From Thermodesulfovibrio thiophilus DSM 17215 (lineage in GTDB: Bacteria > Nitrospirota > Thermodesulfovibrionia > Thermodesulfovibrionales > Thermodesulfovibrionaceae), in assembly GCF_000423865.1 (NCBI RefSeq), contig NZ_AUIU01000011.1, forward strand, positions 124,001-188,000: a DNA stretch of 64,000 bases. Direction: 5' to 3'. This document shows positions 1-64,000 of the stretch, in pieces (position 1 is the first letter of the stretch; each line of letters starts with the position of its first letter). The notes beneath the pieces are model-generated. The model was not told the origin of the DNA. It ran no database searches and was given only the letters and a program-made list of their open reading frames with translations. Both the position numbers and the translations under genes were made by a program.

Positions 1-1154
1 AATAATCCTGCTGTAAGGTTTGCTACAGATCCTATCAGGGAGAGATAATGAAACTTATAAATTATAACAGGTGCTGTTATCAATGTTGCGGAAACGCTTA
101 CAAGAAAACTTAATAAAATATATGCTAAAACTTTATTATGTATTTTGTCTTTGAAATGCTTGTAGATATCAGAAATAAAACCAATGCCAGCTGTTGCAAG
201 GAAGCTTAGCTGAAAAGAAACATCCTTTATTGCATCTGGCTGGAAAATCAAAATTATAAGACATGCAAAACTTACTGTAAAAATCCATATAGATTTTCTT
301 TCTGAAAGAACACCTGTCATAAAAAGAGTTGCCATAATAAATGATCTTGTTGATGGATAGTTGGGTTCAACAATCAGATAATAACCCAAAATTACAGGAA
401 AACAAAAAAGAATGCTCAATTGAGAAGGTTTAATATAAATTGTAAGTCTTACAAGCAATGTATAAGGAAGTCGTTTGAAAATAAATTTGAATACAATAAA
501 AAATATTGTAAATAAAAGACTGAAGTGTGCTCCTGAAATACTTAAAATATGAATCAGTCCTGTTTTTCGAAAATCGTCTTTAATCTCATCAGGAATTGAT
601 ACCCTTTCACCGGTTGTCATGGCAATAAGACTTCCGGATAGATTTTCGCTGATTGTTTCTTCTATTTTTGTGTTTATTCTGCCTCTAAGTTCATCAAAGC
701 GTGTTTTATAGGACTTGCTTAGTAATTGTGTGTTTTTAACATAACATATTGGATTTTCAGATTGATATGGATTTTTATATGTTTTACCATAGACACACTC
801 AATCAAATAGCTTTTTCCTTCCTGAAGAGTTTCTCTGGAATAAACTTTCAGGTTTGTATTTTTTAACTCTGTTTTATTAGATTCAACAATCCGAAAATTA
901 TAGATGTTTTGGTTTGCATTTTTTATATATCCTATTGCAGTTATATCTCTGAACTTCTGTTGTTTATTTGAATTGATATGGTTGCTGTAACTAATTCCTG
1001 AAACTAAGGATAAAACTATCAGAATTGCTAAAAATTTATTTCGTTTCAGGAAAGATAGAAAAATGACCAATGAAACTAATGTTACTGTTAAAGGGAAATA
1101 GATGAAAATCTGTCCAAGAACTATTCCAAACAGTAGACTTAAAATAACAGGCAT
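1..1154 (-). CDS. comEC: ComEC/Rec2 DNA uptake channel (3' part missing)
   Basis: Inner-membrane channel protein of the competence family, which moves single-stranded DNA into the cytoplasm. The frame opens at the ATG at 1154 and runs off the left edge without a stop, so only about the first 384 residues are present. The N-terminus has short hydrophobic helices, followed by a soluble OB-like region. The competence-domain signature is clear: GERVSIPDEIKDDFRKTGL followed by HILSISGAHFSLL, then many membrane helices. It lies 17 nt after glmM stops and is probably the last gene of the cdaA operon. The C-terminal metallo-beta-lactamase-like domain cannot be judged here. The family call is firm; whether the organism is naturally transformable is not shown. 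Confidence 0.9.
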   Translation of the reverse strand, partial: MPVILSLLFGIVLGQIFIYFPLTVTLVSLVIFLSFLKRNKFLAILIVLSLVSGISYSNHINSNKQQKFRDITAIGYIKNANQNIYNFRIVESNKTELKNTNLKVYSRETLQEGKSYLIECVYGKTYKNPYQSENPICYVKNTQLLSKSYKTRFDELRGRINTKIEETISENLSGSLIAMTTGERVSIPDEIKDDFRKTGLIHILSISGAHFSLLFTIFFIVFKFIFKRLPYTLLVRLTIYIKPSQLSILFCFPVILGYYLIVEPNYPSTRSFIMATLFMTGVLSERKSIWIFTVSFACLIILIFQPDAIKDVSFQLSFLATAGIGFISDIYKHFKDKIHNKVLAYILLSFLVSVSATLITAPVIIYKFHYLSLIGSVANLTAGL

Positions 1155-1171
1155 TTAACTAGAAGAGGTTA

Positions 1172-2530
1172 TTAACTTGTAAGTTTCTGTTTTATCAGTT
1201 CTTCAATTTTGTTTATCATGTTTTGCACTTTTTCATTGTCTTCATCTTCCACCATAATTCTGATTTTTGGTTCTGTGCCTGAAGGTCTTATAAGTATTCT
1301 TCCTTTTATTTGTTTTTGAAGTTTCCCGATTTCTGAACTCAAGGCCTCCAGTCTTTTCAAAACTTCATATTTTGAAAAAGTTTCAGGAATTTTTATATTT
1401 TTTAAAGCCTGTGGATATTTATGGATATTTTGTATTAACTCGCTTAAAGCTTTATTATTTTTCATCATTATATATGCCATCTGAACAGATGTAATAGCAC
1501 CATCGCCAGTACAGGAATAATCAAGACATATTATATGTCCTGACTGTTCTCCTCCAAGATTATATCCGCATTTAAGCATCTCATCAACAACATATTTATC
1601 ACCAATATTTGTTCTTATCATTTTTATTCCTTTTTCTTTAAGATAGTTTTCAATTCCCAAATTTGTCATAACAGTTCCAACAATAGTATTTTTCTTAAGT
1701 TTTCCTTCTTTTTTTAATTCATCTGCCCAGACAGTTAAAATCAAATCACCATCAACAACGTTACCTTTTTCATCCACAAGAATTGTCCTGTCTGCATCTC
1801 CATCATGGGCAATTCCAAGCTGAGAAGCTGTTTCTCTAACTTTTTTTATTAATCCTTCAGGATAGAGAGCCCCACATCCTCTGTTTATATTCAATCCATC
1901 AGGTTTATCATTGATTGTTATAACCTGAGCACCAAGTTCTCTGAAAAGTATTGGTGTGATTTTGTAAGCTGCTCCATTTGCAGGATCTATAACCACTTTG
2001 AGTCCTTCAAAACTGAAGTTTTTAGGCAGGGTTGACTTAACAAATTCTATATATCTTCCCACAGCATCATCAACTCTGAAAGCCTTACCAAGATCCTGAG
2101 CCAAAGGTCTATTCATTGGAAATTCTGAATCCTGCAAAAGTCTTTCAATGTTATTCTCAAGTTCTTCTGAAAATTTGAATCCATCATGTGAGAATATTTT
2201 AATTCCATTGTCATGAAATGGATTATGCGATGCTGAAATTACCACTCCTGCATCCTGACGCATGCTTTTAACCAGAAAAGCAATTGCTGGAGTTGGAATA
2301 GGTCCTGCCAGATAAACATCTCCTCCCATTGATGTAATCCCTGCTGTTAAAGCTGATTCTATTACATATCCTGATATTCTTGTATCCTTGCCTATTAGTA
2401 CTTTTGGTTTATGGGGGATCCTTTCTTTCAAAATAAAACATAAAGCCATTCCTACTTTCATGCATAATTCAGGTATCATTGGATAAATGTTTATTGTTCC
2501 TCTGATGCCATCTGTTCCAAATAGTTCCAT
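1172..2530 (-). CDS. glmM: Phosphoglucosamine mutase
   Basis: Converts glucosamine-6-phosphate to glucosamine-1-phosphate on the way to UDP-GlcNAc for peptidoglycan and LPS. The N-terminus MELFGTDGIRG is diagnostic. The phosphoserine loop ISASHNP places the catalytic Ser near residue 101, the metal loop DGDADR lies near residue 242, and the C-terminal phosphate-binding loop reads RPSGTEPKIR. At about 452 residues it has the normal family length. I take the ATG at 2530 rather than the GTG at 2533, because the family starts MxxxFGTDG. The start overlaps the cdaR stop by one base (TGATG). The cdaA-cdaR-glmM order is the classical one, in which GlmM can bind and restrain the cyclase. Confidence 0.96.
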   Translation of the reverse strand: MELFGTDGIRGTINIYPMIPELCMKVGMALCFILKERIPHKPKVLIGKDTRISGYVIESALTAGITSMGGDVYLAGPIPTPAIAFLVKSMRQDAGVVISASHNPFHDNGIKIFSHDGFKFSEELENNIERLLQDSEFPMNRPLAQDLGKAFRVDDAVGRYIEFVKSTLPKNFSFEGLKVVIDPANGAAYKITPILFRELGAQVITINDKPDGLNINRGCGALYPEGLIKKVRETASQLGIAHDGDADRTILVDEKGNVVDGDLILTVWADELKKEGKLKKNTIVGTVMTNLGIENYLKEKGIKMIRTNIGDKYVVDEMLKCGYNLGGEQSGHIICLDYSCTGDGAITSVQMAYIMMKNNKALSELIQNIHKYPQALKNIKIPETFSKYEVLKRLEALSSEIGKLQKQIKGRILIRPSGTEPKIRIMVEDEDNEKVQNMINKIEELIKQKLTS

Positions 2531-3183
2531 CACTTTCTCTTTACTTTAACATTTACTTCTACTATGTCCTTCTCTGTTCTGAAAATTCTTCCTTCAGGGT
2601 CTATTTTGACTTGAACTCTTAAGTCTTCATTAAGACCTTCTATATCAACCGGTTCTGTTTTAATAGCACGAATTCTGTCAAGTTCTTTTTTAGCTCCTTC
2701 TATTTTTAAATTAGCAGGATTTGACGTTACTGATACGATACTAAAACCTTTCGCTGGATTTCCTAGCAGTACAACTCTTACAGGAACTACTTTATGAGAT
2801 TTCTGATCCATATATATCTTAATTTGAGAGGGATCTATTCTTAATATCTCAATACCTCTTGGAATCTTTACAGAAGATTTTGTTATAGCAATTGAATTTT
2901 CTCCAATTTTGACATTTGACAGATCAACTACTACCCTTATATTATTTCGTGCTAATTCTTTTAAAATTCTTTCTCTTGCTGAAATTGCAAGTGTTATCTT
3001 TTTCGCGCTCTGTTTTAAAATTTCCATTTCTGATGGGGTATTTTTGAATTCTAAAGGAACATCAATGACTGTATCTGTCTGACCTCTAAATGTAACAAAA
3101 AACCATAAAAATAAGGCTAAAGCAATGGATATTAACTTAAATGTCAGATTTTCTGTTAAAAAATTTTTCAAAATTTTATTCAT
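2530..3183 (-). CDS. cdaR: YbbR-domain regulator of diadenylate cyclase
   Basis: Membrane-anchored extracytoplasmic protein that in other bacteria modulates CdaA. One N-terminal membrane helix (about residues 14-32, rich in Leu/Phe/Trp) is followed by two YbbR-type beta domains. Examples are the stretch from TDTVIDVPLEFKN and the stretch around KVVPVRVVLLGNPAKGF. At 217 residues it is shorter than Firmicutes homologues, which carry three or four YbbR repeats. It starts inside the cdaA stop (ATGA overlap) and ends inside the glmM start, so the three proteins are probably translationally coupled. Function is inferred from family and operon order. Confidence 0.88.
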   Translation of the reverse strand: MNKILKNFLTENLTFKLISIALALFLWFFVTFRGQTDTVIDVPLEFKNTPSEMEILKQSAKKITLAISARERILKELARNNIRVVVDLSNVKIGENSIAITKSSVKIPRGIEILRIDPSQIKIYMDQKSHKVVPVRVVLLGNPAKGFSIVSVTSNPANLKIEGAKKELDRIRAIKTEPVDIEGLNEDLRVQVKIDPEGRIFRTEKDIVEVNVKVKRK

Positions 3184-3947
3184 TTTCTTTCTCTATCTTT
3201 TGTGAATAGATTTGTTAACTTCTGTCTTAATTTTTCCATATCAAGATTGCCTTCAAGTCGTCCATTTACTGCAAGTGAAATTGAACCTGTCTCCTCTGAA
3301 ACTATAATTGCCACAGCATCGGTTTCTTCTGTAATGCCTAGAGCAGCTCGATGCCTTGTTCCATAGGCTTTGCTTAAATCTGCACCGAGCTTTATAGGAA
3401 GAAAGCATCCAGCAGCAACTACCCTGTTTCCCTTTATAATAACAGCACCATCATGAATAGGACTTGTTGGATGAAAAATACTTATTAATAATTCCTTAGT
3501 AACCTTTGCATCAAGGGGTATTCCGATTTCTATATATTCGGATAGAGTGACATCTCTTTCAAAAACAATTAATGCACCTATTTTTTTATTAGCAAGTGAT
3601 TGGGATGCCTTAACTATTTCTTCTATCGTTTTCATCTCTTCTGCTGAACTAAACCTGTGAAATAAAGGAGTCTCTCCCATCTGAGCAAGAGCTTTTCTTA
3701 TCTCAGGCTGGAAAAGAATTATCAATACTATTACTATCTGAGCCCAGAAGTTCTGAATAAGCCAGTCAAGAGTATATAGCTCAAAAAATCTTGAAATTAA
3801 AGAGATTGCCAGCAATAAACCAACTCCAACAAGCATTCTTGCTGCGCGGGTTCCTTTAACGAGGATAAAAATTTTGTAGATAATAAAAGAAACAATAGCT
3901 ATATCAACTAAATCCTGCCATCTTATCTGATCAAAAAATTTTTCCAT
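3180..3947 (-). CDS. cdaA: Diadenylate cyclase (c-di-AMP synthase)
   Basis: Makes cyclic di-AMP from two ATP at the inner membrane. Three hydrophobic segments fill residues 12-85, a short linker follows, then a DAC (DisA_N) domain. The two catalytic motifs are intact: DGA at 166-168 (HDGAVII) and RHR at 198-200 (TRHRAALG). At 255 residues the length is standard for CdaA. The ATG at 3947 is 11 nt after the upstream SurA_N-like gene, and the stop overlaps cdaR. A DHH-DHHA1 phosphoesterase at 23919 in this window could act on pApA, the linear breakdown product. No GdpP or PgpH hydrolase is visible here. Confidence 0.95.
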   Translation of the reverse strand: MEKFFDQIRWQDLVDIAIVSFIIYKIFILVKGTRAARMLVGVGLLLAISLISRFFELYTLDWLIQNFWAQIVIVLIILFQPEIRKALAQMGETPLFHRFSSAEEMKTIEEIVKASQSLANKKIGALIVFERDVTLSEYIEIGIPLDAKVTKELLISIFHPTSPIHDGAVIIKGNRVVAAGCFLPIKLGADLSKAYGTRHRAALGITEETDAVAIIVSEETGSISLAVNGRLEGNLDMEKLRQKLTNLFTKDRERK

Positions 3948-3958
3948 AGCCTCTTAAA

Positions 3959-4549
3959 TCATGATAAAGCTTCTTTATTAATTTTTACAGGAATATTTGA
4001 TTTAAATGCATTTAAAAAGGATTTAATAAAAGCTTCGTCAGATATATCACTGCTGTCGTTTGCTAATGCAATAACCTGCAGAGCTTTCCCAACAGTTATA
4101 TCTCGTTTTAAAGAAGACTCGTATTGTGCAGGAGTTATTCTGTTTAGTTTTAAAATTTGAAAGTACACATCTCGCTGAAACACTCCATTTCTTTTAAACC
4201 GAGGATCATTCAGGATAGCATCTTGAACTTCTCTGTCTGTTGCTTCTATGTCATATTTCTTTGCAAAATAAAGCATAACTTCTTCATTTATTAAATTTTC
4301 AAGAATTCTTTCTTTCAGTCCCTGTTCCATCTCAGTAGCCTTTTCTTTAAAAACTTCTCTATAAACTCTTCTTGTTTCTTCGTAGTTTCTCCAGAATCTC
4401 TCTGCTGTAATTTTCTGTCCGGCCACTTCTGCTATAACGTCCGTATGTTTTTTATCTACTGTTCCAACCCCCCAGAAAACAAAGGTAATAATAACAAGAA
4501 AAAACAAAAAATAAAAATATTTCGCATTTTTTCTGAGTGTTTTTATCAC
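3959..4549 (-). CDS. SurA_N/PpiD-like periplasmic chaperone without a PPIase domain
   Basis: Predicted envelope folding factor anchored by one N-terminal helix (about residues 11-29, FYFLFFLVIITFVFWGVG). A SurA_N_3-type chaperone module follows: EVAGQKITAERFWRNYEE, then several amphipathic helices. At 196 residues it stops before any parvulin PPIase domain, whereas full PpiD proteins have about 600. I see no frameshift remnant downstream, so the short form looks genuine. The start is GTG at 4549, preceded by a good Shine-Dalgarno (GGAGGCTTAAT). It is the first gene of the cdaA-cdaR-glmM-comEC operon; why a chaperone-like protein sits there is unknown. Confidence 0.7.
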   Translation of the reverse strand: MIKTLRKNAKYFYFLFFLVIITFVFWGVGTVDKKHTDVIAEVAGQKITAERFWRNYEETRRVYREVFKEKATEMEQGLKERILENLINEEVMLYFAKKYDIEATDREVQDAILNDPRFKRNGVFQRDVYFQILKLNRITPAQYESSLKRDITVGKALQVIALANDSSDISDEAFIKSFLNAFKSNIPVKINKEALS

Positions 4550-4582
4550 ATTAAGCCTCCTGCAATGAAAAATTTGTTATAA

Positions 4583-4588
4583 ATTATA
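4583..4588 (-). promoter_or_regulatory. Possible -10 box for the cdaA operon
   Basis: A consensus TATAAT reads on the minus strand about 33 nt upstream of the GTG at 4549, inside the 121-nt gap behind the radical-SAM gene. No good -35 is seen at 16-18 nt, so this is a weak promoter call based on the -10 and its position. Confidence 0.35.
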
Positions 4589-4670
4589 CAATATACACGG
4601 ATCTTGCTCATATAATTACACCTGCAAGGACAGAGTAGCTGCATCTTAGCTTTTGTAAAAATACTGAGAC

Positions 4671-5975
4671 TTATAATATCAAATTAAAGTTGTTAACTTC
4701 AATTTTCAGTTTTTTAATATCTTCTCTGTTATATCCAGCAAAAATTTCTGCAAAAATTGAGTTATTTGTTAAAAGGGGGTCTAATTCATCAGTAATAATA
4801 TTTTTTGTTACAAACTCCTGCCAGTAATAAGTTCCTTTGATTGGTGAAAATTCGTTCAAGTGAATACGAACCTTTAAATTTTTAAGAAAATCAACTCCTG
4901 CCCTTAACTCATCAAAACTCTGTCCTGGAAGTCCATACATTATATAGACTCCAATGTCCTGAGATGCGAAACCTGCTTCTTTTAAAGAATAAACTGCTTT
5001 TTCAAGTTCATCATTTGTTACCTTTCCTCCAGTTTCTAACTGTCTTTTTATATCAACAGTTTCAAGGCTTAGTCTTAGTGTTTTAAATCCTGAGTATTTC
5101 ATAAGTTGAGCAAGTTCTTTATCTATAAAACGAGCGTGAACTCCATTGGGAGTATGAAATCTGAGATCCAGATTTTTTGCAATGATTTTTTTAAGCAATG
5201 GTTTTATGTGTATGTCAGATTTATAAAGAAGAGCATCGTCATAGAAGGCAAAATCTCTAACTCCTTTTAAATGTAATTCTTCAATTTCTTCCATAATTTC
5301 ATTTAACAATCTCTGTCCAAATGACTCATATAAAATGGAGGATGCACAATATGAGCACTTGAAAGGACATCCAGTTGATGTTAAAATCGGAGCGTAAGGC
5401 AGTTCTCTGTAAAATCCCATCTGCCACCAATATTTCGGTTTATCAGTAATCCGTTCAAGCTTTAACCCAATTCGTTCGAGTTCATTTATTATTCCTATAT
5501 TAATATGTCCTTTATAAATAAAATCAGCATTTATCTGTTTTTCTGCATGTTCTTTATACAGTGTGGCATAAATTCCACCGAGAATTATTGGTGTATTAAT
5601 AAAATAGTTTCTTAAAATTTCGATAACTTCTTTCACTCCATACCACCAGTAAGACATTATTGAGGTTACAAATATGAAATCAACAGAGCCCAGATTCTTT
5701 AAATTTGCAATGAATTCTTCAGTTGAAATTCCATATTTTTTATATTTTCTTGGAATCTTTTTTAGAATCTCGGGTTTTTCCACAACTTCTGCTCTGTATT
5801 TTCCTGTTCCGTATTTTTTAATTTTGAATGAATTACAACAATCGATTAAAAAGAGCTCTACGTTAAACTGGCTTAGGAATTCAGCAACCTTTAATAATCC
5901 AAGAGGCTTTGCCCAGAAATTATAGGCAGCAAAGTCATAAATCCAAGGATTTATAAGAAGACATTTGAATTTCAT
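4671..5975 (-). CDS. Radical-SAM protein with B12-binding-like N-terminus, substrate unknown
   Basis: Radical S-adenosylmethionine enzyme. The cluster-binding motif CPFKCSYC gives Cys203, Cys207 and Cys210. The TIM-barrel features after it include DFAFYDDALL and the region LRLSLETVD. The first 165 residues (LLINPW, PLGLLKVAEFL, ILGGIYATLY) look like the cobalamin-binding fold that precedes many such enzymes, but the cobalt-ligand motif DxHxxG is absent, so it may be structural only. It starts at the ATG at 5975, overlapping trmI by 4 nt. Cotranscription with trmI and a tRNA makes an RNA or cofactor substrate thinkable, but nothing in the protein proves it. Confidence 0.8.
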   Translation of the reverse strand: MKFKCLLINPWIYDFAAYNFWAKPLGLLKVAEFLSQFNVELFLIDCCNSFKIKKYGTGKYRAEVVEKPEILKKIPRKYKKYGISTEEFIANLKNLGSVDFIFVTSIMSYWWYGVKEVIEILRNYFINTPIILGGIYATLYKEHAEKQINADFIYKGHINIGIINELERIGLKLERITDKPKYWWQMGFYRELPYAPILTSTGCPFKCSYCASSILYESFGQRLLNEIMEEIEELHLKGVRDFAFYDDALLYKSDIHIKPLLKKIIAKNLDLRFHTPNGVHARFIDKELAQLMKYSGFKTLRLSLETVDIKRQLETGGKVTNDELEKAVYSLKEAGFASQDIGVYIMYGLPGQSFDELRAGVDFLKNLKVRIHLNEFSPIKGTYYWQEFVTKNIITDELDPLLTNNSIFAEIFAGYNREDIKKLKIEVNNFNLIL

Positions 5976-6757
5976 GAAAGCTTTCTAAAAACAGCAATAA
6001 ATCCAGTATGGGCGACCATTCTTAATGCTGGTCTGAGACTTAAGCCCTCCTTTTCCCATTTTCTTTCAAGAAGTTCAAAAATTCCGATTTTGTAAAGACT
6101 CTTAGAAAAATTCTTTTCAAATTCTTCCATTAGACTGTAAATTTGAAGAACCGTTGTAAGATAACAGCCAATAAGTCCTCCGGGTTTTAACATTTCAACG
6201 GCTTTATCAAGAAAAAGCCATGGTTCAGTAAGATCAAAAATCAGTCGATCAAAATCCTTTTCATCTATTTTTTCTGAAATGTCTTTATTTAAGAGAGTTA
6301 ATTCTCCAGATGGTTCATTGACTATGAATTTTTCGATATTTGTCTTTGCAGTTTCATAAAATTCTTTTCTTTTTTCACATGAAACAACTCTGCCAGTCTG
6401 TCCTACAGCTCTTAAAAGATGAAGAGTTAAAGCTCCAGATCCAGTTCCCGCTTCAAATACCTTTGCACCAGGGAATATATCAATAAGTGTTAGAAGTCTT
6501 GATATATCCTTTGGATAGATTATCTGGGCACCTCTTTTCATTTTAAGAACGTAATCTTCAAGAGAGGGTTTAAAAACCAAAAGAGGTTCTCCATGCGTTG
6601 ACAGTACTTTAATAGCATCAGGCTTACCTATTATATCATTTAATGCTACATTACCTTTATGAAAAGAAAAAGATGCATCTTTTTTCAACGTGATAAGATA
6701 TTTTCTTCCCTTTGAATCAATTAAGAGAGCTAAATTTCCTTCTTTGAATGCTGACAA
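5972..6757 (-). CDS. trmI: tRNA (adenine-58-N1)-methyltransferase
   Basis: Methylates A58 in the T-loop of tRNAs, a modification important at high temperature in bacteria such as Thermus. The Rossmann methyltransferase motif I is VFEAGTGSGALTLHLL (near residue 96), with CEKRKEFYETAKTNI after it and the acidic motif FDLTEPW further on. An N-terminal beta domain precedes the catalytic domain, as in the GCD14/TrmI family. The start is TTG at 6757, behind the Shine-Dalgarno GGAGGG; no better start is available. It begins only 17 nt after the 3' end of a tRNA-Gly gene on the same strand, so the enzyme may be cotranscribed with a substrate tRNA. Confidence 0.9.
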   Translation of the reverse strand: MSAFKEGNLALLIDSKGRKYLITLKKDASFSFHKGNVALNDIIGKPDAIKVLSTHGEPLLVFKPSLEDYVLKMKRGAQIIYPKDISRLLTLIDIFPGAKVFEAGTGSGALTLHLLRAVGQTGRVVSCEKRKEFYETAKTNIEKFIVNEPSGELTLLNKDISEKIDEKDFDRLIFDLTEPWLFLDKAVEMLKPGGLIGCYLTTVLQIYSLMEEFEKNFSKSLYKIGIFELLERKWEKEGLSLRPALRMVAHTGFIAVFRKLS

Positions 6758-6774
6758 CTTCCCTCCAATAAAAA

Positions 6775-6846
6775 AGCGGGCGACGGGATTCGAACCCGCG
6801 ACCTTCAGCTTGGGAAGCTGACACTCTCCCGCTGAGTTACGCCCGC
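6775..6846 (-). tRNA. tRNA-Gly (anticodon CCC)
   Basis: Complete cloverleaf on the minus strand. The acceptor stem GCGGGCG pairs with CGCCCGC, and the D arm contains AGCGGGAGAG. The anticodon stem TCAGC/GCTGA encloses the loop TTCCCAA, giving anticodon CCC. The T arm GCGGG-TTCGAAT-CCCGT is standard and the discriminator is T. CCA is not encoded, so a CCA-adding enzyme is needed. A run of six T starts with the discriminator base, and the trmI ribosome-binding site follows a few bases later. Confidence 0.97.
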
Positions 6847-6858
6847 AAACTATATATT

Positions 6859-6888
6859 TTTATATCATTGAGATTAAAAAGATGTCAA
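6859..6888 (-). promoter_or_regulatory. Sigma-70-type promoter of tRNA-Gly
   Basis: On the minus strand a perfect -35 TTGACA (6888-6883) is followed after 18 nt by TATAAA (6864-6859), about 12 nt before the mature tRNA 5' end at 6846. It probably also drives trmI and the radical-SAM gene. Confidence 0.72.
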
Positions 6889-6969
6889 ATTTGATATAAA
6901 AATTTAAAGTAGCATTGAAGTATTTAAAATAAATGATGGAGCATATTTTCAGTAAGTAAAATAATTCTC

Positions 6970-6999
6970 TTTACATGGAAATTTAAAATGGAATATACT
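6970..6999 (+). promoter_or_regulatory. Promoter of the diguanylate cyclase gene, apparently leaderless
   Basis: TTTACA (6970-6975), an 18-nt spacer and TATACT (6994-6999) lie 8 nt before the ATG at 7008. Transcription would start at or within one or two bases of the ATG, and no Shine-Dalgarno sequence is present. Confidence 0.55.
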
Positions 7000-7007
7000 C
7001 TGGAATA

Positions 7008-7916
7008 ATGCTGTCTATGCGAGTGATCTTTGGAACAAATAGATCAGAACTGGCAAAAAAAGTTAAAGATTTTTTAACAGATGAAGCTTCAGAATGTAAT
7101 ATATTTCCTATAGACACTGCATTTATTGATCATGTTTATAAATTAAAACCAGAGATTATTCTTTTTGACCTTTACAAGTTTTCAAAGTTACATCGATCTT
7201 TAATTGAGACAATTACAACCGCACCATCTATTAGAGAAATTCCTTTAATTACAATAATAAAAAAACGAACACCTTCTATTCTTCATCAGCTTTATGAGTT
7301 TGAAGTTTTTGACTATATTGCAGATTCATTTATGAAATGTGAACTTATGATGAAAATTCAAAAGGCACAGCAAATTGTTGAAATTAAAAGAGATTTTGAT
7401 AAACTCTTAACAAAAGACCCTTTAACAGGTGCATACAATAGAGGTTTCTTAATTGAACGAATCAATGAAGAATTGAACTGGTGTAATATATATAAAGAAC
7501 CTTTAAGTGTAGCTCTCCTTGATATTGATTTTTTTAAAAAAATCAATGATACTTTTGGACATCTGACTGGAGATAGGGTGTTGATGGAACTTGTTGGCTT
7601 ATGTCTGGCAACTCTTCCACATAAAGTTACAGTAGGACGATATGGAGGAGAGGAGTTTTGCTTGCTAATGCCTTCAACAGACCAAAATGAGGCAGAGCAT
7701 CTCTGTGAAAAGTTGTGTCAGACTGTTGAAAATGCGGTATTTCAGACTGTTAACCGTCAGGAAATAAAATTAACTGTAAGCATTGGATATACAACCTACG
7801 CTGATGAAGCAAGATTATCTGTGGATAAAATAATTCAGAATGCGGATAAGGCATTATATAAAGCAAAACAGTCTGGAAGAAATAGAGTATTTTTTGAGCC
7901 TTCTGGGTTAAAATAA
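7008..7916 (+). CDS. Diguanylate cyclase with degenerate receiver domain
   Basis: Makes cyclic di-GMP. The GGDEF domain covers about residues 130-298. It has the entry motif DPLTGAYNRGFL, the metal-binding segment VALLDIDFFKKINDTFGH and an active half-site GRYGGEEF, all compatible with catalysis. The inhibitory RxxD site expected five residues before GGEEF is absent. Residues 4-120 resemble a receiver fold: a possible phosphoacceptor Asp lies in EIILFDLYKF, but the usual acidic pair after the first strand is missing. It may therefore be phosphorylation-independent. No partner kinase is adjacent. The gene stands alone, 160 bp from the divergent tRNA-Gly. Confidence 0.88.
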   Translation: MLSMRVIFGTNRSELAKKVKDFLTDEASECNIFPIDTAFIDHVYKLKPEIILFDLYKFSKLHRSLIETITTAPSIREIPLITIIKKRTPSILHQLYEFEVFDYIADSFMKCELMMKIQKAQQIVEIKRDFDKLLTKDPLTGAYNRGFLIERINEELNWCNIYKEPLSVALLDIDFFKKINDTFGHLTGDRVLMELVGLCLATLPHKVTVGRYGGEEFCLLMPSTDQNEAEHLCEKLCQTVENAVFQTVNRQEIKLTVSIGYTTYADEARLSVDKIIQNADKALYKAKQSGRNRVFFEPSGLK

Positions 7917-7937
7917 AAGAAAAAGCAGGAGGGAGTC

Positions 7938-8369
7938 ATGAAGGTTTTAGCTTTAATGTTAGCTTTGTTGATGGTTTTTAGTGTAGCCTGCGGACAACTC
8001 AGTCAGTATCATTACGAAGGAGCTGGAACTGGAGCAGTTGTTGGTGGTGCAGCAGGAGTACTTCTTGATAAACACAATAGATGGCGTGGTGGAGTTATCG
8101 GAGCAGGACTTGGAGCTCTCTTCGGTGCAACCTTAGCTGATATCTCAGTAAGAGGTTCTCGTGAAGCCTATCAAAGTGGGGGACCTGTTGAATATAAAAC
8201 AGAAGATGGAAGAGGGTATTACAAAGCTGAGCCTGCAAGTGACTATTACTATAAAGATCCATCAACAAAATGCAGAAAGGTTAGCGAAAAGGTTTGGGAA
8301 GATGGGAAGCTTGTAAAAGATACTGTAAAAGAGATATGCGAGTCTGAAAAACAGGAAAGAATTTACTAA
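7938..8369 (+). CDS. Glycine-zipper envelope protein, possible lipoprotein
   Basis: Small exported protein of 143 residues. The N-terminal signal peptide MKVLALMLALLMVFSVACG could be cut by signal peptidase II at the Cys, although Ser at -3 makes the lipobox weak. Residues 30-70 form a glycine-zipper (GAGTGAVVGGAAGVLL and GVIGAGLGALFGATLA), as in SlyB/Rick_17kDa-type outer-membrane proteins. The C-terminal part is rich in Tyr, Lys and Glu and has two Cys residues. A strong Shine-Dalgarno (AGGAGGGAG) precedes the ATG, 21 nt after the cyclase gene. Its exact job is not known. Confidence 0.72.
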   Translation: MKVLALMLALLMVFSVACGQLSQYHYEGAGTGAVVGGAAGVLLDKHNRWRGGVIGAGLGALFGATLADISVRGSREAYQSGGPVEYKTEDGRGYYKAEPASDYYYKDPSTKCRKVSEKVWEDGKLVKDTVKEICESEKQERIY

Positions 8370-8436
8370 TAATGTTGCTGTTTGTATTAAGGCATTGGTA
8401 AATATTGTGAAATACAGCTATACAGAACGACAGCAG

Positions 8437-9009
8437 ATGAAAGAGAGGCTGATAAAGCTTATTTACGAGAAAGCTTTTAGATACAGTGAAGTACCATGTT
8501 TTAAGCTAGTATCTGGTAAATTGAGTAATTATTATTTTAATTGTAAAGCAGTAACTCTATCACCAGAGGGACTTTATTTGATCGGGAATATTATTTATGA
8601 TATGATTGCAGATTCAGATATAAAAGGAATAGGAGGACTTACTCTGGGTGCAGATCCAATAGCTATGGCAGTTGCATACACTTCATATCTTAAAGGTAAG
8701 CCTGTTGAAGCCCTTGTTGTTCGTAAGAAGCCTAAAGAGCATGGAACAATGCAGTGGATTGAAGGAAATATTCAAGCTGGTGATAGTGTTGTTGTAATTG
8801 ATGATGTAATTACAACAGGAAGCTCAACAATTCAGGCGATCACAAGGTTTAAGGATGCGGGCATTTTTGTTAAAAAGGTTATTGTTCTTGTTGACAGACA
8901 GGAAGGAGGGAAGGAAAATATTTTTAATTTTTTATCAGATTGTGGATTTCCTCCTGATTTAGAGGCCATAATTTCAAGAGATGAAGTGATGAAGCTTTAT
9001 AGAATGTGA
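8437..9009 (+). CDS. pyrE: Orotate phosphoribosyltransferase
   Basis: Joins orotate to PRPP to give OMP in pyrimidine synthesis. The PRPP loop VVVIDDVITTGSST is intact, as are KPKEHGT and the upstream LVSGKLSNYYFNCK. I choose the ATG at 8437 because MKERLIKLIYEKAF is where the family normally begins (190 residues). None of the possible starts has a convincing Shine-Dalgarno, and in-frame TTG at 8395 or GTG at 8407 would add up to 14 residues. The stop overlaps the GTG of the following YkgJ-type gene, so the two are probably coupled. No other pyr genes are nearby. Confidence 0.92.
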   Translation: MKERLIKLIYEKAFRYSEVPCFKLVSGKLSNYYFNCKAVTLSPEGLYLIGNIIYDMIADSDIKGIGGLTLGADPIAMAVAYTSYLKGKPVEALVVRKKPKEHGTMQWIEGNIQAGDSVVVIDDVITTGSSTIQAITRFKDAGIFVKKVIVLVDRQEGGKENIFNFLSDCGFPPDLEAIISRDEVMKLYRM

Positions 9010-9758
9010 ATAAGCCAATAAAATTTCAATGTGTTACAGATTGCTCCTCCATATGTTGCGGAGGAGCAACAATTCTAACTCTGAAAGAAATAGTAAAACT
9101 TTTTAAATTTTTCCCTATTACTTTAGGATTTCGAAAAATACAACCATTTAACGCAGAACACAAAGTTTATCTGGATGATATTAGTATCAAATATAGAGGA
9201 TTTTACATAGCTGGAGATTTTATTGGTGGTAACAGATTTAAAAAAAGATGCAGATTACTTAAAAATTCTCTGTGTACAATCCATAATCAGTTAAAACCGC
9301 TTCAATGTCGAGTTATTCCATTTTCTGTAACATTTCCTGAAGTTCTGCAAGATCTGGTAATAGTAGACAAAAAAAGGGGATCTTTTAAGAACTGTAAAGG
9401 CTTTTATGCTGATGCTCCATTAATATGGGATGGACAATTTATTGATAAATCTTTAAAAGAGAATTTTGACATTTTAAAGAAACATTTAATGTTTCAACGG
9501 GATATAGTAGAAAAAATTTTTATAAGTTTGGAAGGTAATTTTTTTCTAAAAAAATTCATACAGACCGGTGATGGCTTCTTTGAAGTTCCTATTCTGCCAG
9601 AGTTTGTTGATGAAATATGCAGTATTACAGGGATTTTGGATAGAGTTGAGTTTTTAAGAGCTCAAAAATCCTTATTTGTAAAAGAATTAACATTCAGGGG
9701 CATGAAAAACTCTTTATTCATTGATGCATTAAATACTATAGAGCAACTGAGAATTTGA
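9006..9758 (+). CDS. YkgJ-family (UPF0153) cysteine-cluster protein
   Basis: Member of the zinc/iron-chelating YkgJ family, whose biochemical role is unsettled. The diagnostic cysteines are present: CVTDCSSICCGG at the N-terminus, then CRLLKNSLCTIHNQ and LKPLQCRVIPFS near residues 92-116, together enough for a metal site. At 250 residues the protein has a long helical C-terminus. It starts with GTG at 9006, overlapping the pyrE stop (GTGA). It is one of three proteins of this type in the window (with 42588 and 45490). Confidence 0.75.
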   Translation: MNKPIKFQCVTDCSSICCGGATILTLKEIVKLFKFFPITLGFRKIQPFNAEHKVYLDDISIKYRGFYIAGDFIGGNRFKKRCRLLKNSLCTIHNQLKPLQCRVIPFSVTFPEVLQDLVIVDKKRGSFKNCKGFYADAPLIWDGQFIDKSLKENFDILKKHLMFQRDIVEKIFISLEGNFFLKKFIQTGDGFFEVPILPEFVDEICSITGILDRVEFLRAQKSLFVKELTFRGMKNSLFIDALNTIEQLRI

Positions 9759-9815
9759 CAGAATATTAAATATCTTATTATTATTAAGAATATTCCACCT
9801 TTTTAGGAGGTTAGC

Positions 9816-10571
9816 GTGGCTGGACATTCCAAATGGGCACAGATCAAACATAAAAAAGCTCATGTAGATGCAAAAAAAGGTAAGATTTTTACGAAACTTG
9901 TAAAAGAAATATCTGTAGCAGCACGTCTTGGAGGTGGAGATCCTGAAAAAAATCCTCGTTTAAGAGTCGCAATTGACAAGGCAAGGGAAGTCAATATGCC
10001 AATGGATAATATAAAAAGAGCAATAATGAAGGGAACTGGAGAGCTTGCAGGAACTTCCTACGAAGAAATAGTTTATGAAGGATACGGTCCTGGGGGTGTA
10101 GCGCTTTTAATAGAAGCCATGACTGATAATAAAAATCGAACCGTGTCTGACATAAGACATATTCTTACAAAACATGGCGGAAGTATAGGGGAATCTGGAT
10201 GTGTATCGTGGATTTTTGACAAAAAAGGATATATTCTTATTGATAAAAAAGCAGTTGATGAGGATACCTTAATTTCACTTGCACTTGAGGCAGGTGCTGA
10301 AGATGTGAAAAATGACCCTACAGAGGATAACTATGAAATTATAATGTCTCCTGAAGATTTAAACACAGTAAAATCACATATTGAGGCTTCTGGTATTCCG
10401 GTTTCACTGGCAGAGGTTACGATGTTACCTAAAAATTATGTTTCTGTAGAGGGAGATGTTGCTGATCAGATGTTAAAACTCATAGATGCTCTGGAGGAGC
10501 ATGATGATGTGCAGAATGTATATGCAAATTTTGATATTCCAGATGAGGCAATGAACAAGGCTGTAGCTTAG
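9816..10571 (+). CDS. yebC: YebC/PmpR-family protein
   Basis: A conserved bacterial family first described as transcription regulators; recent work also links members to translation of proline-rich stretches. The N-terminus [20 protein letters not shown] is diagnostic, and [21 protein letters not shown] is the second conserved block. At 251 residues it has standard length. It starts with GTG at 9816, 5 nt after a strong Shine-Dalgarno (TAGGAGGT). It is often next to ruvC; here the ruvCAB genes are 50 kb away, and yebC instead leads the DUF502-glmU-glmS group. Confidence 0.95.
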
Positions 10572-10573
10572 GA

Positions 10574-11185
10574 ATGGAACCATCTATTAGACTAACTTTT
10601 AAAAGAAATTTTATTGCAGGTCTAATAGTAACAATTCCTATAGCTATAAGCATTTTCATAGTATTTCAGCTTTTCAAAATTGTTGATGGTCTTTTAAGTC
10701 CTGTATATGATTTCATTTTTGGTAGACATATCTCAGGATTAGGTTTTATTACCGCTCTAATTGTAGTCTTTGTTGTTGGTTTTATATCCACAAATGTATT
10801 CGGGAAAAAATTGCTGGATAGTATTGAAAAGTTACTTTTTCTTAAAATCCCGCTTTTTAAAAGCCTTTATTCTTCATTGAAACAACTATTTGATGCATTT
10901 TCACCAGAAAATAAAGCATCATTTCAAAGGGTTGTGATTGTTGAGTATCCGAGAAAAGGAAGTTTTGTTTTCGGATTTCAGACAAAAGAGTGTATTTTAA
11001 AGGACAATGATATGGGGAAAAAACTTGTAACGGTTTATATCCCCACAAATAATTTATATCTCGGTGAAGTTGTTCTGTTTGAAGAGGATAGTGTATTTCA
11101 TACAGATATATCTGTTCAGGAAGGGATAAAAATAATACTTTCTGCTGGCATAACAGCACCACAAACAATAACTTGTAGGAAGTGA
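10574..11185 (+). CDS. DUF502 family membrane protein
   Basis: Small inner-membrane protein of unknown role. Two N-terminal helices (about residues 12-34, FIAGLIVTIPIAISIFIVF, and 55-75, GLGFITALIVVFVVGFIST) are followed by a soluble domain. That domain carries the conserved stretches IPLFKSLYSSLKQLFDAF and TVYIPTNNLYLGEVV typical of DUF502. Its ATG at 10574 lies 2 nt after the yebC stop, and its own stop overlaps the region where glmU begins. Membership is clear from the pattern, but no activity can be assigned. Confidence 0.82.
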   Translation: MEPSIRLTFKRNFIAGLIVTIPIAISIFIVFQLFKIVDGLLSPVYDFIFGRHISGLGFITALIVVFVVGFISTNVFGKKLLDSIEKLLFLKIPLFKSLYSSLKQLFDAFSPENKASFQRVVIVEYPRKGSFVFGFQTKECILKDNDMGKKLVTVYIPTNNLYLGEVVLFEEDSVFHTDISVQEGIKIILSAGITAPQTITCRK

Positions 11186-11193
11186 TTGAGGAT

Positions 11194-12564
11194 ATGTTAA
11201 AGCTGGATGTTGTAATACTTGCTGCAGGACTTGGAACAAGAATGAAGTCATCTGAACCAAAGGTGCTCCATAAAATTTTTGATAAACCAATAATAGATTA
11301 TGTAATTGAATGTGCAGGAAAATTAAATCCAGAAAATATTTTTGTAGTTATAAATCCTTCAATGAATAGAGTTGTTGAGCATTTAAAAAATTATAATGTG
11401 AAAATAGTTTTTCAAGATGAGCCAAAGGGAACAGCTCATGCTATTTTATGCTCTATGCCTTATTTAATGAGTGATAATGTACTTGTTGTTAATGGAGATA
11501 CACCACTGATAACACCAGAAACACTTCTAAAATTCATCGATATTTTTCAAAACAATGAAGTCGATTTGGCGATTCTTTCTTTTTATCCTGAAAGAGATCA
11601 TTCTTATGGAAGAATTCTTAGAGATAATAAGGGAAATATAAAAAAAATTATAGAGAATACAGATATGACATCGGATTCACAATCAATAAAAGAAGCAAAC
11701 AGTGGAATTTATATAATGAATGCAAAAATTCTGGAACTTGTTAAAAATATAAAGAAAAATCTCAAAAAAGGGGAATTCTATCTGACTGATATTGTTGAGA
11801 TTTCAGTAGAAAAAGGATGTGCAGCTCAGGCATATCCAATAGCTAAAGAAGATGAACTTATTGGTATAAACACAAGATATGAGCTTTTTTTGGCAACAAA
11901 GCATTTAAGAGATAAAGTTGTCAAACAGTTGATGGAAAGCGGAGTTACATTTTATGATATTGAAACAGTCTGGGTGTCTCCTTCAGTTAAGATTGACAAA
12001 GATACTGTAATATATCCAAATGTTTTTCTTGAAGGAGATACAATAATTGGGCAGAATTGTATTATTTATCAAAGCGTTAGAGTTAAAAACAGCATTATTG
12101 AAGATAATGTTCAGATAAAAGACTGCACAGTAGTGGAAAAAGCTCATATTAATTCAGGTTCAACAGTTGGTCCTTTCGCTCATATAAGGCCTGAAACTGT
12201 TATTGGTAAAGGATGTAGAATTGGCAATTTTGTTGAACTTAAGAAATCAACTATCGGAGATAGTACAAAAGCCGCCCATCTCAGTTATATTGGTGATGCT
12301 GAAATAGGTAGTAATGTAAATATTGGAGCTGGAACAATTACATGCAACTATGATGGCAAGAAAAAAAATAAAACAATAATAGAGGATGATGTATTTGTTG
12401 GGAGTGATTCTCAGTTTGTGGCTCCTGTAAAAGTTGGCAAAGGAGCATACATTGCTGCTGGTTCGACAGTAGTTGATGATGTTCCTTCTGATGCTCTTGC
12501 AATAAGCAGAACTCCGCAAAAAAACATAGAAGGTTGGGCAAAGAAAAGGAGAAAGCAAAAGTAA
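11194..12564 (+). CDS. glmU: Bifunctional GlmU: acetyltransferase / uridylyltransferase
   Basis: Acetylates glucosamine-1-phosphate and then couples it to UTP, giving UDP-GlcNAc. The N-terminal nucleotidyltransferase domain has LAAGLGTRMKS and VNGDTPLI. The C-terminal left-handed beta-helix carries hexapeptide repeats with the acetyltransferase segment GPFAHIRPETVIG and later NIGAGTITCNYDGKKK. I prefer the ATG at 11194 (MLKLDVVILAAGLG); a GTG at 11182 overlapping the DUF502 stop is possible. The stop shares one base with the glmS start, so glmU-glmS are coupled. Confidence 0.96.
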   Translation: MLKLDVVILAAGLGTRMKSSEPKVLHKIFDKPIIDYVIECAGKLNPENIFVVINPSMNRVVEHLKNYNVKIVFQDEPKGTAHAILCSMPYLMSDNVLVVNGDTPLITPETLLKFIDIFQNNEVDLAILSFYPERDHSYGRILRDNKGNIKKIIENTDMTSDSQSIKEANSGIYIMNAKILELVKNIKKNLKKGEFYLTDIVEISVEKGCAAQAYPIAKEDELIGINTRYELFLATKHLRDKVVKQLMESGVTFYDIETVWVSPSVKIDKDTVIYPNVFLEGDTIIGQNCIIYQSVRVKNSIIEDNVQIKDCTVVEKAHINSGSTVGPFAHIRPETVIGKGCRIGNFVELKKSTIGDSTKAAHLSYIGDAEIGSNVNIGAGTITCNYDGKKKNKTIIEDDVFVGSDSQFVAPVKVGKGAYIAAGSTVVDDVPSDALAISRTPQKNIEGWAKKRRKQK

Positions 12565-14384
12565 TGTGCGGGATTATAGGTTACATAGGAAATAAAAATG
12601 CAATAAATATCATACTTGAAGGTTTGAAAAAACTTGAATATAGAGGCTATGATTCTGCAGGTCTTGCATTTGTAAACGATTCTCAGATTGAGATTGTAAA
12701 GTGCAAAGGGAAAATTAGTAATCTTGAAAGTTTAATAAAACCAGCTACTTTCAGCACATCTGCAATTGGGCATACAAGATGGGCAACCCATGGAAAGCCT
12801 TCAAATGAAAATGCCCATCCTCATACATCACGTTCAATTGCTCTGGTTCATAATGGAATCATTGAGAACTATATCGAGCTTAAGAAAGAACTGGAAGCAG
12901 AAGGATATAAGTTTAATTCTGAAACAGACACAGAAGTCATTGCACATTTAATTGGGAAATACAGGAAGGAACTCTCTCTTGTAGATGCTGTAAGAAAAGC
13001 GTGTCTGAGGCTCAGAGGCTCTTATGCAATAGTTTTAATAGATAGAAATGAACCTGATATGCTTATAGGTGTCAGAATGGAAAGCCCTCTTGTAATTGGA
13101 GTATCGGATGAAGAAAGATTTATAGCATCTGATATTCCAGCTTTTTTGAATTATTGTAGGAATGTAGTTTTCCTTGAAGATGGAGAGATGGTTCTTTTGA
13201 GTAAAGAAGGTTTTAAGATTTACAATCTTAATGGAGAAGAGAAAGAAAAAAAAGTACACACTATAGCATGGACACCATCAATGGCAGAAAAAGATGGCTT
13301 TAAACATTATATGCTCAAGGAGATATATGAACAGCCAAGAGCAATTGCGGATACAATAAGAGGAAGAGTTTTGTCAGATGGAGAGGTTGTTTATGAAGAA
13401 TGGGGATTAATGCCTCAGGATATGAAAGAGTTTGAAAGACTTTATCTTGTAGCCTGTGGAACTTCATATCATGCATGTCTTATTGGTAAGTATATGATTG
13501 AAGAAATGTGCGAAATTCCTGTAGAAGTTGATATTGCATCAGAGTTTAGATATAGAAAAGTACCTTTTGGTAAAAATTCTCTTTTTGTTGCTGTCACTCA
13601 ATCAGGAGAAACAGCAGATACTCTGGCAGCTTTGCGGTATGCAAAAAAAAGCGGAATCAAGACGTTAAGTATATGTAATGTCATTGGAAGCACGGTTTCA
13701 CGTGAGTCTGATTATATTTTTTATACACGTTCAGGTCCTGAAATAGGTGTTGCTTCAACAAAAGCTTTCACATCCCAAGTAGTAGCTTTTTATATACTCA
13801 GTCTTGCACTTGCATTATCAAGAGGCAAAATTAGCAAAGAAATGGCTCAGGATTTGGTTATAGATTTAATGGCTCTACCAAGAAAGATAGAAGATACGTT
13901 GAAACTTGATGCGGATATACAGACTATTGTTAAGGAAGTCTATAGAAAACCGAATTTTTTGTATCTAGGCAGAGGAATAAACTATCCTGTTGCTTTAGAA
14001 GGAGCTTTAAAACTCAAAGAAATATCTTATATTCATGCAGAAGGGTATGCAGCAGGTGAGATGAAACATGGTCCTATCGCTTTAATTGAAGAAAATTTTC
14101 CTGTTGTTTTTATTACATCACATGGTAGTCTACTGGAGAAGACCATTTCAAATATTCAGGAAATAAAGGCGAGGGATGGTTTTGTAATAACCATTACAGA
14201 TACTAATAAAGGGCTTTTAAATCGTCTATCAGATAAATTGTTATATATTGAGGGATCAAATCCTTATTTAAACCCTGTTATTTTTACAGTTCCGCTTCAG
14301 TTGTTTGCTTATTACATTGCTGTTTTAAGGGGATGTGATGTGGATCAACCCCGGAATCTTGCGAAGAGTGTTACTGTTGAATAG
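12564..14384 (+). CDS. glmS: Glutamine-fructose-6-phosphate aminotransferase
   Basis: Makes glucosamine-6-phosphate from fructose-6-phosphate and glutamine. The ATG at 12564 must be the start, because the protein then begins MCGIIGYIG and Cys2 becomes the N-terminal nucleophile after Met removal. An earlier ATG at 12534 would bury it. The Gln amidotransferase domain (TRWATHGKPSNENAHPH) is followed by two SIS domains (VACGTSYHACLIG, TQSGETADTLAALR) and ends with LAKSVTVE. Length is normal at 606 residues. No glmS ribozyme is possible directly upstream, because glmU coding sequence reaches the start. Confidence 0.97.
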   Translation: MCGIIGYIGNKNAINIILEGLKKLEYRGYDSAGLAFVNDSQIEIVKCKGKISNLESLIKPATFSTSAIGHTRWATHGKPSNENAHPHTSRSIALVHNGIIENYIELKKELEAEGYKFNSETDTEVIAHLIGKYRKELSLVDAVRKACLRLRGSYAIVLIDRNEPDMLIGVRMESPLVIGVSDEERFIASDIPAFLNYCRNVVFLEDGEMVLLSKEGFKIYNLNGEEKEKKVHTIAWTPSMAEKDGFKHYMLKEIYEQPRAIADTIRGRVLSDGEVVYEEWGLMPQDMKEFERLYLVACGTSYHACLIGKYMIEEMCEIPVEVDIASEFRYRKVPFGKNSLFVAVTQSGETADTLAALRYAKKSGIKTLSICNVIGSTVSRESDYIFYTRSGPEIGVASTKAFTSQVVAFYILSLALALSRGKISKEMAQDLVIDLMALPRKIEDTLKLDADIQTIVKEVYRKPNFLYLGRGINYPVALEGALKLKEISYIHAEGYAAGEMKHGPIALIEENFPVVFITSHGSLLEKTISNIQEIKARDGFVITITDTNKGLLNRLSDKLLYIEGSNPYLNPVIFTVPLQLFAYYIAVLRGCDVDQPRNLAKSVTVE

Positions 14385-14419
14385 TTTGATTTAAAATAAA
14401 AATATAAAGGGGTGTGGCC

Positions 14420-16519
14420 ATGAAAGATTTCCCCCTGTCGGAATTAAATCCGGCTCAACAGGAAGCAGTAGTTTATTGTGAAGGACCACTTCTTGTGCTT
14501 GCAGGTGCGGGAAGTGGAAAAACAAGAGTAATAACTTATAAGTATGCCTATCTCACTAAAGAAGTGGGTTTTCATCCAGCCTCAATCTTTGCTGTAACCT
14601 TTACCAATAAGGCAGCTAACGAGATGAAGGAAAGAATTTTCAAGATGTGTAATGGCAATTGGAAAAATACCTGGATAGGAACTTTTCATTCTCTATGTGT
14701 AAGAATTTTAAGAGCTCATATTGACAGTCTTGGCTATAAAAGAGACTTTATAATCTACGATGAAGATGATCAGGCAGGGTTTGTAAAGAGAATTTTGAAA
14801 GATATGAACATGCACGAAGCTTTATGTAAGTGTGTTGTAACAAAAATAAGTAATTTGAAATCAAATTTAATAACTCCTGAACATTATATTGCAAATACTG
14901 AGGGTTATGAGTTTGAAGAAAGACTTGGCAGAATATATATGCGCTATCAGAATGAGCTTAAGAAATATAATGCTCTGGATTTTGATGATCTAATACTGTG
15001 TGTCATAGCGTTATTCAATGCAAATGAAGACCTACTTAAAAGATATTCTGAACAATTCCGATATATTCTTGTTGATGAATTTCAGGACACAAATAAATCT
15101 CAGTATATGCTACTGCATCAACTCTGTAAATATCATAAAAATATCTGTGCTGTTGGCGATGACGACCAGAGTATTTACAAGTTTAGAGGCGCAAATGTCT
15201 ATAATATTCTGGAGTTTGAAAAAGACTTTCCTCAGACTAAGGTAGTTAAACTTGAACAGAATTATCGTTCCACAAAACATATTATTCTTGCTTCTACTGC
15301 TATGATTTCAAAGAATTCAGATAGGAAACCAAAAAGCCTATGGACAGATAGAGATTGGGGAGACAAAGTTTTCTATTGTCAATTAAATAATGAAGAAGAT
15401 GAAGCCAAATATATAGCAAAAAATATAAGAGAACTTTATCTTAAAGGTAAATATGAGTATAAAGATTTTGCTATTCTTTACAGATTAGTTCTTCAGGCAA
15501 GAGCAATAGAGGAGGCTTTGCGTATAGAAGAAATTCCATATCAGGTTGTCAGTGGAGTTAGTTTTTATCATCGTAAAGAAATAAAAGATGTGCTTGCTTA
15601 TATGCGTTTTATTTTGAACAAAGAAGACAATGTGAGCCTTATGAGAATAATAAATACACCGCCACGAGGGCTTGGAGCATCAGCAATAACAAAAATTGAA
15701 AATGAAGCACAAAAACAGAAGATATCAAACTACGAAGCCATAAAAAGAATGATAAAAGATGATACAGTATCGGCAGGTTTTAAGGAAAAGCTTTTATCTT
15801 TTACTACATTGATTGATGAGCTTTCCGTAAAAGATTATAAAGATTCCGCATCAATGATTAAAGATATATTAAATGCAACAGGCTATCTTGAAGAAATTGA
15901 GGAAGACAGAATTCAAAATGTTTTAGAGTTCCTCAGTTCTGCTGAAAAAATGCCTGTTAGAGATTTTCTTGATAAAATTGCACTGTTTTCAAATGTAGAT
16001 ACATGGGAGAGCAATAAAAACTATGTTTCGCTTCTTACCTTGCATGCTGCAAAAGGACTTGAGTTCCCTGTTGTTTTTATAGTGGGTTGTGAGGAAGGAA
16101 TCCTGCCATACTTTAAGGCTCTTGATAATCCATCAGAATTACAGGAGGAGAGAAGATTATTCTATGTAGGAATGACAAGAGCAAAGAATCTTCTGTTCAT
16201 TACATCAGCAAGGCAGAGAAAGCTTTATTCAAAAGTTCAGAAACAGGAACCATCTAGCTTTATTAAAGATATTCCTCCGGAGTATTGCACTTGTATGAGA
16301 AAAGATTACTCCACATTTGCACCTGTAAAAAAAGAACCTGAACGAGCCAAAATAAAACCACCTTTTGTGATAGGTTGTAAAGTCAAACATCCAACATGGG
16401 GTATTGGGATTGTTAGAGAATGTTATGGTGAAGGAGATGATTTAAAAGTGGTTGTTAACTTTCCAGGCATAGGAGTTAAAAAATTAGCACCAAAAATTGT
16501 AAACTTAGAGAGGGTATAA
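14420..16519 (+). CDS. pcrA: UvrD/PcrA-type superfamily 1 DNA helicase
   Basis: ATP-driven 3'-5' DNA helicase of repair and replication restart. Motifs in order: Walker A AGAGSGKTRVI, Walker B DEFQDTN, motif III GDDDQSIYKFRGA, motif IV QNYRST, motif V LHAAKGLEFPVVF and motif VI EERRLFYVGMTRAK. The C-terminus (HPTWGIGIVRE) is the Tudor-like domain seen in PcrA that binds RNA polymerase. I use the ATG at 14420, 7 nt behind AAGGGG, rather than the GTG at 14414. About 699 residues is slightly shorter than E. coli UvrD. uvrB lies elsewhere in the window. Confidence 0.94.
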   Translation: MKDFPLSELNPAQQEAVVYCEGPLLVLAGAGSGKTRVITYKYAYLTKEVGFHPASIFAVTFTNKAANEMKERIFKMCNGNWKNTWIGTFHSLCVRILRAHIDSLGYKRDFIIYDEDDQAGFVKRILKDMNMHEALCKCVVTKISNLKSNLITPEHYIANTEGYEFEERLGRIYMRYQNELKKYNALDFDDLILCVIALFNANEDLLKRYSEQFRYILVDEFQDTNKSQYMLLHQLCKYHKNICAVGDDDQSIYKFRGANVYNILEFEKDFPQTKVVKLEQNYRSTKHIILASTAMISKNSDRKPKSLWTDRDWGDKVFYCQLNNEEDEAKYIAKNIRELYLKGKYEYKDFAILYRLVLQARAIEEALRIEEIPYQVVSGVSFYHRKEIKDVLAYMRFILNKEDNVSLMRIINTPPRGLGASAITKIENEAQKQKISNYEAIKRMIKDDTVSAGFKEKLLSFTTLIDELSVKDYKDSASMIKDILNATGYLEEIEEDRIQNVLEFLSSAEKMPVRDFLDKIALFSNVDTWESNKNYVSLLTLHAAKGLEFPVVFIVGCEEGILPYFKALDNPSELQEERRLFYVGMTRAKNLLFITSARQRKLYSKVQKQEPSSFIKDIPPEYCTCMRKDYSTFAPVKKEPERAKIKPPFVIGCKVKHPTWGIGIVRECYGEGDDLKVVVNFPGIGVKKLAPKIVNLERV

Positions 16520-16522
16520 AAA

Positions 16523-16816
16523 ATGAAAATTTCAACAAATGAGGTAAGGCACATAGCAATGCTCAGTAGACTTGAGCTTGATGACAAAGAACTGTCCATT
16601 TATCAGGACCAGTTAAGTAGAATTCTTGAGTATGTTGAAAAACTGAGTGAAATAGATACCAGAGCAATAGAACCCACTTCACATGTGATTGAATTAAGTA
16701 ATGTATTCAGAGAAGATGAGGTAACGAAATCTCTATCAAGAGAAGAAGCCTTAAAAAATGCACCACAATCAACAGATAAATTTTTTAGAGTTCCTAAAAT
16801 CATAGAAACAGAGTAA
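16523..16816 (+). CDS. gatC: Asp/Glu-tRNA amidotransferase subunit C
   Basis: Small subunit of GatCAB, which converts Glu-tRNA(Gln) or Asp-tRNA(Asn) to the amidated form. The 97 residues show the family pattern: ISTNEVRHIAMLSRLELDD, QLSRILEYVEKLSEIDT, then the REDEVTKSLSREEALKNAP segment. It is 3 nt after the helicase stop with a GAGAGG Shine-Dalgarno, and 2 nt before panD. gatA and gatB are not in the window, so the complex is encoded at more than one locus. Confidence 0.94.
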   Translation: MKISTNEVRHIAMLSRLELDDKELSIYQDQLSRILEYVEKLSEIDTRAIEPTSHVIELSNVFREDEVTKSLSREEALKNAPQSTDKFFRVPKIIETE

Positions 16817-16818
16817 TT

Positions 16819-17202
16819 ATGTTGAGAAGTTTTTTAAGAGCAAAATTACATCTGGCGAAGGTGACAGAGACCAATTTATTTTATGAGGGCTCTGTAAGTA
16901 TTGACACGAATCTTCTCGAGCTTTCTGGAATTTTACCTTATGAAAGGGTCTGGATTAGCAATATGAGCAATGGAGAAAGATTTGATACCTATGTTATACC
17001 TGCTAAAAAAGGTACAAAAACAATAGGTCTTAATGGACCTGCAGCCAAAAAAGCTTCTCCAGGAGATAGAATTGTTATTTTTTCTTACGGCTATCTAACG
17101 GAAAATGAAATTTCCTCACATAAGCCAAGAATTGTAATATTAGATGAGAATAATAATCCTGTAAAAGTTTATTCCGCTTCAATATATTCGGATTCTTTAT
17201 AG
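16819..17202 (+). CDS. panD: Aspartate 1-decarboxylase proenzyme
   Basis: Makes beta-alanine for pantothenate and CoA. The self-cleavage site is Gly-Ser in LFYEGSVSID (near residues 24-25); cleavage gives the pyruvoyl cofactor. Other conserved parts are ANM-like SNMSNGERFDTYVI and GLNGPAAKKASPGDRIVIFSYG. Length 127 is normal. It is the last gene of the plus-strand run and converges on bioD with only 3 nt between the stops. Confidence 0.96.
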   Translation: MLRSFLRAKLHLAKVTETNLFYEGSVSIDTNLLELSGILPYERVWISNMSNGERFDTYVIPAKKGTKTIGLNGPAAKKASPGDRIVIFSYGYLTENEISSHKPRIVILDENNNPVKVYSASIYSDSL

Positions 17203-17205
17203 TTT

Positions 17206-17928
17206 TTATTGAGAAATTAACGCTTCAATATTAAAATTTTTTAGCGCTGTTTCTCCTATTTTATCTTTGCTTAATTCTGTTAAATATGGCAGCACACCCA
17301 GACATGGGGCGTCAACCAATTCTTTTAAAACCTGAGAATTTGTTTTTTCAGCAATATCTTTTTTAGCAGGTTCTGAAAAATTAATAATAAAACCTTTAAC
17401 AGGAATTTTTTTGCTTTTTAATGCTTCCAGCGTAAGGAGCGTGTGATTAATTGTTCCAAGAGTTGGTCTAGTTACAATTATGACTGATAAGCCCAGATCT
17501 TTTATTAAATCTCTGACAAAGTAAAATGTTGATTTTTTCTTTTCTTCTTTAGTAATTGGTACCATTAACCCACCGATTCCTTCAACTAAAACATAGTCAT
17601 ATTTTTTCTTAAGAGTATCGAAGCATCTAAAAATTTTTTCAATATCAACTTCTATATTTTCAAGTTTGGAGGCAACAAGGGGGCTTACAGGGTTTTCAAG
17701 CTTAACAGGAGTAATCAAATCCAGTGAATCATTCATTTCAGCCATATCTCTTAAAAGCATTCCATCACCTGGAAGAAGTATCCCATCTTTATTAAGACAG
17801 CCTGTTTCAATAACCTTCATAGCTCCAACCTTTAACCCCTTTTTTATAAAACTTCTCAATATTGCAGCGGCAACAATGGTTTTGCCAACTCCTGTGTCTG
17901 TTCCCGTGATAAAATATCCAGTCTTCAT
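17206..17928 (-). CDS. bioD: Dethiobiotin synthetase
   Basis: ATP-dependent closure of the ureido ring in biotin synthesis. The N-terminal P-loop reads FITGTDTGVGKTIVAAAIL; VLVEGIGGLMVPI and KLENPVSPLVAS are further family motifs. The ATG at 17928 has a Shine-Dalgarno (AGGAGGATTCG). It is a single gene; no other bio genes are visible. It is divergent from the hypothetical gene at 18011, with about 80 nt between them. Confidence 0.94.
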   Translation of the reverse strand: MKTGYFITGTDTGVGKTIVAAAILRSFIKKGLKVGAMKVIETGCLNKDGILLPGDGMLLRDMAEMNDSLDLITPVKLENPVSPLVASKLENIEVDIEKIFRCFDTLKKKYDYVLVEGIGGLMVPITKEEKKKSTFYFVRDLIKDLGLSVIIVTRPTLGTINHTLLTLEALKSKKIPVKGFIINFSEPAKKDIAEKTNSQVLKELVDAPCLGVLPYLTELSKDKIGETALKNFNIEALISQ

Positions 17929-17964
17929 AGCGAATCCTCCTTTTAAAAGAATCTTATCGTTATA

Positions 17965-17973
17965 TGGTATAAT
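17965..17973 (+). promoter_or_regulatory. Extended -10 promoter for the gene at 18011
   Basis: TGGTATAAT is a perfect extended -10 element (TGnTATAAT). It lies about 37 nt before the GTG start, which has its own Shine-Dalgarno (AAGGAGG). No -35 box is recognisable. Confidence 0.55.
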
Positions 17974-18010
17974 GTTGTATAGATTAAAGGCAACTCGTTA
18001 AGGAGGCAAT

Positions 18011-18589
18011 GTGATCAGGTTTGAAGAATTACAGATGAAAATAATGGATGCAGCCAAAAATTATCTTGATGTATTTGATATGGCTACGTTGATTGAACAG
18101 TACTCTTTAAATAAAGAAAGCAAACTTTCTATGACTTTGCCAGAAATTAAACCTCCATACCCCATAAGTGCAACGGTTTCATTTTCCTATAATGCTCATC
18201 AAACAAGTTTTTCAATTCTTCTGGATGAAGATGATGTTGAAGATGAAGAAGAACATTTCGACAATATGGTAGAAGTTGAAGTGGTGATTAATCTCCCTTT
18301 TATTGAAGAATATAATCAGTTAGGAGAGCTTTTTGAAGAAATAGTTAACGAATATCCTGATTTAGACCCTATTTTAATAAAAAAAGAATTCTTCAGAAAA
18401 GATTTAGTGCAGGGTGGGGAATATGAAATTGTTTATTCCTATATGGTTGGAGGAGAAGAACTGAAAGATCTGCAGTTTTATGAGGAAATGTTTTTTGAAC
18501 TGAGTAATATTTTGCAAAAAATTTATGACAGAATGAAGTTTTATATTGATATTTCATGGTATAGAGCAGATGAAGATGATAGCTTTTGA
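18011..18589 (+). CDS. Conserved-looking acidic protein of unknown function
   Basis: I do not recognise this 192-residue protein. It is strongly acidic, with a Glu/Asp run at 78-88 (LDEDDVEDEEEHF), no signal peptide and no membrane helix. It alternates predicted beta strands (ATVSFSYNAHQTSFSILL, MVEVEVVINLPF) with helices, ending in a helix and the segment MKFYIDISWYRADEDD. The start is GTG at 18011 behind AAGGAGG. Its last 20 nt overlap the next gene, a predicted nucleotidase, so the pair is probably coupled. Real-gene status rests on the promoter, ribosome-binding site and coupling. Confidence 0.65.
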   Translation: MIRFEELQMKIMDAAKNYLDVFDMATLIEQYSLNKESKLSMTLPEIKPPYPISATVSFSYNAHQTSFSILLDEDDVEDEEEHFDNMVEVEVVINLPFIEEYNQLGELFEEIVNEYPDLDPILIKKEFFRKDLVQGGEYEIVYSYMVGGEELKDLQFYEEMFFELSNILQKIYDRMKFYIDISWYRADEDDSF

Positions 18590-19229
18590 TGAGATTCAAA
18601 CCGTCTTTTTGGATATGGATGGAACAATACTTGACAAGTACTATGATGATTACTTCTGGGAGGTTTATGTTCCTCAAAAATATTCTGAAAAAGAAGGATT
18701 AAGTTTTAAAGAGGCTCAGAAAAGACTTTTTTCAATGTATAAAGCAGAAGAAGGCAAACTTAACTGGACTGATATTGATTTCTGGTCATTGAGGACAGGG
18801 CTTGATATATTTAAACTGAAAAAAGAACTGGCTCATTTCATAAGTCCTCATCCAGACGCTGAAGAGTTTCTAAAAGTTATAACTTCAAATGGCAAAAAGG
18901 TTTATCTTTTAACGAATGCTCATAATAAAGTAGTAGATCTTAAACTTAATAAAACTGGGTTTAATCAATATTTCAATGATATTTTCACATCTTTTGATCT
19001 TGGATATCCAAAAGAAAAAATAGAATTTTGGGATAGACTGAAAGAAACTATTCCCTTTGAATCTGAATCAGCAATTTTTATAGATGATACAGAAGATATT
19101 CTTTATACTGCTAAACTTTCAGGTATAAAACTTCCTATTTTGAGAGCAACTTCAAGCTCTCAATCCCTTCCCAAAAAATCAAAAACATTTTTAACAATAA
19201 TGAATTTTCGGGAACTTATTAAGTTTTAG
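18570..19229 (+). CDS. HAD hydrolase resembling GMP/IMP nucleotidase YrfG
   Basis: Predicted cytoplasmic phosphatase. HAD motif I is VFLDMDGTI, motif II LLTNAHN, and motif IV IFIDDTEDIL. The layout and many residues recall E. coli YrfG, which dephosphorylates GMP and IMP: DDYFW after motif I, then LNWTDIDFW, LTNAH and GYPKEK. I take the ATG at 18570 (MKMIAFDE), inside the end of the previous gene. It converges with the minus-strand gene ending at 19234, with only 4 nt between. Substrate is inferred from similarity of pattern only. Confidence 0.78.
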   Translation: MKMIAFDEIQTVFLDMDGTILDKYYDDYFWEVYVPQKYSEKEGLSFKEAQKRLFSMYKAEEGKLNWTDIDFWSLRTGLDIFKLKKELAHFISPHPDAEEFLKVITSNGKKVYLLTNAHNKVVDLKLNKTGFNQYFNDIFTSFDLGYPKEKIEFWDRLKETIPFESESAIFIDDTEDILYTAKLSGIKLPILRATSSSQSLPKKSKTFLTIMNFRELIKF

Positions 19230-19233
19230 TTGT

Positions 19234-19605
19234 TTATAAAATTCCGAGCTCTTTTTTAAGCCATTGTTTTATCTTTTCATTAATAGGGCACATACCAAAG
19301 TATATTTTATCCTTATTTTCGTTCACTGCTTCATTTAGCATCTCTGCTGGAATTTCGTCTATTCTCGCTATTGTTTCTCCATAATCCATTTCAGTATGCC
19401 TCATTATAAAAAGCACAGGCTTTTCGTCAGTTGTATCAATATAAGGGATGTAACCTTTAATTGAACTTTTGTAAACCACCTTGTCTCCAGATTTTGAGCA
19501 TCGTGGTGCCATAATCTCCTGTGGTTGAGTATTCCATAACATATGTTCTACAAAATATGGGTCTTCCTTTAATTCTTTAAGCGTTATTAATTCACTGAAA
19601 ATCAT
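19234..19605 (-). CDS. Hypothetical protein, 123 residues
   Basis: Not recognised. It is a soluble protein with no signal peptide. Two Cys lie in APRCSKSGDK and FGMCPINEK, not close enough for an obvious metal motif. It reads FVEHMLWNTQPQEIM, then IPYIDTTDEKPVLFIMRHTEMDYGETI and ends in a helix. The ATG at 19605 has a good Shine-Dalgarno (GGGAGGCG). It lies 16 nt downstream of an FTR-like gene on the same strand, so it is probably expressed with the redox cluster. A role in that pathway is only a guess. Confidence 0.6.
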   Translation of the reverse strand: MIFSELITLKELKEDPYFVEHMLWNTQPQEIMAPRCSKSGDKVVYKSSIKGYIPYIDTTDEKPVLFIMRHTEMDYGETIARIDEIPAEMLNEAVNENKDKIYFGMCPINEKIKQWLKKELGIL

Positions 19606-19621
19606 ATTCTACGCCTCCCGG

Positions 19622-19939
19622 TTATTTTTTTCTTCTTTCAGGAACTACTTTTTCAGGGATTTTCCCTTCATTATATTCTTTTGATACATAAAGTCCACAG
19701 TAACATCTACCGTACTTCTTTATATCATCTAAACTATAGATGCATGGACATATGATATCTAAATCTTTTTCCTTATTACCAGAAGCCAATCTACAGGGAC
19801 ATGATCTATATCCATAACGTTGTTCATTTTTTAATAATCCATTAATAAGTTCAAAAACAAAGTTTGTATCCTTATTTAACTCTAACCCTTTTGATATGGC
19901 ATATTTATTTAAAATTTCATAAAGTTTATCAGGAGTCAC
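19622..19939 (-). CDS. Ferredoxin-thioredoxin reductase catalytic-subunit-like protein
   Basis: Iron-sulfur disulfide reductase of the FTR beta family, which passes electrons from ferredoxin to a thiol partner. Six of the family cysteines are visible as CPC, CPC and CYC: YRSCPCRL, IICPCIYS, GRCYCGLY. The spacings are 14 and 12 residues, against 16 and 8 in plant FTR, and the usual CHC histidine is Tyr. The start is GTG at 19939, inside the end of the glutaredoxin gene, so the two are coupled. The alpha (variable) subunit of plant FTR is not present here. In anaerobes such proteins are thought to work as ferredoxin:disulfide reductases. Confidence 0.85.
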   Translation of the reverse strand: MTPDKLYEILNKYAISKGLELNKDTNFVFELINGLLKNEQRYGYRSCPCRLASGNKEKDLDIICPCIYSLDDIKKYGRCYCGLYVSKEYNEGKIPEKVVPERRKK

Positions 19940-20192
19940 TCTGACCTATTCCGAGTAATTTTTTAAGATTTGATTCATCAAAGCCAACAACAGCATTTTC
20001 AACTATCAGTGTTGGAAAAGTTGCAGCAGGATTGATTTTTTTTAACTCCTTCATAGCAAGCCATTGTTCACCGCCATCTAAAGTGTCAACTTCAATTATC
20101 TCATAGTCAATAGCATGAGTTTTAAGAAACTCTTTAACTTTTTTACATGTAGGACATGTGCTTAAGGAGTATAATCTGACTCTTCTAAGCAT
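19929..20192 (-). CDS. Glutaredoxin-like thiol redox protein
   Basis: Thioredoxin-fold protein of about 87 residues. The active site is CPTC (LYSLSTCPTCKKVKEFL), with a cis-Pro in ATFPTLIVENAVVGFDE, as in NrdH/glutaredoxin. I use the ATG at 20192 because AAAGGAG lies at the right distance; the upstream GTG at 20198 would sit on the ribosome-binding site. It overlaps the FTR-like gene by 11 nt and the 115-residue gene upstream by 8 nt. The natural reading is that the FTR-like protein reduces this glutaredoxin. Confidence 0.88.
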   Translation of the reverse strand: MLRRVRLYSLSTCPTCKKVKEFLKTHAIDYEIIEVDTLDGGEQWLAMKELKKINPAATFPTLIVENAVVGFDESNLKKLLGIGQSDS

Positions 20193-20532
20193 TTCCACTC
20201 CTTTCTTTATTGAAACTGTTGTTGAGAGTCAATGCTATATCTTCAAGCATTTCAAGATTTGCTGTTCTTATTGTGTCCAGCGGAAGCTTTAACATATCTG
20301 CCAATTCTTCAAAAGGTATTTTTGATACATAACATAGCTCAGCAATAAGTATTTTCAAAGCATCATCTTCTATAAAACCTTTTAATTCATTATCTTTTAT
20401 GTCAATACTATCAACAGCCTCTCTGAAAGACATCCCATTTTTTATATTCTGCATTATTTTTTTCATTACATCTTCATAAATTTTATTGTCCTCGTCAGAA
20501 TACTCTTTGAAAACAAAATTGAAATCAGACAT
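20185..20532 (-). CDS. Hypothetical helical protein, 115 residues
   Basis: Not recognised. It is acidic and all-helical by pattern. The segment IPFEELADMLKLPLDTIRTANLEMLE (about 73-98) could form a helix-turn-helix, since residues such as ELADMLKLPLDTI fit a recognition pair; a DNA-binding role would be a guess. The ATG at 20532 follows a clear AAGGAGA. It overlaps the DciA-like gene upstream by 8 nt and the glutaredoxin downstream by 8 nt, so it is locked into this operon. Confidence 0.65.
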   Translation of the reverse strand: MSDFNFVFKEYSDEDNKIYEDVMKKIMQNIKNGMSFREAVDSIDIKDNELKGFIEDDALKILIAELCYVSKIPFEELADMLKLPLDTIRTANLEMLEDIALTLNNSFNKERSGNA

Positions 20533-21001
20533 GGTGTTCTCCTTGATTTTTTATGATATTTTCATTAATCTGGTTTACAAACAAAAGATACTTTTGTATC
20601 AAACTTTCCATTGTTTGTTTTATATCATTATTTTTTATATTTTTTGTAATATCTCGTAACCATAGTTCCTGTTCTGATGACAGGGTTAGATTATGTTGCT
20701 TATATATTTTTTCTTTTTGATTTATATAAATTCGTCCAAAACGGAATTCAATATCTTTTACTTTGTAGGCATGAAGTTTTGCTATAAACTCATCCTTTAA
20801 CAGATTTAACTGAGTAAGCCAGGAATGTGAATTAACTGTTACAAAAAGAATACCATTTTTAAACTCCTTAGGAAAGGCATGTTCTGCTATAGGAAAACCG
20901 AATATGCTATTCCAGTTTTTCCTTAAAAATTTTAACGTTACAGCATTTTCTATGCCGCAATCGCTTAATAGACAGGGTAAAATTTGTCCAATTCTTTGCA
21001 T
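20525..21001 (-). CDS. dciA: DUF721/DciA-like protein
   Basis: The DUF721 family includes DciA, the ancestral loader of the replicative helicase DnaB in bacteria without DnaC. The conserved stretch is KFLRKNWNSIFGFPIAEHAFPKEFKNG followed by LFVTVNSHSWLTQLNLLK. I use the ATG at 21001 (MQRIGQILP); a start further up at 21049 would overlap rpmB. It lies 2 nt after the rpmB stop. At 158 residues it has a helical C-terminal tail of lower complexity. The helicase-loader role is family knowledge, not shown here. Confidence 0.8.
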   Translation of the reverse strand: MQRIGQILPCLLSDCGIENAVTLKFLRKNWNSIFGFPIAEHAFPKEFKNGILFVTVNSHSWLTQLNLLKDEFIAKLHAYKVKDIEFRFGRIYINQKEKIYKQHNLTLSSEQELWLRDITKNIKNNDIKQTMESLIQKYLLFVNQINENIIKNQGEHHV

Positions 21002-21003
21002 AC

Positions 21004-21192
21004 CTAGACTGCTTTTTTTATTAAACCAGAACGGAGGCATCTCGTACAAACATGAACTTTTTTCGGGCCTTTTTCAGTAATGATCTTCATTTTCTGAAGA
21101 TTTGGGAAAAAATATCTTTTTGTTCTGTTGTTTGCATGACTTACATTATTACCCACCATTTTTTTCTTGCCACAGACATAGCAGCTTGCCAT
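21004..21192 (-). CDS. rpmB: Large ribosomal subunit protein bL28
   Basis: Ribosomal protein of 62 residues. Family signatures are [25 protein letters not shown] and [16 protein letters not shown]. Both CxxC pairs are present, so this is the zinc-binding (C+) form. AGGAGG precedes the ATG. It is the first gene of the minus-strand operon rpmB-dciA-hypothetical-grx-ftr-hypothetical and is divergent from infB. Confidence 0.96.
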
Positions 21193-21279
21193 TTTATTAT
21201 CCTCCTTTAATTTGCATATACTGATTTATTTATGATAACATTTTATTGATTTAGAGACAAGGGAGGAGTTGGTTGATCT

Positions 21280-23565
21280 ATGTCAGATAAAGTAGGCAGA
21301 ACCAGTATAGAATTAGCCAGAGAGCTTGGTGTAAAACCTTCAGAAATTGTGGAATGTGTTGGGGAAATAAGAAACATTCAATTTAAAAAAAGAACCACAA
21401 ACATTAAAATAGAGCCTGAAGAAGTTGAAGAAATAATAAAAAAGTTTCAAAAAACAAGTCAGCCTGAGCAAAAAAAAGAAAAAAAGATAGAAAAAAAGGA
21501 AGAAGAGAAAAAAACCAAACCTTCAGAACTAAAGAAAACTGAAGAACAAACAGTAACTGATAAACAAGAAATATCATCACCAACGATTAGTGACGAAGAG
21601 ATAAAAGAAGAAGAGATTACCATTCTAGGGAAATTCAGACGAGAAATATCATTTGAAAAGATTGAGAAAATAAAACCTAAGCCTGTATCCACAAAAATCG
21701 CACCTAAAAAATTTGAACCTCAGAAATGGCTGGATATAAAAGAACAAAAAAAGATTAAAGATAAAGTAAAAAAAGAAGAACCTTCTACAACCCCTTCAAC
21801 AGCACCGAGAAAAAAATCCATCAGGATAGAAGAAGGTACAACAGTTAAAGAATTTGCTGAACTTATCAGCCAGAAAGTTCCAGATGTAATAAAAAAATTT
21901 ATGGAACTTGGCTATATGCCAACAATTAATCAGCCTGTTGATACGGATGCTGCTCAACTTGTGGCGGAAGGCTTTGGAGTCAAAGTGGAAATTGCCCAAG
22001 CACAGGAGGTTGATGTGATAGAGGAGGTTGAAGATTCTCCTGAATCACTTCAGCCAAGACCTCCTATTGTAACTGTTATGGGGCATGTAGATCATGGAAA
22101 AACTTCATTGCTTGATGCAATTAGAAAAACGAAGGTTACAGAACAGGAAGCAGGAGGAATAACTCAGCATATAGGTGCATATAAAGTAACAGTGCAGGGT
22201 AAGGATATAACATTTCTTGATACTCCGGGACATGAAGCATTTACAGCTCTAAGAGCAAGAGGTGCTAAAGTTACAGATATTGTAGTTCTGGTTGTTGCCG
22301 CTGATGATGGCGTAATGCCTCAGACAATTGAAGCTATTAATCATGCTAAAGCAGCAGGTGTTCCAATAGTTGTAGCAGTCAATAAAATAGATAAACCAGA
22401 GGCAAATCCCCAAAGGGTAAAAACACAACTCAGTGATTACGGAGTTATTCCTGAAGACTGGGGAGGACAGAATATATTCGTTGAAATTTCTGCAAAAAAA
22501 AGAATTGGTATAGAAAATTTACTTGAAATGATAGCTCTTCAGGCAGAGATAATGGAACTTAAAGCCAATCCCAATAAACCTGCAAGAGGGACAATCATTG
22601 AATCACGCCTTGATAAGGGTCGTGGTCCTGTTGCAACTGTAATTGTACAGAATGGAACGCTGAAGGTCGGAGATGCTTTTGTTGCTGGAGTAACATATGG
22701 TAAAGTAAGGGCAATTATTGATGATACGGGAAAAAGAATCAATAAAGCTTTGCCATCAACTCCTGTTGAAGTTGTAGGGTTTGAACAGGTTCCTCAGGCA
22801 GGAGATAGTTTTATAGTTGTTGAAAATGATAGAGTAGCCCGTCAGATAGCTAATGCAAGAGCTCAGAAGAAAAGACTTGCTGAGATACAGAAAGCTCAAA
22901 AACTTACACTTCAGGATTTATATGAAAAAATTAAGGAAGGAGAAGTAAAAGAGCTTAATTTAATCATAAAAGGCGATGTTCAGGGCTCAGTTGAGGCATT
23001 GAAAAAAGCTGTAGAAGATATCACTCATCCAGAGATTAAAGTTAAGGTTATACATACAGCTGTTGGAGGTATCACAGAGTCCGATGTAAATCTTGCATCT
23101 ACTGCAAATGCCATAATAATAGGATTCAATGTTCGTCCTGAAACAAAGGCTCAGGAACTTGCCGAACAGCTTGGTGTTGACATGAAGCTTTACGGCATTA
23201 TTTATGAAGTAATTGAAGATGTAAAAAAAGCGCTAACAGGAATGCTTGAGCCAGAGGTCAAGGAGAAAGTACTTGGCAGAGCAGAAGTAAGAGCAGTATT
23301 TAAAATTTCCAAGATTGGTACAGTAGCTGGTTGTTATGTTTTAAATGGAACAATATCAAGAGCAAGTGATGGAATAAGAGTAATCAGAGATAATATTGTT
23401 GTCTATGAAGGTAAAATTAGCTCTCTTAAGAGATTTAAAGAAGATGTAAGAGAAGTGCAGGCAGGATATGAGTGTGGTATAACTATAGACAACTTTAATG
23501 ATATAAAAGAAGGTGATATAATCGAAAACTATATCATTGAGAAAGTTCCTGTTAAAGGTTTATAA
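21280..23565 (+). CDS. infB: Translation initiation factor IF-2
   Basis: GTPase that places initiator tRNA on the ribosome. The N-terminal IF2_N module ([18 protein letters not shown]) is followed by a Lys/Glu-rich linker (residues 60-180). Then come a second IF2_N-like segment ([20 protein letters not shown]) and the G domain: G1 [15 protein letters not shown]3 DTPGHEAF, G4 NKID. Domains II-IV complete 761 residues. The ATG at 21280 has a GGGAGGAG sequence about 12 nt upstream. The usual nusA and rimP genes do not precede it; rbfA and nrnA follow directly. Confidence 0.97.
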
Positions 23566-23922
23566 ATGCATCCATACAAAAGATCTCAAAGACTTGGAGT
23601 GCTCTTAAAAGAAGAAGTAGCGGATATAATTTTTCATAAAATCAAAAATCCAGGATTGGGGTTTATTACTGTAACTGATGTTGAACTTTCAGATGATTTG
23701 CGAATTGCCAGGGTTTTTGTATCTGTTCTTAAAACAGAAGACAGGGAGATAACACTTCAGATTTTAAATAATTCAAAGGGTTTTATAAGAACAGAGATTG
23801 CAAAGAGATTAAGAATAAAAATAATACCCACGTTTGAGTTTGTTTATGACGAATCTATTGAGCGTGGATTTAGAATTGATCAACTTTTAAAGGAAATAAA
23901 GAGAACTTCGGAGGAGGGTTGA
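23566..23922 (+). CDS. rbfA: Ribosome-binding factor A
   Basis: Maturation factor for the 30S subunit. The KH-like fold is recognisable from YKRSQRLGVLLKEEVADII, GLGFITVTDVELSDDLRIARVFVS and FEFVYDESIERGFRIDQLL. Length 118 is typical. The ATG follows the infB TAA directly, and the stop overlaps the TTG start of the next gene, so infB-rbfA-nrnA form one unit. Confidence 0.95.
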   Translation: MHPYKRSQRLGVLLKEEVADIIFHKIKNPGLGFITVTDVELSDDLRIARVFVSVLKTEDREITLQILNNSKGFIRTEIAKRLRIKIIPTFEFVYDESIERGFRIDQLLKEIKRTSEEG

Positions 23923-24905
23923 AACCACCGAAGGCTTTAATCGATGTTTTTCGAAAAGAAAATTCATTTTTAATACTGACCCACACAACTCCTGATGGAG
24001 ATGCTTTTGGTTCCTGTCTGGCTTTAAAATTCTTAATTGAACAATTCAGTAAAAAAGCTGAAATTTATACAGAATATCCTATACCCTTACAATATCAGTT
24101 TCTGCCAGGAATCAATTCTATAAAGAATATCAATTTTATAAAGTTGAATGAGTTTGATATTTTAGTCTTAGTTGACTGTAACAAGATTTCAAGAGTTAGT
24201 TATGAAAAAGAAATTCTTGATAAGATTAAAACTTTTTCAGGTAATAAGCTTATTATTGACCATCATATCGAGGTCAATATTTCAAATGATGTTAAATGTG
24301 TAAAATGGATTGACCCTGAAAAAGCTGCAACAGGTATTATGATTTATTACCTTATAAAAGCTTTAAGAGGAGATATAACTCCTCAAATTGCAACAAATCT
24401 CTATACTGCAATCATTATTGATACAGGAAATTTCCAGTTTGACAATACTACTCATGAAGTCTTAAGGATTGCCTCAGAACTTGTTCAATCAGGAGCTAGA
24501 CCATCTTATATTTATCAGGAAGCCTTTGAATCATGGAGTGACAACAGATTTGCACTTTTTAAAAGGATGCTAAATACTGTAAGTGTAATACCGCCACTTG
24601 CTATAGCTTATATTACAAAGAAAGATTTTGATGAAACACAAACTCAGGAATCTGATACTGAAAGATTTGTAGAGTTTTTGAAAGTTTTAAAAGATATTTA
24701 TATTTCTGCACTTTTTAGAGAAATCCATGCAGGATTTCTAAAAGTAAGCCTTCGCTCTAAAGGAGATTTTGATGTAAGCAAGATTGCAGCAGAATTTGGA
24801 GGCGGTGGACATAAAAATGCTTCAGGTTATAGAACTAATGGATCTCTTAAAGAAGCACAACAAAAGCTTATTGAAAAATTAAAAGCTCATAATATGCTAT
24901 ACTGA
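23919..24905 (+). CDS. nrnA: DHH-DHHA1 phosphoesterase (NrnA-like nanoRNase / pAp phosphatase)
   Basis: Two-domain metal phosphoesterase. The DHH domain shows THTTPDGDAFGS, LVDCNK and the DHH triad in IIDHHIEV. The DHHA1 domain ends in FGGGGHKNASGYR. Family members degrade oligoribonucleotides and 3'-phosphoadenosine phosphate, and some hydrolyse pApA. That would link it to the diadenylate cyclase at 3180-3947. The start is TTG at 23919, right after GGAGGAGGG and overlapping the rbfA stop. Length 328 is normal. Confidence 0.9.
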   Translation: MKPPKALIDVFRKENSFLILTHTTPDGDAFGSCLALKFLIEQFSKKAEIYTEYPIPLQYQFLPGINSIKNINFIKLNEFDILVLVDCNKISRVSYEKEILDKIKTFSGNKLIIDHHIEVNISNDVKCVKWIDPEKAATGIMIYYLIKALRGDITPQIATNLYTAIIIDTGNFQFDNTTHEVLRIASELVQSGARPSYIYQEAFESWSDNRFALFKRMLNTVSVIPPLAIAYITKKDFDETQTQESDTERFVEFLKVLKDIYISALFREIHAGFLKVSLRSKGDFDVSKIAAEFGGGGHKNASGYRTNGSLKEAQQKLIEKLKAHNMLY

Positions 24906-24918
24906 ATACAGTATTTTG

Positions 24919-25689
24919 ATGGGTAAAATAATTGCAATAGCCAGCCAAAAAGGTGGTGTAGGTAAAACAACGACAGCTATCAATCTTGCCACAGCTTTAG
25001 CAGTCTGTGGTAAAAAAACTCTTGTAATAGATTCAGATCCTCAGGCAAGCCTTACCTTTGGTCTGGGTATAAGAAAAAATGGAGAAAAAATAAAAGGACT
25101 ATATGAACTGTATACTGGGAGGACAACACTGGAGGACGTACTAGTTCAACCTCTAGAAAATCTTCATCTAATACCTGCAAGAATAGATTTATTTATGGCA
25201 GAACTTGAAATATTTACAACACAAGAAAGAGAACAAACCCTTAAAAGTTTAATTGAAAGATATAAAAAAGAGTTTGATTATATATTGATAGATTGCCCTC
25301 CTTCATTTTCCTTTCTTACTCTTTGTGCTCTTGTAGCTTCTGAATCTGTAATAATTCCTGTTCAGTGTGAACAGTTTGCACTGGAAGCTTTAAGAATATT
25401 TATAAAACTTTTATGGAGAATCAAAGGAAATTTTAATGAAACCCTTGAACTTGAAGGCATCCTTCTTACAATGTTCAGTAAACATCTCACTCTAAGCAGA
25501 ATGATTGCTGAGGATATAAAAAGAGTTTTTCGCTCAAAAACTTTTGAAACAGTAATACCGAGAAACATATCGTTAGCTGAAGCATCTATGAATGGAATAC
25601 CTGCTATATTTTATGCTCCTGAGGCTGCGGGAAGTGTTGCCTACAAAGAGCTTGCTCAGGAAATAATTCTTCTGACAGAACAATATTAA
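24919..25689 (+). CDS. parA: ParA/Soj-family ATPase without adjacent ParB
   Basis: Deviant Walker ATPase that positions chromosomes or other cargo. The deviant Walker A motif is SQKGGVGKTTTAINLA, with the signature Lys; DSDPQAS is A'; Walker B is YILIDCPPSFS. At 256 residues it is the short, chromosomal type without an N-terminal DNA-binding domain. I use the ATG at 24919 (MGKIIAIA) over the TTG at 24916. It lies 13 nt after nrnA. There is no parB, rsmG or mnmG neighbour, so its cargo is open: chromosome partitioning or a MinD-like job are both possible. Confidence 0.88.
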   Translation: MGKIIAIASQKGGVGKTTTAINLATALAVCGKKTLVIDSDPQASLTFGLGIRKNGEKIKGLYELYTGRTTLEDVLVQPLENLHLIPARIDLFMAELEIFTTQEREQTLKSLIERYKKEFDYILIDCPPSFSFLTLCALVASESVIIPVQCEQFALEALRIFIKLLWRIKGNFNETLELEGILLTMFSKHLTLSRMIAEDIKRVFRSKTFETVIPRNISLAEASMNGIPAIFYAPEAAGSVAYKELAQEIILLTEQY

Positions 25690-25813
25690 AAATTAAATTC
25701 ATCATATAGGAATTATAGAAAATCATATTAATTAAGTTGGTATAATTGTTATTTTATCTTATTAATTCCGATAGAAACAGTCTCCAATAATATAATGGAT
25801 AAATTAAAAAAGA

Positions 25814-27136
25814 CTAGATGATAAATCTCTGTTTTTTTAAGTAGTTTTTTACTTTTTCACCTTCGGTTTCAAATCCTCTCTTTCCCAATGCACCAAAAGT
25901 AAGTCTTTTGCCAAGCTCAACTCCTGGCTGATTAAATGGATTTATTCCATAAAGCAACCCAGCCATAGAAGTTACCACCTGCAGAAATTGGAAACTCTGT
26001 CCAAGGTAATAAGCATCAATCTTTGGCAGAACTAGTTTCATATTTGGTTTTTTACTCATTGTTAAAGCCATTTCAGTGGCAAGCTGTTCTGTATTAATAA
26101 GTTCTTCAAGGGTATGTCCTCCAATGAATCTCAATCCTTCAATATCGTGAAACTCTTCTGGAATCTCTTCCTGAAATTCGTGCTTATCAACTGAGACAAA
26201 TAAAACTAATTTATCTTCTGGTCCCTCCATCCACAGTTGAAGTTGGGAATGTTGATCAGTTGTGCCCAAGGATGGATATGGTGTTGTGCCTTTGCCTTCT
26301 TTACCAAGACTTTCTGCCCATAGCTGACAGAACCATTCTGAGAAAGTTTTAAGCCTATCAGAGTACGGTAGAAAAACAACAATTTTTCTATTTTTTTGTA
26401 TATCCGTGAGATAAAGAGAAGATGCGAGAATTGCCATTGGATTTTGATTTAATTTTTCAGAAAATGCTCTGTATGAGATTTCCCTGGCGCCTTCAAGCAA
26501 TTCTTCGCTTTTTATTCCTAATGCCTCTGCAAGAAAAAGTCCCACAGGAGTTAATACAGAATACCTTCCTCCAATATCTCTTGGAATAACAAGTGTTGGA
26601 ATCTCATATTCTTCTGCTAATATTCTTAAATTACCTTTTTCAGGGTCTGTGGTAAAAACAAAATGCTCTTTAACCTCAAGTTTTCTCTCCCGTATCATTC
26701 TCCAGAAAATTAAAAATGCAGCGAGTGTTTCAGTTGTGCTACCAGATTTAGATATTACATTAATAAGCGTTCTTTTTAAATCAATAGTTTCGATAATATG
26801 TTTGAATGTCGTGGGATCAACATTGTCATAAATAAAAACTTTTGGTTTTTTCCTCAAGTTGTGCAAAGGACTTAATGCTTCAAGAATAACTTTCGGACCA
26901 AGCGCACTTCCACCGATTCCCAGAATGATAAAATATTCATAATCTCGTGCTCTTTTGCCAATCTCTTTAAGTTCTTTTAAATCCTGTTCTGGTAATTCCA
27001 GAAAATTTAGTTCTTTATATGGTTTTTCTGATATGAGCTTGATAGCTTTTTGTGCATTTTTTTCAATTTCATCGATTAAAACTCCATTATTACCTATTTC
27101 TTTTGTAAGAATATTTGAAAAATCAAGCATTATCAT
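25814..27136 (-). CDS. pgi: Glucose-6-phosphate isomerase
   Basis: Interconverts glucose-6-phosphate and fructose-6-phosphate and so feeds GlmS. Conserved segments are ILGIGGSALGPKVILEAL, ISKSGSTTET, LGTTDQHSQLQLWMEGP and NPFNQPGVELGK. At 440 residues it belongs to the short type found in Bacillus and many thermophiles. The ATG at 27136 sits behind AAGGAGATAAAT, immediately after the small membrane protein gene. It ends 125 nt from the convergent parA; that gap holds no clear hairpin. Confidence 0.95.
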   Translation of the reverse strand: MIMLDFSNILTKEIGNNGVLIDEIEKNAQKAIKLISEKPYKELNFLELPEQDLKELKEIGKRARDYEYFIILGIGGSALGPKVILEALSPLHNLRKKPKVFIYDNVDPTTFKHIIETIDLKRTLINVISKSGSTTETLAAFLIFWRMIRERKLEVKEHFVFTTDPEKGNLRILAEEYEIPTLVIPRDIGGRYSVLTPVGLFLAEALGIKSEELLEGAREISYRAFSEKLNQNPMAILASSLYLTDIQKNRKIVVFLPYSDRLKTFSEWFCQLWAESLGKEGKGTTPYPSLGTTDQHSQLQLWMEGPEDKLVLFVSVDKHEFQEEIPEEFHDIEGLRFIGGHTLEELINTEQLATEMALTMSKKPNMKLVLPKIDAYYLGQSFQFLQVVTSMAGLLYGINPFNQPGVELGKRLTFGALGKRGFETEGEKVKNYLKKQRFII

Positions 27137-27138
27137 AT

Positions 27139-27282
27139 TTATCTCCTTTTTTTGGAAAAATAGGCAACAACAAATATTATAACTACTGATAGAATAACAA
27201 TCGTTGCAAGAACCTTTGTAAGTTTAAATGCCATAATTACAAGAAGTGCCAGTGCTAAAAGAAGATAAAACTGCCAGCTCAT
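27139..27282 (-). CDS. Small membrane protein, 47 residues
   Basis: A short gene easily missed by length cutoffs. It has ATG at 27282, a strong Shine-Dalgarno (AAGGAGAGAT) at the right distance, and a TAA at 27139 just before the pgi start. The product begins MSWQFYLLLALALLVIM and continues to IVILSVVIIFVVAYFSKKRR: two hydrophobic stretches with a short middle (AFKLTKVLAT) and a positively charged C-terminus. It may therefore span the membrane twice, or once with an amphipathic half. No family is recognised. The position between atpI and pgi suggests cotranscription. Confidence 0.7.
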   Translation of the reverse strand: MSWQFYLLLALALLVIMAFKLTKVLATIVILSVVIIFVVAYFSKKRR

Positions 27283-27318
27283 ATATCTCTCCTTAATATG
27301 CGATTTGCTATACTGAGC

Positions 27319-27693
27319 TTAAAACTCCTCTAATTTTTGTCTTTTTACATAAATATATGCTTCTTTTATAGACACAATAAGAATGACTATGAAGCCTATT
27401 AATAGTCCTTTAACATTAAACCATCCTCTGGCTGCAATAAACCAGAGAAATAGAAAAATTAGACCGAGCTTAAGATAACTCAATCCTATTACTGTAAGCT
27501 GGAACATGGGTTTCCCAAAAAATTTTTTTATAGCCCATGCAAGTTCTCTTAAATTTAACCAGCTAATAAACCCGCCGAGAGCTATATTAAAAACAACTAT
27601 CTCATTTTGCCATATTATATAGCTTAATGCTGCTAAAACTGGCACTAAAATTGAGGTTTGCTTATTGATCTTCTTTATTACTTCCCTGTCCAT
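27319..27693 (-). CDS. atpI: ATP synthase subunit I-like protein
   Basis: Four-helix membrane protein of 124 residues. The helices lie about at 13-31, 33-48, 64-86 and 92-112. The pattern matches the ATP_synt_I family, whose members help assemble the c-ring of F1Fo ATP synthase or carry Mg2+. Typical pieces are GGFISWLNLRELAWAIKKFF and the following LGLIFLFLWFIAARGW. The ATG at 27693 lies inside the end of the atpZ-like gene (32-nt overlap). The downstream genes are a small membrane protein and pgi, not atpB/atpE. Confidence 0.75.
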   Translation of the reverse strand: MDREVIKKINKQTSILVPVLAALSYIIWQNEIVVFNIALGGFISWLNLRELAWAIKKFFGKPMFQLTVIGLSYLKLGLIFLFLWFIAARGWFNVKGLLIGFIVILIVSIKEAYIYVKRQKLEEF

Positions 27694-27916
27694 CAGTTTT
27701 ATTTACCTTCCTTATATATCTGAAAATCTCTTTTATTCCTGCGGCAAATCCAGCAATTAAAAAAATTATTGAAAACCATGGAAAACTATGTAAAACTTTA
27801 TCAATAAAGTATCCAATTATGGCTCCGATTACTACACACAGAACAAAATTAATTCCTAACGCTGAAGCATTCAGAATTACCCTGAAGATAGATTGTTTTG
27901 TATCTTCTTCAGTCAT
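27662..27916 (-). CDS. atpZ: AtpZ/AtpI-family small membrane protein
   Basis: Two-helix protein of 84 residues. Helices about 17-38 (ASALGINFVLCVVIGAIIGYFID) and 44-62 (PWFSIIFLIAGFAAGIKEIF) fit the F0F1-ATPase_sub/AtpZ family. Members lie just before ATP synthase Fo genes and are linked to Mg2+/Ca2+ handling or assembly. Its start overlaps the TorD-like gene by 4 nt. Confidence is moderate because the family is short and the ATP synthase genes are not in the window. Confidence 0.75.
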   Translation of the reverse strand: MTEEDTKQSIFRVILNASALGINFVLCVVIGAIIGYFIDKVLHSFPWFSIIFLIAGFAAGIKEIFRYIRKVNKTDGQGSNKEDQ

Positions 27917-28437
27917 ACTTTGCCCTCACACTCTGATAATACAAACTCTTTAAGCGAATATGCAACCTCTTTATAAAAATCAGTTTCTGCTTTTGCATAT
28001 AGTGCATCACAAAATAAAGGAATCCATTCATAGATCCTTCTTAAAAAATCAATCTGCAATTCTCTCAAGTTCTGATTAATTAAATAGCTCATAAACAGTA
28101 ACTCCATTGAGATATGGTCAGGTGGAAGGTCGAACTCTTCATCAATGGCAACTCCTGCTGCCCAGTAAAAATGCTGAACATCATTGAGGTGAAGATTAAT
28201 TGGAATGTCTTTGTAGAGATCTCCCTTATAGTAGGCTTCATAGTTTGGCAGATTATTATCTATAAATAAAGCGATGAAATCATTGCTTATTTCTTCATAA
28301 GTGTCCCGAACTTCAACCTGAGCATAGTCCTCAAATTCTTCAATATGTTCAACATCTGGAATATTCATTAAAAGATATGCAAAAAGTCTGTAGATTTCAG
28401 CCCTTTCTTCCTGCTCAGTCGGATCAAAAGAATTCAT
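27913..28437 (-). CDS. TorD/DmsD/NarJ-family molybdoenzyme chaperone
   Basis: Predicted cytoplasmic chaperone that guards a molybdopterin oxidoreductase before export. The all-helical 174 residues show family features: the opening EERAEIYRLFAYLLMNIPD, a middle aromatic HFYWAAGVAIDEEFDLPPDHISMELLFMSYL, and ELQIDFLRRIYEWIPLFCDAL near the end. The DHISMELLFM part matches the conserved D-H-x-x-x-E-L segment. No target oxidoreductase is encoded nearby. It overlaps hemL and atpZ by 4 nt each. fdhD at 46178 also points to a molybdo- or tungstoenzyme in this organism. Confidence 0.78.
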   Translation of the reverse strand: MNSFDPTEQEERAEIYRLFAYLLMNIPDVEHIEEFEDYAQVEVRDTYEEISNDFIALFIDNNLPNYEAYYKGDLYKDIPINLHLNDVQHFYWAAGVAIDEEFDLPPDHISMELLFMSYLINQNLRELQIDFLRRIYEWIPLFCDALYAKAETDFYKEVAYSLKEFVLSECEGKV

Positions 28438-29717
28438 AGCTCTTTAAATGTTTCATAGGCAGCATTAATTGTTTTTTCTATGTCCTTTTCACTGTGAGCA
28501 ATTGATATAAAACCTGCTTCAAATTGTGATGGTGCGATATAAATGCCTCTATTCAGCATTCCCCATAAAAATTTTTTAAACTTTTCAATATCTGATGTTT
28601 TTGCTGTTTGGGCATTAACAACTTCCTGTTCAGTAAAATATGTGCAAAACATTGTCCCGGCTCTATAGAATTTTGCGGATATCTTCTGTTTTTTTGCTGC
28701 GTCTTTTAACCCTTCCTCAAGTTGAAGCATCTTTTTTTCAAGTTTTTTATATGTATTTGATTTTAAAAGAATTTTTAATGTTTCAATCCCTGCTGTCATT
28801 GCAAGTGGATTACCTGAAAGTGTTCCAGCCTGATATACTCCTCCTTCTGGTGCAACAAGTGACATTATCTCTTTTTTTCCTCCGTATGCACCAACAGGAA
28901 GTCCGCCTCCAATAACCTTTCCAAGACATGTTAAATCAGGTTTTATTCTGTAGTATTCCTGTGCGCCACCAGATGAAACTCTGAATCCTGTCATAACCTC
29001 ATCAAATATAAGGATAATTCCATATTTTTCTGTTTCATCTCTCAGTGTTTTTAAAAAATCCTCTTTTGGCAGGATACATCCCATATTTCCAACAACAGGC
29101 TCAACTATTACACAGGCGATGTCTTTCCAGTGCTCATTTATCACATTTTTGAATGTTTCTTTATCATTAAAGGGAAGAATAATTGTTTCTGCAACATATG
29201 AGGCGGGCACACCCAGACTGTCCGGAATACCAAAAGTTGCACCTCCTGAACCAGCACTTACAAGCAATGCATCAACATGGCCGTGATAACATCCTTCAAA
29301 TTTTATCACTTTGTTTCTTTTTGTAAAGCCTCTTGATAATCTTATTGCTGACATTGTAGCTTCTGTTCCAGAGTTAACCATGCGAATTTTTTCAATGGAA
29401 GGCATTGCTTTTTTTATCAGAACCGCAAGCTCTATCTCCATTGGAGTTGGTGCTCCATAACTTGTTCCAGAAAGTACAGCCTTTCTCAGAGCCTTAACAA
29501 CTTTTGAGTGCGCATGTCCGAGAATGAGCGGACCCCATGAAAGAACATAGTCTATATATTCATTTCCATCAACATCATAGATTTTTGAATCTTTTGCCTT
29601 TGATATGAATAATGGAGTTCCACCGACTGCTTTAAATGCCCTTACAGGGCTATTGACACCTCCAGGCATAAGGGTAACGGCTTTTTTATAAAGTTTCTGG
29701 GATTTTTTAATTTTCAT
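28434..29717 (-). CDS. hemL: Glutamate-1-semialdehyde 2,1-aminomutase
   Basis: PLP enzyme that makes 5-aminolevulinate by the C5 route to tetrapyrroles. The N-terminus MPGGVNSPVRAFKAVGGTP is diagnostic. The PLP Lys is in CLGKVIGGGLPVGAYGG, with DEVMTGFR before it and AGTLSGNPLAMTAG after. Length 427 is standard. GGAGG precedes the ATG. It begins the operon hemL-torD-atpZ-atpI-orf47-pgi, divergent from the response regulator at 29797. hemB, the next enzyme of the pathway, lies at 47352. Confidence 0.96.
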   Translation of the reverse strand: MKIKKSQKLYKKAVTLMPGGVNSPVRAFKAVGGTPLFISKAKDSKIYDVDGNEYIDYVLSWGPLILGHAHSKVVKALRKAVLSGTSYGAPTPMEIELAVLIKKAMPSIEKIRMVNSGTEATMSAIRLSRGFTKRNKVIKFEGCYHGHVDALLVSAGSGGATFGIPDSLGVPASYVAETIILPFNDKETFKNVINEHWKDIACVIVEPVVGNMGCILPKEDFLKTLRDETEKYGIILIFDEVMTGFRVSSGGAQEYYRIKPDLTCLGKVIGGGLPVGAYGGKKEIMSLVAPEGGVYQAGTLSGNPLAMTAGIETLKILLKSNTYKKLEKKMLQLEEGLKDAAKKQKISAKFYRAGTMFCTYFTEQEVVNAQTAKTSDIEKFKKFLWGMLNRGIYIAPSQFEAGFISIAHSEKDIEKTINAAYETFKEL

Positions 29718-29780
29718 ATCTGCCTCCAGAATTGTTTATTTCAATAAAAATATCAGAAAAAATGCTAAAATAGCAAATTA

Positions 29781-29789
29781 TGATATAAT
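29781..29789 (+). promoter_or_regulatory. Extended -10 promoter of the response-regulator gene, leaderless arrangement
   Basis: TGATATAAT is a perfect extended -10. Only 7 nt separate it from the ATG at 29797, so the transcript should begin at the start codon. There is no Shine-Dalgarno sequence. Confidence 0.6.
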
Positions 29790-29796
29790 TACATTT

Positions 29797-30174
29797 ATGC
29801 CTAAAAGAGCTATTGTTATTGAGGATAATGAGCTGGTTGCAGAAACGCTTAAAACAATGCTTGAATTTTTTAATTTTGAAGTAGTTGTTTTTGACAATGG
29901 AATAAGAGCAATTGAAGAATTTATCTCTCAAATGAAATTAAATACCTCGTTTGATATTGTATTTGTTGATCTTGTGCTACCAGGAATGTCAGGAAAAGAA
30001 GTTATGCAAAAACTCAAAGAAATTAATCCTGAAATAAAAGCTATAGTATCAAGTGGATATTCTAATGACCCTTCAATTGCAATGTATGAAAATGCAGGAT
30101 TTAAAGGTATGCTTAATAAACCTTATACACTTCAAGAACTCGAAGATGTTTTAAAGCAATTGAGTTTAATCTGA
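29797..30174 (+). CDS. Stand-alone receiver-domain response regulator
   Basis: CheY-like protein of 125 residues with a complete receiver set. The acidic pair is in IEDNELV, the phosphoacceptor Asp in IVFVDLVLPGMSG, Ser in AIVSSGYS, and Lys in LNKPYTL. There is no output domain, so it acts by protein contact, like the single-domain regulators that sit with hybrid or large kinases. Its last 9 nt overlap the end of the sensor kinase gene read from the other strand. That kinase is the obvious partner. Transcription appears leaderless. Confidence 0.9.
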   Translation: MPKRAIVIEDNELVAETLKTMLEFFNFEVVVFDNGIRAIEEFISQMKLNTSFDIVFVDLVLPGMSGKEVMQKLKEINPEIKAIVSSGYSNDPSIAMYENAGFKGMLNKPYTLQELEDVLKQLSLI

Positions 30175-32721
30175 TGCGGGGATATAAATTTTAAATGTTG
30201 TTCCAAAACCTGATTTGCTCTCAAGCTCTATTTTACCGTCAAGTTTTTCTATAATACTTTTTACAATACTCAGCCCAAGTCCTCTACCTCCTTTTTTCAT
30301 TGTAAAGAAAGGGTTGAATATTTTATCAATATATTCTTCAGGAATACCGGGTCCATTGTCTGTGATTTCTATGTAAACATATTTCGCGGCGGGCAAATCT
30401 TTTAATTTCCCGTTATTGATATAATTTTGAAGCTTTATAGTAATATTGCCTTCATTATCCATTGCCTGTTTTGAATTTATTATAAGATTTTGAAATAATC
30501 TATAAAGCTGTGCACTGTTGGCATAAACAGGAAATAAAGAAGGCTCTGATTCAATAGTAAGTTTTATCTTCGTATTATTTAAAACAAATATGGCTGAATT
30601 TTTTACAATTTCATCTATACTTATTTTTTCTCTTTTTAATCCTAAGTCAGGGCTTAGGTCACTTAGCTGTTCAACTATTTGTTTCATAATTTTTGTTGTT
30701 TCAAGCATTTTTTCAATCATTTCTGTATTATTCATGGATTTTGTAAGATCCTTCCCCTTAAGCAAAGAAAGATTACCAGTAAGAACAGTAAGATAGTTAT
30801 TAAAATCATGGGTAATTCCTGCTGATATCTGTGCAATTGTATCCATTGTTTCTAATTTTTTGGTAAGCTCGTTCCTTTGAATTATCTCACTGGCATCTTG
30901 AATAATTATTAAATCTCCAAATTTTATGTTATCAATTACTATCGGCTTTTCGTTATAAACTATAGATACATTTCCAGATTTGCTTTGAAGAATTTTATAG
31001 GCAGAGTTCACATGTTCTTTAAGAGTGAAAAGTTCATTTAAACTTCTACTAATAGCTTCTTGATCTGAGGCTCCTGTAAGTCTTTTTGCTTCTTTGTTAA
31101 GATATTTGATTTTCCCCAGAAAATCAGTATAAATTACACCTACGTTCATTGCATCTAATGCAAGTTTTTTTTCTTCGGATTCCTTAGCAAGATTTATGAA
31201 TATATCTCTTAATTTCTCAAGATACTTTATTGCAAATGAATGTGAAATAAAAACAAAAAGAAATACAGTAATATAGAAAAGATCCTGATATCTGTTATAC
31301 ATTGAGGAATCAAGGAAACTTGCAATAAACCAATCTGGCATAAATTCTTCCCTCAGTAAAAGCCATTGTTTGTGTGCGGAATCCTCAAAGATATCGTTAC
31401 CAATCTGTCTAAAATCCGATTTTGTAATTCTGTCCTTAGCAAATATGCATTCTTTATAAATTTTATTAAGATCGTTCTGTGCTGGATTTAAAATTAATTT
31501 ATTGCGTAAATCAGGCTTTTCTGCTAAAACTGCTCCAGAAGAGTGCATAATAAAAGCATTTTCAATATTGATATATTTTTTTAAATCATTGATTATATCA
31601 ATTTGAAAAACTAGCACCCCTATAATACGATTTTTGTCATATACAGGATAAGAAATTTTTAGATTATCTCTTGATGTATAAATTCCCCTTGCCATAGAAA
31701 TTGCAAGCTTTCCATCCATTGATTCTTTAAAATATTGTCTGAAACTTATGTCTTGATGAAGCATTATACTGCTATATTCAGCAGAACATGCCTGTATTTT
31801 TCCGTTTTTATCAGCGAAAAATATGAGTACTGTATCAAGCGAATGATTAAGATATGAGAGATAGTTATTTAATTCATTGTTACCATTTTTAATTTTACGT
31901 TTAATATCTTCAGAAGAAGTTAGAAGTTTAATAAAATCACTATAAGAATTTATTTTATCTTCAATTTCAAGGGCAAGCCTTTCAAGAGTTGTTTTTTTAT
32001 TAGAAATCGCTATATTCTTAATATCTTCAATATATTTCATAAAAAAATAAGATAAAACTGAGAAAATAATAGTAGATAGCAAAATGTAAAAAATATAAGT
32101 CTTGAATCGTCCTTTATATATTGCATTTACTCTGAATGTCAAACTTAAAAAAACAAAAACTGTTGAAAAAATATTGCAGAATATTGATTGTTTTAATATA
32201 TAACATGAAAGAGCTAAAGTGTATAAGCCAAAAAAAATAAAAGGTAAAAACATACCTTTCTTTATAAATAACGGTGTAACTCTGGATGGTTTGAACTTTG
32301 AAAACTTTTCTTTAGAATAAATATGAAAATATGAGATACTTATGAAAAAAAGTCCTAAAAATATAAAAAGAGTATCTTTTTTAAATATCAGAACAGCAAC
32401 TAAAATAATTGGGAATAAAAGATAATATATTTTAAAATTAAGAGTACTTTTGTATCCATAAAAAAGTACTGCTCCAATTAAAGCGGTATTGACTGCAATT
32501 AAAAATATATAAACTTCTCCACTAGAACCTTTAAAAAAGATTATAAAATTCAAGATAACATTGAGAAAAATAATTATAAAAAAGTAGTAAGCAGTTTTTT
32601 TTTGTATTTGTAAATTTATTTTTGAATTCCAGAAAATTAAGTAATAAAAAATTACTAAATGAAATAAAAGAAAAGATGTTCTTAAGAAATTAAATAAACT
32701 ATCTAAAAATTGGCTGGTCAT
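30166..32721 (-). CDS. Large membrane sensor histidine kinase
   Basis: 851 residues. About seven membrane helices fill residues 14-230. An extracytoplasmic Cache-like region (about 235-470, with SFRQYFKESMDGKLAISM and the YPVYDKNRIIGVLVFQID strand pair) is closed by a helix at 480-500. PAS (515-610, GVIYTDFLGKIKYLNKEA), HisKA with His638 (SAGITHDFNNYL), and HATPase (N box INSKQAMDN, G1 DNGPGIP, G2 GGRGLGLSI) complete a functional kinase. The HDFNN H-box is the HisKA type common in PAS kinases. The N-terminal 7TM block plus Cache suggests two sensing elements; the ligand is unknown. It converges on the regulator at 29797. Confidence 0.9.
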   Translation of the reverse strand: MTSQFLDSLFNFLRTSFLLFHLVIFYYLIFWNSKINLQIQKKTAYYFFIIIFLNVILNFIIFFKGSSGEVYIFLIAVNTALIGAVLFYGYKSTLNFKIYYLLFPIILVAVLIFKKDTLFIFLGLFFISISYFHIYSKEKFSKFKPSRVTPLFIKKGMFLPFIFFGLYTLALSCYILKQSIFCNIFSTVFVFLSLTFRVNAIYKGRFKTYIFYILLSTIIFSVLSYFFMKYIEDIKNIAISNKKTTLERLALEIEDKINSYSDFIKLLTSSEDIKRKIKNGNNELNNYLSYLNHSLDTVLIFFADKNGKIQACSAEYSSIMLHQDISFRQYFKESMDGKLAISMARGIYTSRDNLKISYPVYDKNRIIGVLVFQIDIINDLKKYINIENAFIMHSSGAVLAEKPDLRNKLILNPAQNDLNKIYKECIFAKDRITKSDFRQIGNDIFEDSAHKQWLLLREEFMPDWFIASFLDSSMYNRYQDLFYITVFLFVFISHSFAIKYLEKLRDIFINLAKESEEKKLALDAMNVGVIYTDFLGKIKYLNKEAKRLTGASDQEAISRSLNELFTLKEHVNSAYKILQSKSGNVSIVYNEKPIVIDNIKFGDLIIIQDASEIIQRNELTKKLETMDTIAQISAGITHDFNNYLTVLTGNLSLLKGKDLTKSMNNTEMIEKMLETTKIMKQIVEQLSDLSPDLGLKREKISIDEIVKNSAIFVLNNTKIKLTIESEPSLFPVYANSAQLYRLFQNLIINSKQAMDNEGNITIKLQNYINNGKLKDLPAAKYVYIEITDNGPGIPEEYIDKIFNPFFTMKKGGRGLGLSIVKSIIEKLDGKIELESKSGFGTTFKIYIPASD

Positions 32722-32727
32722 TTAATC

Positions 32728-32733
32728 ATTTTA
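32728..32733 (-). promoter_or_regulatory. -10 box 6 nt before the sensor-kinase ATG
   Basis: TAAAAT on the minus strand is separated from the ATG at 32721 by GATTAA. The spacing fits a leaderless mRNA. No -35 is convincing, so support comes mainly from the same pattern at other genes in the window. Confidence 0.4.
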
Positions 32734-32973
32734 GTCAAACAAATCAGGAGAAATTTTTAAAAAATTCATCATTTAATATTGTACACAATTCATCCAATTT
32801 GTCGGATAGAAATTTTAAATTGTTGTGATTTTTCTGTTATATCAAAAGAATCAAGATTATCGAAATATTCAAACACTTACTGCTTTACTCCATAAATGAT
32901 TACACACAATAAATCTTGACAAAACATATCAAAATTTGTTTATTTATCTGCATAAACCATTAAGGAGGGGAGA
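32734..32973. other. Divergent intergenic region before the permease gene
   Basis: About 240 AT-rich bases separate the sensor kinase and permease starts. A TTGACA at 32916-32921 could be a -35 for the permease, but only weak -10 sequences follow (for example TTTATT). I see no clear inverted repeat of the ArsR type and no known riboswitch fold. A strong AAGGAGGGG lies just before the ATG at 32974. Confidence 0.4.
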
Positions 32974-33924
32974 ATGTTAAAAGATTTTGCAAGCTATATA
33001 ACTTATGGTCTTATGCATCTTGAACGAGGTTCACAACTTGGAGATGCCATAGAATTTTTTATATATGATACAATCAAAATATTTTTGCTTCTTGCAATTA
33101 TTATTTTTGTAGTGTCGTTTATCAGAAGTTTTTTTTCGCCTGAGAAGACAAAAAAAATTCTTTCGAATAAAAAAGAGTTTATAGGTAATATTCTTGCTGC
33201 ATTGCTTGGTATTTTTACGCCTTTTTGTTCATGCTCGGCAGTCCCTCTTTTCATAGGTTTTATAGAAGCAGGTGTACCTCTTGGTGTAACATTTTCATTT
33301 CTAATCTCTTCTCCAATGATAAACGAAGTTGCTGTTGTTTTGCTCTGGGGACTTTTTGGATGGAAGATTGCAGCGATATATATGGTTACAGGGCTTTTAG
33401 TTGCTATTGTTGGAGGATTTATTATAGGCAAACTCAAACTTGAAAAATGGGTCGAAGAGTATGTTTATAAGTTCAACTTTGGGCAGAAGAAGGAACTGAT
33501 AAAGCAAACATTAAAAGAGAGACTTTTGTATGCAAAATTGAATACAGTAGATATACTGAAGAGAGTATGGTTATTTATAATAATAGCTATAGCTATAGGT
33601 GGTTTTATACACGGTTATGTGCCTCAGGATCTTCTTGTAAATTATGCAGGAAAAGGGAATCCGTTCGCTGTTCCGATTGCGGTAGCATTAGGAGTTCCGC
33701 TTTATTCGAATGCAGCAGGTATTTTACCAATTGTATATGCCCTAATGGAAAAAGGGTTGAGTATAGGGACTGTGCTTGCATTTATGATGGCTGTGACAGC
33801 GCTCTCACTTCCCGAGATGATAATTTTAAGAAAGGTTCTGAAAATTCAGCTTCTGGCTGTATTTATAGGAATAATGACTGTAACAATTATAGCTGTGGGT
33901 TATCTGTTTAATGCTTTTTTATAA
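32974..33924 (+). CDS. COG0701 permease (ArsP/DUF318-type efflux protein)
   Basis: Inner-membrane protein with about eight helices and 316 residues. The family motif TPFCSCSAVPLFIGFIEAG, with two Cys, lies in the first half. The second-half repeat is VPLYSNAAGILPIVYALMEKG. Members export trivalent organoarsenicals (ArsP) or are implicated in Cu/Zn efflux; the CSC motif is compatible with soft-metal or arsenical handling. A regulator gene of the ArsR type is not adjacent. It is monocistronic, with a strong Shine-Dalgarno (AAGGAGGGG). The substrate cannot be decided from sequence. Confidence 0.85.
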   Translation: MLKDFASYITYGLMHLERGSQLGDAIEFFIYDTIKIFLLLAIIIFVVSFIRSFFSPEKTKKILSNKKEFIGNILAALLGIFTPFCSCSAVPLFIGFIEAGVPLGVTFSFLISSPMINEVAVVLLWGLFGWKIAAIYMVTGLLVAIVGGFIIGKLKLEKWVEEYVYKFNFGQKKELIKQTLKERLLYAKLNTVDILKRVWLFIIIAIAIGGFIHGYVPQDLLVNYAGKGNPFAVPIAVALGVPLYSNAAGILPIVYALMEKGLSIGTVLAFMMAVTALSLPEMIILRKVLKIQLLAVFIGIMTVTIIAVGYLFNAFL

Positions 33925-34005
33925 GAGGATTGTTTCTCCTAATTATCAGATGCTCAAATACCTGAGAAATTTTAGAATTCACAAAAACAGAATATCAAAA
34001 AAAAC

Positions 34006-34024
34006 AATCTTTAATTTAAAGATT
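34006..34024. repeat. AT-rich perfect inverted repeat after the permease gene
   Basis: Two 9-nt arms (AATCTTTAA / TTAAAGATT) flank one T. It lies 80 nt after the permease stop. It could weakly terminate transcription, but low GC and the lack of a clean T run make this uncertain. Confidence 0.35.
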
Positions 34025-34082
34025 AAAAACTGATATAAATGTTTATGATTTTGGATTTATAAAACCGAACTTATATGTTAAG

Positions 34083-34111
34083 TTGTTGAATTCTAATATT
34101 TACGATATAAT
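34083..34111 (+). promoter_or_regulatory. Promoter of the secreted-protein gene, leaderless arrangement
   Basis: TTGTTG (34083-34088), 17 nt, and a perfect TATAAT (34106-34111) stand 6 nt before the ATG at 34118. There is no Shine-Dalgarno, so the mRNA should start at the ATG. Confidence 0.6.
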
Positions 34112-34117
34112 AAGTCA

Positions 34118-34624
34118 ATGAGTAAACTAATTTTTATTTTAGTCTCGCTTGTTTTTATCCCATTAAACTTATTCGCTGCTACAGTGGAGAACTGTGGTAT
34201 AACAGACGGTGAAGATTCATACAATGTTATCATTTATTCAAACTCCTTTATCAATGATCCTGAAACTTTTATAGTGCTTGATAAAGTTAACGACAATGTT
34301 ACCATCAGTCCATATGCACCTTCTTTCAATTACAGAACAATTGAAAACGTAAATGGGAATGAGGCTTTAAAAATTGCCAATGAAGTTTTACTGGATAAAG
34401 CTTTTGTAAACTTCTTAAGATGCTCCCCCATAAGAGATGAAGGAACAATATTTGGTTATGAGATTAAACCAATTTATCATCCTTGGGTGTTCAGAGGCAT
34501 AATGGAGCCACTACAAACAGTGTATAGAAAAGAAGGAAACACAATTTCAATTTACATACATTTACATCCACGAGTAAGAAGACAGGTATATGATGACGAT
34601 TCTCATCCAATGAGATGGCGATAA
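34118..34624 (+). CDS. Secreted protein of unknown function
   Basis: 168 residues with a clear Sec signal peptide (MSKLIFILVSLVFIPLNLFA, probable cut after AFA-like LFAA). The mature part has two Cys (VENCGITDG and FLRCSPIRD) that could form a disulfide. It contains PWVFRGIMEPLQTVYRKEGNTISIYIHLHPRVRR, with several His/Arg near the C-terminus. No family is recognised. It is a single gene between the permease and the tRNA-Met. The promoter arrangement and signal peptide support a real gene. Confidence 0.68.
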   Translation: MSKLIFILVSLVFIPLNLFAATVENCGITDGEDSYNVIIYSNSFINDPETFIVLDKVNDNVTISPYAPSFNYRTIENVNGNEALKIANEVLLDKAFVNFLRCSPIRDEGTIFGYEIKPIYHPWVFRGIMEPLQTVYRKEGNTISIYIHLHPRVRRQVYDDDSHPMRWR

Positions 34625-34700
34625 GAGTTCTTATTTCCAAATTATAGTTGACAGGCTGAATTTATTCATAACCAGTGATTTGCCCTCGTTAGGTAATCAA

Positions 34701-34774
34701 TGGCGGCGAAGGGATTCGAACCCCTGACATGACGGATATGAGCCGTCTGCTCTGACCAACTGAGCTACGCCGCC
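34701..34774 (-). tRNA. tRNA-Met (anticodon CAT, elongator type)
   Basis: Cloverleaf on the minus strand. The acceptor GGCGGCG pairs with CGCCGCC, the D arm has GCTCAGTTGGTCAGAGC, and the anticodon stem GACGG/CCGTC encloses CTCATAT. The T arm AGGGG-TTCGAAT-CCCTT is standard and the discriminator is A. CCA is not encoded. The paired first base (G1-C72) rules out an initiator. A tRNA-Ile with modified CAT cannot be strictly excluded, but the body resembles elongator tRNA-Met. Confidence 0.93.
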
Positions 34775-34785
34775 AGCGTAATTTT

Positions 34786-34815
34786 ACTATATCAAAATTT
34801 ATTCTTTTATGGCAA
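34786..34815 (-). promoter_or_regulatory. Promoter of tRNA-Met
   Basis: Minus strand TTGCCA (34815-34810), 18 nt, TATAGT (34791-34786), about 12 nt before the mature 5' end. Good position and acceptable boxes. Confidence 0.6.
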
Positions 34816-34823
34816 ATTATGCG

Positions 34824-34853
34824 TTATTTCAATTAATTGGATGTTGTATAACA
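34824..34853 (+). repeat. Direct repeat copy A beside the exporter gene
   Basis: 30 nt running from TTATTTCA to GTTGTATAACA. A 31-nt copy at 36400-36430 matches at about 26 aligned positions. The 3' half holds the near-palindrome GTTGTATAAC. The two copies flank only the MFS gene. Confidence 0.55.
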
Positions 34854-34963
34854 TGTGTTCTTTAAATCTTAAAAATTCTAGGTAAATCTCTGACGTGATT
34901 TTTGAAACAATAGTTTTATATGAATAACATGTCTATCTTTGTATAATATTTATTATTACAACC

Positions 34964-36343
34964 ATGAACCAGAGAATTATACTTTTTTTAATAGCATTGA
35001 CAGCATTCATTAACCCTTTCATGATATCCTCTGTAAATATAGCTATAGTAGAGATAGAAAAAACACTCGGGATAACATCAACACTCACAAGCTGGATTAT
35101 AACGTCTTACATGCTTTCAACTGTTATAAGCCTCTTACCATCGGGCAAATTAGCAGATATATTTGGAAAAAGGAGAATATTTATTATTGGAGTGTTTATA
35201 TTTGGTATATCATCTTTTTTATGTGGTATATCAGAAAATTTTACGCTTATTTTAATATCAAGAATTCTTCAGGGAATAGGTGGTGGAATGTTTTTAGCCA
35301 CTGGAACTGCAATTCTGACACTTGTCTTCCCAAAAGAGAAAAGGGGAAAGGTTTTAGGCATAAATGTAAGTTGCGTATATATGGGCCTTTCACTGGGTCC
35401 TTTAATAGGTGGATTTATAACAACAAGGTATGGATGGAATAAAATTTTTCTGATAACTGCAGCAATAGATATACTGATAATTATTTTTGCATATTACAAA
35501 ATGAAATTTGATGATATAAAAAAGAAAACTAAGCTCAATCTTGGTGAAACAGTAGTGTACATCTTTTTTATCGTATCTTTCATTTACGGGCTTTCAATAT
35601 TAAATCAATTATCTGGAGTAATGATTTTTGTTTTATCCATAATTTTGCTCTTTTATTTGATAAATATGGAAAAAAGTTTTAGATATCCTCTGATAAATAT
35701 AAAAAAATTTTTTACAAATAATGTTTTTATATTTTCAAATATTGCAGCCCTTATAAACTACACTGCAACAAATGCTGTAACGTTTTTCTTAAGCATATAT
35801 CTGCAAACTTCATTCAATTTAACTCCAAAGGATGCGGGTTTGATACTTTTAACTCAGCCGATTATAATGAGTATTATTTCACCATTTGCAGGAAAATCAT
35901 CTGATAATACAGAACCGCATATAATAGCTTCAATTGGGATGTTACTGACAACTGTATCTTTATTAATGATTGTTTTTATCAATTCAGATATTCAAATTTC
36001 CTATATAGTTCTGATACTTATAGTAGCAGGCATTGGATTTGGTCTGTTTTCTTCGCCAAATACTAATGCTGTTATGAGCTCTGTATCAAAAAGGGATTAT
36101 TCCCGGGCATCAGCTATACTTGCAACATCAAGGGTTATAGGACAGTCTCTTTCAATGGGAATTTCAACGTTGATTATTTCAATCTATATGGCTGATAAAA
36201 CACTAAATGAAAATCCAGAATTAATTTTGAAATCCATCAAAACTGCTTTTGTAATTTTTTCTTTGCTTTCTTTTGCCGGCATCTTCTTTTCATTAAAAAG
36301 AGGCAAAATTCATAAAAGCAAAGAAGTAATAGAGCATAGATAA
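34964..36343 (+). CDS. MFS drug exporter, DHA2 (14-TM, EmrB/QacA-like)
   Basis: Proton-driven efflux protein of the major facilitator superfamily. The 459 residues hold about 14 hydrophobic helices. Motif A reads GKLADIFGKRRIFIIG after helix 2; motif C-like GLSLGPLIGGFITTRYGW and the RILQGIGGGMF segment are typical of the DHA2 family. No periplasmic adaptor (EmrA) or regulator gene is adjacent. No Shine-Dalgarno precedes the ATG at 34964; TATAAT lies 16 nt upstream, so the leader would be very short. Substrate unknown. Confidence 0.88.
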   Translation: MNQRIILFLIALTAFINPFMISSVNIAIVEIEKTLGITSTLTSWIITSYMLSTVISLLPSGKLADIFGKRRIFIIGVFIFGISSFLCGISENFTLILISRILQGIGGGMFLATGTAILTLVFPKEKRGKVLGINVSCVYMGLSLGPLIGGFITTRYGWNKIFLITAAIDILIIIFAYYKMKFDDIKKKTKLNLGETVVYIFFIVSFIYGLSILNQLSGVMIFVLSIILLFYLINMEKSFRYPLINIKKFFTNNVFIFSNIAALINYTATNAVTFFLSIYLQTSFNLTPKDAGLILLTQPIIMSIISPFAGKSSDNTEPHIIASIGMLLTTVSLLMIVFINSDIQISYIVLILIVAGIGFGLFSSPNTNAVMSSVSKRDYSRASAILATSRVIGQSLSMGISTLIISIYMADKTLNENPELILKSIKTAFVIFSLLSFAGIFFSLKRGKIHKSKEVIEHR

Positions 36344-36352
36344 TTTAAAACT

Positions 36353-36380
36353 TTTAGGACAGAAAATTTTTTGTTCTAAA
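36353..36380 (+). terminator. Hairpin after the exporter gene
   Basis: Two 14-nt arms (TTTAGGACAGAAAA / TTTTTTGTTCTAAA) pair fully if two G-U pairs are allowed. It starts 10 nt after the exporter stop. No T run follows outside the stem, so it is a likely but not classical terminator, or a 3'-end stabiliser. Confidence 0.45.
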
Positions 36381-36399
36381 TAAAACTGTTTGTATTATG

Positions 36400-36430
36400 T
36401 TATTTCATATAATTGGGGAGTTGTATAACA
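36400..36430 (+). repeat. Direct repeat copy B beside the exporter gene
   Basis: 31 nt, TTATTTCA to GTTGTATAACA, the partner of 34824-34853. It sits in the convergent gap between the exporter and the nucleotidyltransferase, where no promoter is expected. Confidence 0.55.
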
Positions 36431-36524
36431 GAGACTATCTGAACGAATTGAAAATATTTTAAATGATGATGCTTAGATATATAATAAAAAATTAAGTTAA
36501 ATCGCTATTTCACAATTTAACATT

Positions 36525-37283
36525 TTACACAACATTGCAGGTAGGGACTATAATATCTTTTATTAATTCTTTTGCTTTAACTAAATCATCGGGGTAATCA
36601 ACTTCAATCCATTTAAAACCGGTTATATTGCATACATTTACAGCATCTTTTTTTGCCAGGGCATTTATAGCTGATAGGTACCATTTTTTTAATCCAGAAG
36701 GCTCTCTCATAAGTTCTTCCACAGTATTTTTAAATAGATTTACTCCTTCATCTCTAAATAGATGGATTCCTATGGCTTCAGCCTTTGCTTTATTGCAATC
36801 AATAAGTTTGCTTACTTCCTGAAGTTTCCCTGTTTTTTCATTATAAACCACTTTCATATCATCCGTATCGTATGTTGATTTTATATTCATTGCTACAGTT
36901 ACAGGGTATGGGTCTGTTTCTAATAATTTTTTAACTAGAGCACCTTCGAATAAATCATCGCCATTTATTATAAAAAAGTCTCTATCAAATTCTTCTCTTA
37001 CAATCCAGCATGTGGCTAAGTTATCCGATACAGCATAAAAAGGATTGTAGTAGTATTTCATATCTAAACTGGTATTTTTATATATTCCCTTTAAGTAATT
37101 TTCAACCTTAAGAGATTTGAAACCTGTAACAACGACAATATGTTCAATCCCTATTGTGGAGAGAGTATTGATCTGGTATTCAATTATTGTTTGATCATCA
37201 ATACGTAATAAGCACTTTGGAGTGTCTTCTGTTATAGGTAACAATCTCTTGCCCTGGCCTGCACTTAAGATGATAGCTTTCAT
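36525..37283 (-). CDS. Phosphocholine cytidylyltransferase-like nucleotidyltransferase (LicC-like)
   Basis: GT-A-fold NTP transferase of 252 residues. The signature SAGQGKRLLPITEDTPKCLL is at the N-terminus. YNPFYAVSDNLATCWIV, FFIINGDDLFE and the end piece WIEVDYPDDLVKAKELI are typical of the LicC-like group, which activates phosphocholine or related head groups with CTP. No licA kinase or other polar-headgroup genes are nearby, so the alternative of another sugar-1-phosphate substrate remains open. The ATG at 37283 follows AAGGAG. The gene is monocistronic, and the 181-nt gap at its 3' side holds the repeat and hairpin. Confidence 0.75.
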   Translation of the reverse strand: MKAIILSAGQGKRLLPITEDTPKCLLRIDDQTIIEYQINTLSTIGIEHIVVVTGFKSLKVENYLKGIYKNTSLDMKYYYNPFYAVSDNLATCWIVREEFDRDFFIINGDDLFEGALVKKLLETDPYPVTVAMNIKSTYDTDDMKVVYNEKTGKLQEVSKLIDCNKAKAEAIGIHLFRDEGVNLFKNTVEELMREPSGLKKWYLSAINALAKKDAVNVCNITGFKWIEVDYPDDLVKAKELIKDIIVPTCNVV

Positions 37284-37398
37284 AATTACTCCTTGTTTTA
37301 AAAAATAACTTCTTCTTTAATTGTATAAAAAAATAAAAAAAAATTGTTATTTTTGTCAAATTCTTGATTCTTACTTGCCGGAATTTTTGTTTTAGTAT

Positions 37399-37404
37399 CA
37401 TAAT
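37399..37404 (+). promoter_or_regulatory. Possible -10 for the radical-SAM/DUF2344 gene
   Basis: CATAAT ends 5 nt before the ATG at 37410, with TTGCCG (37375-37380) 18 nt upstream. No Shine-Dalgarno is present, which again suggests a leaderless start. Box quality is modest. Confidence 0.4.
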
Positions 37405-37409
37405 GAATT

Positions 37410-39839
37410 ATGAATCTTCTTTATTTTGAAAAGCCAACAAGATACATAAATAAGGAAATTAATGCAATTCATAAAAAAAACAAAAATCTTATAAAGTTTG
37501 CGCTATGCTTTCCAGATATTTATGAAATTGGAATGTCCAATCTCGGTTTAAAGATTATTTATAAAATTCTCAATAACCATCCAGATGTTTATGCTGAAAG
37601 AGTATTTTCTCCATGGATTGATATGCAGGACTACATGAGAGAACATGACATAGTACTTAGTTCACTTGAAACGAAAACTCCTTTAAATGAGTTTGATATT
37701 ATTGGCTTTAGCCTTCAGTATGAGCTTTCTTATACAACTGTTCTTAATATGCTTGAGCTTGGAAGAATTCCTCTTAGATGGCAGGATAGAATGAACAAGA
37801 AACATCCTCTTATCATTGCTGGAGGACCATGCACGGTAAATCCTCTACCGATGTCTCCTTTTGTTGATGCTTTTTTAGTTGGTGAGGCAGAAGAAGCGGT
37901 GTTAGAGTTTATAGACCTTTACAAACAATGGAAAGCCTCTGCCCCTAATAGAGAAGATTTATTAAAAGCAATATCTGATATAGAAGGCTTTTATGTCCCT
38001 TATGCTGACAAAAAATCAGTCAAAAGGAGATTTATAAAAGACCTTGACTCTACCACCTTCCCTGTAGCACCAGTAGTTCCATATGCAAAAATTGTTCACG
38101 ACAGATGTGCTATTGAAGTATCAAGAGGATGTCCTTCAGGATGCAGATTCTGTCAGGCAGGTTTTATTTACAGACCTTTAAGATTACGCAGTCCTCAGAA
38201 AATCTTTGAAATAGCAAAAGAGTCAATAAAAAACACAGGCTATGAAGAACTCTCTCTTATGTCATTCAGCATAGGACAGTATCCTTATCTAACAGAACTG
38301 ATTAAAATACTTAATCAATATTTTCAAGGCAAGGCAGTTGCGATATCACTTCCGTCAATCAGAGCTGATAAAGTAACTAGAGAGTTGTTACAGGATATTA
38401 AATCAGTGAGGAAGACAGGATTCACCATGGCTCCAGAAGCCGCTACGGAGAGACTTCGCAGAGTTATTAATAAAAAGATTTCCAATGAAGATATTGAAAG
38501 AGCATGTGGCTTTCTTTTTGAAGAGGGATGGCAAAATATTAAACTTTATTTCATGATTGGACTACCTACTGAAACAGATGAAGACATTGAAGAAATTGTT
38601 AACCTGGCAAAAAAAATAATAAAAATTGCAAAATTATATACAAAAAAATTCGTTGAGATAAATGTTACAGTATCTCCATTTATTCCAAAACCACATACTC
38701 CTTTTCAGTGGAGCGGTCAGATTTGCTTTGAGGATATGATAGGGAAACTCGGTTTTCTAAAAGGCTCTTTTCAAAAAAGCAGAATACATTATAAAGGACA
38801 TAATCCAGAGATGAGTCTTCTTGAAGCTGTTCTTTCAAGAGGTGATGAAAAAATTGGCAATCTTATTGAGAAAGCCTGGCTCAATGGAGAAAGGTTGTCT
38901 GCATGGTCTGATTTTTTTGATTTTAACAGATGGCTTATGGCAATGGAGGAAACAGGCATTGACTGTTTTGAATATGCTCAAAAGCAGTACAGCCTTGATG
39001 ATAAGCTTCCATGGAGTTTTATTGATATAGGCATAAATAATGAGTTCCTGAAAAAAGAGTTTTATAAAGCTCTAAATCTTGAACAGACATCTGATTGTAC
39101 TATGAAATGTTCTGGTTGCGGCGTTCTACAGTGTCACTTTTTGCAATCGAATAACTCAGATAGTATTGCATCGGAGACATTTAAAACCCCTGTTGCAAAC
39201 AATTATTCTTCGAAACAAGAAGAACATACAATCACAACAGTAAGATTTTGTCATGCAAAAACAGGCTTGATGAAATATCTGTCCCAGCTTGAATTGAGCG
39301 GTCTCATTACAAGAGCTTTGAGAATGGCTGAAATTCCTTTTGTGCTTTCTCATGGATTCCATCCAAAGCCTGAGATTTCATTTGGTCCTTCTCTCTCAGT
39401 GGGTATTGAAAGTGAGAAAGAATATTTTGATTTAAAAATTTATGGTGCTCTAAAAAATGAATATATTGAAAGATTGAATAGCATTTTACCTGACGGATTA
39501 AAAATAATTATAGCAAGAGAAATTTCTTCAGAAATTCCATCTCTTAACTCATTTGTCAAACGATATAAATACATTGTTGATCTTGAAGATAAATTTCAAC
39601 TTGATAAAAATTTTATAGAAAGTCTCACTATAAAAAGGAATGAAAAAACAGTTTTTCTTAAAGATTTTCTGGAAGAAATTCAAATTAATGACAGGCAAGC
39701 ATGTATAATAGTGAGAGATGGAACTCAAAATGCAAGAGTTTCTGAAATTGTTGAAGCGGTTTTCTGTAAGTCGTTGAAAGACTTAAAAATAAAAAGAGTT
39801 GCAATGTATGGATATGAAGGAGGCTGGATAGAACCTTGA
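37410..39839 (+). CDS. Radical-SAM protein fused to DUF2344
   Basis: 809 residues. The N-terminal 570 or so are a TIGR03960-type B12-binding/radical-SAM protein with the cluster motif CPSGCRFC (Cys241, Cys245, Cys248) and EVSRGCP before it. A short Cys-rich segment (KCSGCGVLQCHFL, near 570) leads to a C-terminal DUF2344 (TIGR03936) domain starting around residue 605 (TVRFCHAKTGLMKYLSQLELSG). In many bacteria these are two adjacent genes in front of RNase G/E; here they are one. The function of the family is unknown, though it travels with rng. The rng TTG overlaps this stop by 4 nt, so the link is kept. Confidence 0.88.
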   Translation: MNLLYFEKPTRYINKEINAIHKKNKNLIKFALCFPDIYEIGMSNLGLKIIYKILNNHPDVYAERVFSPWIDMQDYMREHDIVLSSLETKTPLNEFDIIGFSLQYELSYTTVLNMLELGRIPLRWQDRMNKKHPLIIAGGPCTVNPLPMSPFVDAFLVGEAEEAVLEFIDLYKQWKASAPNREDLLKAISDIEGFYVPYADKKSVKRRFIKDLDSTTFPVAPVVPYAKIVHDRCAIEVSRGCPSGCRFCQAGFIYRPLRLRSPQKIFEIAKESIKNTGYEELSLMSFSIGQYPYLTELIKILNQYFQGKAVAISLPSIRADKVTRELLQDIKSVRKTGFTMAPEAATERLRRVINKKISNEDIERACGFLFEEGWQNIKLYFMIGLPTETDEDIEEIVNLAKKIIKIAKLYTKKFVEINVTVSPFIPKPHTPFQWSGQICFEDMIGKLGFLKGSFQKSRIHYKGHNPEMSLLEAVLSRGDEKIGNLIEKAWLNGERLSAWSDFFDFNRWLMAMEETGIDCFEYAQKQYSLDDKLPWSFIDIGINNEFLKKEFYKALNLEQTSDCTMKCSGCGVLQCHFLQSNNSDSIASETFKTPVANNYSSKQEEHTITTVRFCHAKTGLMKYLSQLELSGLITRALRMAEIPFVLSHGFHPKPEISFGPSLSVGIESEKEYFDLKIYGALKNEYIERLNSILPDGLKIIIAREISSEIPSLNSFVKRYKYIVDLEDKFQLDKNFIESLTIKRNEKTVFLKDFLEEIQINDRQACIIVRDGTQNARVSEIVEAVFCKSLKDLKIKRVAMYGYEGGWIEP

Positions 39840-41338
39840 GCAATGAACTTTTAATAAATGTTACAAGACAGGAATGCCGTGTTGCCCTGCTTGAAGGGGG
39901 ACAGGTTGTTGAGTTTTATATTGAGAGGAAAGGAGATGCAAGTTTTGTTGGCAATATTTATAAAGGCAGGGTTGTTAAAGTTTTAAAAGGAATGCAGGCA
40001 TGTTTTGTGGATATAGGACTTGATAAGGCTGCTTTTCTTTATGTTGATGACATTAAAGGTGGGATTAAAGAGGTTTATCCTTTTCTGGAAGGCGAAGAAG
40101 AAACAGATATTATACCGAAGCCTGACTTTAAGGATGTTTCTATAGAAGACTTTGTCCAGGAAGGTCAGGAAATACTTGTGCAGGTTGCCAAGGATCCCAT
40201 TGGAACAAAAGGTGCCAGAGTTACATCAAGAATAACACTGCCCGGCAGATATGTTGTACTTATGCCGGTGATGGAACATATTGGCATTTCGCGAAAAATA
40301 GAAGATGAAGACAAAAGAAAAGAGCTTAAAGATCTTGCAACAAGAATTAAGCCTGCTGGATTTGGGCTTATTATGAGAACTGTGAGCGAGGATGCAACAG
40401 AAGAGGAAATTCAAAAGGATATAGACTTTCTGTTTCTTCTATGGGATAACATTCAGAAAAAGAAAGACAAGGTTCATGCACCTTCTCTTATTCACAGCGA
40501 ATTTGACCTTGTATTGAGAAGTTTAAGAGATTTTATGACACAAAATGTAGACCGTATGATCATTGATAACCATATTGAATGGCAGAGGCTCAAAGAATTC
40601 GCCCAGATTTATTTTCCTAGAATTGCTGATAAAATAGAGTTCTATGAAGGTGAAGAACCTATATTTGATGCTTTTGGTATAGAAGTTGACCTTGATAGAG
40701 CTCTTGAACGTAAAGTATGGCTTAAATCAGGCGGATACATTGTAATTGACCAGACAGAGGCAATGACTGTTATTGACGTGAACACAGGAAAGTTTGTCGG
40801 CAAGGAAAATCTTGAAGACACTATTCTCAGAACAAATCTTGAAGCTGTTAAAGAGATTGCCTATCAGATAAGGCTCAGAAATCTTGGAGGAATTATATTG
40901 ATTGATTTTATAGACATGGAAAAAGAAGAAAACAAACAAAAAATTATAAATGCCATGACAGAGGCAATGAAAAAAGACAGAGCTAAAACAACTATTTATA
41001 ATATTACAGAGCTTGGAATAGTTCAGATGACGAGGAAGAGAACAAGAGAAAGCCTTGAACAGATTCTTTGTGATAATTGTCCATATTGTGAAGGGAAGGG
41101 AAGAGTAAAAAGTATAAGAACTGTTGCCTATGAAATTTTAAGAAAGCTTAAATCGATAGCTGTTCCTCAAGGTACAGAACTTACCGTTATAACAAATCCA
41201 TATGTGGCTGATTTATTAACTGATGAGGAGAGAGATTCCATAGAAGAATTTGAAGATGCTAAAAAAATACGAATCATAATTAAAAAGGATGTTTTACTTC
41301 ATCAGGAAATCTATCACATTTATGAAAATACTCCATAA
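39836..41338 (+). CDS. rng: Ribonuclease G/E family endoribonuclease
   Basis: Single-strand endoribonuclease for rRNA and mRNA processing. The N-terminal S1-like domain (SFVGNIYKGRVVKVLKGMQ) is followed by the RNase H/DNase I-like catalytic region. The catalytic Asp residues lie in AMTVIDVNTGKFVG and GGIILIDFIDME. The Zn-link CDNCPYCEGKG follows. At 500 residues it is RNase G-sized, without a degradosome tail. The start is TTG at 39836. In many genomes rplU and rpmA follow; here an Fe-S oxidoreductase follows after 102 nt. Confidence 0.93.
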   Translation: MSNELLINVTRQECRVALLEGGQVVEFYIERKGDASFVGNIYKGRVVKVLKGMQACFVDIGLDKAAFLYVDDIKGGIKEVYPFLEGEEETDIIPKPDFKDVSIEDFVQEGQEILVQVAKDPIGTKGARVTSRITLPGRYVVLMPVMEHIGISRKIEDEDKRKELKDLATRIKPAGFGLIMRTVSEDATEEEIQKDIDFLFLLWDNIQKKKDKVHAPSLIHSEFDLVLRSLRDFMTQNVDRMIIDNHIEWQRLKEFAQIYFPRIADKIEFYEGEEPIFDAFGIEVDLDRALERKVWLKSGGYIVIDQTEAMTVIDVNTGKFVGKENLEDTILRTNLEAVKEIAYQIRLRNLGGIILIDFIDMEKEENKQKIINAMTEAMKKDRAKTTIYNITELGIVQMTRKRTRESLEQILCDNCPYCEGKGRVKSIRTVAYEILRKLKSIAVPQGTELTVITNPYVADLLTDEERDSIEEFEDAKKIRIIIKKDVLLHQEIYHIYENTP

Positions 41339-41440
41339 TCTGCTTATATTTTTACAATAGAATCTTGATTGTCAGTAGGAAAATTATAAATAGATGGCAT
41401 TGTTAAATTTAATATTGCAATTTTTGTAGAGGATATATAA

Positions 41441-42610
41441 ATGGATTTTCTTACAGAATGCACAAAATGTGGAAAATGTAAAGAAATATGCCCGAGTTAT
41501 GAACTCTTTCTTAATGAATCATTTTCTCCAAGAGGCAGACTGAGGCTTGTCAGAGCGTTGGCAGAAAATGAAGTAATGCCAGGTAATGCATTGAAACAGA
41601 GGATATTTAGTTGTTTTCTCTGCGGAGCATGTGAAAATAACTGCCCTCTTAATATAGATGTTTGCAACTTCATATATAAAACAAGAGCAAAAATGAAAAA
41701 GGGGTTTTTACTGTATCTATTCAAATATTTTTCATTTTATCCTGGATTATTTTTTTCAGTTTTGCAACTTTTAAATAGTTCAAAACATTTGAAATCTCTT
41801 TTAAACTATCCACGCTTAACATTTTTACATAGATTTTTAACTGTGTCTGTTAAACAAAAACAACAGGATTTCTTACAGGTTTACACAAAATTGAAACCTG
41901 CAGGGCGGATTGCAATTTTTTCAGGCTGCTCGGTAAATTATTTACTTCCATCAATAACAGGATCGTTAATTTATATTCTTAACCGACTAAACTTTGAAGT
42001 TATTGTGCCCAAACAGTACTGTTGCGGTGCTCCTCTACTAGCTGCAGGTTTTAAGAAAGATGCAATAAAACTTGCCAAAAAAAATCTGAAAACATATAAA
42101 TCATTTAACATTGAGGGAGTTATAACTACCTGCCCTACCTGTGCACATTTTATCGAAAATGTTTATAAAGAACTTACTGGAGAGGGGATTTCTGTATTAA
42201 ACATTGCAGACCTTTTTGAAGATTTTAATTTTTCAATTAACTCTCAGGATAAGGCTATTGTGGAATCATCTGCATTTTTTCATGTTTCATGCCATTCCTT
42301 GAACTATGTTAAAGATGCTGATAAAACAATAAACGTGCTTAAAAAACTTGGTGTTGCTGATATTAAGAAGAAAGAGGGATGCTGTGGATTTGCAGGACTT
42401 TTTTCCTTTTTATTTGAAAAACAATCTATGGATATTCTCAGAAAAAAAGTTTTAGAATACGAAACAGCGGATATGATAATCAGTTCTTGCCCAAACTGTT
42501 TGATTCAATTTAAATTTGCCATGAAAGACAAAAAAATATTTCATTATGTAGAAGTAATCAATAAAATTTTATTAAAAGGAGAAAAGGATGGAAGAACAAT
42601 CAAATTCTAA
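41441..42610 (+). CDS. GlcF/LutA-like Fe-S protein with CCG domains
   Basis: Iron-sulfur electron-transfer subunit. Two 4Fe-4S motifs open the protein (CTKCGKCKEICPSY, then CFLCGACENNCPLN). Two CCG domains follow (YCCGAPLLAAG with CPTCAHF; GCCGFAGLFSF with CPNCLIQF). This is the architecture of GlcF, LutA/E and heterodisulfide reductase HdrD. A hydrophobic patch near residues 90-115 (FLLYLFKYFSFYPGLFFSVLQLL) may bind the membrane. No FAD-dependent GlcD-type partner is next to it. The ATG at 41441 has GAGGA upstream, and the end overlaps the YkgJ gene by 23 nt. Confidence 0.85.
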   Translation: MDFLTECTKCGKCKEICPSYELFLNESFSPRGRLRLVRALAENEVMPGNALKQRIFSCFLCGACENNCPLNIDVCNFIYKTRAKMKKGFLLYLFKYFSFYPGLFFSVLQLLNSSKHLKSLLNYPRLTFLHRFLTVSVKQKQQDFLQVYTKLKPAGRIAIFSGCSVNYLLPSITGSLIYILNRLNFEVIVPKQYCCGAPLLAAGFKKDAIKLAKKNLKTYKSFNIEGVITTCPTCAHFIENVYKELTGEGISVLNIADLFEDFNFSINSQDKAIVESSAFFHVSCHSLNYVKDADKTINVLKKLGVADIKKKEGCCGFAGLFSFLFEKQSMDILRKKVLEYETADMIISSCPNCLIQFKFAMKDKKIFHYVEVINKILLKGEKDGRTIKF

Positions 42611-43409
42611 TCCTTCGGATAAGAATCTTAATGAGAGTAGTTCTAATTTTGAAATAGTTTTCCCTGATGGAACTGTTTATAGCCCTGACAGAAATGACCA
42701 TACAGTTAAGGGCTACGATCCAGATGGGAAGCCTAAAAAAATGAAGTTCAGTTTGAAAAAAGACTGTGATAGATGTGGAGAATGCTGTATGAGAGATACT
42801 CCAGTGATTCTCAAAGAAGATATTTCTTTGCTGACAAATGGAATTATTTCAGAGAACGATATTTATGCAATACGAGAAGGTGAAAAAATTCGTTCTTCAA
42901 TAGATGGAGATACATATTATTCATCAATGGAATTGATAAAATTGCGTCCTATTTTTGGTAGCTCTACATGTCTTTTTTATGATCCAGAGATTGGTTGCAC
43001 AATCTATGAAAACAGGCCAACTGTATGCAGAGAATATGAGTGCTGGAGTCAGAACATAACTATAACAGGACTTGAAAAAAGGAGGCTTACAAGAGAAGAT
43101 TTATTCGGTAGTGTTGATGTTTTAAAAGAAGCTATAAATAAGCATGATGAAAGATGTTCGCTTGAAAAATTTAATAAAATAGTTGAGGAATTTATCTCTG
43201 GTAAAGAGGAAAACTTTGAAGCAATTGTTAATATGATTTTATATGATACTGCTATAAGAGACTGGGCAAGAGATAAGCTGGAGATTGATAGTAATGTTTT
43301 TTCTTTGATTTTTGGTAAAACTTTGTTTGAAATAGCTCCGCTTTATGGACTACTAATAGAAAGAGATGGGGAAAACTTTATAATTAAAGTTATGGAGGAT
43401 AAGGGATGA
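42588..43409 (+). CDS. YkgJ-family cysteine-cluster protein
   Basis: 273 residues. The cluster motif [13 protein letters not shown] lies near residues 60-72, then [27 protein letters not shown], the full YkgJ (zinc/iron-chelating) signature. The first 55 residues are hydrophilic and carry a [19 protein letters not shown] stretch not usual in short family members. It follows the Fe-S protein with coding overlap and ends in an overlap with the aldolase gene. Role unknown; a metal site is likely. Confidence 0.75.
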
Positions 43410-44065
43410 AAATTTTTATTGACACAGCTAATTTGGAAGAGATTAAAAAAGCATGGGAACTGGGATTAATTGATGGTGTTACAACAAATCCTTCGCTTCT
43501 GTCTAAGGAAGGCAGAGATCCGATATCATTACTTGAAGAAATATGTAAAATTGTGGATGGTCCTGTAAGTGCGGAGGCTGTATCTCTGAATTTTGATGGT
43601 ATGGTTGCAGAAGCAATTGAACTGAGTAAAATTGCATCGAATATTGTAATCAAGATTCCCATGACTGAAGATGGACTTCTAGCTGTGAGAAAACTTGCTC
43701 AGGATGGAATAAAAACAAATGTAACGCTTATTTTTTCTCCAACCCAGGCTCTTTTAGCTGCAAAAGCTGGTGCTACATATGTCAGTCCTTTTGTTGGCAG
43801 ACTTGATGATATAAGTCATTCAGGTATGAATCTGGTAGAGGATATTCAGATAATTTTTGAGAACTACTCATTTAGAACTGAAATAATTGTTGCCAGCATT
43901 CGTAACCCTCTTCATGTTCTTGACGCAGCAAAGATCGGGGCTGATATTGCTACAATTCCATATTCAGTAATTAAGCAGATAATTAAACATCCTTTAACAG
44001 ACATTGGTATTGAAAAATTTCTCAAAGATTGGGAAAAACTTCACAATAAGGAGGAGAGGAAATGA
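43406..44065 (+). CDS. tal: Transaldolase / fructose-6-phosphate aldolase (TalC type)
   Basis: Small Schiff-base aldolase of 219 residues. The N-terminus [32 protein letters not shown] is diagnostic. The catalytic Lys is in [13 protein letters not shown], and [29 protein letters not shown] follows. This short class works as transaldolase in the pentose phosphate pathway or as fructose-6-phosphate aldolase; the two cannot be separated safely here. It overlaps its neighbours on both sides by 4 nt. Confidence 0.94.
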
Positions 44066-45519
44066 AAAAAAACAAAAAGTTCATCATATCCGGAATTCTT
44101 CTGCTTTTGATAGGAGTTACCATAGGTCTGGTTATTTCTTCAAAGTTTGATTTTCAGACCAAAGGATTTTCTGAGGATTATCAGATTTCAAAAGAATCTC
44201 AAGAGTTGTTATCAAAAATTGGTAACGCAATGGCAGAAGTTATTCAAGCTGTTAGACCCTCTGTTGTAAACATTTACACAACAAAAAAGATTAAAAGACA
44301 GGGGATTCCTTTTCCTTTTAACGACCCATTTTTCAGAAGATTTTTTGATGATGAGTTTGGTGGACTATTTAACAGACCGAAAGAATTTACTCAGACAGCA
44401 CTTGGTTCAGGAGTTATTGTTGACCCTTCGGGGTATATACTTACAAACTATCATGTAATTAAAGGTGCTGATGAAATCAAGGTAAAGCTTTATGATAAAA
44501 AAGTTTTTGACGGTACACTGGTTGGTTATGATGCTAAGACAGATATTGCTGTGATAAAGATTAAGTCAAATGGGCTCCGTGCAATTAAATGGGGAGATTC
44601 TGATAAACTCAAGGTTGGTGAAACAGTTATCGCTATTGGAAATCCGTATGGACTAAATCTAACTGTCACAAGAGGAATAGTGAGTGCTACAGGCAGGGCA
44701 AATGTTGGGATAGCGGACTATGAAGACTTCATTCAAACAGATGCAGCCATTAATCCAGGTAATTCTGGAGGTCCTCTGGTTAATGTTAGTGGTGAGCTTG
44801 TTGGTATAAATACAGCAATATTCAGTACAACAGGAGGATATCAGGGTATTGGTTTTGCCATTCCGAGCAATATGGCAAAGGTAGTTATGGATAGTCTTAT
44901 AAAGAATAAGAAGGTAATCAGGGGATGGCTTGGTGTTACAGTGCAGGATTTGGATACAGAGATGGCAAAGGCATCCGGACTTAAGGAGATAAAAGGCGCT
45001 GTTGTTACTGATATTCAAGATGGAAGCCCTGCTGAAAAAGCAGGTCTCATGAGAAAGGATATCATAATTAGTTTTAATGGTAAAGAAGTTGAAGACGCTG
45101 CTCATCTGAGAAATCTTGTGGTAAGTACTCCGCCAGGCAAAACAGTAAACATGGAGATTATAAGAGGAGGTAAACGCTATACTATAACTGCGACCATAGG
45201 TGAACTGGGTGCAGAACAAATGGTTTCTGAATCAGAGTCTGTTCTGGCAGGTATTTATGTTGAAGATCTTACTTCTAAGATAAGAAGTCAGTTACATATT
45301 CCTAAAAAAATTAACGGAGTCATTATATCATCCATTGATCCAGACTCACCTGCTGATGGATTATTGATGAGAGGTGATGTGATTATGGAAATTAATAATG
45401 AAAAAATTAACAGTGTTAAAGATTTTGTCAGAGTATCAAAGAAAGTTAAAAATGATGCTATAATCTGGTTTTTTAGAGATGGAAGAGTATCATATATTAC
45501 CCTTAAGGTAGGACAGTGA
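44062..45519 (+). CDS. degP: HtrA/DegP-type periplasmic serine protease
   Basis: Envelope quality-control protease of 485 residues. It has an N-terminal membrane helix or signal (about 7-26, [19 protein letters not shown]). The trypsin-like domain shows a catalytic His in [11 protein letters not shown], Asp in AKTDIAVIK and Ser in GNSGGPL. Two PDZ domains follow ([16 protein letters not shown] onward and VYVEDL-like [10 protein letters not shown] onward). Start overlaps the aldolase stop. Its last 30 nt overlap the end of the convergent cysteine-cluster gene. Confidence 0.94.
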
Positions 45520-46038
45520 TTTAAAAAATGAGTTCAGCATCTGCTCTCTGATATAAAGCATATTTTTAAAATTATTTGAAAATTCTCTGAATACTCTGGC
45601 AGGTGCTGACTCCATTTCTTTTAGAAGATTTTCACAAAGATACCAGTTGCATCTTAACGGTCTGAGATATCGTGGTGTTTTACATCCTTTTTCTGTAAGC
45701 AGGTAACAGGGTTCTTTTTCTTTAAGATTTCGGTCTGGAAGAGGAAATTTTTCTCGCAATGCAAGAATATAAATAGTGTCATCATATTCATATCTGCTGT
45801 TTTTATGCTGACAGCAGATATTGGTACAATGCGAGCAAATTTTTCTTGCATTATGGTCGATAAATGGGTCAATCTTTAATAGAATATTTTTAATCTCTAT
45901 TGATAGAATCATTGTTTCTTTAAAAATTTCAGGAAAATTTGTAAAAAAAGAATCAATTTGATTTATAAGTTTTTGAAGCTCATTAATGTTATTCCATAAA
46001 TCTATTTCTCCCCTCTTTATAAAGCAAAAATTGTTCAT
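45490..46038 (-). CDS. Cysteine-rich YkgJ-like protein
   Basis: 182 residues with a probable metal site: ICSHCTNICCQHK in the middle, then CYLLTEKGCKTPRYLRPLRCNWYLCENLL. The order C-x2-C-x3-CC followed by the GC...RPLRC segment recalls YkgJ, but it is more divergent than the other two in the window. The flanks are helical and hydrophilic. The ATG at 46038 has AGGGG about 8 nt upstream. It converges with htrA (30-nt overlap). Function unknown. Confidence 0.65.
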   Translation of the reverse strand: MNNFCFIKRGEIDLWNNINELQKLINQIDSFFTNFPEIFKETMILSIEIKNILLKIDPFIDHNARKICSHCTNICCQHKNSRYEYDDTIYILALREKFPLPDRNLKEKEPCYLLTEKGCKTPRYLRPLRCNWYLCENLLKEMESAPARVFREFSNNFKNMLYIREQMLNSFFKSLSYLKGNI

Positions 46039-46143
46039 TAAAATATCCCCTGATTAGAAGCTATTAAATAACCTATGAGCAATTATATCAGATGCGTGAA
46101 GTAAGAAAAAAGTGCACAGATTAAAATTTTTATTTTAAGTACA

Positions 46144-46164
46144 ATGTCAGTTTTAAACTGACAT
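46144..46164. repeat. Perfect palindrome between fdhD and the cysteine-rich gene
   Basis: Arms ATGTCAGTTT / AAACTGACAT around a single T. It lies 14 nt after the fdhD stop and about 105 nt upstream of the next gene on the same strand. It could end fdhD transcripts or be an operator; no T run follows on the minus strand. Confidence 0.5.
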
Positions 46165-46177
46165 CAGGCAGTAGAAC

Positions 46178-46939
46178 CTAAATAATAATTCTTTCAGGAT
46201 GGGTATAAATGTTGAATCTTTGACCTCTTAAAAATCCAACCACTGTCAGCCCAGATTTATCAGCAAGCTCAACAGCAAGAGATGTTGGTGCAGTTCTACT
46301 TACAATTATAGGAATTTTCCATTTTGCAGTTTTTAATATCATCTCAGAAGAAATTCTTCCGCTTACAAGCATTATCTTGCCTTTAAATGGCACCTTATTA
46401 AGTAAAGCCCAGCCAATGGCTTTGTCGACAGCGTTATGTCTGCCAACATCCTCAGCAATAAATAAAATATTATCCAAATCCGCAATTGCCACTGCATGGA
46501 TACAGCCTGTTGTTCTGTAAAGAGTTGATTTAGCTTGAAACTGTTTAAAAAGGTTGAGAAGTCTATCAGGTTCAATCCGCAAGCTATCATCAGTATAACC
46601 TTTCACATCATTAAGAAAGCTAACTGCAGCCATACATCCAGAGGTTATTGTTTTACCGTCTAAAGATACAAATCCCTCAAGTTCAACTTTGACTTCAGTG
46701 TTATCTCGTGTTTCTTCAATATATATCTTTTCCGGACACCAATCACCTTTAAGAATTCCCTCTGTCATAAGAAAGCCAACTACGAGTTCTTTTACCTGAA
46801 AAGGAGATGCTGCTAAAGAAACTATTTCTTCATTATTTACATAAATTTTTATTTTCTGTTCAACAGCTACAATATCATCAATTTTTAAAATCTCTTTGCG
46901 CTCAATTTTTGTAATTTTTTTATTCTCAAGTGGTTGCAT
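46178..46939 (-). CDS. fdhD: Formate dehydrogenase accessory sulfurtransferase
   Basis: FdhD passes sulfur from the cysteine desulfurase to the molybdenum or tungsten bis-MGD cofactor of formate dehydrogenase. Recognisable blocks are VKELVVGFLMTEGIL, TGCIHAVAIADLDNILFIAEDVGRHNAVDKAIG and MLVSGRISSEMILKTAKWKIPIIVSRTAPTSLAVELA. The Cys loop that is usually CGxCG reads TSGCMAAV here, so only one of the two loop cysteines is present. Length 253 is normal. No formate dehydrogenase gene is in the window. The ATG at 46939 has no Shine-Dalgarno; a -10 stands 6 nt upstream. Confidence 0.9.
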   Translation of the reverse strand: MQPLENKKITKIERKEILKIDDIVAVEQKIKIYVNNEEIVSLAASPFQVKELVVGFLMTEGILKGDWCPEKIYIEETRDNTEVKVELEGFVSLDGKTITSGCMAAVSFLNDVKGYTDDSLRIEPDRLLNLFKQFQAKSTLYRTTGCIHAVAIADLDNILFIAEDVGRHNAVDKAIGWALLNKVPFKGKIMLVSGRISSEMILKTAKWKIPIIVSRTAPTSLAVELADKSGLTVVGFLRGQRFNIYTHPERIII

Positions 46940-46945
46940 ATCAGT

Positions 46946-46974
46946 ATTTTAGCCTATAAATTTTTTTCTTGCAA
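46946..46974 (-). promoter_or_regulatory. Promoter of fdhD, leaderless arrangement
   Basis: Minus strand TTGCAA (46974-46969), 17 nt, TAAAAT (46951-46946), then 6 nt to the ATG at 46939. Transcription should start at the A of the ATG. Confidence 0.6.
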
Positions 46975-47027
46975 ATTCTCTTCAAAAACTGCTATTCTGA
47001 AATTAGAAAAAATTTTGGGAGGTAGAT

Positions 47028-47348
47028 GTGTTTAGTATTAGTGCAAAAGCAGCCGAAAAGGCAAAAGTGATTCTTAAAAACGAGGGTAAAGAAGGCTGGG
47101 GATTGAGGATATTCTCAACAGAAGGATCCTGCAGTCCATCATTTGGTCTTGATATTGATGAAACGCTTCAAGAAGGTGATGAGGTAATCGAGAAAGATGG
47201 ATTAAAGGTTTATATGACTAAACAAACCTTTGACATGTTAAATGATGTTGAACTTGACTACTATGAAGATGAGGAACAGGAAGGATTTGTGCTTAAAGGA
47301 CCAATGCCTTCTTGCGGTTCTGGTTGCGGAGGGTCCTGCGGCGTATAA
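47028..47348 (+). CDS. HesB/IscA-like iron-sulfur protein
   Basis: 106-residue A-type-like carrier fold, with FSISAKAAEKAKVILKNEG at the start, FGLDIDETLQEGDEV in the middle and a C-terminal GPMPSCGSGCGGSCGV tail. Cys35 (GSCSPSFG) plus the tail Cys residues could bind a cluster. The spacing differs from true IscA (C-x60-C-G-C), so this is the HesB-like variant common in anaerobes. The start is GTG at 47028, with GGGAGGT at the right distance; an ATG at 47026 is out of frame. It lies 3 nt before hemB. Confidence 0.82.
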   Translation: MFSISAKAAEKAKVILKNEGKEGWGLRIFSTEGSCSPSFGLDIDETLQEGDEVIEKDGLKVYMTKQTFDMLNDVELDYYEDEEQEGFVLKGPMPSCGSGCGGSCGV

Positions 47349-47351
47349 GCG

Positions 47352-48323
47352 ATGTTTCCAGTTCAACGCTTAAGACGATTAAGAAAAACAGATATCCTGA
47401 GGAAAATGGTGAGGGAAACAACCCTCGCTCCTCAGGATTTTATTTATCCAATGTTTGTTGTTCCGGGAAAAGGAGTTAAAAATTCTATTTCATCAATGCC
47501 AGGGTGTTTCCAGGAAAGTATTGATGAAGCAGTAAAAACAGCTAAGGAAGTATATTCACTGAATATTCCAGCTATAATACTTTTTGGGATTCCTGAAAAT
47601 AAGGATGAAAAAGCCTCTGATGCCTATAAAGACAATGGTGTTGTTCAGCAGGCAATAAAAGCAATAAAAGATTTCATTCCTGAGCTGATTATTATAACCG
47701 ATGTTTGTTTATGTGAATATACATCTCATGGACACTGTGGAATTATAAAAAATGGAACAATCGATAACGATGCTACGCTTGAGGTATTAGCGCTTGAAGC
47801 TGTTTCTCATGCACGTGCAGGTGCTGATATTGTAGCTCCTTCAGATATGATGGATGGAAGGGTAGGGAAAATCCGTAAATCTCTCGATGAAGAAGGTTTT
47901 ACAGATGTGGTAATCCTTTCCTATGCTGCAAAGTATGCATCAGCTTTTTATGGACCTTTCAGAGAAGCAGCTCAATCTGTTCCTGCATTTGGAGACAGAC
48001 GTTCATATCAGATGGATCCAGCAAATCGAAGGGAAGCAATAAGAGAAGTTGCTCTTGATATTGAAGAAGGAGCTGATATGGTTATAATAAAGCCTGCTTT
48101 ATCATATTTAGACATTATATCCGATGTTAAACAATCTTTTAATGTTCCGGTTGCTGCATACAATGTAAGTGGAGAATACTCAATGATAAAAGCTGCGGCT
48201 CAGTTTGGATGGCTTAATGAAGAAACAGTAATGATGGAAATACTTACATCAATAAAACGCGCAGGAGCAGATATAATTCTCTCTTACTTTGCCAGAGAGG
48301 CAGCTAGGCTACTTCAACGTTAA
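47352..48323 (+). CDS. hemB: Porphobilinogen synthase (ALA dehydratase)
   Basis: Condenses two 5-aminolevulinate molecules. The zinc-type metal site is visible as [15 protein letters not shown], the first catalytic Lys in [18 protein letters not shown] and the Schiff-base Lys in [12 protein letters not shown]. The N-terminal arm [18 protein letters not shown] is typical. 323 residues. Works downstream of HemL (28434-29717). It ends 10 nt before the uvrB ATG. Confidence 0.96.
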
Positions 48324-48333
48324 AATAATCCCG

Positions 48334-50343
48334 ATGGACAGATTCATACTTCATACCTCCTTTAAGCCAAAGGGAGATCAACCAAAAGCAATTAAACAGC
48401 TAACTGATGGTATAAAAAAGGGACACAGGCATCAGGTTTTACTTGGGGTTACAGGTTCTGGTAAAACATTCACAATTGCCAATGTGATTGCTCGAGTTAA
48501 CAAAGCAACCCTTGTTATTGCTCATAATAAAACACTTGCAGCGCAGCTTTATGGAGAACTGAAAGAGTTATTTCCATACAATGCAGTTGAATATTATGTA
48601 AGCTACTACGATTACTATCAACCTGAAGCCTATATCCCGGAAACAGATACTTACATTGAAAAGGACTCTTTAATTAATGATGATATTGACAGACTGAGAC
48701 ATTCTGCAACGTTATCTGTTCTTACACGAAAAGATGTTATAGTTGTAGCATCTGTATCATGTATTTATGGTATTGGTTCTCCAGATGACTATCTATCAAT
48801 GCATATAAATCTTGAAGAAGGAATGCGCACTGACAGAGATGCACTTTTGAAGAAACTTGTTGAAATTCTCTATATAAGAGAAGAAAATGAATTCAGAAGA
48901 GGATCTTTCAGAGTCAGGGGAGATGTTGTTGATATTTATGCATCACATTGTCTTGAAAGAGCTTACAGAGTCGAATTTTTTGACGATGAAATTGATGCTA
49001 TATATGAAATAGACCCCATGACTGGCAAAAGATTAAGAAGACTTGAGAGAATCTTTATACCACCAAGCAGTCACTGGGTTACTCCTGAGATAAGACTTCA
49101 GCAGTCCTTAAAGACCATTGAAGAAGAACTCGAGGAAAGAATACTCTACTTTAAGGAACGAGGAGAAGATCTGTTTGCAGAAAAAATTGAAAGAAGAACA
49201 CGTTTTGATATGGAGATGCTGAGCCAATTCGGACATTGTCATGGAATTGAAAACTATTCAAGACATTTAAGTGGTAGACTTCCAGGAGAACCTCCATTTA
49301 CGTTGATAGATTATATATATGCCGGTCCTTCAAAGGGTGATTTTTTAACGGTTATTGATGAAAGCCATGTTACTGTACCGCAAATTGGAGGAATGTATGA
49401 AGGAGATCGTTCAAGAAAGCAGACTCTTGTTAATTATGGGTTTAGGCTTCCTTCTGCTCTTGATAATCGTCCTTTAAAGTTTGAAGAGTTTGAGCACAGA
49501 GTTAATTATGTGATATATGTTTCAGCAACTCCTGGAGATTATGAAATTGAAAAATCTCAGGGGAGAATTATTGAACAGATTATACGACCAACAGGACTTG
49601 TTGATCCAAAGATTGAGGTTCGTCCGGCAACTTCTCAGGTTGAGGATTTACTTGAGGAAATTCAAAAAAGGGTAGTAAATAGCGAAAGAGTTCTTGTTAC
49701 AACCCTGACAAAAAAGATGGCAGAAGACTTAACTGATTACTATACAACTCTTGGGATAAAAGCAAAGTATCTTCATTCAGATATTGATACCCTTGAGAGA
49801 GTTGAAATTTTGCGAGGCCTGAGGCTTGGAAATTTTGATGTGCTTATTGGAGTAAATCTCTTAAGGGAAGGACTTGACCTTCCAGAGGTGTCTCTTGTTG
49901 CAATATTTGATGCGGACAAAGAGGGATTTTTGCGTTCAGAACGGTCTTTAATTCAGACAGCTGGGAGAACATCAAGAAATGTAAATGGTATTGTAATTTT
50001 TTATGCTGATACAATCACTGATTCAATGAAAAAGGCAATTGAGGAAACAGAAAGACGTAGACGAATTCAGGAAAAGTATAATAAAAAAATGGGAATTGTT
50101 CCAGAGACAGTAAAAAGTAAAATAAAAGATATACTCGCATCAATTTATGAAAGGGATTACTTCACTGTAGATGTTCTTGAAGAAAAAGACGAGAAATATG
50201 AGATTAATGGAGAAACTTTGAAAAAACTTGAAGCAGAAATGAAGCATGCTGCGGCAAATCTTGAGTTTGAAAAAGCAGCTCAGATAAGAGATAAGATAGT
50301 TAAGATAAAGGATAAGATGATACAACTGGGTATTTCAGTTTGA
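48334..50343 (+). CDS. uvrB: Excinuclease ABC subunit B
   Basis: Damage-verifying helicase of nucleotide excision repair. Walker A is [15 protein letters not shown]. The beta-hairpin region is [25 protein letters not shown], the [21 protein letters not shown] block follows, and the C-terminal UVR motif reads [25 protein letters not shown] use the ATG at 48334 ([10 protein letters not shown]), since the family begins with this segment. An upstream in-frame ATG at 48289 would overlap hemB. 669 residues. Confidence 0.97.
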
Positions 50344-50404
50344 AGACAGTCTCATTTTTTCATTTTTCATTAAATAATAACAACAACAAATGATAGATAT
50401 TAAA

Positions 50405-50444
50405 AAATTAAAAGGAGGAGGGGTTGACCTCCTCCTTTTAATTT
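50405..50444. terminator. Strong bidirectional intrinsic terminator
   Basis: A 17-bp stem whose GC core is GGAGGAGG / CCTCCTCC, loop GGTTGA. It is flanked by A-rich sequence on the left and T-rich on the right, so both strands give a stem followed by U residues. It lies between the convergent uvrB and UspA genes and should end both transcripts. Confidence 0.88.
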
Positions 50445-50451
50445 AAAAATT

Positions 50452-51282
50452 TTACTTCTTTTTTACAACAAGTACAGGTCGAGCTGATGTACTGATAACT
50501 TTTTCAGCTATACTCCCCATAAAGAATTTTTCAATGCCTGTTCTTCCGTATGTTCCCATAACGATTAATCCAGCTGCATTCTTATTTGCAGTATCAACAA
50601 TTTGTTCAAATGCTTCTCCTTTTGCAATAACGCTTTGAACTTTAACCCCTTCACGCTCAGCAACTTCTTTTACCATTTTTACTGCTTCTTCAGCATAAGA
50701 GATATTTTCGTCTTTTTTTGCAACAGATACAATAATGAGTTCGCTGCCAAATCTTTTTGCCATGCCGATTGCTTCAGATGTCGCTAATTGACTGTAAACA
50801 GATCCATCTGTTGCTATAACTATTCTGTCAAAATTCAAAGTGGCACCAACAGGAACCACAAGGACTTTGCATGGTGCATTGGCTATAACTTTTGTACCCA
50901 CTGCACCAAGCATTACACCCTTTTTACCGAGAATTATCAAATCAACTCTGTTTTTTATTGCTTCGTCAATTATGTATTTGAATGGATCAGGTCCTGTATA
51001 ACTGATTGTTTCACATTTTACGCCATTTTTTTCAGAAAGAGTCTTAACTTCATCAAGGGCTGCTTTTGCCCTTTTTTCAAGGCTGTCTATGAGTTGAGGC
51101 AGAGTCTCCACAAATTCTGCAGCAAAAACTGGCACTTCTGCAACACAGATAGCATAAACTGTGCTTTCACAGGGTTTTGCAAGTTCAATTGCAGCTTGTG
51201 CAGCAAATTTACCTGCCTCTGAACCATCGGTAGCTACGAGTATTTTATCAACTTTTGTTAACGGACAAGCTCCAATTGCCAT
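50452..51282 (-). CDS. Tandem-domain universal stress protein
   Basis: Two UspA domains in 276 residues (about 10-145 and 150-276). The second has the full ATP-binding pattern G-x2-G-x9-G-S (GTYGRTGIEKFFMGS). The first is degenerate around LGKKGVMLGAVG. ILVATDGSEAGKFAAQAAIELA opens the protein. AAGGAGGT precedes the ATG. It is the last gene of the sigma-54-type operon with the TSUP carrier and the 248-residue membrane protein; UspA partners of transporters are often ATP or AMP sensors. The specific role is not known. Confidence 0.9.
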   Translation of the reverse strand: MAIGACPLTKVDKILVATDGSEAGKFAAQAAIELAKPCESTVYAICVAEVPVFAAEFVETLPQLIDSLEKRAKAALDEVKTLSEKNGVKCETISYTGPDPFKYIIDEAIKNRVDLIILGKKGVMLGAVGTKVIANAPCKVLVVPVGATLNFDRIVIATDGSVYSQLATSEAIGMAKRFGSELIIVSVAKKDENISYAEEAVKMVKEVAEREGVKVQSVIAKGEAFEQIVDTANKNAAGLIVMGTYGRTGIEKFFMGSIAEKVISTSARPVLVVKKK

Positions 51283-51283
51283 A

Positions 51284-52030
51284 TTATACCTCCTTCTTTA
51301 CTTTTGCTTTCTTGGTAGAAAATCCTAATCCTTCAAAAAGATAAAGCATACCAAATCCATACCAGACAGTATATAAAACATAAAATGCTAATAAACCAGT
51401 CAACACACCAGCTTTTTCACTTACTTTTTCAGCCTCAATACCATAGAAATTATAAGCTGGCTCTATTGCCTTTGTTAAAACAGTTTTAATAATATTTGAT
51501 TCATTAACTTTCTTCTCAAGAGTAAATTTTTTGCTAATTGCTGATAATGAATTATGCCACTGCCTAAACATCTGTTTCATTTTGTCATCATCTGTAACTC
51601 CGTATTTATTTTTAATATAGTCACCATTGTTATTATACATCTGCTGCGAATCCTCAAGAGCTGCAAGAAGTATTGCTGCAAAATCACCTGTTATATGAAC
51701 CTTTGTGCCATTAACCTCAACCTGTGCACCATTTGTAGTATAAAGTTTCTTTACATTTTCCGCCCTTTTTTCGCCTTCACCTGGTTTATCTGTTGCCTTT
51801 TTTACATCAATAGTCACATCAAAGGGTTTACCCTTAAATTTTTCAATATCTTTTGTAACTTTTGGTATAAAATAGGCAGAACCCTTTGCTAATTTATTAA
51901 ACAGCTCATCAGAATATTCAAGACCATTCAACCCCTCTCCATATATTGGTGCAAATATTAGAATCAAAACACCAATAAAGCTAATAAGCAGAGTTAAGCC
52001 CATTGATAAATGTTTTTTGTCAACAGCCAT
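51284..52030 (-). CDS. Two-helix membrane protein of unknown function next to a TSUP carrier
   Basis: 248 residues, not assigned to a family. There is one helix near the N-terminus (about 11-29, LTLLISFIGVLILIFAPIY) and one near the C-terminus (about 207-232, VLTGLLAFYVLYTVWYGFGMLYLFEG). Between them lies a soluble, probably extracytoplasmic domain of about 170 residues. That domain begins near YGEGLNGLEYSDELFNKLAKGSAYFIP and includes a possible small beta unit, KPFDVTIDVKKA / AQVEVNGTKVHITGDFA. GGAGGG precedes the ATG. It stands 1 nt after the TSUP gene, so it may be an accessory subunit of that carrier. Confidence 0.72.
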   Translation of the reverse strand: MAVDKKHLSMGLTLLISFIGVLILIFAPIYGEGLNGLEYSDELFNKLAKGSAYFIPKVTKDIEKFKGKPFDVTIDVKKATDKPGEGEKRAENVKKLYTTNGAQVEVNGTKVHITGDFAAILLAALEDSQQMYNNNGDYIKNKYGVTDDDKMKQMFRQWHNSLSAISKKFTLEKKVNESNIIKTVLTKAIEPAYNFYGIEAEKVSEKAGVLTGLLAFYVLYTVWYGFGMLYLFEGLGFSTKKAKVKKEV

Positions 52031-52031
52031 T

Positions 52032-53291
52032 TTATCCCTCCTCTTTAAATGCTTTGAGATTCTTAAAGAACGTTCCTAATACCCATATAGCAAACATGCC
52101 GATCGCTCCCCAGAAAACAATGTTTCCAACAAGAATAAAGATATCACATGCTCCCTGTGAAATTTTCCATAGATTAAGACTTCTTAATTTATCAGGGACA
52201 ACGCTAGCTCTGTTTGCAAAGCCTGCGAGAATTGTCATAACCCAGAAGCCTCTTATAAGCATTCCTGGCACAACCTTTGTAGTGAGGGCTCCAATTTGAA
52301 TTCCTATAAGAGAACCAAGAAGAAGACCCATTGCTAGAGTATAAAATACATAACCATAAATTGCGTACTGAGTAATTGATGAGTAGCCTGCTGTAAATAT
52401 TATCTGTAATATATCAGTTCCAACTGTCGTAGGAGTGGAAACTCCTAAAACATAGACAAAAAGAGGAAATGTAACAAATCCACCACCAACTCCCATAACA
52501 GATGCAAGGATTCCAACAATAAATCCTATACTTGTAACGAATATCCAGGATATTGTTTTTCCACCGAAATCCTGATCGAACTTTATTACTGGAGGGATTT
52601 TGACTTTTTGAATACTTAGTGCAAGTTTTGTTGTTGTTAATGGTGCTCCACCACCATGAGCATCTGTCTGTGTCACACCTTTTTTCCTGGCTCTGCTTAA
52701 TTTTATATAATCAGCCAATCCATAAAATCCAAGTATTGCAAGTATAATAGCATAAATTATGCTGATAAAAGCTTCACTTAATACAGGATCAGCACTGTAT
52801 ATGGCTCTCTGAATATAACCACCTGTAGTAGCACCCAAAACAGAACCGATAACAAAAGCAACAGCAATCCCTACAGAGATATTACCGAGTTTCTTGTGGA
52901 GTACTGTTCCCATTATGGCTTTTGCAAAAATATGAAACTGGTCTGTTCCAACTGCTAGAATTCCCTTAACACCTGCTGCCATCAATGCCGGTGCAATGAT
53001 AAAACCACCGCCAGCACCTATACATCCTGTAATAAGCCCTGCAGCAAGTCCAACAGCAATTGAAGCAACAAATACAGTTGTTGTGTAATGGGATGGTGCA
53101 TAAGCACTTTTCCCACCAAGAATATCAGCAGCACCAAGAATCGAAATCAGAAATATTGGAGTAATTAATGCAAGCAGAATAATCAGTCGTTTTTTGTTCT
53201 TCAGAATATTATCTGACATCTGCTTTTCCCATCGTGCCTGGGCTACAGCCCCTGCCATCATCAAATCATAAACTTTTCTAAGTTTACTCAT
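52032..53291 (-). CDS. TSUP (TauE/SafE) family anion carrier
   Basis: 419 residues with about eight to nine membrane helices. The two TSUP signatures are visible: GLAAGLITGCIGAGGGFIIAPAL in the first half and GFIVGILASVMGVGGGFVTFPLF in the second. A cytoplasmic loop (about 205-240) separates them, and a 25-residue soluble N-terminus (VAQARWEKQMSDNILKNKKR) is extra. Family members move sulfite, sulfoacetate, sulfate or thiosulfate-type anions. In a possible sulfate-reducing relative a sulfur oxyanion is a fair guess. AAAGGAGGAGG precedes the ATG. A sigma-54 promoter lies about 200 nt upstream. Confidence 0.88.
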   Translation of the reverse strand: MSKLRKVYDLMMAGAVAQARWEKQMSDNILKNKKRLIILLALITPIFLISILGAADILGGKSAYAPSHYTTTVFVASIAVGLAAGLITGCIGAGGGFIIAPALMAAGVKGILAVGTDQFHIFAKAIMGTVLHKKLGNISVGIAVAFVIGSVLGATTGGYIQRAIYSADPVLSEAFISIIYAIILAILGFYGLADYIKLSRARKKGVTQTDAHGGGAPLTTTKLALSIQKVKIPPVIKFDQDFGGKTISWIFVTSIGFIVGILASVMGVGGGFVTFPLFVYVLGVSTPTTVGTDILQIIFTAGYSSITQYAIYGYVFYTLAMGLLLGSLIGIQIGALTTKVVPGMLIRGFWVMTILAGFANRASVVPDKLRSLNLWKISQGACDIFILVGNIVFWGAIGMFAIWVLGTFFKNLKAFKEEG

Positions 53292-53338
53292 CCCACATCC
53301 TCCTCCTTTAAAGGTTGTTGTTTTGCTGGTTAAAACTC

Positions 53339-53464
53339 TTATAAAACTTTTTTCAAAGGCTTGTTTTTTTCACCTCCCTTCTTTTTGTTTTTTTCTGTTT
53401 TTTTGCTGAGCCTATCAAACTCTTTTGGTTTGGAAAATGTTATGGAAACCAGTAGATTCTTCAT
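53339..53464 (-). CDS. Possible 41-residue basic protein
   Basis: Open frame from ATG 53464 to the stop at 53339, inside the TSUP leader. The product begins MKNLLVSITFSKPKEFDRL and ends in a Lys-rich tail (KNKKKGG, KPLKKVL). The only ribosome-binding candidate is AAAGG, 11 nt upstream. An in-frame ATG at 53485 would lie about 4 nt after the predicted sigma-54 start site. Lys-rich tracts arise easily in AT-rich DNA, so this may not be translated. Confidence 0.3.
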   Translation of the reverse strand: MKNLLVSITFSKPKEFDRLSKKTEKNKKKGGEKNKPLKKVL

Positions 53465-53499
53465 TTTTTTCCAGACCTTTTTCATTATTGAATGATATA

Positions 53500-53515
53500 T
53501 GCAATGGAGATGCCA
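53500..53515 (-). promoter_or_regulatory. Sigma-54 (-24/-12) promoter of the TSUP operon
   Basis: Minus strand reads TGGCAT-CTCCA-TTGCA, matching the consensus TGGCAC-N5-TTGCW in all but one position, with the exact GG-N10-GC spacing. Transcription would start near 53489 and run into the TSUP, 248-residue and UspA genes. The gene directly upstream encodes a sigma-54 activator with GAFTGA. Confidence 0.8.
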
Positions 53516-53654
53516 GAAAATAGAAACAGTAAAAATAAAGCAAAAATGGATTAAGCAATACAACGCTGCAACATATAATTGCGTTTTAATTTAATTGTAA
53601 AATTTTTTCTTGAAATTTTTAAATTTGAATGAAACTTTTTACTGCATCAAATAA

Positions 53655-54947
53655 TTATGTTGCAATTTTGAATTGTTTCAGTTTTCTCTGAAGTTGTTGT
53701 CTATGAATACCAAGAAGGTCTGCTGCCTTTGAAATGTTGCCTTTGCTTTTTTGTAAGGCTGACCATATGAGCTCCTTTTCGAAGGTACTGACTGCTTGTC
53801 TGAGGCTTCCCTGATGAATCTTTTTTGAATTTGAATTTTTTAATAAATAGGCTGGCAGATCTTTTACAGTTATCTCTGTAGAATTGGTAAATGCAATTGC
53901 TCTTTCAATAATGTTTTCAAGTTCACGAACATTGCCCGGAAATGAATAGTTCATTAAAATATCCAGAGCCTTGTCAGTTATACCTTTCACGACAAGATCT
54001 TTTCTTTTATTACCGTGCTTTTTTATAAAGAAATCAGTGAGGACAGGAATGTCTTCTTTGCGGGTTCTTAATGGAGGAAGTTCTATATTAATTACATTTA
54101 GTCTGTAAAAGAGGTCTTCTCTGAATGTGCCTTCTTTACAGGCTTTCACCAGATCTTTATTTGTAGCAGCGATAAATCTAACATCTATTTTTATTGGATA
54201 ATTACCTCCAATTCTTGTAAATTCTCCTTCCTGTATAACCCTTAAAATTTTTGTTTGAAAAAGAGGTGATACATCGCCAATTTCATCAAAAAAAGCTGTA
54301 CCTTCATGAGCCCATTCAATAAGTCCCTTTTTTGTATAATTTGCACCTGTAAAAGCTCCCTTTTCAAAACCAAAAAGTTCTGACTCAAGTAAACTATCTG
54401 GAATCGCTGTGCAGTTTATAACAATAAATGGTTTATCTTTTCTTTCACTCAGGTTATGAATTGCCCTTGCAACAAGTTCTTTACCTGTACCTGACTCTCC
54501 AGTAATCAAGACATTACTATCGGTAAGTGCAGCTTTGCGAATACCGCAATAAACATCCTCCATGATTCGGCTAACCCCTATTAAATCAGGAATATCAACT
54601 TTCGGTTGGTCTTTAAATCTTTCAAATACTGATGCCACTAAATCGTCACGTAAAGGCTTTGGCAGAAAATCTGTGGCGCCGAGTTTCATTGATTCAACTG
54701 CTTTTTTAATATCTGGTTTACCAAATGAAATAACAGGCATATACTGTTTGAGTTCATTAAGTCTCTTCTGCCATCCCTCAGAGTCAATATCAAGAAATGC
54801 TATGTCATAATTAGAGAAGTCATGAATAGATCCAGGATTTGCTTTGCGAGACTTTCTAATTGAGATACCAACAGAATTAAAAATTTTATAAATCCTGTCT
54901 GCTTCATCAGAGATAACAAGAACACTGAAGGATCGTAAAAAAACCAT
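53655..54947 (-). CDS. NtrC-family sigma-54-dependent response regulator
   Basis: 430 residues in three parts. The receiver (about 1-115) has acidic DE in VLVISDEADR, Asp in IAFLDIDSE and Lys in LPKPL, so it can probably be phosphorylated. The AAA+ domain has Walker A GESGTGKELVARAIH, the sigma-54 contact loop KGAFTGAN and Walker B GTAFFDEIGD, then an Arg-finger region. The Fis-type HTH at the C-terminus reads NISKAADLLGIHRQQLQRKLK. I use the ATG at 54947, because a promoter with its -10 seven nt upstream fits it; ATG 54959 is the alternative. No kinase is adjacent. The likely target is the -24/-12 promoter 140 nt downstream. Confidence 0.92.
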   Translation of the reverse strand: MVFLRSFSVLVISDEADRIYKIFNSVGISIRKSRKANPGSIHDFSNYDIAFLDIDSEGWQKRLNELKQYMPVISFGKPDIKKAVESMKLGATDFLPKPLRDDLVASVFERFKDQPKVDIPDLIGVSRIMEDVYCGIRKAALTDSNVLITGESGTGKELVARAIHNLSERKDKPFIVINCTAIPDSLLESELFGFEKGAFTGANYTKKGLIEWAHEGTAFFDEIGDVSPLFQTKILRVIQEGEFTRIGGNYPIKIDVRFIAATNKDLVKACKEGTFREDLFYRLNVINIELPPLRTRKEDIPVLTDFFIKKHGNKRKDLVVKGITDKALDILMNYSFPGNVRELENIIERAIAFTNSTEITVKDLPAYLLKNSNSKKIHQGSLRQAVSTFEKELIWSALQKSKGNISKAADLLGIHRQQLQRKLKQFKIAT

Positions 54948-54954
54948 TGTAGTT

Positions 54955-54984
54955 AACATAGAATATTTATCTATTAGATGTCAA
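54955..54984 (-). promoter_or_regulatory. Promoter of the sigma-54 activator gene, leaderless arrangement
   Basis: Minus strand TTGACA (54984-54979), 18 nt, TATGTT (54960-54955), then 7 nt to the ATG at 54947. The consensus -35 and the lack of a Shine-Dalgarno support a leaderless start there. Confidence 0.55.
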
Positions 54985-55170
54985 GAAGTACTTAAATTAA
55001 AAGCCCATATTTTTGTATTGATATAGGAATATACTTTTTATGATTAAAAATTTTATTTTATATTAATTTTAGTATTTTCTATAGAAGATTAGATTCATTA
55101 GTAGGGTTAAGTTAATAAAAAAAGGCTTCAAATTTGATTTTTAACAAAATATTGTGTTATTTTGTTATTT

Positions 55171-57918
55171 ATGCCTGGTGATTACAGAGAGACACTTAAT
55201 TTACCCAAAACTGATTTCTCAATGAAGGCGAACCTTGCCGAACGAGAACCTGCTATGCTTGAGTTCTGGAAAGAACACAGAGTATATGAAAATCTTGTAG
55301 ATAACAATAGAGCTCTTGGTGGAGAACGTTTTATTCTTCATGACGGTCCTCCCTATGCAAATGGCCATATTCATATAGGGCATGCACTTAATAAGATTCT
55401 TAAAGACATAATTGTTAAATATCGCTCAATGCTTGGTCATTATTGCCCTTTTATTCCAGGATGGGATTGTCATGGACTTCCAATTGAACTTCAGGTGGAT
55501 AAATCGTTGGGCAAAGAAAAAGAACATGTTGATATATTTAAAAAAAGACAGCTCTGTCGAGCGTATGCTGAGAAATTTATAAATATTCAACGAGATGAGT
55601 TTATCCGGCTTGGTATTTTTGGATACTGGGATAATCCATACATCACAATGTCAAATGATTATGAAGCCACTATTGTAAAAGAATTCTTCAGTTTTGTAAA
55701 AAATGGATATGTATACAGAGGTAAAAAGCCTGTTTACTGGTGTCCTTCCTGTGTCACAGCTCTGGCTGACGCTGAAGTGGAGTATGCTGATAAGGAATCT
55801 CCATCAATCTTTGTGGCATTTGAGGTAATAGAGCAAGAAAAGCTATCAATTAAAGGTCTACCAGTTTATATTGTGATTTGGACAACAACTCCATGGACAC
55901 TACCTGCAAATCTTGCTCTGGCTGTTCATCCTGATTTTAATTATGTTGGAGTGAAAACTTCAAAGGGTGTACTCATACTGGTTAAAGAAGCTATTAAAAA
56001 TTTGAAGGATAAGATTGATATTGATGAAACTCCTTTATTTGAGATAAAAGGTTCAGAGCTTGAAGGTATGGTTGCAAGGCATCCTTTTATAGATAGGGTA
56101 TCAAGAGTTGTTTTGGCTGACTTTATTGAAATTGGAGAAGGTACAGGTATTGTTCACATTGCACCCGGACACGGTGAGGAAGACTACGAGGTTGGATTAA
56201 AATACGGGCTTGACATTTATGCTCCAGTAGATGCTAAAGGCAGATTTATTGAAGAAGTTCCTTATTTTAGCGGTGAAAATGTTTTTAAAGCAAATAAACT
56301 AATAATAGAGCATATGAGAGAAAATGGCTCGCTTATCTGGGAAGGAAATATAACTCATTCATATCCTCACTGCTGGAGATGCAAAAAACCTGTTATTTTT
56401 AGGGCAACTACTCAATGGTTTATCTCAATGAATCATCAAGATCTACGTCATCGTGCACTGCAAGAGATAGATAAAGTTAGATGGATTCCTTCATGGGGTA
56501 GGGAGAGAATATATTCAATGGTTGAGAAAAGGCCTGACTGGTGTTTGTCAAGACAGAGAGCGTGGGGAGTCCCCATTACGTTATTTGTGTGTAAAAAGTG
56601 TGGATACATAATAAAAGATGAACAGCTTTTTAGTAAAATCGGGGAGCTTATTGAGAAAAAGGGCTCAGATGTATGGTTCAGGCTTAATCTTGATGATTTT
56701 CTTCCTGATTATTCATGTCCAGAATGCGGTTCAAAAGATTTTAATAAAGAAAAGGATATTCTGGATGTATGGTTTGACTCAGGTGTTAGTCATGCGGCAG
56801 TTCTTGAAAGAAATCCTATGATTGGCTGGCCTGCTGATATGTATCTTGAAGGAAGTGACCAGCACAGGGGATGGTTTCAGAGTTCACTTATAACATCACT
56901 TGGTAATAAAGGAAGGGCTCCGTATAAAATTGTTCTTACACATGGATTTACAGTTGATGGACAGGGAAGAAAGATGTCGAAGTCTCTTGGCAATGTAATT
57001 GCTCCTCAGGAGATTATTAAGTCAAATGGTGCGGATATTGTCAGACTCTGGGTATCAGCTGAAGATTATAGAGATGATATAAAGCTTTCACAGGAGATTC
57101 TTTCAAGGCTTACAGAGGCTTACAGGAAAATCAGAAATACCCTTCGTTATCTTCTTGGAAACGTATATGACTATGATGGCAAAGACTACCAAGCTCATCT
57201 GTTAGAAATAGATAGATGGGCAATGATGAAGCTTCAGAAGTTGATAAAAAAAGTAAAAACAGCTTATGAAAATTTTGAATTCCATCAGGTTTTTCATGCA
57301 ATTCATAATTTCTGTGTAACAGATATGAGTGCATTTTATCTTGATATTCTTAAAGATAGACTTTATACATTTAAGGCGGATTCTTTAGACAGAAGAGCAG
57401 CCCAGTGGGTTCTATATAACATAGCGGATTCCCTTATTAAACTAATTGCGCCGATTCTTTCATTCACTGCAGAAGAGGCATGGCAATATCTGCCATTCAA
57501 AAAAACTGAAAGTGTATTTCTGGACAGGCTTCCAGAACTTGATGAGAGTTTTATAAATGATGAGCTTGAAGCAAAGTGGGAGAAATTGATTGAACTGAGA
57601 GATAAGGTTAACAGATCTATTGAGTTAAAAAGACAGGAAAAGTTTATAGGAAACTCTCTTGAATCAAAAATTGTTCTTCAGGTAAATAAAAAATTAAAGA
57701 AATTTTTAAGCCAATATGTTGATTTTCTTCCATTTCTTTTTATAGTTTCTCAGGTAGAAATTAAAGACTTATCCGATCAATTGGATGAAGAGTTTATAAT
57801 TAATGTTGAAAGAGCTGAGGGACAAAAATGTCAGCGATGTTGGAATTACTCGCCAATGGTGGGAAAACTTGAAATTCAAGACGTATGCCCAAGATGCTAT
57901 CATGTCCTCAAGACTTAA
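55171..57918 (+). CDS. ileS: Isoleucine-tRNA ligase
   Basis: Class I synthetase of 915 residues, the bacterial (type 1) form. The HIGH motif is in DGPPYANGHIHIGHALNKIL, the KMSKS loop in GRKMSKSLGN. The editing domain contains VIWTTTPWTLPANLALAVHP, and the C-terminal zinc finger is CQRCWNYS ... CPRCYHVL. I take the ATG at 55171 (MPGDYRETLNLPKT). There is no clear ribosome-binding site, and no T-box leader is visible in the 210 nt upstream. It starts the operon ileS-lspA-tsaE-nadK and further. Confidence 0.97.
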   Translation: MPGDYRETLNLPKTDFSMKANLAEREPAMLEFWKEHRVYENLVDNNRALGGERFILHDGPPYANGHIHIGHALNKILKDIIVKYRSMLGHYCPFIPGWDCHGLPIELQVDKSLGKEKEHVDIFKKRQLCRAYAEKFINIQRDEFIRLGIFGYWDNPYITMSNDYEATIVKEFFSFVKNGYVYRGKKPVYWCPSCVTALADAEVEYADKESPSIFVAFEVIEQEKLSIKGLPVYIVIWTTTPWTLPANLALAVHPDFNYVGVKTSKGVLILVKEAIKNLKDKIDIDETPLFEIKGSELEGMVARHPFIDRVSRVVLADFIEIGEGTGIVHIAPGHGEEDYEVGLKYGLDIYAPVDAKGRFIEEVPYFSGENVFKANKLIIEHMRENGSLIWEGNITHSYPHCWRCKKPVIFRATTQWFISMNHQDLRHRALQEIDKVRWIPSWGRERIYSMVEKRPDWCLSRQRAWGVPITLFVCKKCGYIIKDEQLFSKIGELIEKKGSDVWFRLNLDDFLPDYSCPECGSKDFNKEKDILDVWFDSGVSHAAVLERNPMIGWPADMYLEGSDQHRGWFQSSLITSLGNKGRAPYKIVLTHGFTVDGQGRKMSKSLGNVIAPQEIIKSNGADIVRLWVSAEDYRDDIKLSQEILSRLTEAYRKIRNTLRYLLGNVYDYDGKDYQAHLLEIDRWAMMKLQKLIKKVKTAYENFEFHQVFHAIHNFCVTDMSAFYLDILKDRLYTFKADSLDRRAAQWVLYNIADSLIKLIAPILSFTAEEAWQYLPFKKTESVFLDRLPELDESFINDELEAKWEKLIELRDKVNRSIELKRQEKFIGNSLESKIVLQVNKKLKKFLSQYVDFLPFLFIVSQVEIKDLSDQLDEEFIINVERAEGQKCQRCWNYSPMVGKLEIQDVCPRCYHVLKT

Positions 57919-58345
57919 AAAATCTCTGTCTTTAATTTTCATTATTCTTTTAGTTGACCAGATTGCAAAATATGCTGCTCTTAAATTTTTATCTCCGTAT
58001 GGAATAGTTAGAATACTTCCATTTTTTAATCTGGTTTATGTTGAAAATACAGGAACTGCTTTTGGAATGTTTAAATTCCTGGGTTCTGGATTTTTTATTT
58101 TTGTTGCTGTACTTGCAACATTATTTCTTGTTTATTTGTATTTAAAAGATTCTAAAAACTGGTTTGTTTATTCTTTAATAATAGCTGGAGCACTTGGAAA
58201 TATTATAGATAGATTAATTTATGGATATGTTATAGATTTTGTTGATCTTCATATAGGCACAGTTCATTGGCCAGCATTCAACATTGCGGATACTGCAATA
58301 AGTATAGGGATTGTTTTGTTTCTCTACAAAAATTTTAAAAAATGA
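57902..58345 (+). CDS. lspA: Prolipoprotein signal peptidase (signal peptidase II)
   Basis: Aspartyl membrane protease that removes lipoprotein signals. Four helices lie in 147 residues. The conserved parts are DQIAKYAAL, VENTGTAFGMF, GNIIDRLIYGYVIDFVD (catalytic Asp) and FNIADTAISIG (second catalytic Asp). The ATG at 57902 lies inside the last 17 nt of ileS, in another frame. ileS-lspA is a very common gene pair. Confidence 0.95.
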   Translation: MSSRLKKSLSLIFIILLVDQIAKYAALKFLSPYGIVRILPFFNLVYVENTGTAFGMFKFLGSGFFIFVAVLATLFLVYLYLKDSKNWFVYSLIIAGALGNIIDRLIYGYVIDFVDLHIGTVHWPAFNIADTAISIGIVLFLYKNFKK

Positions 58346-58749
58346 AAGTTTTTACATATTCAGAACAGGAAACCAAAACTTTTGGTAAGATGATAGGAAC
58401 ATACATTAAAAATTCAGGGATTAATGTTATAGCTCTTTATGGAGAAATGGGAGCAGGCAAAACTGTTTTGACAAAGGGTATTGCATCTGCTTTTGGTATT
58501 GAGGAGAAAGATATTGCAAGCTCTAGTTTTGTGATAGTATCTCAATATCCAGAAGTCGATTTCTATCATATTGATCTTTACAGAGTTGATAATATTAAAG
58601 AAGAAGAACTTGATTTGTGGGAATATTTTGAACACGGTACATGTGTGGTAGAATGGGCAGAAAGGTTAAATGATTTGCCTGAAAAAACATTAAAGATTAC
58701 AATAAATTTAGTTGATGAAAAAATAAGAGTTATGGAAATGGAGCTTTAA
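58342..58749 (+). CDS. tsaE: tRNA t6A biosynthesis ATPase TsaE
   Basis: P-loop protein that resets the TsaBD complex in t6A37 formation. Walker A is GEMGAGKTVLTKGIA, with FYHIDLYRVDNIKEEELDLWEYF and CVVEWAERL, both family signatures. 135 residues. Start overlaps the lspA stop by 4 nt, and nadK starts on the next base after the stop. tsaB and tsaD are not here. Confidence 0.94.
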   Translation: MKVFTYSEQETKTFGKMIGTYIKNSGINVIALYGEMGAGKTVLTKGIASAFGIEEKDIASSSFVIVSQYPEVDFYHIDLYRVDNIKEEELDLWEYFEHGTCVVEWAERLNDLPEKTLKITINLVDEKIRVMEMEL

Positions 58750-59601
58750 ATGTTCAGGAAAGTTTCAATTCTCTATAAGGAAAATGATAATTTAGCTATT
58801 GAAACAGCTATGAAGGTTCAGGAATGGCTGAAAAATAAAAATGTTGAATGTGTGCTTTTTCATTCTGTGGGAGCATTTTCATCATTTAATCATTCAGAAA
58901 TAATGGCAATTCAGAGTTCTGATGCGGTGATAGTTCTTGGTGGAGATGGTACAATGCTATCAGCATCAAGAATTATTAATGGAAGAAAAATTCCAATAAT
59001 TGGAATAAATATGGGAACTCTTGGATTCATAACCGAGATTCAGAGAACTGATTTATGGAAGAGCTTAGAGTTGATATTTTCTGGTAGTTATGATATTGAA
59101 GAAAGAAGCATGCTAAATGCTCAGGTATTCAGGGATGAAGAGACAATTAATGAGTATCTTGGACTTAATGACCTTGTAATCGGTAAGGGTATTATGGCTA
59201 AAATTTCAGATTTTGAATTAATCATCAACAATATGTATGTATCAACAATAAAGGCAGATGGTATAATAATATCCACTCCTACAGGTTCAACAGCCTATAA
59301 TCTCTCAGCTGGAGGTCCGATTCTTTTCCCAACCCTTAAAGGTCTTGTATTTACACCAATATGTCCTCATACTTTAAGTGTAAGGCCTGTGGTTCTTCCT
59401 GACAATTTTATAATTGATCTGGTTATATCTTCAAATGTTAAGGATATATTTTTAACCATAGACGGACAGATTGGATTTCCTCTTAAGATAAATGATAGAG
59501 TAAGATGCAGGGTTGCTGATGAAAAGACTTATTTAATTGCACCTGTTGGAAGAGACTATTTTAGAGTTTTAAGAGAAAAGCTTAGATGGGGAGAGAGATA
59601 A
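58750..59601 (+). CDS. nadK: NAD kinase
   Basis: Phosphorylates NAD to NADP. The signature GGDGTMLSASRI is present, along with IGINMGTLGFITEI, the substrate loop NDLVIGKG, and STPTGSTAYNLSAGGPI. 283 residues is the standard bacterial size. The last 16 nt overlap the start of the uracil-DNA glycosylase gene. Confidence 0.96.
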   Translation: MFRKVSILYKENDNLAIETAMKVQEWLKNKNVECVLFHSVGAFSSFNHSEIMAIQSSDAVIVLGGDGTMLSASRIINGRKIPIIGINMGTLGFITEIQRTDLWKSLELIFSGSYDIEERSMLNAQVFRDEETINEYLGLNDLVIGKGIMAKISDFELIINNMYVSTIKADGIIISTPTGSTAYNLSAGGPILFPTLKGLVFTPICPHTLSVRPVVLPDNFIIDLVISSNVKDIFLTIDGQIGFPLKINDRVRCRVADEKTYLIAPVGRDYFRVLREKLRWGER

Positions 59602-60338
59602 CTAATATTGTCGAGATTCTAAATTTTTATCAAGCTCTTGGATTCAGGGAGTTACCTATTAATTTCTTTCAGTCTCTTATTCCTTCAATTCAATATAGTT
59701 CAACTAATATCATTTCAAATCAAAGCGGAAGCGAAATTCTGAAAGAGAAAAATAGATTTACTGATAAGGATTCTTTGACTGATGTAATGGATGAACTTAA
59801 TAAGCAGATTAAACATTGTATAAAGTGTACATTAAGCAATTCACGGACACATCCAGTATGCGGTGAAGGTGATTTAAATTCAGATATAATGTTTGTTGGT
59901 GAAGCACCAGGAGTTGAAGAGGATTTGCAGGGAAAACCTTTTGTTGGTGAAGCAGGGAAGCTTTTAACTAGTCTGATAGAGAAAATAGGATTTACAAGGA
60001 AAGATATATATATAACAAATACTGTGAAATGTCATCCTCCAAAGAACAGAGAGCCATTTGAAAGTGAGATATCAACCTGTTTCGACTATTTGAAAAAAGA
60101 GATAGAAATAGTTAAACCCAAGGTTATAATGACTCTTGGTAAGGTTGCTACATTTGCATTGATGGGAGCGAAAGGAAAAATCAGGGATATTCATATTTCT
60201 AAAATAAGAGGACAGATGTTTTATTACAATAATATTCCTGTTATTCCTACCTTTCATCCTGCTTATTTGCTCAGAAACAGAAAAGATAAATGGCTTACAT
60301 GGGAGGATGCACAGCAGGCTCTAAGGAGGCTTAAATGA
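59586..60338 (+). CDS. Family 4 (Fe-S) uracil-DNA glycosylase
   Basis: Removes uracil from DNA, important where deamination is fast, as at high temperature. The motif GEAPGVEEDLQGKPFVGEAGKLL includes the catalytic GEAPG loop. TFHPAYLLRNRKDKW is the second active-site block. Cluster cysteines are seen in HCIKCTLS, with others at KCHPP and CFDYL. An extra N-terminal 65 residues (IVEILNFYQALGFRELPINFF) precede the core, as in many bacterial members. 250 residues. Confidence 0.92.
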   Translation: MGREITNIVEILNFYQALGFRELPINFFQSLIPSIQYSSTNIISNQSGSEILKEKNRFTDKDSLTDVMDELNKQIKHCIKCTLSNSRTHPVCGEGDLNSDIMFVGEAPGVEEDLQGKPFVGEAGKLLTSLIEKIGFTRKDIYITNTVKCHPPKNREPFESEISTCFDYLKKEIEIVKPKVIMTLGKVATFALMGAKGKIRDIHISKIRGQMFYYNNIPVIPTFHPAYLLRNRKDKWLTWEDAQQALRRLK

Positions 60339-60820
60339 AAGTACTATGGGCACCATGGAGAATTGAATATATTTCTGGAGAGAAGGAAAAAGGATGCATA
60401 TTCTGTGAAAAGCCAAATGACAGCAAGGACAGGGATAATTTGATTCTGTACAGGGGCAAACTTGCTTTTATCATTATGAATAAATATCCATATACATCAG
60501 GTCATCTCATGGTTGTTCCTTATAGACATGTGCAGAGTCTAGAAGAACTCAATACAGATGAACTTACAGAATGTATGATTCTTACAGTTAAGTGTTTGAA
60601 GTGTCTTAAAAAAAGGCTCCATCCAGACGGATTCAATGTGGGGTTAAACATCGGTGTTGTGGCATCAGCAAGCATTGATGAGCATCTTCACTGGCATATT
60701 GTTCCGAGATGGGCAGGAGATGTTGGCTTTATGACAATTCTTGAGGATATTCGTGTAGTTCCCGAGCATATCCTTGCAACTTATGACAAACTGTATCCGT
60801 GTTTTAAGGAGGAAGAATAA
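60335..60820 (+). CDS. HIT-family nucleotide hydrolase/transferase
   Basis: 161 residues. The histidine triad reads EHLHWHIVPRW. Also present are LWAPWRIEYI at the N-terminus and CIFCEKPNDS, a possible zinc pair. This N-terminal form matches the bacterial HIT proteins annotated as AP4A phosphorylase-like or GalT-like; the exact substrate is unknown. ATG at 60335 overlaps the glycosylase stop; its stop shares one base with the gmhA start. Confidence 0.9.
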   Translation: MKVLWAPWRIEYISGEKEKGCIFCEKPNDSKDRDNLILYRGKLAFIIMNKYPYTSGHLMVVPYRHVQSLEELNTDELTECMILTVKCLKCLKKRLHPDGFNVGLNIGVVASASIDEHLHWHIVPRWAGDVGFMTILEDIRVVPEHILATYDKLYPCFKEEE

Positions 60821-61425
60821 TGGAGATAGACAACAAGATTAGAAAAGCGTTTGAGGACTCAATAAGAGTAAAGGAGCAGTTTTTCAGAGAAAATATACCT
60901 CTCATTAAAGAAGTGGCTGAATTGATAGCGAAAACACTTAATGAGGGAGGCAAAATTTTTATATTTGGAAATGGTGGAAGTGCTACAGATGCATCACATA
61001 TTGCTGCAGAGTTTGTAAATCGATTTAAAAGGGAAAGACCGGGTCTTCCTGCTATTTCATTGAACACAGATATGGCTGTACTTACTGCAATAGCAAATGA
61101 TTATGATTACTCTGAAGTATTTGCAAAGCAGATTAAGGCACTTGGACAGTCCGGTGATATTGCTATTGGAATCAGTACCTCAGGGGCATCAAGAAATGTT
61201 ATAAAGGCGGTTGAAGCGGCCAGAAAAAGAGGGCTTAAAACAATAGCATTTACAAGCACAAAAGGCGAAAAACTGATATCAAAGGTAGACCATGCATTTT
61301 CAGTTCCATCAGAAGAGACTCCCAGAATTCAGGAGACACATATCACACTTGCTCATATTTTATGCGAACTTGTTGAGGATATATTATTTGAAATACCGAC
61401 AACCAAAAAGAAACTGAAACAATGA
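60820..61425 (+). CDS. gmhA: SIS-domain isomerase, GmhA (sedoheptulose-7-phosphate isomerase)
   Basis: First enzyme of ADP-heptose synthesis for LPS. The SIS domain reads [26 protein letters not shown], then [18 protein letters not shown] and [19 protein letters not shown], with the Glu/His residues that are catalytic in GmhA. 201 residues. DiaA, a DnaA regulator of the same fold, is the alternative, but the active-site ETHITLAH block favours GmhA. It implies a Gram-negative outer membrane. Confidence 0.9.
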
Positions 61426-61919
61426 CAGTTATAGGCATTGATCCTGGAAGCAGACATTTTGGATATGGATTGATTGAGTCAAAATCAATGAAGTTGATTT
61501 ATGGAGGCACTATTAATATTTCCCATAGTTTGAACCTTCCTGAACGATTGAAATCTATTTATGAAATTCTTACAGATATAGTTAAAACGTATATGCCTGA
61601 TGAAATGGCTGTTGAAAAAATATTTGCAGGTAAAAAGATTCCTTCTTCATTTATTCTTGGATATGCAAGAGCAATAGCTTTTTTAGTTGCGGCTCAAATG
61701 GAAATACCTGTTTATGAGTATAGTTCAACAGAGATAAAAAAAGCGCTGACAGGATATGGAAGGGCTCATAAGATTCAGGTTAAAAGCATGGTACATAACT
61801 TTTTAAATATAAATAATCGTATTTCCTATGACTGTTCTGATGCACTTGCTGTTGCAATATGTCACATAAACTCAAAGAATGTTGAGTATTTTTTTCAAAA
61901 CAACATCAAAAGAAACTAA
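61422..61919 (+). CDS. ruvC: Holliday junction resolvase RuvC
   Basis: Endonuclease that cuts Holliday junctions. The acidic residues are in [24 protein letters not shown] and the C-terminal [14 protein letters not shown]. 165 residues, normal. ATG overlaps the gmhA stop by 4 nt. 26 nt separate it from ruvA, where a promoter is predicted. Confidence 0.96.
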
Positions 61920-61930
61920 TATTTTAAAAG

Positions 61931-61939
61931 TGTTAAAAT
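61931..61939 (+). promoter_or_regulatory. Extended -10 promoter inside the ruv operon, leaderless arrangement
   Basis: TGTTAAAAT fits an extended -10 (TGnTAaAAT). It is followed by exactly 6 nt and the ATG at 61946. ruvA has no Shine-Dalgarno, so ruvA-ruvB may have their own leaderless transcript. Confidence 0.5.
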
Positions 61940-61945
61940 ATATAG

Positions 61946-62518
61946 ATGCTTGATTTTATAAAAGGTAAGATTATTGCTGTTAAATTAGACAGGGTTATTG
62001 TTCAAACAGGCGGATTTGGTTATTCAATAAAAATACCGCTTAGAGTTTCCAGAGATATTAATACAGATGATGAAATTCTGCTTTATACTTCGCTGGTTTT
62101 AAAAGAAGAATCCATAAATATTTATGGTTTTTTAGAGACATCAGAAAGACATCTTTTTGAGGAATTAATAAAAATTTCTGGAATTGGTCCTACAACAGCA
62201 ATGAATATTCTTTCAGCCTATGACAGGGGAACTCTTTATAAGATAGTTGAAGAGGAAGATATAAAATCACTCAGTAAAATTCCAGGAATTGGGAAGAAGA
62301 CGGCTCAAAGGATTTTTCTTGAACTAAAAGGTGTTTTGCCTTCTTTAGATTATGAGAAAGACCTAAAATATGAAGATATCCTCTCTGCCCTTATTAATCT
62401 TGGTTACAAAAGAACGGATGCAAAGGAAGTTTTAGAAAAAATTTATCAAAAAGATAAAACTGAGGAAACAATAATCAGAGAGGCCTTGAGCATTCTTTCG
62501 GGTAAAGATGGAAAATAA
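61946..62518 (+). CDS. ruvA: Holliday junction branch migration protein RuvA
   Basis: Tetrameric junction-binding protein. It has an OB-fold N-terminus ([28 protein letters not shown]). Two helix-hairpin-helix motifs ([14 protein letters not shown] and [17 protein letters not shown]) follow, and a C-terminal RuvB-binding domain ([21 protein letters not shown]). 190 residues. The end overlaps ruvB by 11 nt. Confidence 0.96.
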
Positions 62519-63485
62519 TGAAATTTTAGATATAACCCTAAGGCCTAGAAGTTTAAGAGAATTTATAGGGCAGAAAAAAATTAAAGAGAATATTGAAGTT
62601 TTTATAAAAGCAGCACTTATCAGACAGGAACCTCTTGACCATGTTCTTTTCTGTGGGCCACCAGGGCTTGGAAAAACAACTCTTGCAACAGTTATAGCCA
62701 ATGAATTAGGCGTTAATATAAAGAGTACATCAGGCCCTGTTTTAGAAAGAGCAGGTGACGTTGCAGCAATTTTAACAAATCTCTCAGATAGAGATATTCT
62801 TTTTATTGATGAAATTCACAGACTTCCAAGAGTGGTTGAAGAGATTTTATATCCTGCAATGGAGGATTTTACACTTGATATAATAGTTGGGCAGGGACCT
62901 TCCGCCCGATCTATCAAGATTAATCTGCCAAGATTTACTCTTATTGGTGCTACAACAAGAACAGGTTTGATTACATCGCCTCTTAGAGATAGATTTGGAG
63001 TTGTGTTCAGACTGGAGTTTTACAATCCAGATGAACTCAAAGAAATAGTATCAAGATCATCAAAAATACTCGGGATTTCTATAAACGACGATGCAGCTAT
63101 GGAGATTGCGAGAAAGTCTCGTGGTACACCAAGAATTGCAAACAGATTGCTTAAAAGAATTAGAGATTTTGCTCAGGTAAAGGATAAAGATACAATAGAC
63201 CTGAATACAGCCAGGGGAGCCTTATTTGCTATGGATGTTGATGATTATGGTCTTGATGAAATGGACAGAAAAATTCTTCTCACAATTATTGAAAAATTCA
63301 ATGGTGGTCCTGCAGGTATTGACTCAATAGCAGCATCATTAAGGGAAGATAAAGATACAATTGAAGATGTCTATGAGCCATATCTTATGCAGGAGGGCTT
63401 TATTGAAAGAACAGCAAGAGGCAGGGTGGCAACACGACTTGCTTATGAGGTTTTAAAAAAGAAAAGCCCTGAGAGGTTGTTTTAG
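62508..63485 (+). CDS. ruvB: Holliday junction branch migration ATPase RuvB
   Basis: AAA+ motor of the RuvAB complex. It shows [22 protein letters not shown], Walker [16 protein letters not shown], Walker [31 protein letters not shown] (sensor 1/Arg finger) and the winged-helix end [20 protein letters not shown]. 325 residues. Together with ruvC and ruvA it gives the full resolvasome in order C-A-B. Confidence 0.97.
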
Positions 63486-63486
63486 A

Positions 63487-64000
63487 ATGCAAATACTGCT
63501 TCATGCCTGTTGCAGTAACTGTGCAATCTATCCAGTTGAAGTTCTTAAAAATAAAGGGTTTGAGATAATTCTTTTCTGGTATAATCCCAATATTCATCCA
63601 TTTAGTGAATATAAATTGAGACTTGAGTCTCTGAAAAAGTTTCAGCAATTAGCAAATATCAATGCTATATATGACGAAGATTACAGAGAATTTTATAAAT
63701 TTCTACGAATAATTGTCGGAAGGGAAAAAGAAAGATGCCTGGTATGTTATAAAATGAGACTTGAAAAGACTGCTGAACAGGCAAAACAGCTCAGTATTGA
63801 GAGTTTTACGACCACTTTACTGGTAAGTCCTTATCAGAATTTTGATAAAATAGTAGAAATAGGTAGTGAGACTGGTAAATATTTCGGGATTAATTTCATT
63901 GTTGAGGACTTCAGAGAAGGCTTTAGAAAATCGATGTTCTCAGCAAAACAACTTAACCTTTACAGACAGAAATACTGCGGATGTATATATTCAGAAGCTG
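63487..64000 (+). CDS. queH: Epoxyqueuosine reductase QueH (3' end missing)
   Basis: Last step of queuosine synthesis, the reduction of epoxyqueuosine in tRNA, by the DUF208 (non-B12) enzyme. The frame opens at the ATG at 63487, 1 nt after ruvB, and is cut by the right edge after 171 codons. The adjacent Cys pair is in LLHACCSNCAIYPVEVL. The ERCLVCYKMRLEKTAE block and the later KYCGCIYSE are the other family cysteines. All expected metal-binding Cys motifs are already visible before the cut. Confidence 0.92.
   Translation, partial: MQILLHACCSNCAIYPVEVLKNKGFEIILFWYNPNIHPFSEYKLRLESLKKFQQLANINAIYDEDYREFYKFLRIIVGREKERCLVCYKMRLEKTAEQAKQLSIESFTTTLLVSPYQNFDKIVEIGSETGKYFGINFIVEDFREGFRKSMFSAKQLNLYRQKYCGCIYSEA

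Follow-up and report, generated by a model that had tools for sequence, protein, structure and literature searches.

The window analysed here, a 64,000-nt stretch of the Thermodesulfovibrio thiophilus DSM 17215 genome, carries a tRNA-Gly(CCC) gene directly ahead of trmI, the predicted gene of a tRNA-modifying enzyme, which is followed in turn by a radical-SAM gene. We hold, with considerable though not complete confidence, that this is an operon headed by its tRNA, in which RNase Z would cut the transcript behind the discriminator base U73 and in doing so form the 5′ end of the trmI mRNA. The locus is ordinary in kind, a tidy example of a known arrangement, and it links tRNA 3′ processing to mRNA 5′ ends.

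Gene order, promoter and encoded proteins

Read along the minus strand, the locus consists of an extended −10 promoter, tRNA-Gly(CCC), a 17-nt leader, trmI and the radical-SAM gene. The promoter (6859–6888, minus strand), read from the sequence, comprises TTGACA at 6888–6883, an 18-nt spacer and TATAAA at 6864–6859, with TG one base before the −10 hexamer (TGA before TATAAA); the predicted transcription start lies ~5–7 nt before the tRNA. ARAGORN and Rfam (RF00005, 70.3 bits) agree on a tRNA-Gly(CCC) at 6775–6846 of the minus strand, at the head of the locus as in the preliminary description. It encodes no CCA, and its discriminator U73, at 6775, is also the first base of a T6 run (6775–6770), again as described. 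The 17-nt spacer that follows (6758–6774, minus strand) is made up of a U-rich trailer, TTTTTATT, and the Shine-Dalgarno (SD) sequence GGAGGG (6766–6761), which lies 8 nt after U73 and not the 7 nt first reported. Next come trmI (5972–6757, minus strand; 261 aa), its TTG start correctly placed at 6757, 17 nt after the tRNA, and the radical-SAM gene (4671–5975, minus strand; 434 aa), which shares 4 nt with the end of trmI.

The tRNA promoter went unreported by our promoter scan because the scan demands T at position 6 of the −10 element; the motif itself is present, as previously noted. In the 17-nt gap between tRNA and trmI, where a separate start site between 6775 and 6757 would lie, the scan shows no promoter-like site, and between the tRNA start and the trmI start codon in the window only three hexamers reach four of six matches to TATAAT. 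Judged by motif, there is thus a promoter before the tRNA and none in the gap to the ORF, as expected of a tRNA-headed protein operon of the metY-nusA type.

By homology, the 261-aa ORF is TrmI, the tRNA (adenine-58-N1)-methyltransferase that forms m1A58, which bears out the earlier naming of a tRNA methyltransferase gene behind the tRNA. It matches the Pfam families GCD14 (PF08704; E = 6.5e-21, 75.6 bits, cut-off 26) and TrmI-like_N (PF14801; E = 2.5e-11, 43.8 bits, cut-off 24), and aligns end to end (residues 4–260) with Rv2118c (PDB 1i9g; E = 5.5e-51) and over residues 11–259 with chains named TrmI (5c1i, E = 6.9e-41; 5c0o). Full-length homology and the two Pfam domains are common to bacterial TrmI; we claim nothing different for the protein itself, and it is the place of the gene that is unusual.

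The 434-aa ORF is, by its Pfam match (PF04055; E = 1.2e-20, 74.8 bits, cut-off 29.5), a radical-SAM protein, as the preliminary description also had it. A CxxxCxxC motif occupies residues 203–210, with C203, C207 and C210 invariant in seven aligned sequences, and the N-terminal part gives a B12-binding match (PF02310) of 23.9 bits, against a cut-off of 32.1. None of the 20 NCBIfam radical-SAM families listed (PhpK, BchE, HpnJ, MiaB/RimO and others) exceeded its cut-off, the best reaching 65.5 of 600 bits. The best sequence match of solved structure is tryptophan C2-methyltransferase (8.7e-9), and the predicted fold (mean pLDDT 71, from a 7-sequence alignment) resembles MgmA, AprD4, CysS and the RNA-acting MiaB about equally. 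With several proteins matched about equally, we assigned no function from structure or sequence.

We also considered, and rejected, a fixed partnership between the radical-SAM gene and trmI: ten genomes of other families carry orthologues of the radical-SAM gene at 50–57% identity, and eight of these genomes have no strong TrmI match. The neighbours of these orthologues look mixed (judged by eye, not by family search), so the pairing of trmI with the radical-SAM gene is a feature of the genus, and gene context yields no tRNA-related function for the radical-SAM protein.

The junction across Thermodesulfovibrio

Our genus sample comprised 16 Thermodesulfovibrio genomes including the source genome, 13 of them with a full-length trmI match; no such match was found in the remaining three, which are 56–66% complete. 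The junction of tRNA and trmI, with the T-run between them, is kept in 12 of the 13 trmI-bearing genomes; that is, the gene order of a tRNA-headed operon is conserved in relatives. At these 12 junctions the run after U73 is T5 in ten, T4 in one (G003) and T6 in another (G005). An SD with GGAGG is found at 12 of 13, trmI starts with TTG in 11 and with GTG in one, and the 4-nt overlap of trmI with the radical-SAM gene, present at the locus as described, recurs as ATGA or GTGA in 13 of 13. An alignment covering 11 of the 12 junction genomes has promoter, tRNA and leader held while the DNA upstream of the promoter has diverged. In genome G004 a stretch of N in the assembly interrupts the tRNA, whose 3′ end joins trmI as elsewhere; an intron in this tRNA was considered and set aside, as its two parts share a 15-nt overlap around the stretch of N, which may be an assembly gap.

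The promoter recurs as well: TTGAC[AT]-18-TATAAA with TGN lies upstream of 12 of the 13 tRNA-Gly(CCC) genes of the genus. The exception, G008, counts against the operon reading, since it has no such promoter upstream of the tRNA, yet its junction is intact. A second observation against it comes from G011, whose trmI lives apart from the tRNA, on the same contig and 2.9 kb away, with threonine-synthase-like and Cys/Met-synthase-like genes (named by reading, not by family search) in between. Here the tRNA-Gly(CCC) keeps its own promoter and is followed by the trailer TTTAATATA, and an extended −10 site, TTGCCT-18-TATAAT, lies ahead of trmI; this promoter-like site is weak on its own, because two sites were found against an average of 2.0 in shuffled sequence. 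With the two genes separated, G011 offers a natural test of the dependence of trmI on the tRNA.

Retention of the junction in 12 of 13 genomes, together with an exception that has a promoter-like site before its trmI, makes it very likely that tRNA-Gly(CCC) and trmI are transcribed jointly from a shared promoter, and the predicted operon of tRNA-Gly(CCC), trmI and radical-SAM gene is strongly supported. Two proposals of the preliminary description gain accordingly in plausibility from the comparison: a single transcription unit headed by the tRNA agrees with the order in 12 of 13 genomes and the promoter-free gap, and the idea that trmI relies on read-through by polymerase started at the tRNA promoter agrees with that gap and with the promoter-like site of the displaced G011 gene.

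A tree built from the radical-SAM protein unites the genus in one group (support 99/97), in which G005, with the junction present, branches first and the other 12 group at 98/96; G011 is nested, in a group of five at 90/96. The simplest reading is that the junction was ancestral in the genus and broken in G011, and on this tree, which is of one protein and has the branch holding G011 at 90/96, the junction looks ancestral.

Beyond Thermodesulfovibrio, the DNA directly upstream of trmI contained no tRNA at 30 loci of the phylum, two of family f7 and 12 of actinobacteria, within scanned flanks of ~1.5 kb (5 kb at most in actinobacteria); contig ends cut some of these flanks, and one locus (L048) has none on the upstream side. 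For the phylum, the 30 loci are those with the best scores, a match over the cut-off being present in 157 of 295 genomes. The sole tRNA at any of these loci is a tRNA-His in L015, on the far side of trmI and on the opposite strand. As far as sampled, the tRNA-Gly(CCC)–trmI junction thus appears to be a genus trait of a known operon kind. The literature matches listed, from a search that mostly excluded subscription journals, held no report of it.

As to the source of the gene, trmI identity is at most 46% to other Nitrospirota families, and to Actinomycetota 44% over the full length and 46% over a 129-aa fragment; with about equal similarity to both, we claim no origin. A transfer of trmI with the actinobacterial proteasome cluster was considered and discarded: a Pup-ligase match occurs in none of the ten genus genomes searched and in none of G021, G043 and G104. 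Two Pup-ligase matches are present in G077, of another family.

The T-run and tRNA 3′ processing

The T6 run reads better as the 3′ trailer of the tRNA than as a terminator. Four of the 45 tRNAs of the source genome, namely all three tRNA-Gly and tRNA-Ser(GGA), have a trailer that opens with five T, an enrichment for glycine tRNAs whose Fisher p value of 2.8e-4 was computed after the pattern was seen. The other two glycine tRNAs are followed 7–12 nt later by a further tRNA, tRNA-Thr behind tRNA-Gly(TCC) and tRNA-Cys behind tRNA-Gly(GCC). Across the genus, such tRNA-Gly–tRNA spacers (ten of each glycine tRNA, from the source genome and those loci of relatives that hold a glycine tRNA; L167 and L171, with tRNA-Ile and tRNA-Ala, were excluded) have a T-run after U73 of at least four in 20 of 20 and of at least five in 19. 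These runs must be passed for the next tRNA to be made, and would therefore be trailer that does not stop transcription there.

This read-through elsewhere weakens the proposal of the preliminary description that the T-arm hairpin and T6 act as a partial terminator. The geometry also speaks against that version, as a 7-nt acceptor strand separates the T-arm from T6, and in the minimum-energy fold only the acceptor stem of the whole cloverleaf abuts the run. The idea can be recast with the acceptor stem in the role of terminator stem, so that tRNA and T6 would form a partial intrinsic terminator or attenuator at which the majority of transcripts stop, and minor read-through would give low trmI expression. 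The G+C-rich 7-bp acceptor stem does end exactly at the U-run in that fold, and in G011, where trmI has gone from the tRNA, the trailer is TTTAATATA instead of T6, so that the T-run goes with trmI in this sample. The same genome also speaks against it: the next ORF of at least 80 aa on the same strand lies ~250 nt on, so a stop would be harmless there, yet the run is missing. With similar U-runs inside tRNA-Gly–tRNA spacers that need read-through, and with neither a terminator-like site nor a short-loop hairpin found by scan at T6, we regard a terminator here, partial or otherwise, as unlikely. The T-run may have other roles.

CCA is encoded in four of 45 tRNAs of the source genome, three of 45 in G001 and 29 of 44 in G026, from another family of the order (copies alike in the tRNA and the first ten trailer bases were counted once; Rfam matches numbered 45, 47 and 44). 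Among tRNA-Gly(CCC) loci of other families, 16 of the best-scoring 19 encode CCA, and the 19 genomes concerned gave no strong TrmI match. The source genome has a candidate RNase Z gene, which scores 371 bits against the NF002558 subfamily (cut-off 315) and falls below the cut-off of the equivalog TIGR02651, and it has two matches to PF01743, the CCA-adding type. The features of an RNase Z substrate therefore coincide at the locus: a CCA-less tRNA, a weakly structured trailer and an RNase Z gene in the genome. Cutting of CCA-less tRNA by RNase Z in organisms other than E. coli is described in PMC2777011. The missing CCA and the 17-nt distance between tRNA and start codon make RNase Z the likely enzyme here, and we infer a cut behind U73 that would leave a 17-nt trmI leader, UUUUUAUUGGAGGGAAG, before the UUG; an endonuclease other than RNase Z could also make it.

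The sequence of events would be as follows. RNA polymerase would start a few bases before tRNA-Gly(CCC), traverse both the tRNA and the U-rich trailer, and go on into trmI and the radical-SAM gene. An RNase P-type activity would trim the tRNA 5′ end; at the 3′ end, since CCA is not encoded, RNase Z would cut behind U73, and a CCA-adding enzyme would then complete the tRNA. The same cut would give the trmI mRNA the 5′ end UUUUUAUUGGAGGGAAG-UUG, short, little structured and barely more than a ribosome-binding site, and the radical-SAM gene may be translated by coupling through its 4-nt overlap with trmI. Trimming of the tRNA thus probably also creates the start of the trmI mRNA, in keeping with the earlier suggestion that tRNA 3′ processing sets this end. 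This would probably keep trmI expression steady and bound to a strong tRNA promoter. The locus suggests how, in a bacterium with few CCA-encoding tRNA genes, tRNA maturation can double as the formation of mRNA 5′ ends.

Other tRNA-headed genes and the sense of the linkage

The tRNA–trmI locus may be no lone case, as nine of the 45 tRNAs of the source genome stand directly before an SD-bearing ORF within 70 nt, seven of them within 26 nt. Length and an SD were the sole criteria for accepting such ORFs, and inspection of their sequences by eye suggests tuf, trmI, rplT, secE, prs, galU and others. The corresponding counts are seven of 45 in G001 and five of 44 in G026, each including at least one dubious ORF or start. 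Among the nine tRNA-to-ORF gaps of the source genome, the 17 nt before trmI is the smallest.

This frequency and mixed kind of tRNA-headed ORFs fit a neutral linkage, in which a single event in the ancestor of the genus placed trmI behind the tRNA, whose promoter it uses, and the arrangement has lasted without selection for coupling. The survival of the displaced G011 trmI with its own promoter-like site fits this as well, as does a junction seen only in the genus. Set against this, trailer and SD are nearly invariant in spite of turnover in the DNA ahead of the promoter (alignment of 11 of the 12 junction genomes); a plain constraint from processing or translation would give the same. We put neutrality at a little under an even chance. 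It is compatible with the tRNA-headed operon and denies only that the coupling has a use. Were the coupling regulatory, the supply of a tRNA-modifying enzyme would be linked to tRNA synthesis.

The preliminary description went further and saw a possible feedback link between tRNA maturation and trmI, noting that TrmI acts on the class of molecule encoded before it. In that general sense the remark stands; the tRNA is no special substrate, since 40 or more of the 45 tRNAs have A58 when parsed (several of the others could be parsed only crudely). Under feedback, trmI expression would be controlled through processing of the joint transcript, either by TrmI itself or by how pre-tRNA-Gly(CCC) is modified or folded. 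Conservation of the junction in the genus and its gap, the shortest of the nine, would suit such control, as would the A58 and U60 of tRNA-Gly(CCC), U60 being given in PMC6418473 as a positive determinant of T. thermophilus TrmI. Yet A58 is widespread, similar gaps head genes that appear unrelated (by eye), other tRNA-headed ORFs such as tuf, secE, rplT, prs and galU look foreign to tRNA modification (likewise by eye), no leader structure with covariation was found, and the loci scanned outside the genus have no tRNA directly upstream of trmI. The feedback link is unsupported, and we think it very improbable. Slimmer still is the chance of a self-sensing device, in which TrmI or m1A58-dependent folding of pre-tRNA-Gly(CCC) would alter the rate of the RNase Z cut and hence translation or decay of the leader; if it were true, trmI output would track the state of the enzyme's own substrate.

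A regulatory hairpin in the leader, the U-run pairing with the A-rich first trmI codons and hiding the SD, has the faintest prospects of all. When tRNA and leader are folded together, the minimum-energy structure does contain these pairs, and in the consensus of the alignment most of them can form in most of the 12 sequences. The consensus energy is a mere −1.34 kcal/mol, however, several pairs are G-U, none of the ten has changes on both sides, and 6774–6741 by itself is matched or outdone in folding by 179 of 200 shuffled versions. We rejected the hairpin for its small energy and the lack of two-sided changes; the alignment of 12 sequences holds no covariation-supported leader structure.

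The tRNA-headed operon itself has a familiar counterpart in E. coli metY-nusA-infB, where a tRNA-fMet reportedly heads a protein operon and is released by RNase III, and where, as Regnier and Grunberg-Manago are said to have reported in 1989, this release acts on the downstream mRNA. In both, the tRNA is the first gene of a protein operon; they differ in the enzyme, RNase III there and probably RNase Z in Thermodesulfovibrio, and in the protein genes. Closer at hand, the tRNA-Thr–tuf and tRNA-Trp–secE pairs of the same genome (identified by eye) have the tRNA directly ahead, by 52 and 25 nt. These two pairs also occur in G026, whereas tRNA-Gly(CCC)–trmI was seen only in Thermodesulfovibrio.

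Variants of the tRNA-trmI junction

Two of the Thermodesulfovibrio genomes differ around tRNA-Gly(CCC) and trmI in separate ways. The junction is intact in G008 (L011), where the tRNA promoter that is conserved elsewhere in the genus is absent upstream of tRNA-Gly(CCC). By visual inspection, genes resembling threonine synthase and a pyridoxal phosphate (PLP) enzyme of Cys/Met metabolism separate the tRNA from trmI in G011 (L140:1226-4169). A nucleosidase-like open reading frame (ORF), also recognized by eye, is next after the radical-SAM gene at this locus.

In a third genus member, G004, the tRNA-Gly(CCC) gene itself (L141:1122-1520) is interrupted by approximately 312 N, with 15 nt of the tRNA repeated on either side, and the N run is either an assembly gap or a real insertion.

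Among the genomes sampled from the order, strong TrmI matches were confined to Thermodesulfovibrio and two genomes of family f7, the latter at 31–34% identity. Judged from these sequence matches, the distribution of TrmI within the order is patchy.

RNase P type

No bacterial type-A RNase P RNA (RF00010) was found in the three genomes searched (the T. thiophilus genome, a congener (G001) and a member of another family of the order (G026)), using the type-A RNA model only, with 11 of 14 controls positive. All three encode a PF08745 (PIN_5) protein, a family that includes HARP, the protein-only RNase P. HARPs occur in Nitrospirae (PMC10941002), and Thermodesulfovibrionales are named in a portion of text that goes on to HARP-positive genomes (PMC12153264). 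According to PMC10941002, most HARP-bearing bacteria outside Aquificae also have rnpA and rnpB.

Other tRNA-headed reading frames and a similar spacer

Eight further tRNA-to-ORF junctions, with gaps of 22–53 nt, are present in the T. thiophilus genome on contigs C2, C10, C12, C14, C16 and C18 (loci L051, L060, L071, L076, L142, L149, L153 and L155). By eye, the genes behind these tRNAs resemble tuf, secE, rplT, prs and galU, one more is flavodoxin-like, and other ORFs stand after tRNA-Met and tRNA-Sec. The tRNA-Gly(GCC)-tRNA-Cys spacer of the same genome (C5 near 8600; L063) carries TTTTTATTGG after the tRNA, the same letters that follow tRNA-Gly(CCC); its GG belongs to tRNA-Cys in the former and to the trmI Shine-Dalgarno (SD) sequence in the latter. 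In two genomes of another family (L097 in G059 and L099 in G018), visual inspection placed an SD sequence and a GTG-started reading frame, which is not trmI, at most ~30 nt past tRNA-Gly(CCC), perhaps constituting an independent tRNA-headed unit.
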